From: Clostridiales bacterium
GTDB lineage: Bacteria > Bacillota > Clostridia > Christensenellales > CAG-917
DNA length: 17,260 nucleotides
Reading direction: 5' to 3'
NCBI GenBank assembly: GCA_012800805.1
Contig: JAAZIO010000132.1
Location: forward strand, 1 to 17,260
Shown here one piece after another: positions 1 to 17,260 of this stretch. Position 1 is the first letter of the stretch. Every line of letters starts with the position of its first letter. The position numbers and the translations under genes were made by a program. The notes beneath the pieces were generated by a model that had not been told where the DNA came from, made no database searches, and saw nothing but the letters and a program-made list of their open reading frames with translations.

Positions 1-240
1 CGCACGGGCGCATTTGTAACGGGAGGCATCGCAAGAAAAGGCGCGGAGGTGGTAAACGGCAGCGGCGAGGCGGTCGGATATGTGACGTCGGGCACTTTCT
101 CGCCTACTTTAAAGAAAGCCATCTGCATGTTAAGGCTAAAGAGGGGCTTAGAAGACGGCCCGCTTTACGCCATGGTGAGGGGAAGAAAGCTTGAGCTTGA
201 GTTAACGCCCATTCCGTTTTATAAAAGGAATGTGCGATAG
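1..240 (+). CDS. gcvT: Aminomethyltransferase, glycine cleavage T protein (C-terminal part only)
   Basis: The reading frame is open from base 1, so the gene begins upstream of the window; 79 C-terminal residues are present. GcvT transfers the methylene carbon from the aminomethyl-lipoyl arm of GcvH to tetrahydrofolate and releases ammonia. The visible part holds the typical C-terminal barrel pattern of the family, including GYVTSGTFSPTLKKAI (a signature stretch of GcvT) and a terminal hydrophobic/basic end, PIPFYKRNVR. The gcvH start lies 25 bases downstream, so the two are almost certainly co-transcribed. The promoter, and any glycine riboswitch that often precedes such operons, would lie outside the window. 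The family call is secure from the signature and the neighbours. Confidence 0.93.
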   Translation, partial: RTGAFVTGGIARKGAEVVNGSGEAVGYVTSGTFSPTLKKAICMLRLKRGLEDGPLYAMVRGRKLELELTPIPFYKRNVR

Positions 241-265
241 TAAATATTAAAAGACGGAGGTCGGT

Positions 266-631
266 ATGAATCTTAGGTATCTTTACACACAGACGCACGA
301 ATACATGACGGTGGGCGGAAGATTTTCTCAGATAGGAATTTCCAATTACGCTCAAAAAGAGCTTGGAGATATAGTATTCGTCAACCTGCCCACGGCGGGA
401 CAGACCATCACAAAGGGCGAGCCTTTTTGCGAAATCGAGTCCGTTAAGGCGGTAGCGACCGTAAACGCGCCCTGCAACGGCATCATAAAAAAGGTCAACC
501 TTATGCTTGACGAGAAGCCCGAACTTTTAAACGAAGACCCGAAGAAAAACTGGATTGTTGAAATCGAGATTACGGGCGAATACAGCGACTTGATGTCGGA
601 GGAAAAATATTTAAAGTATATCGGTAAGTAA
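266..631 (+). CDS. gcvH: Glycine cleavage system H protein (lipoyl carrier)
   Basis: This 121-aa cytoplasmic carrier shuttles the aminomethyl group from the P protein to the T protein on a lipoyl arm and is then reoxidised by dihydrolipoamide dehydrogenase. The lipoylation motif ESVKA is present, with the acceptor Lys at residue 61 inside the usual hammerhead fold (GDIVFVNLP, then the KGEPFCEIESVKA hairpin, then the APCNGII strand). Length is slightly short compared with the usual ~125-130 aa, but the ends look intact. The ATG at 266 is preceded by GGAGG at 256-260. It sits between gcvT and gcvPA with a 12-base gap to the next start. No lipoate ligase or dihydrolipoamide dehydrogenase gene is visible here, so the L protein must be encoded elsewhere. 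Confidence 0.96.
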   Translation: MNLRYLYTQTHEYMTVGGRFSQIGISNYAQKELGDIVFVNLPTAGQTITKGEPFCEIESVKAVATVNAPCNGIIKKVNLMLDEKPELLNEDPKKNWIVEIEITGEYSDLMSEEKYLKYIGK

Positions 632-643
632 TACGGAGGCCGT

Positions 644-1954
644 ATGAGTGGTTACGTTTCGCACACAAAGGCCGAAATCGAAGAAATGCTCTCTCTGCTT
701 GGCGTAAGCGATGCGGGAGAGCTTTTCCGCAGTATCGACGATAGCATAAAAATCGGCCCGCTTAATCTTGAGGGGGGAAAAAGCCAACAGGAGGTTTTTT
801 CCCGTCTTTTATCTTTGGCGGAAAAAAACAAAGCTTACAAAACCATGCTAAGAGGGGCGGGAAGCTACGACCACTTTATACCCTCGGTCGTAAAAAGCCT
901 TGCCTCGCGCTCTGAGTTTTTGACGGCTTACACCCCGTATCAGGCGGAAATTTCGCAGGGCATACTTCAGGCGATATTTGAGTATCAAACCTACATCACC
1001 CTGCTTACGGGCATGGATGTGTCAAACGCTTCGCACTATTCGGGCTTTACGGCGGCGGCGGAAGCGGCGCTTATGACAAATTCGGCTCAGCGTGACACCC
1101 TGATATTCCCGGATAACTTAAACCCCGACCTTTATAAGGTGCTAAAAACTTATCTTGAGCCAAGAGGTGTCAAAATTACGCTTCTTCCCACAAAAGACGG
1201 GCTTATTGATTTAGATACCCTAAAAAACATGGACGGCTCAGGCGTTTGCGCAGTTATAATTGGACAGCCGAATTACTTTGGTCTGATAGAGGACATGGAA
1301 GCGGTCGCAAATGCCGCCCACGCTATGGGAGCAAAGCTTATAGCCTATGTAAACCCCACGGCTATGGGGCTGTTGAAAACCCCTGGCGAGTGCGGAGCGG
1401 ACATAGCAGTAGGCGACGCCCAGCCGCTTGGTCTTCCCTTAAATTTCGGCGGCCCGTATGTTGGCTTTATGGCTTGCAAGGCGGCGGACGTCAGAAAGCT
1501 TCCCGGTAGGATTGTCGGCGAAACCACGGACCGCGACGGCAATAAAGCTTATGTTCTTACACTGCAGGCGAGGGAACAGCACATAAGACGAGAAAGGGCA
1601 AGCTCAAACATCTGCTCAAACCAGGCGCACTGCGCTCTCACGGTGACTATCTACCTTGCGGCTATGGGGTCAAAAGGGCTTAGGGCCGTTGCGCAATCCT
1701 GCGTGGACAATGCGCACTATCTGTCCGATTGTCTTGAAAGCATAGGGCTTAAAAGAAAACATAATGGCGAGTTCTTCCATGAGTTTGTCACCTTAACAAA
1801 CGGAAAGAGCGATGTCATCGAAAAAGCCTTAAGCGAAAAGGGCATACTCTCGGGCCTAAAGATTAGCGATAATGAAATGCTTTGGTGCGCAACCGAAAAG
1901 GCAAGCAAAAAATCAATAGATGAAGCGGTGGAGATAATAAAGGCGTGTCTATGA
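644..1954 (+). CDS. gcvPA: Glycine dehydrogenase (decarboxylating) subunit 1
   Basis: This 436-aa protein is the N-terminal half of the P protein, which in Bacillota and archaea is split into two polypeptides. With GcvPB it decarboxylates glycine and loads the aminomethyl group on GcvH. Family landmarks include the start [11 protein letters not shown], the segment [14 protein letters not shown], the stretch [13 protein letters not shown], and [12 protein letters not shown] with GGPYVGFMA in the fold-type-I PLP domain. The PLP-binding lysine is not expected in this subunit; it is supplied by GcvPB. The start ATG has GGAGG at 635-639. The last codon and stop overlap the next gene in an ATGA arrangement, suggesting translational coupling and equal production of the two subunits. 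Confidence 0.96.
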
Positions 1955-3369
1955 AAACTATATTTGAACTTGACAGCCCGGGAACGGGCGCGGAATATAT
2001 CAAACAATCCGACTGTCCCCGCTACAGTCTTAAGTGCGCGGGGGACGGCGTAAGGCTTCCCGAAGTTTCGGAATATAAGGTAACGCTTCACTATACCTCG
2101 CTCTCAAAGAGGGCATACGGCGTAGATGACGGTTTTTATCCGCTTGGTTCTTGCACGATGAAGTATAATCCCAAGCTCAATGAGGAGGCGGCGTCGCTTC
2201 AAGGCTTTATAGCTCTTCACCCCACCTGCAAAGAAGAGGACGCGCAGGGCAGCCTTGAGCTGATGTATGAGCTAGGCGAGGCGCTTAAAGAAATCACGGG
2301 CATGGATGCGGTTTCGCTTCAGCCTGCGGCCGGCGCCCACGGCGAATGGGCGGGTCTTATGCTTATAAGAGCCTACCACAACTCAAGGGGAGACTATAAA
2401 AGAAAAAAGATTCTTGTTCCCGACAGCGCCCACGGCACCAACCCGGCAAGCGCCGCAATGGCAGGGTATGAGGTTGTAACCGTCCGCTCAGATGAGGAAA
2501 AGGGCGTTGACCTTGCCCACTTAAAAGAAGTCGCGGGGGATGACACAGCCGCGCTTATGCTGACAAACCCCACAACTTTGGGGCTTTTTGAAAAGAATAT
2601 TAAAGAGATTTCAAAAATCGTGCATGACGCGGGCGGTCTTCTTTACTATGACGGGGCAAACCTCAACGCCATTATGGGCATAACACGCCCCGGAGACATG
2701 GGCTTTGACGTTGTGCATTTAAATCTTCATAAAACTTTTTCAACTCCGCACGGAGGCGGCGGACCTGGAGCTGGCCCGATTGGATGCAAAAAGGCGCTAG
2801 AGAAGTTTTTGCCGTCTCCCGTTATCGCAAAGGAAGGAGAAAGGTTTGTATTTAAAACTCCAAAGGAGAGCATAGGAAAGGTAAACGCATTCTACGGCAA
2901 CTTTGCGGTATTGGTAAAAGCCTACGCCTACATTTTAACGCTTGGCGCAGACGGACTTAAAGAGGCGTCGGAAATTGCCGTATTAAACGCGAATTATCTA
3001 AAGAAAAAGCTTGAAGACATCTTTGAAACCGAAAAAGGCTTCTGTATGCATGAGTTTGTCTTGTCTTTACAAAAGTTAAAGGACGAGACGGGCGTTTCGG
3101 CGCTTGATGTCGCAAAATCGCTGATAGACCTCGGCATACATCCTCCGACAATGTATTTCCCATTGCTTGTGCACGAAGCTCTGATGTTTGAGCCTACGGA
3201 AACAGCGACCAAAGAAATGCTTGACGACACGGCCGACATCATGAGGGAGCTGCATAAAAAAGCGTATGAAGCGCCAAATGAGCTGAAAAACGCTCCGCAA
3301 AAAGCGCAAATTAAGCGCCCCGATGAAGTAAAAGCCGCAAGATTGCCCATACTAAGAGCAAAGTATTAA
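1951..3369 (+). CDS. gcvPB: Glycine dehydrogenase (decarboxylating) subunit 2
   Basis: This 472-aa protein is the catalytic, PLP-bearing half of the split P protein. The cofactor lysine is residue 261, in [25 protein letters not shown] sequence; [12 protein letters not shown] and [11 protein letters not shown] are further family signatures. I chose the ATG at 1951 because it forms an ATGA overlap with the gcvPA stop and has AAGG at 1940-1943 at good spacing; a GTG at 1945 would add two residues and cannot be excluded. The product completes the glycine cleavage complex, which yields CO2, NH3 and methylene-tetrahydrofolate, or runs in reverse for glycine synthesis in some anaerobes. The direction used here cannot be told from sequence. 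Confidence 0.96.
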
Positions 3370-3371
3370 AA

Positions 3372-3397
3372 ATGCCCTTTATGGGCATCTTTAATTT
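3372..3397 (+). terminator. Weak hairpin after gcvPB
   Basis: ATGCCC (3372-3377) can pair with GGGCAT (3383-3388) across a 5-base loop, followed by CTTTAATTT. The stem is short and the T-tract broken, so at most it is a partial terminator that would let some transcription run into the small membrane-protein gene 13 bases further on. Confidence 0.35.
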
Positions 3398-3409
3398 AAG
3401 GAGGACGAT

Positions 3410-3643
3410 ATGGCAAACAGCGGCACAAGAAGCGACTATTTCGGCTGGGGCAGAATTCTTAGCATATTTTTGGCTATCATACCCGTAACCGCCTGGATTT
3501 TGGGTTTCATCACCCGCTTTAGAGACGGCGGCGTCGGGGGAACCGTAGCGGGCCTTATAAGGCTATTTGGCTTTGGTATGATAATTTGGATTGTGGACTT
3601 GATTTTGATGATAGCAAGAGGCCGAATTTTAAGAATTCTATAA
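3410..3643 (+). CDS. Small two-helix membrane protein, function unknown
   Basis: The gene encodes 77 residues with a strong ribosome-binding site, AAGGAGG, at 3398-3404, five bases before the ATG. Two hydrophobic stretches, roughly residues 15-35 (ILSIFLAIIPVTAWILGFIT) and 46-68, are separated by a charged, glycine-rich turn (RFRDGGVGG) and end in a basic tail (ARGRILRIL). The pattern suggests a helical hairpin in the cytoplasmic membrane with the loop and tail probably inside. It lies 40 bases after gcvPB with only a weak hairpin between, so it may be expressed partly with the glycine cleavage genes. I do not recognise a family. The strong ribosome-binding site and the proper terminator behind it argue that it is a real gene. 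Confidence 0.75.
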   Translation: MANSGTRSDYFGWGRILSIFLAIIPVTAWILGFITRFRDGGVGGTVAGLIRLFGFGMIIWIVDLILMIARGRILRIL

Positions 3644-3672
3644 AAAAACCGCCAAACGGTGGTTTTTATTTT
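3644..3672 (+). terminator. Rho-independent terminator after the small membrane protein
   Basis: AAAAACCGCC (3644-3653), the loop AAAC, and GGTGGTTTTT (3658-3667) form a 10-bp stem with one G-T wobble, followed by ATTTT. It starts right after the stop codon at 3643 and closes the glycine cleavage transcription unit. Confidence 0.85.
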
Positions 3673-3709
3673 AATTAATTACTTTATTAAGTCAAAAGAC
3701 ATAGAAGTT

Positions 3710-3753
3710 AAAATTTTTCTTTATGATAATTAGATAAGGAAAGTAAAAATTTT
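3710..3753. repeat. AT-rich inverted repeat between transcription units
   Basis: AAAATTTTT at 3710-3718 faces AAAAATTTT at 3745-3753, with TTT and AAA continuing the pairing inward after one mismatch. It lies in a 3668-3795 spacer that otherwise holds no gene. In RNA it would be a weak A/T-only hairpin; it may equally be chance in very AT-rich DNA. Confidence 0.3.
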
Positions 3754-3795
3754 AAAAACAAGCTCAAAAAATTTCCATTGCAACAAAAAAATATA

Positions 3796-3824
3796 TTGTA
3801 AAAAAAGCTTATTTTTGTTATAAA
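3796..3824 (+). promoter_or_regulatory. Sigma-A-like promoter of the 60-aa gene
   Basis: TTGTAA (3796-3801), a spacer of exactly 17 bases, and TATAAA (3819-3824). The predicted transcript start is near 3831, about 45 bases before the start codon chosen for the gene at 3876. Confidence 0.6.
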
Positions 3825-3875
3825 TAAAGCTGCAACATGATATTAATTTTAGTAGAAAAAAAGTTGAGGTCGGGT

Positions 3876-4058
3876 ATGAAAATTGAAATCATAAGCGAAA
3901 AACGCACCAAAACAAACGATCTGAACTACGCTCTGTCGGTCCTCGCTTTTTCAAAATATCCGCTGACGGTAAAGATAGAAAGCGACGACACCCATGCCGA
4001 AAAAAGCTTTGACAGCTTTGACGAAGCAAAAGATTTTGTTACCTCCCACACCGCCTAA
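3876..4058 (+). CDS. Small hypothetical protein, 60 aa
   Basis: The protein is soluble-looking and mixed in charge (MKIEIISEKRTKTNDLNYA at the start, FDSFDEAKDFVTSHTA at the end), with an alternation suggesting a strand-helix-strand-helix mini-fold. I do not recognise a family. The ATG at 3876 is chosen because GAGG at 3866-3869 lies seven bases upstream; an in-frame ATG at 3837 would add 13 residues but has no ribosome-binding site and falls only about 6 bases after the predicted transcript start. The gene is monocistronic: a promoter lies before it and a terminator hairpin at 4131-4160 after it, shared with the convergent lipoprotein gene. Confidence 0.65.
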   Translation: MKIEIISEKRTKTNDLNYALSVLAFSKYPLTVKIESDDTHAEKSFDSFDEAKDFVTSHTA

Positions 4059-4130
4059 AAAACCACGCAAGGGGGTTTATCATTTAACCGATTGCTATTT
4101 AAACGGTTTAATTAAGTAATCAAAGAAAAA

Positions 4131-4160
4131 AATAAAAGCTCCTTTTTGGAGCTTTTTATT
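4131..4160. terminator. Bidirectional terminator between convergent genes
   Basis: AAAAGCTCC (4134-4142), the loop TTTTT, and GGAGCTTTT (4148-4156), flanked by A-rich sequence on the left and T-rich on the right. Read on either strand the stem is followed by a T-tract, so it can end both the 60-aa gene on the + strand and the lipoprotein gene on the minus strand. Confidence 0.85.
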
Positions 4161-4177
4161 GCTTATTTTTTTTATTG

Positions 4178-5029
4178 TTACTGGTTATCTTCAACGGTTA
4201 TTATTTCCTTAAGCTCATATACAACTTTATCCTCAACGAATTTTACAAGCACCCTTGTAAGCTTTCTGCCGTTAATCTCAATCTGCGACGCGGCGTAGTA
4301 TGCGTTATAGGTCGTGCCCGCTACAATGGTCTGACGAGAGATGTTAATGGCAAAGCAGTCTATGGCTTCCTCTTTGAAGGGGACGGTTATGCCCTCGGTT
4401 CCCGAGCAAGAAGCGGTAAGCTGGGCGGACGCGGTTTCTGAGGGTGTGACCACAGGCACATTGTAAGTCATGGCAAATCCGCTGCCCATAGTTGAAGCGC
4501 CGCGGAGCATTGTCATAAACTCGTTGTTGTCATAATAAGGAGCGGGGACGGAAAGGTTTCCTACCTTTATGTCGTCAGCTGAGGTTTTAAGTTTGTAGCT
4601 GACGCCCGAGGTATAGTTGATGAGGCTTTCGTATAATAAAGCTCCGTTTTTGCTGACGCGCTTAAAGCTTGCTCTTGGTACAAGGAAAGAGTTTCCGTTG
4701 ACATTGTCCACATAGCAGGACTGTTCAATTACGGTGTCCGCAATCTCCAGACGGCCTTTTATAAGGTGACCTTCGGGAACGCCGTTTAAAACCTCTCCTT
4801 GAGCAAGCGTTACTATGGAATCCTTTTTAAACTTTTTGATTTCAACGGTGTATACGCCCGTTACGGGTGTTTCGGCGTTGTTGTCGGTTACAAGATAGGT
4901 GTATTTTTCGTAAGGCGCAAAGTAATCGCCAAGCTGACCTTGCGGGGTTGCGTTGTTGCAAGCGGTAAAAGAGAACAAGGCAGCGGCTACAATAAGAACA
5001 AGCGGCAGGGTTAAAAGAAGTTTTTTCAT
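4178..5029 (-). CDS. Lipoprotein of unknown function, 283 aa
   Basis: A type II signal peptide is plain: MKKLLLTLPLVLIVAAALF, then the lipobox FTAC with the lipidated Cys at residue 24, so the mature protein should be anchored to the outer face of the cytoplasmic membrane. The remainder is rich in beta-prone, polar sequence with no repeat, no transmembrane helix and no catalytic motif that I recognise. It contains two further cysteines, in the segments IEQSCYVDN and TASCSGTEG, which could form a disulfide. GAGG lies just before the ATG (5035-5038 on the minus strand). It stands alone between a promoter at 5056-5083 and the terminator at 4131-4160. I cannot assign a role; substrate-binding or cell-envelope structure are open possibilities only. 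Confidence 0.85.
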   Translation of the reverse strand: MKKLLLTLPLVLIVAAALFSFTACNNATPQGQLGDYFAPYEKYTYLVTDNNAETPVTGVYTVEIKKFKKDSIVTLAQGEVLNGVPEGHLIKGRLEIADTVIEQSCYVDNVNGNSFLVPRASFKRVSKNGALLYESLINYTSGVSYKLKTSADDIKVGNLSVPAPYYDNNEFMTMLRGASTMGSGFAMTYNVPVVTPSETASAQLTASCSGTEGITVPFKEEAIDCFAINISRQTIVAGTTYNAYYAASQIEINGRKLTRVLVKFVEDKVVYELKEIITVEDNQ

Positions 5030-5055
5030 ACCAACCTCAAAAATTTGCTAGTGTC

Positions 5056-5083
5056 ATTATAACACAAATTAAGGATATAACAA
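5056..5083 (-). promoter_or_regulatory. Sigma-A-like promoter of the 283-aa lipoprotein
   Basis: Read on the minus strand: TTGTTA (5083-5078), a 16-base spacer, and a perfect TATAAT (5061-5056). The predicted start of transcription is near 5049, about 20 bases before the ATG, leaving just room for the GAGG ribosome-binding site. Confidence 0.65.
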
Positions 5084-5295
5084 CAAAAATAAAATAAGAA
5101 AACAACTATATCGGACTTTATAATCAACAGCCTTTTAATAAGCGATTTTGAAAAGTTTAAATTCCTAGAAGTTAAATTTAATATTTGCAAAAAAGGATAA
5201 ATTTATAGCTTTAATTAAGTTGCAAAAATTAAAATTTCAGCAGCAAAAAACAGGCTTATATTTTTTTATTAGAAATTTTTTTATTTAATTTAATA

Positions 5296-5351
5296 AAAAT
5301 TCATTGGAAATTTTTTAATATTATTTAGTGAAAATTCATTGCAAATTTTTT
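5296..5351. repeat. Tandem 21-bp direct repeats, 35 bp apart
   Basis: Copies at 5296-5316 and 5331-5351 match at 20 of 21 positions (the core is ATTCATTG then G or C then AAATTT). Each copy is itself an imperfect palindrome, AAAATT and AATTTT arms around a 7-base centre. Their spacing of 35 bp start to start and their position about 100 bp before addB suit a pair of regulator sites or bent upstream DNA; base bias alone could also favour such words. Confidence 0.5.
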
Positions 5352-5410
5352 GATTTAATATAGAAGACTTTATAAACGGTTTTAAAATCTCTTACATATA
5401 TCAAATTCTT

Positions 5411-5434
5411 TCTTTGCCGTTGCATTGGCAAAGA
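5411..5434. promoter_or_regulatory. 8-bp palindrome overlapping the addB promoter
   Basis: TCTTTGCC (5411-5418) and GGCAAAGA (5427-5434) are perfect inverted copies around GTTGCATT. The site covers the probable -35 element of addB, so it could be an operator. It does not resemble the LexA box of Bacillota. No T-tract follows, so it is not a terminator. Confidence 0.45.
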
Positions 5435-5448
5435 TTAAATGTTAATAT
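5420..5448 (+). promoter_or_regulatory. Possible addB promoter placed for a leaderless transcript
   Basis: TTGCAT (5420-5425), a 17-base spacer and TAATAT (5443-5448). The match to consensus is modest (3 and 4 of 6), but the predicted start falls on or beside the addB ATG at 5455, and no Shine-Dalgarno sequence exists before that ATG. An alternative, TTGATT (5350-5355) with TATAAA (5371-5376), has a short 15-base spacer. Confidence 0.35.
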
Positions 5449-5454
5449 TTTCAC

Positions 5455-8400
5455 ATGAAACTTATTTACTCGGATGACACGCACGGCGCCATAAGAGCGG
5501 TGTGCGAGCGCGTTAAAGAGGAAATAAAAAAGGACGAGAGCTATATCGTTCTCGTTCCCGACCGTTTTTCCATGAATATGGAAAAACGCCTACTTGAAAC
5601 ACTGAACATAAAATCTTCTTTCAATGTGGAGGTTTTGACTTTCACCCGTCTTGCGGGAAGGCTTTTGGGCAAAAGGGTAAAGCGTTGCCTTACGCCCGAA
5701 GGCTCTGTAATGTTGCTTCATAAAGTAATAAAAGAAAATAAAGATAACCTTACATATTTCAGGCGCGCCGCATTAAAACCCGGGTTCGCCCGTGAGTTTT
5801 ACGCCGCGCTGACATCGCTTAGAAACAGCGGAGTAACCCCCTATGAGCTTAGATCGGGGGCGGAGAGAGCGCAAAAAAGCTTAAAAGGCAAGCTTTTTGA
5901 CATCGCTTTGATATATGAGCAATACCTGAAAAAGCTTGGCGATAGCTATATCGACTCATCCACAAGGCTTGAAGCTTTAAAGGAAGAGCTTGATAAAACG
6001 CTGTATCTTCCCGAAAACTTTTATGTGTGCGGTTTTTCGACATTCAAAGCGCCCGAGTTTGCCGCAATTGAAAGAATTGCCGAAAAAGCAAAAAGCCTGA
6101 CCGTTGCGCTTGCCGTGGGCGTAGCTAACAAAAACAGCCGAATTTTCCCAAAGAAAACGCTTTATGATTTAAAAAGGCTTGATAAAAACGCCGACGTTTC
6201 GTTTAAAAGCTACAATAAAGCGCCACGCTTTGACTTTATATTGAAAAACTTATTTTCATACGAAAAAACAAAGCCAATAGCCTCGGACGGCAAGATTAAA
6301 CTTATAAAGTCGCCCGACATTCAAAGCGAGGCAAAGGCCGCCGCGATAAGGATTTTAAAAGCGGTTATGGAAGAGGGCTTGCGCTATAAAGACATTGCGG
6401 TTGCGGTAACCGACCTTGATGAGCGCGCGCCCGAAATCCAGTCGGTTTTCGAGCGTTTCGGAATACCTTTTTTCATTGATATAAACGAGCCTTTGAAAGA
6501 ACAGGCGAAAGTTTCATTTATCTTATCCGCAATAAGGTGCGTAACCCATAATTTTTCGCTTTCCTATGTTTTGGAGTTTGTCAAAAACCCTCTCTTTGGG
6601 CTTGAGCCTTTTGACTTTGAAAACTACTGCCTGAAATACTCCATAGATTATACAAGGTTTCTTTCTCCTTTTGTCCTCGGCGGAAGCGAGGCGGAACTGC
6701 CCGAGATTGCAAGGAAAAATCTGGTTTCGCTGCTACGGCCGTTTATGGGACAGATTTCGAGTGCAAACGATTTCAAAAAAGCGATAGATGATTTTTTAAG
6801 CCTAATTAAGCCATCTGAAGCTAAATATCTTGATGAGCTTGCAAAAGTTGATGAGCGAAGGAGAGCTGCGGCATCGCAAATAGATGGTAAAATCGACGAG
6901 CTTCTTGATGAGCTTTGCCTCGTGCTGGGCGAAACCGAGCTTGATTTAAAAGAGCTAAGCGAGATATTTACGGCCGCGGTAAACAAAACGGACATAGCCT
7001 TAATTCCGCTTTATCTCGATTGCGTTTTTGTGGGAAGCGTTTACGACAGCATATTTGAGACGCCAAAGATTTTAATCGTGATGGGAGCGGAGGAAGGAAA
7101 ACTTCCGTTAACCGAGGGTGGCGGCGTGATAATCAACAGAGCGGATGAAGAGACGCTAAACGCCTTAGGCTGTCCGCTTTATCCCGACACAAGGGAGCGA
7201 AACTTTATAAGCCTTCTTAAAATCACGGAACTTTTGGCTTCTCCCGAAGATGAGCTTATTTTAAGCTGCAGCGCCACCGCCCCCGACGGCAAGGAGCTAA
7301 GGCCGTCGCAGGTTTATCTGCAGTTTTTAGAGTTTTTTGAGGGCGTTGCCCTAAATGATTTAAAAAAGGCGGAAAACGAGCTTATTTTATCTTCAGACGA
7401 TGAAATTAAAGCGGAAAAAATGTCTTATCTTTTTGCTACAAAAGAGAGCGCGCTTTATGAGATATTTGAAAAGTATGTATCAGGCGAGGTAGACGATGTC
7501 TTTGCCGTCCCGTTCATATCCGCCGCTGAAACCGTGGACAAAAAGCATATAAACGGGCTTGACACACTATATAAAATACCTGTCTATATATCTCTTCCCG
7601 AAAAGGTTAAAGCAAGGCAGTCGACAAGCGCTTCAAGGCTTGAAAGGTTTTTGTCTTGTCCTTATTCGCACTTTTTATCCTATGTTTTGATGCTTAAAAA
7701 GCGTGAGGAGTCTTCTTTGCTCAGCACCGAAACGGGAACAATCATACACGCCGTTTTGGAAAAGTATTTTGACCCTAGTTTCAAAAGCCCGCTAAGCGGT
7801 GAAGAAAGGGCGCTCAGCATTTTCTCGGAGGTCATAAGCCTTGAAAGATATAAAGCAATGCTCTCGGGCGAGTTCGCGCACAGAATAGAAAGGCTAAAAA
7901 ATGAGGCGGTAAGGGTGTGTCTTGACCTTGACGCTCTACTTTCACGCTCAAGGTTCAAGCCGTTTATGGTTGAGGCTACTTTTGCAAAAAGAGAAGGCGC
8001 GCTGGCTCCCCCGGAGGTTGAAGTTGACGGCAGAAAGATAGCGATTGAAGGCAAGATAGACAGAATAGACAAATTTGGCGATTATGCCGTGATTATCGAC
8101 TATAAAACTTTTAAAAGCGCGGAGCTTGATTTTAAACATATCTACTTTGGCAAAAAACTTCAGCTTTACATCTACCTTTATGCGGTTGAGCAAAACTTTA
8201 ACTTAAAACCCGCAGGAGTGTTTTATCTTCCCATCTACGCTCAGTTTGTAAAAGACACGGGAAAGAACCGATATCTTTTAAGCGGTCAGGTATTGGACGA
8301 GCCCGAGATACTTAAAGCTTTAGACAGCGATGTAATCTCCCCAGATACCTTTCTGCCCGTCGGCGCGGGGAACAGAAAGACAAAGAACATGATAAAAGCG

Positions 8401-8601
8401 GAAGATTTTGAGGCTCTTAAAAATTATGCCCTTGATATAAGCAAAAGGGCTCTTAGTGAAATATCAAAAGGCTACATCAAACCGAGCCCGCTTGAAAACG
8501 AGTGCGATAGGTGCGACTTTGCTTTGATTTGCTCATACAAAAGCACCTATCAAAGAAAAACGCCTGCGGTTGACAAGGAGGCTTTCATAAATGGCAAGTA
8601 A
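5455..8601 (+). CDS. addB: AddB-like subunit of the AddAB helicase-nuclease (inactivated helicase, nuclease, iron-sulfur)
   Basis: The 1048-aa product pairs with AddA to unwind and resect double-strand breaks and recognise a Chi-like site before RecA loading. The C-terminal RecB-type nuclease is intact: GTIIHAVLEKYFD, then EGKIDRIDKFGDYAVIIDYKT with catalytic Asp882 and Lys884, then KLQLYIYLYA. The four-cysteine iron-sulfur staple is complete: Cys735 (FLSCPYSHFL), Cys1017, Cys1020 and Cys1026 (CDRCDFALIC). The N-terminus keeps the pattern VLVPDRFSMNMEKRLL...VEVLTFTRLAGRLLG, but the expected GxxGxGKT phosphate-binding loop just before it is replaced by YSDDTHGAI, so this subunit probably binds no ATP there, as seen in some RexB-type relatives. 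The ATG at 5455 is the first possible start after an in-frame stop, and no ribosome-binding site precedes it. The gene overlaps addA by 11 bases. Confidence 0.92.
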   Translation: MKLIYSDDTHGAIRAVCERVKEEIKKDESYIVLVPDRFSMNMEKRLLETLNIKSSFNVEVLTFTRLAGRLLGKRVKRCLTPEGSVMLLHKVIKENKDNLTYFRRAALKPGFAREFYAALTSLRNSGVTPYELRSGAERAQKSLKGKLFDIALIYEQYLKKLGDSYIDSSTRLEALKEELDKTLYLPENFYVCGFSTFKAPEFAAIERIAEKAKSLTVALAVGVANKNSRIFPKKTLYDLKRLDKNADVSFKSYNKAPRFDFILKNLFSYEKTKPIASDGKIKLIKSPDIQSEAKAAAIRILKAVMEEGLRYKDIAVAVTDLDERAPEIQSVFERFGIPFFIDINEPLKEQAKVSFILSAIRCVTHNFSLSYVLEFVKNPLFGLEPFDFENYCLKYSIDYTRFLSPFVLGGSEAELPEIARKNLVSLLRPFMGQISSANDFKKAIDDFLSLIKPSEAKYLDELAKVDERRRAAASQIDGKIDELLDELCLVLGETELDLKELSEIFTAAVNKTDIALIPLYLDCVFVGSVYDSIFETPKILIVMGAEEGKLPLTEGGGVIINRADEETLNALGCPLYPDTRERNFISLLKITELLASPEDELILSCSATAPDGKELRPSQVYLQFLEFFEGVALNDLKKAENELILSSDDEIKAEKMSYLFATKESALYEIFEKYVSGEVDDVFAVPFISAAETVDKKHINGLDTLYKIPVYISLPEKVKARQSTSASRLERFLSCPYSHFLSYVLMLKKREESSLLSTETGTIIHAVLEKYFDPSFKSPLSGEERALSIFSEVISLERYKAMLSGEFAHRIERLKNEAVRVCLDLDALLSRSRFKPFMVEATFAKREGALAPPEVEVDGRKIAIEGKIDRIDKFGDYAVIIDYKTFKSAELDFKHIYFGKKLQLYIYLYAVEQNFNLKPAGVFYLPIYAQFVKDTGKNRYLLSGQVLDEPEILKALDSDVISPDTFLPVGAGNRKTKNMIKAEDFEALKNYALDISKRALSEISKGYIKPSPLENECDRCDFALICSYKSTYQRKTPAVDKEAFINGK

Positions 8602-11600
8602 CGGCGCAAAAAAGTGGTCTAAAGCCCAAGAAGATGCCATAATGAAAAACGGCGACATTTTGATATCCGCATCCGCAGGAAGCGGAAAGACCACCGTTTT
8701 GGTAGAGCGCATAATGCGGCTAGTTCTTTCGGGGGCTAGGCTTTCGCGCATGCTTATACTTGTATACAACAACCAGGCGGCAGAGGAGCTGAGACAAAAG
8801 ATTTCGTCGCAGCTTTATGAAAAAATACTAACATGCGATGAAGAAGCGCGCAAAAAACTTAAAGAAGAGCTAGACGAGCTTCCCCTTTGCCAAATCGGCA
8901 CAATCCACTCGTTCTGCGCCCGCTCGATAAGGGAAAACTTCGACGCTCTGGGGCTTGAGCCGGACTTTGAGGTGGCGAACGAGAGCGAACTTTCGGCGCT
9001 AAAGCAGTCGGCAATGAGCGAAACCATAAAAGAGCTATTGTATACCGACCCGTTTTTTACGGACATGGTTGAGATGTTCGGGATAAGACGGGACGAGGAG
9101 GGCATAAGCTTAGCCATAGAAAAGCTTTATGAGCTTGCCTCCATAAGAGCAGATGAAGAGGAGTTCTTCAGAGGGGTAGAAGCACAGTATGAAAATTTCG
9201 AAAACAGCCCCTTTAGTGAAACGGTGTTGACCGACATCAAAAACAGGGCTTCAAAGTGGCTGCCGATGCTGGACGATTTTGCGGCGAAACTTTACAGCGA
9301 CGGGCAGAAAAACAAAGGCGACGCGGCGGCAAACCTTGCTTTTTTCATTCAAGGCGCGCTAAGGATAAACAATTTAAAAGATATGACCTTGTATTTAAAT
9401 TCATATCAAAAAGAAAAACTTAAAGATGACTTTAAAAAATTAAAAGATAATATCGATAAATTTTTACTCGCCAAAAAAACTCTGCTTTTTGATTACGACA
9501 CGCTTGAGCGTGATTTTTGCCAAAGCCGCGAAGTTTTAAAAAGGCTGATAGCGTCTGCCAAACTTTTCAAAAAAAATCTTGACCGCCACCTTTTGGACAG
9601 AAAGAAGCTGTCCTTTACAGACCTTGAACACTATACGCTTGCCCTGATGCGAAGCGAAAGGGCGGAGGCAATCAAAGAGAAGTTCGATTATGTTTTCGTT
9701 GACGAATATCAGGATGTCAACCCCGTTCAGGAGGAGATAATAAATTTAATCGCAAGCAGGGGCGAGGCGTTTTTTGTGGGCGACGTCAAGCAGAGCATAT
9801 ACGGTTTCCGCCTTGCCGACCCTACGATATTTTTATCCAGGATGAAAAATTACGAAAGCGGGGCGGGGCGGAATATATCACTAAACCGCAATTTCAGAAG
9901 CAGGGAAGGCATACTGAATTTTGTAAACAACCTCTTTAGTGAGGTGATGACAAAAGAGCTTACGGGCATAGACTACAAAAACAGCTCGAAATTTGAAACG
10001 GAAAGCAATGAGGTAAGCGGAGTTGAAATACACCTTTTCAAAAAGCCCGAAAGGGAAAAGAAACAGCTTGGCGGAGTTTACGATATCACAAAGGACGAGG
10101 AAGAGGACGAGGAACTTTGCTCAGCCGCGCAAGAGGGTTTATTTATAGCCGAGCAAATCAGGGCGCTTGTCGGAAAAAGAACGGAGGGGCAAAGGAAGTT
10201 TGAATACGGCGATATCGCAATTCTTATGTTCAAGCGCGACAAGCGAGCCGAAAAGATAGTTGAAACTTTGATTGCTCAAGGCATACCCGTTTCGGCAGAA
10301 GGCTTTGTCAAAGAGAAAAAAGCGCCCGAAAGGGAGCTGATTATGCTTCTTGAAGCGGTGTCCAACCCAAAGAACGACATAGCTTTCGCGGGATATCTTC
10401 TCTCTTACTTCGGCGGCTTTAACGAAGAGGAGCTTGCCGACCTTAGGACAGTTAATTATGACGCGCCGACGCTTTACGACGCTTTGAAAAGGGAAGCGGC
10501 AGGCGGTAAATACCAAGATAAAGCAAATAAAGTTCTCTCTGATTTAAACGGAATGAGACTGCTCTCGTCCAACATGAGCGCGGCGCAGTTTTTAAATCAT
10601 ATAGTAAGAAAAACCAATTACGCGCCATACCTTGCCGCAAAAGGGGAGAGCGTTCAAAAATTCCTTTCATCCATAAAAGGAGAAACGGCAAGAAGCATTC
10701 ACTCTTTACTTGAAAGCTACAAGGCAAAAAAAAGCGAAGACAGCTCTTCAAAGGCTAAGAGCGGCTCAAAGGTTGCGGTAGCTACCATTCACGCGTCAAA
10801 GGGGCTTGAGTATCCCGCGGTTTTTGTGGCAAACACATCTTCTTTGTTTGTCAGGTCGGGCGGCTTTAAGGGCGACCTTTTGGTGGATAATTCGGGCCTT
10901 GTCGGCATAAATGCGTTTGATACGGAAAAGAGGATAAAAAGAACCACCGTAAGCTATGACGCCGTGGAATCAAAAATCAGAAAAAGGGAGCTTGTTGAGC
11001 AGATTAGGCTTTTTTATGTTGCGCTGACAAGAGCAAAAACTTACCTTTTTATTACGGGACAGGATAGAAACCTAGCGGACGAGGCCGCTTGCCACCTTGA
11101 TTTTATTAAACAGGCGGAAGGGAAAATTGGCGTTGATATAATTTATCACGAATGTGGCACAGCCGTTTCAAAAGCCGCGGAGAAAAGAGTTCCCGTGTTT
11201 ACGGGCGGTCAGGAGATTTACCTTAACGCAATCAAAAAACGGCGCGAATTTGTCTACCCCTTTGCCGCAAGCGTCAAAGCCGCCGCAAAATACAGCGTTA
11301 CCGTACTTCAAAAGGAAGAGGATTACACCCATGAGGTGTTTGCGACCGACAACAGAAAAAAAGGCATAGTGTATCATAAAGTGATGGAGCATATAGATTA
11401 CTCCTCAAAAGACGCAAAAGCCGAACTTGAGAGAATGCTTTTAGAGGGTATACTCACACCTGCCGAACGGGAGCTTATAATAGATGACGAAATACAATCC
11501 TGCCTTGACAGCGATATAGCGAAACTTGCCTCGGCGTACCCGATAGAAAGGGAGAGGGCATTTACCATGTATGTGCCCTTAAATCTTGTAAGTTTAAAAG

Positions 11601-11839
11601 AGGGCGACAAAAACATTGGCGACAAGGCGCTTGTGCAAGGAATAATAGACTTAATAATATATGCCGACGATATCATACTGGTGGATTTTAAAAACTCAAA
11701 CAGAAGCGAGGAGGAGCTTAAAGAGGCATACTCCCGTCAGCTTGAGCTTTATAAATATGCGGCCGAGGAAGGTCTTTCGCTTAAAGTAGGAAAAATGATA
11801 ATCTACTCATTCAATCTTAAAAAATGTATTTACATATAA
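8591..11839 (+). CDS. addA: AddA subunit of the AddAB helicase-nuclease
   Basis: This 1082-aa protein is a UvrD/RecB-type superfamily 1 helicase with a C-terminal nuclease, the ATP-driven motor of AddAB. Motifs in order: Q-motif region KWSKAQEDAI; Walker A SASAGSGKTT (Lys33); GTIHSFCARSIRENF; Walker B DEYQD at 371-375; GDVKQSIYGFRLADP; LNRNFRS; VATIHASKGLEYPAVFVAN; and LFYVALTRAK. The nuclease domain has GIVYHKVMEHI, then GIIDLII...ILVDFKNSNR with Asp1032 and Lys1034, then SRQLELYKYA, so catalysis should be intact. It is somewhat shorter than the Bacillus AddA (about 1,230 aa). The start at 8591 has AAGGAGG at 8575-8581 inside the end of addB, an arrangement that couples production of the two subunits. 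Confidence 0.95.
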   Translation: MASNGAKKWSKAQEDAIMKNGDILISASAGSGKTTVLVERIMRLVLSGARLSRMLILVYNNQAAEELRQKISSQLYEKILTCDEEARKKLKEELDELPLCQIGTIHSFCARSIRENFDALGLEPDFEVANESELSALKQSAMSETIKELLYTDPFFTDMVEMFGIRRDEEGISLAIEKLYELASIRADEEEFFRGVEAQYENFENSPFSETVLTDIKNRASKWLPMLDDFAAKLYSDGQKNKGDAAANLAFFIQGALRINNLKDMTLYLNSYQKEKLKDDFKKLKDNIDKFLLAKKTLLFDYDTLERDFCQSREVLKRLIASAKLFKKNLDRHLLDRKKLSFTDLEHYTLALMRSERAEAIKEKFDYVFVDEYQDVNPVQEEIINLIASRGEAFFVGDVKQSIYGFRLADPTIFLSRMKNYESGAGRNISLNRNFRSREGILNFVNNLFSEVMTKELTGIDYKNSSKFETESNEVSGVEIHLFKKPEREKKQLGGVYDITKDEEEDEELCSAAQEGLFIAEQIRALVGKRTEGQRKFEYGDIAILMFKRDKRAEKIVETLIAQGIPVSAEGFVKEKKAPERELIMLLEAVSNPKNDIAFAGYLLSYFGGFNEEELADLRTVNYDAPTLYDALKREAAGGKYQDKANKVLSDLNGMRLLSSNMSAAQFLNHIVRKTNYAPYLAAKGESVQKFLSSIKGETARSIHSLLESYKAKKSEDSSSKAKSGSKVAVATIHASKGLEYPAVFVANTSSLFVRSGGFKGDLLVDNSGLVGINAFDTEKRIKRTTVSYDAVESKIRKRELVEQIRLFYVALTRAKTYLFITGQDRNLADEAACHLDFIKQAEGKIGVDIIYHECGTAVSKAAEKRVPVFTGGQEIYLNAIKKRREFVYPFAASVKAAAKYSVTVLQKEEDYTHEVFATDNRKKGIVYHKVMEHIDYSSKDAKAELERMLLEGILTPAERELIIDDEIQSCLDSDIAKLASAYPIERERAFTMYVPLNLVSLKEGDKNIGDKALVQGIIDLIIYADDIILVDFKNSNRSEEELKEAYSRQLELYKYAAEEGLSLKVGKMIIYSFNLKKCIYI

Positions 11840-11894
11840 TATTATAATTCTAATTAATATTAGAGGTAATATTTGTCATTTAATAATAGTGTAT

Positions 11895-11919
11895 AAAGAC
11901 GCCTTTGGGCGTTTTTTTA
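11895..11919 (+). terminator. Rho-independent terminator after addA
   Basis: AAAGACGCC (11895-11903), the loop TTTG, and GGCGTTTTT (11908-11916) make a 9-bp stem with one wobble, continued by a T-tract. It lies 55 bases after the addA stop codon and ends the addBA operon. Confidence 0.85.
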
Positions 11920-11995
11920 TTATTATGGATATAAAGGGCTGATTTTTATAAAAGATAAAAAATGAATAAACTATATAAAGGCGCAATATATATCC

Positions 11996-12023
11996 TTGAT
12001 TTTACGCTCCGTTATGTTATAAT
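11996..12023 (+). promoter_or_regulatory. Sigma-A-like promoter of the 523-aa gene
   Basis: TTGATT (11996-12001), a 16-base spacer and a perfect TATAAT (12018-12023). The predicted transcript starts near 12030, leaving about 35 bases before the ATG at 12066. Confidence 0.65.
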
Positions 12024-12065
12024 AACAAAGTATAGTAATCTTATTGCCGGATTTGCGGAGTGAAG

Positions 12066-13637
12066 ATGAAAAATAACAATAAGAAGAAATTCAAAGCCCC
12101 CTTCGAGGACGAGGTTTATCTCAAATACCTGTCTGAACCTGATGCTTTGGGAAAAGGATATTTTGTGTCGCCGTTCAAAGACGAATACGACTCACAAGCG
12201 CTTGAGGCTGCCTCGCACGAACTTGAGGAAATCGACATAGAAAGAATAGGCGAAAAGGAACGCAGGGCAGACGGCGCGGAACGCTCCGACGAGGAGATTG
12301 TCCCCATGTCCTGGGAGGCGGTGAACGACTACACAACGGGTGAGCTTAAAATCACGCCCGCTTCATTCAGATTTTTGTCAAAGAGACAACACAGGGTTAT
12401 CACACCCAACTTAGATACAACAAAAAGGACGACAAAGGCTCAGAAAAGAGCGGCCACGGCCGATAAGTCGCTAAACGCTGTCAAAGATACGGCGGTCGGC
12501 GAAAGCAAGATAGAGTCGAAAGCCGTAAAAGAACTAATGGTAAAAGAGTTGGAAAAAATTCGCATAAGAAGAAACGCCGATAGCGACGAAGAAACAGCCG
12601 CCGAAAAACAGCAGAATGAAGCGCCGGCCGAGGCGATAAAAGAGGCGCATCCGTCAAGACGCTCTAAAAGACAGGAGAAGCAAGCGCCCTATTACCTCAG
12701 CGAAGACGAATACAACAGCCTGTTCCTTCCTGCGGAGCTTGACTACAGCGGTCTGCCCGCAAGTGAGGCAAAGCTTGTTATAAACACTGCCGTTCTGCTT
12801 AGCCCCGTAGACAACTCGGCAAAAATGATAGAAAAAGAAGAAGTTATGCAAGCTGCGGCGGAAAATAAACCGCAAGAGGTTGTAACCGCTTCGCTTGATA
12901 AAAAAGAATACGAGGATAAAGCGGTTGAAGCTGACGCTAGCGTTGTTAACGCAGATTTGGCTGAGGAAAACAAAACCGAAGCCGCCTTGGATGTTCCCGC
13001 AAAAATCGAGAGCGCTGACGATATAGCCGTAAACGACGGCGAAGAAAAGGCTTTAGCGCTTGAGGATAAAGGCGTAACGGAAGAGATATCGGAAGCAATA
13101 AAAGAGAGTGAGGCAAAGGAAACGGCTGAAGAAAGCGAAGCTATTTTAGAGCCCGAAATTTTCAGCGTTGAAGCCGCGGAAGCTGAAACGGCAAAAGAAA
13201 AAGTTGAAACCGTTTCAAAAGAAGCCGAGACCGATATCAAAGAGCAGGCAAAGAGCGCAGCCGACGAGATGGCAACCATCCTTTCAGGCTTTAAGGAAGA
13301 GAGCGGGGCGCAAGTAAAGGGGGAAATTTCAAAAGACGATAACATATCCGATATGCAAAAGCATATACGTGATATTATGGGGAACGAAGACGAACAATGG
13401 TTTAACGAAGAAGATGTGGGAGAGAGCGGCATCGTGGAAGCCCCGCTTCTTGCAAAACTGGCAAAGCTCCCTCCGATTATCGATTACTTTGTGTCACTCA
13501 ACTTAAAAAGACAAAGCTATGTAAAAGTGGCAAAGTTCCTGCTTAAGGCTTATGGCAAGTATAAAGATTCGCCGGAGAATGTAAAATACATCAAAGAGAG
13601 CATGAAAAAACTTATACCTTGCCTTATGGAAAAATAA
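12066..13637 (+). CDS. Acidic, largely disordered protein with a basic helical C-terminus, function unknown
   Basis: The 523-aa product has no signal peptide and no membrane helix, so it should be cytoplasmic. Three parts are visible. Residues 1-130 carry short motifs: APFEDEVYLKYL near 11-22 and SPFKDEYDSQAL at 35-46. The middle, about 130-450, is a low-complexity Ala/Glu/Lys run with a second DEYNSLFL motif at 214-221, matching the first as DEY[DN]SxxL. The last ~65 residues (from about 458) look folded and basic: LAKLPPIIDYFVSLNLKRQS, then a helical stretch ending KKLIPCLMEK. The ATG at 12066 is chosen over the GTG at 12060 because GGAG at 12057-12060 fits it. It is monocistronic, with its own promoter and a strong terminator. 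I recognise no family; a scaffold or docking role is speculation from the architecture. Confidence 0.85.
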   Translation: MKNNNKKKFKAPFEDEVYLKYLSEPDALGKGYFVSPFKDEYDSQALEAASHELEEIDIERIGEKERRADGAERSDEEIVPMSWEAVNDYTTGELKITPASFRFLSKRQHRVITPNLDTTKRTTKAQKRAATADKSLNAVKDTAVGESKIESKAVKELMVKELEKIRIRRNADSDEETAAEKQQNEAPAEAIKEAHPSRRSKRQEKQAPYYLSEDEYNSLFLPAELDYSGLPASEAKLVINTAVLLSPVDNSAKMIEKEEVMQAAAENKPQEVVTASLDKKEYEDKAVEADASVVNADLAEENKTEAALDVPAKIESADDIAVNDGEEKALALEDKGVTEEISEAIKESEAKETAEESEAILEPEIFSVEAAEAETAKEKVETVSKEAETDIKEQAKSAADEMATILSGFKEESGAQVKGEISKDDNISDMQKHIRDIMGNEDEQWFNEEDVGESGIVEAPLLAKLAKLPPIIDYFVSLNLKRQSYVKVAKFLLKAYGKYKDSPENVKYIKESMKKLIPCLMEK

Positions 13638-13648
13638 TTTTATCTTTT

Positions 13649-13675
13649 AAAGCGCGCGAAAGCGCGCTTTTTTCG
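13649..13675 (+). terminator. Strong rho-independent terminator after the 523-aa gene
   Basis: AAAGCGCGC (13649-13657), a GAAA tetraloop, and GCGCGCTTT (13662-13670) continued by TTTC. It is a GC-rich 9-bp stem with a stable GNRA loop and lies 12 bases after the stop codon. Confidence 0.93.
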
Positions 13676-13701
13676 TTTAAATTAGCGCGATAATGGCAAT
13701 A

Positions 13702-13731
13702 TTGACTTTGGGGTGAGCAAAGTAGTAGAAT
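13702..13731 (+). promoter_or_regulatory. Sigma-A-like promoter of the Ig-repeat lipoprotein
   Basis: TTGACT (13702-13707) and TAGAAT (13726-13731) each match consensus at 5 of 6 positions, with an 18-base spacer. The predicted start lies near 13738, about 28 bases before the GTG start codon. A good promoter in front of a frameshifted gene suggests the break is recent or an artefact. Confidence 0.6.
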
Positions 13732-13765
13732 TAAAACAATGCACACCCGATGAGGTATAAGGCAC

Positions 13766-14413
13766 GTGAGAAAGCAGAAATACTTAATTTTTATAAGCTT
13801 GATTGTTTTACTTATATCAACAATTACCGCCTGCGCCGACGCGGCGGAGCCGCAGGTTTTCAACTTGGTTGTCCAAGAGACTTATCACTGGGACTTAATC
13901 AATGATTTAGGCGTGGGAACGGTTTATATTTCCAAGGACCCCTCGATTGCGGATGTGGACTCAAAAACGGGTCTTATTACGGCAAAGTCTGTGGGAGTTA
14001 CTTTTATTATCGCAAGAAACGGCGACAATATTTTGACCTGCAAAGTGGTAGTTTCAATGCCCAAGTCTCCCGAACAGCAAAAGATAGACATATCGGAAGC
14101 CAAAGTCGAGCTTGATAAGCAGGAATATGAATATACCGGCGAGGTTATAACCCCCATTGTCAAGCACGTCTTGTTAAAAGGCATTGTGCTGACGGCAGGC
14201 GTGGATTACACCGTTCAATACAAAAACAGCGTAAACACGGGCAGCCACTCTCTTGATATAATTGGAAAAGGCAAATACACGGGAACAATCAGTGTTTCCT
14301 TTTTGATAAAAGAAAAGAAGCCTATAACTCAAGCTACCGTAACCCTTTCCGAAACAGAATTCACATACGACGGCGAAGCGAAAACGCCCCATTGTTACGG
14401 TAAAACAAGGTGA
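13766..14413 (+). CDS. Ig-like repeat lipoprotein, 5' part (frameshifted)
   Basis: A GTG start (13766) with weak AAGG/GAGG upstream opens a type II signal peptide, MRKQKYLIFISLIVLLISTI, and then TAC with the lipidated Cys at 23. Residues ~47-96 look like a BIG2-type Ig domain (SKDPSIADVDSKTGLITAKS). From about 108 come ~77-residue repeats with the pattern xFxYDGEAxTP...VDYTVxYxNSVNTG...IxGKGxYTGT, common in surface proteins of Bacillota. One full repeat (~108-185) and the start of a second are read before the frame is lost after Pro208 at CCCC (14387-14390), ending in seven unrelated residues. Dropping one C restores TPIVTVKQGE and joins it to the ORF behind, giving about 426 aa in total. It would be anchored outside the cell, perhaps for adhesion or wall binding. 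Confidence 0.8.
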   Translation: MRKQKYLIFISLIVLLISTITACADAAEPQVFNLVVQETYHWDLINDLGVGTVYISKDPSIADVDSKTGLITAKSVGVTFIIARNGDNILTCKVVVSMPKSPEQQKIDISEAKVELDKQEYEYTGEVITPIVKHVLLKGIVLTAGVDYTVQYKNSVNTGSHSLDIIGKGKYTGTISVSFLIKEKKPITQATVTLSETEFTYDGEAKTPHCYGKTR

Positions 14414-14621
14414 AACCACTCTTACCGAAAATGTGGATTACATGCTTGAGTTCTCATCCGACCTTATAAATGTCGGAACGGTCACAGTAACCGTCAAGGG
14501 CATCGGGGCATACAGCGGTGAAGCAAGCAAAACATATACAATAACCGCGCTAAGCATTGAGGGGGCGACGGTAACCCTTTCCGAAGCCGAATTCACATAC
14601 GACGGCGAAGCGAAAACGCCC
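14339..14621 (+). repeat. 51-bp direct repeats (14339-14389 and 14571-14621)
   Basis: The two copies differ at only two bases, both within one Thr-to-Ala codon (gaaACAgaa against gaaGCCgaa). They encode TVTLSE[TA]EFTYDGEAKTP, the most conserved part of the Ig-like repeat. Start-to-start distance is 232 bases, that is 77 codons plus one base, which is the frameshift. The first copy ends immediately before the extra C. Confidence 0.9.
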
Positions 14622-15047
14622 ACCGTTGAGACAATCGAGGTTAACGGAAAGAGCTACAACGTTATATTAGACACCGATTATACTATTGAGTATTCAAATA
14701 ATATCTCAGCGGGCACGGCTACGGCAACGATAACGGGAAAGGGCAACTTTACGGGTGTAGTTGAGGCGCACTTTACAATAGCAAAGCTCGACCTGTCGGA
14801 AGCGGAAATTATATTAAACGGCGATGAATTTGAATTTGTTGAAGGCGGCGTTCAGCCTGAGGTTCTCTCTGTTATGCTTAACGGTAAAGAGCTTACTGAA
14901 GGGGTAGATTACGAAGTGGACTACGCCGACAACGAGAGCGAAGGGACAGGCAAAGTAATTATTACGGGAATAGGCAACTATGAGGGTAAAGCTGAAAAAA
15001 CCTTTATGATTCTCTTAGAGGGCGGCGGCGAAGAAGAAGGTGAATAA
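14433..15047 (+). CDS. Ig-like repeat lipoprotein, 3' part (frameshifted)
   Basis: This ORF is the continuation of the upstream lipoprotein in another frame; coding similarity resumes at about 14391, before the first ATG (14433), which has no ribosome-binding site, so it is unlikely to be translated on its own. It holds the rest of the second repeat (DYMLEFSSDLINVGT...GIGAYSGEA), a third (ATVTLSEAEFTYDGEAKTP...GKGNFTGVV) and a more diverged fourth (LSEAEIILNGDEFEFVEGG...GIGNYEGKA), then an acidic tail, GGGEEEGE. There is no LPXTG motif; anchoring would depend on the N-terminal lipid. Read together with the 5' part the gene would encode four repeats behind a BIG2-like domain. It is followed directly by a terminator. 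Confidence 0.75.
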   Translation: MDYMLEFSSDLINVGTVTVTVKGIGAYSGEASKTYTITALSIEGATVTLSEAEFTYDGEAKTPTVETIEVNGKSYNVILDTDYTIEYSNNISAGTATATITGKGNFTGVVEAHFTIAKLDLSEAEIILNGDEFEFVEGGVQPEVLSVMLNGKELTEGVDYEVDYADNESEGTGKVIITGIGNYEGKAEKTFMILLEGGGEEEGE

Positions 15048-15058
15048 AATTTAAGCTA

Positions 15059-15086
15059 AAAAAACCTGCTGAAAAGCAGGTTTTTT
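15059..15086. terminator. Bidirectional terminator between the Ig-repeat gene and corA
   Basis: AAAAAACCTGC (15059-15069), the loop TGAAAA, and GCAGGTTTTTT (15076-15086): an 11-bp stem with A-tract and T-tract flanks. It works in the + direction 12 bases after the Ig-repeat gene and, read on the minus strand, also has a seven-T tail for corA, whose stop codon is about 100 bases away. Confidence 0.88.
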
Positions 15087-15135
15087 GCTATATTTTATGT
15101 ATTTTAAATATTCGCTTATTTTAATTGCTCTAATA

Positions 15136-15181
15136 TTTTAACCTGTTTATAAAACCATAAGCTTTTATCAACTGGTTAAAA
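15136..15181. repeat. 8-bp inverted repeat downstream of corA
   Basis: TTTTAACC (15136-15143) and GGTTAAAA (15174-15181) are perfect inverted copies with a 30-base centre. It begins right after the corA stop on the minus strand and might protect the mRNA end or assist termination; it is A/T-rich and could be chance. Confidence 0.35.
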
Positions 15182-15183
15182 CA

Positions 15184-16140
15184 TTATTTCAAGAATTTCT
15201 TTTTAAACATAATGATTCCTGTAATTATACAAAGCACCAAAGAGATTCCTATCGCAATCCAAAAGCCGTAGAGCTTTCCTTGGAACGGGACGCCCGTATT
15301 CATGCCCCAGAACGCCGCCACCATCGAAGGAATGGAAATCATGATGGTTATTACAGTCATAACTTTCATTACAATGTTGAGGTTGTTTGAAATAATCGAG
15401 GCGTAAGCGTCCATGGTGCCCGACAAAATCTCAAGGTAGAGGTTGCTGGTGTCGATAGCCTGATTGGTTTCAATGATAACATCGTCAAGCAAATCGGCAT
15501 CTTCTTCAAAGAAGTGGGCAAGCTTAGGCAGCCTGTCAAGAAGAATCCTGTTTGCCCTCAGCGAGTTGGAAAAGTATACAAGCGACTTTTCAAGGTCTAA
15601 AAGCTCAATCAGCTCTTTGTTCCTCATTGATTTTTCAAGCTCAGCCTGAATGCGGTGGCTCGCCTTGTCTATCTGAGTGAGGTATTGAAGAAACTTTGTG
15701 GATATCCTATACAAAAAATGAAGCACGAAGCGAGTGCGCTTTTTAATAGAAAAGTCTTTGACCCTGCCGTAGAAAAAATCGTTGACAATTGTTGTCTCTT
15801 CGTCAAGTGATACGGTAATAATCGCTTTTTCGGTTATAATAAATCCGAAAGGAATGGTGGTGTAGGTGTAATAGTCGTCCTCATCCTCGATTTTCGGCAT
15901 ATCGGCGACGATTAAGGTAACGCCGTCATCCTTATCGGCGCGGGCGCGTTCCTCTTCGTCAAGGGCGGCTTTCAGCATATTTTCGGGAACGGATAAAGCA
16001 CGCGAGATAAACTCTATCTCGCGGTCATCAGGATTGGCAAGGTGAATCCATTTATCTGTAAAATCGAAATCGGCTGTGATTGTATCCGCAGGAACCTGCG
16101 AAAGACGTTTTTTCTCGTCTGCGGTAATAACCTGAATCAT
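15184..16140 (-). CDS. corA: CorA-family divalent metal cation transporter
   Basis: The 318-aa protein is a CorA-type channel, normally a homopentamer importing Mg2+ (in some members Co2+ or Ni2+, and Zn2+ export in others). The family signature is present: FWGMNTGVPFQG with Gly-Met-Asn at 279-281, between membrane helix 1 (about 254-278) and helix 2 (about 291-311), followed by a basic tail, FKKKFLK. The long acidic N-terminal cytoplasmic domain (for example DEEERARADKDDG and EDEDDYYTY) and the helical stalk (residues ~150-245) are typical. AAAGGAGG (16153-16146 on the minus strand) lies five bases before the ATG. It is preceded by a leader holding a short ORF and alternative hairpins. Substrate specificity cannot be fixed from sequence; Mg2+ is the default. 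Confidence 0.92.
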   Translation of the reverse strand: MIQVITADEKKRLSQVPADTITADFDFTDKWIHLANPDDREIEFISRALSVPENMLKAALDEEERARADKDDGVTLIVADMPKIEDEDDYYTYTTIPFGFIITEKAIITVSLDEETTIVNDFFYGRVKDFSIKKRTRFVLHFLYRISTKFLQYLTQIDKASHRIQAELEKSMRNKELIELLDLEKSLVYFSNSLRANRILLDRLPKLAHFFEEDADLLDDVIIETNQAIDTSNLYLEILSGTMDAYASIISNNLNIVMKVMTVITIMISIPSMVAAFWGMNTGVPFQGKLYGFWIAIGISLVLCIITGIIMFKKKFLK

Positions 16141-16153
16141 ATTAGCCTCCTTT

Positions 16154-16196
16154 GCACGGCATGATATTGCCGTCTCGGGAGACCGAAAACGGCAAT
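16154..16196 (-). promoter_or_regulatory. Two mutually exclusive hairpins in the corA leader
   Basis: On the minus strand three segments follow the short ORF's stop codon: 1, ATTGCCGT (16196-16189); 2, ACGGCAAT (16173-16166); 3, TGCCGT (16161-16156). Segments 1 and 2 pair over 8 bp, with an inner TCGG/CCGA stem. Segment 2 can instead pair with 3 over 6 bp with a 6-base loop, ending two bases before the corA Shine-Dalgarno sequence. A ribosome on the short ORF's stop codon would cover segment 1. No T-tract follows either hairpin, so control, if real, is more likely translational than by intrinsic termination. Confidence 0.55.
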
Positions 16197-16197
16197 T

Positions 16198-16233
16198 TTA
16201 TGAGATGAAGAAACTCAGAGGATCTGCATCCAT
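16198..16233 (-). CDS. Putative corA leader peptide, 11 aa
   Basis: The ORF reads MDADPLSFFIS and stops at TAA. AAAAGGAG (16251-16244 on the minus strand) lies ten bases before the ATG, and a promoter 40 bases upstream puts the whole ORF at the beginning of the corA transcript. The stop codon lies 57 bases before the corA ATG. The start combines acidic residues and proline (D2, D4, P5), like the MgtL leader peptide of enterobacteria (EPDP), where such nascent chains destabilise ribosomes when Mg2+ is low and so turn on the Mg2+ transporter gene. Whether this 11-mer is translated is unproven; the ribosome-binding site, the position and the switchable structure behind it support it jointly. Confidence 0.55.
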   Translation of the reverse strand: MDADPLSFFIS

Positions 16234-16272
16234 TTAAATTGTGCTCCTTTTAATTATCTCTAATTTAAAGAC

Positions 16273-16301
16273 ATCATAACAAAATATTTTTTTTTTGGCA
16301 A
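16273..16301 (-). promoter_or_regulatory. Sigma-A-like promoter of corA and its leader ORF
   Basis: On the minus strand: TTGCCA (16301-16296), a 17-base spacer and TATGAT (16278-16273), each 5 of 6 to consensus. The predicted start near 16266 gives a leader of about 125 bases before corA, with the leader ORF's ribosome-binding site about 15 bases in. Confidence 0.65.
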
Positions 16302-16328
16302 TAAAATAGGTGTAGTTTGTTGCATTGA

Positions 16329-16357
16329 TTGCCGAATTTTGATAAACTCAATATAAC
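16329..16357 (+). promoter_or_regulatory. Sigma-A-like promoter of ppdK
   Basis: TTGCCG (16329-16334), a 17-base spacer and TATAAC (16352-16357). The predicted start is near 16364, about 27 bases before the ATG. It is back to back with the corA promoter, with 27 bases between the two -35 elements. Confidence 0.6.
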
Positions 16358-16390
16358 CTATTTTTGCTAATTAATTTAGGAGGAAAATAA

Positions 16391-17260
16391 ATGAAAAAGT
16401 ACGTTTATCTTTTTACCGAAACTGAGGGGCTCGGCAAAGAGCTGCTTGGCGGCAAAGGCGCAAACCTGGCCGAGATGACAAGGCTTGGATTGCCCGTTCC
16501 GCAAGGCTTTACAATCACGACCGAAGCTTGCACCCGTTACTATCAAGACGGAGAGAAGATTGCTTCCGAAATCGTTGAACAAATTTTTGATGCCCTCGCC
16601 AAGGTCGAGAAAATCCACGACAAGAAGTTTGGCGACGCTCAAAATCCCTTCCTCGTATCTGTCCGTTCCGGCGCAAGAGTATCGATGCCCGGCATGATGG
16701 ACACGATTTTGAACCTTGGTTTGAACGACATCTCCGTTGAGGCTCACGCTCGCAACACCAACAACCCCAGATTTGCCTACGACTGCTATCGCCGCTTCAT
16801 TCAGATGTATTCCGATGTCGTAATGGGTGTCGGTAAAGATAAATTCGAAAGAATCATAGATGAACTTAAAGAGGAGAGAGGCATAAAGAACGATATCGAC
16901 CTTACCGCCGACGACCTCAAAATCCTTATCAACAAATTTAAATCCATTTACAAGGACGCGCTCGGGAAAGAGTTCCCCCAAGACCCGAAAGAACAGCTTA
17001 TCGGTGCGGTTGAAGCCGTATTCCGTAGCTGGAACAACCCCAGAGCTATCGTCTACCGCAGAATGAACGACATCCCCGGAGACTGGGGCACCGCCGTTAA
17101 CGTTCAGGCGATGGTATTCGGTAACATGGGTGAAGACTCCGGCACAGGCGTAGCGTTCACACGCAACCCCTCCACCGGCGAAAATAAACTCTACGGCGAA
17201 TATCTTATGAACGCTCAGGGCGAGGACGTAGTAGCGGGTATCCGCACCCCCATGCCCATC
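16391..17260 (+). CDS. ppdK: Pyruvate, phosphate dikinase (N-terminal part, runs off the window)
   Basis: The frame is open from ATG 16391 to the last base, giving 290 codons of an enzyme normally about 875 aa long. PPDK interconverts pyruvate, ATP and phosphate with phosphoenolpyruvate, AMP and pyrophosphate, serving gluconeogenesis or PPi-linked glycolysis in anaerobes. The start [10 protein letters not shown] is followed by [27 protein letters not shown], and the highly conserved [20 protein letters not shown] of the ATP-grasp nucleotide-binding domain, then [38 protein letters not shown]. The phosphohistidine and PEP-binding domains lie beyond the window. AGGAGG at 16378-16383 gives a strong ribosome-binding site. 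Codons ending in C are more frequent than in the neighbouring genes, in keeping with high expression. Confidence 0.97.

Follow-up and report, generated by a model that had tools for sequence, protein, structure and literature searches.

The corA gene of the window (the whole stretch of 17,260 nucleotides analysed here) is preceded by a short open reading frame (ORF) for the peptide MDADPLSFFIS. As judged from comparative sequence analysis, this leader is real, conserved at the level of the peptide and tied to Mg2+ genes. Because an acidic, proline-containing start, similar to that of the drop-off leaders of enteric bacteria, is kept before corA in many Clostridia, a built-in Mg2+ gauge is probable, and we put at roughly two in three the chance that the leader is a cis-acting nascent-peptide Mg2+ sensor of the intrinsic ribosome destabilization (IRD) type. 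It most likely works like MgtL, to which it is likened by mode of action and not by descent. An earlier note on this DNA had proposed just such an analogous nascent-peptide sensor, and the retention of the codons in relatives and the almost exclusive occurrence of the motif at Mg2+ genes lend support to that proposal.

The leader ORF and its setting in the window

The ORF runs from 16233 to 16198 on the minus strand, with the codons ATG GAT GCA GAT CCT CTG AGT TTC TTC ATC TCA TAA. The earlier note had described it as an 11-codon ORF before corA with the Shine-Dalgarno (SD) sequence AAAAGGAG ten bases 5' of it, and the sequence, the SD and the coordinates all proved correct on re-reading. The features of the locus are as follows.

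16273..16301, minus strand: promoter-like site TTGCCA-17-TATGAT for a leader-corA transcript (consensus match at 10/12 positions)
16244..16251, minus strand: leader SD AAAAGGAG (GAGGTGC-type SD at the equivalent place in relatives)
16198..16233, minus strand: leader ORF MDADPLSFFIS including its stop codon (D2-A3-D4-P5, putative ribosome-destabilising motif; AGT7, rare codon behind it)
16186..16196, minus strand: 5' strand of the predicted ON hairpin, ATTGCCGTTTT, two bases past the leader stop and reachable by a ribosome at the stop codon (fold prediction)
16178..16184, minus strand: anti-SD GGTCTCC, within the loop of the predicted ON hairpin (fold prediction and covariation)
16166..16176, minus strand: 3' strand of the predicted ON hairpin, GAGACGGCAAT (fold prediction and covariation)
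16146..16153, minus strand: corA SD AAAGGAGG (sequence)
16144..16150, minus strand: GGAGGCT, which contains the SD and pairs with the anti-SD in the predicted OFF state (fold prediction)
15184..16140, minus strand: corA, 318 aa, CorA-family Mg2+ transporter (PF01544, E 7.9e-52)

A GMN motif was identified by eye in the CorA of the window. The leader stop and the corA start are separated by 57 bases, and a divergent gene for pyruvate phosphate dikinase (PF01326) starts at 16391. A TTGCC...TATAAT-like stretch is seen by eye at the equivalent place in most relatives of the window's family; taken alone, the promoter-like site of the window carries little weight, as six such sites occur in the region against 2.7 expected. 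A search of the window against Rfam returned no family above its threshold, the best weak match being RF02405 (E 0.96). The assembly of the source genome is fragmented, amounts to 1.1 Mb and has a completeness of 73%. Elsewhere in the window (13766–15047, plus strand), neighbouring ORFs of 215 and 204 aa lie in different frames and both contain repeats like LSEAEFTYDGEAKTP (by eye), as if a frameshift or sequencing error had split one repeat protein.

Conservation of the leader and its association with Mg2+ genes

Relatives of CorA are present in 46 of 60 genomes, the window's own included, and at E <= 1e-40 in at least 161 of 347 genomes sampled from the order Christensenellales. The corA upstream regions that were read number 160, of which 153 come from Christensenellales and seven are loci from named records; two loci had been left out beforehand, one without upstream sequence (L016) and one without a tblastn match (L081), although the genome of the latter nonetheless carries a leader (L194). 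Start codons of corA were set in the scripts by a simple rule. Within the 153 regions from the order, a strict search for SD-preceded ORFs of 7–40 codons beginning M[DE]x[DE]P returned 53, compared with none in 40 dinucleotide-shuffled sets. The count rose to 85 under a looser rule requiring two acids in residues 2–6 and a proline in residues 2–7 (shuffles: mean 0.5, maximum 3), and to 99 under the acid rule alone (mean 3.3, maximum 9). In 85 'other genes' of these loci, taken as controls, the strict, looser and acid-only rules found 3, 3 and 5 matches, respectively. Three control matches (L020, L028 and L030) represent corA with an alternative start, as the supposed gene runs in frame into the corA start, and the peptide is thus corA's own leader. 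The possibility of a chance ORF is ruled out by the shuffles and control genes, together with the genome-wide patterns and their reversed controls given below.

An SD-preceded short ORF beginning M[DE]x[DE] is found in 76 of the 160 upstream regions, and D or E at residue 2, the loose rule, in 104, at least two of which are spurious. Even under that loose rule, 56 of the 160 regions have no such ORF; the leaderless loci include L019, three loci of one genus (L025–L027, genus g3) and family f5 except L041 and L067. Examples of leader peptides are MDADPRSSHRLP, MDTDPLSYNLTEP and MEADPYSCYHMIK, and further examples are MDPDPYSRNCLG, MDPEPRPDSKNLKK, MEDPYSPNLIIK and MDPDEDNTMKSVSVRSGS. The proline has been lost in part of the window's family, with starts such as MDSDY, MDSDH, MDSDC and MEADA. 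For the window it is fair to call the motif milder than that of MgtL, as had been remarked earlier; some relatives are nearer to MgtL, among them MDPDPYSRNCLG (L106) and MDPEPRP (L148 and L162). The comparison of related upstream regions that the earlier note had suggested bears out its expectation: the ORF, the SD and the D-x-D-P codons are kept and the changes are mostly synonymous or conservative, with variation towards the end of the peptide.

The pattern of substitution is of the coding type. For the 22 leaders of the window's family, 14 of them distinct over codons 2–8, the mean BLOSUM excess amounts to +1.80 in the ORF frame, the two remaining frames giving -0.15 and -0.91, and the same calculation for the other 78 leaders gives +1.12 in the ORF frame, with +0.09 and -0.23 in the others. 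The signal of conservative change is greatest at codons 2 and 4, in a set for which D or E at codon 2 was an entry condition, and the peptide ends diverge. As a control, the bases past the leader stop, read on in frame, yield +0.52, -0.16 and -0.06. In the codon analysis of M[DE]x[DE] leaders, entropy is zero at codons 2 and 4 as a product of the selection rule, and these values are not counted as evidence; the substitution analysis of the window's family is the cleaner of the two. The start codon of the leader varies among ATG, GTG and TTG, and length variants around the motif keep the frame.

Genomes were also scanned with a pattern comprising an SD followed by (A/G)TG-D-A-D-P, with the reversed pattern as control. 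In the order (347 genomes) the scan found 42 rows (41 places), 35 of them directly 5' of corA (28 checked by tblastn and 7 by coordinates), compared with 5 for the reversed pattern; the other rows are three starts of CNNM/CBS proteins in one genus (PF01595 for L170) and four elsewhere. In the class (391 genomes) there were 16 rows (15 places) and none for the reversed pattern. Eleven rows lie directly 5' of corA, 8 of these outside the order, and the remainder consist of one CNNM/CorC protein start (L196) and four elsewhere. A sample of 299 genomes from the phylum returned 8 rows, none with corA, and 7 for the reversed pattern. Being linked to corA in both order and class and in none of the phylum matches, the DADP form appears to be characteristic of Clostridia, where most DADP places concern Mg2+.

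In L170, L171 and L172 (family f10, one genus) and in L196 (family f37), an SD and GTG-GAC-GCA-GA(T/C)-CCC open proteins of the CNNM/CBS type in frame, with starts reading VDADPSSIPI... and VDADPLSIIL.... Of the 120 best homologues of L170, 7 have a strict D-x-D-P start and 37 satisfy a loose acid-plus-proline rule, most of the others beginning MDSSP, MDDGS or MDASP; with the strict form in just these 7, the in-frame arrangement is no more than a lead. E. coli CorC, a Mg2+-stress protein, is reported to carry an N-terminal IRD sequence, considered to favour production of the protein when Mg2+ is high (PMC12421838). As a putative ribosome-destabilising start, the DADP sequence of the CNNM proteins resembles this start in the CorC group; the CorC sequence differs from the corA leader in being in frame with the protein itself, with no separate leader.

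The M-box riboswitch provides a further point of comparison, being likewise a Mg2+-related control element before a Mg2+ transporter but, unlike the leader, an RNA aptamer. M-boxes (RF00380) were detected in 8 of the 60 genomes, 7 of them before mgtE-type genes and one before a leader and corA. In this last case (G056, contig C45, 1701–2137; L104 and L216), an M-box scoring 139.9 bits is followed by a DADP leader and then by corA, so that two different kinds of Mg2+ control stand in tandem in one leader. No M-box was found in the window or in its own, incomplete genome. One of 33 leader-scored genomes has an M-box versus 7 of 27 others, a group that includes some genomes without CorA or with unread upstream sequence (Fisher p 0.018, kinship ignored). 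An M-box of Mycobacterium tuberculosis is reported to control a small upstream ORF (PMC12810186).

Rare codons behind the motif and a predicted RNA switch past the stop

The serine that follows the motif is nearly always encoded by AGT and the arginine by CGA, within codons 6–8 (16218–16210 in the window), and nearby residues use other codons. Among 55 distinct M[DE]x[DE] leaders, AGT encodes Ser7 in 33 of 34 cases and CGA encodes Arg6 in all 14, as compared with 28 of 532 Ser codons and 10 of 332 Arg codons in the corA frames of the same loci. Across 83 distinct leaders, AGT accounts for 67 of the 79 Ser codons in codons 4–9 versus 3 of 55 from codon 10 onwards (Fisher, kinship ignored), and CGA for 27 of 48 versus 8 of 84 Arg codons. 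AGT is the rarest Ser codon in the window's own genes (12/303), and CGA is used for 7 of 195 Arg codons, beside CGG with 6. Both AGT and CGA are wobble-read. We read them as slow codons that would detain the ribosome at the point where the acids lie close to the peptidyl-transfer centre, and a reason at the RNA level may apply as well. Rare AGT and CGA codons directly behind the motif constitute a new signature.

Two mutually exclusive helices are predicted past the leader stop. In the window, the ON hairpin pairs 16196–16186 with 16176–16166 and encloses the anti-SD (16184–16178), which can alternatively pair with the corA SD at 16150–16144 to give the OFF fold. The fold of minimum free energy (MFE) from the stop codon to the start codon is the ON hairpin, at -21.3 kcal/mol; holding unpaired the bases that lie under a ribosome at the stop codon (16200–16186) shifts the MFE to the SD-paired fold, at -19.8. 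The sequence ACGGCA is contested by both folds and pairs with either of two TGCCGT copies.

Folding was extended to 95 of the 104 leaders, the sets leaving out L036 and L059 (spurious), L015 (leader far off) and six with the stop too near the SD. In 58 of the 95, a predicted ON helix close to the stop of the leader and an exclusive OFF helix, either SD-hiding or a terminator, reach the scoring threshold, versus 21.5 ± 4.0 and at most 29 in 30 shuffle sets. The OFF helix is of the terminator type in 10 of the 58 (for example L051, L074, L077 and L088), and in L023 an apparent terminator and an antiterminator at the stop were seen by eye, where the script had listed another OFF helix. In some relatives the switch seems instead to consist of an intrinsic terminator together with an antiterminator starting near the leader stop. 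Covariation within the window's family lies above all 500 shuffles for both helices, with 0.380 versus 0.238 for ON and 0.257 versus 0.177 for OFF. One ON pair is mostly unpaired (16 of 22 leaders); the OFF helix aligns unevenly with 64.0% of cells paired, a percentage that is unchanged on a three-column slide.

Equilibrium accessibility of the SD fits the proposed switch in the window (0.62 versus 0.29) and less strongly in L005–L008. Over the 95 leaders the predicted direction is not general, the mean accessibility being 0.304 for a ribosome placed early and 0.333 for one placed late; 7 leaders behave clearly as predicted and 16 clearly in the opposite way (p 0.088 versus shuffles). At L199 and L202, loci from other orders of the class, a longer leader ends in a stop that adjoins the corA SD, so coupling instead of repression is possible there. 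The control platform of these two may be different or of opposite sign, and the same may hold for other families.

Proposed mechanism, rival readings and significance

In E. coli and Salmonella, early acids that are adjacent or one apart, often with proline, are reported to give pausing or drop-off; the IRD rule looks for such acids within the N-terminal 30 residues, frequently accompanied by a nearby proline (PMC11282234). At low Mg2+, ribosomes drop off MgtL at its EPDP sequence and mgtA is transcribed (PMC11282234). Complete translation of the leader lowers both mgtA and corA in these organisms (PMC11282234, PMC11552253), and expression of E. coli corA is inversely related to leader translation, with Rho involved (PMC11552253). 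The D2-x-D4-P5 arrangement of the window and its relatives conforms to the IRD rule, and the ORF is, in the manner of MgtL, short, acidic and proline-containing at its start and situated ahead of a Mg2+ transporter gene.

MgtL, the leader of mgtA in E. coli and Salmonella, resembles the Clostridia leader in having acids one apart and a proline at its start (EPDP versus DADP) and in preceding a Mg2+ importer, and it is associated with alternative RNA folds, such as are predicted for the Clostridia leader (PMC11282234). It differs in transporter and phylum, the motif being the sole similarity found in a peptide too short for comparison, and Rho-dependent termination has been reported for it, whereas the prediction for Clostridia is a helix hiding the SD or an intrinsic terminator. 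CorL of Salmonella and E. coli likewise precedes corA and its translation is inverse to corA expression (PMC11552253), but it is described as poorer in acidic and proline residues and as acting through Rho. In MgtQ of Salmonella (8 codons), the acids of a tiny ORF act via an SD-hiding stem, as is proposed for the leader of the window; unlike the latter, however, it sits between mgtC and mgtB within an operon, and MgtB requires its translation (PMC8092293). The corA motif of Gammaproteobacteria is also a structured leader before corA, but it was proposed as a riboswitch candidate and is confined to that class (PMC6429828). In the portions seen of the open-licence papers surveyed, no such leader is described for Clostridia.

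The proposed mechanism for the window is as follows. With ample Mg2+, ribosomes would finish MDADPLSFFIS and sit at the stop codon, covering the first strand of the ON hairpin, which begins two bases further on. The anti-SD GGTCTCC would then be available for pairing with the corA SD, which would leave corA off. At low Mg2+ the acidic D-x-D-P start would destabilise the ribosome, helped by the slow codon directly behind it, and early drop-off would allow the ON hairpin to form and hold the anti-SD, so that corA could be translated.

Four other readings were weighed against this one. Translational coupling or reinitiation, in which finished translation of the leader opens or feeds the corA start and raises corA, or in which Mg2+ is irrelevant, appears unlikely but is the most serious of them. 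It would account for the 16 of 95 leaders in which a ribosome at the stop codon clearly raises the predicted accessibility of the SD, and for the stops adjoining the SD in L199 and L202; in the window, however, 57 bases part the stop from the corA start and the hairpin logic is the opposite, and coupling leaves both the kept D-x-D-P and the M-box tandem unexplained. An undescribed riboswitch, with the RNA as aptamer and the peptide incidental, is considerably less probable. AGT and CGA are indeed nearly invariant at the nucleotide level, codon 7 varies least at its third base, and complements of codons 6–7 occur downstream in 29 of the 83 leaders, somewhat above the 19 expected from shuffles. 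Against an aptamer stand the confinement of conservative change to the ORF frame, the interchange of ATG, GTG and TTG at the start, the in-frame length variants around the motif, the absence of an Rfam match and a conserved part of about 8 codons, which we infer to be small for an aptamer.

We give little credence to a sensor of charged tRNA (Asp, Pro, Ser or Arg) of the amino-acid-attenuator type. The rare codons behind the motif would suit it, and Salmonella mgtP is described as responding to charged tRNA-Pro (PMC8092293), but the partner genes are Mg2+ genes and no run of a single amino acid is kept. Equally improbable is an ORF that is translated and has no regulatory role, a reading with which the 56 of 160 corA upstream regions without the ORF would agree, and against which the conservation, the gene association and the switch statistics all argue.

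Beyond the nascent-peptide sensor in the window, a broader joint reading is put forward tentatively, at rather less than even odds: a class-wide, ribosome-built Mg2+ gauge of the Clostridia in which D-x-D-P is used with opposite signs and the rare, wobble-read AGU and CGA codons serve as a timer. If the opposite-sign part is true, a separate leader would turn the importer gene corA on at low Mg2+, while the motif fused to some CNNM-type proteins would cause these to be made only at high Mg2+. If the timer part is true, AGU or CGA placed one or two steps behind the motif would give an unstable ribosome time to fall off.

To the initial reading of this locus the present analysis adds the predicted RNA switch past the stop, the class-wide spread, the rare codons and the M-box tandem. 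The question is directly testable, as the leader is short, the cultured Christensenella timonensis, a member of Christensenellales within Clostridia, has one (L147) and a natural variant series exists, for which MDADP, MDPDP, MDSDY and MDSSD are ready-made. The rare-codon signature is a new prediction on what makes such peptides work. Mg2+ sensing through drop-off from an acidic nascent peptide is already known from enteric bacteria; a separate and widespread system in Clostridia, with another transporter and other RNA platforms, would, if true, make ribosome stability a general gauge of Mg2+.
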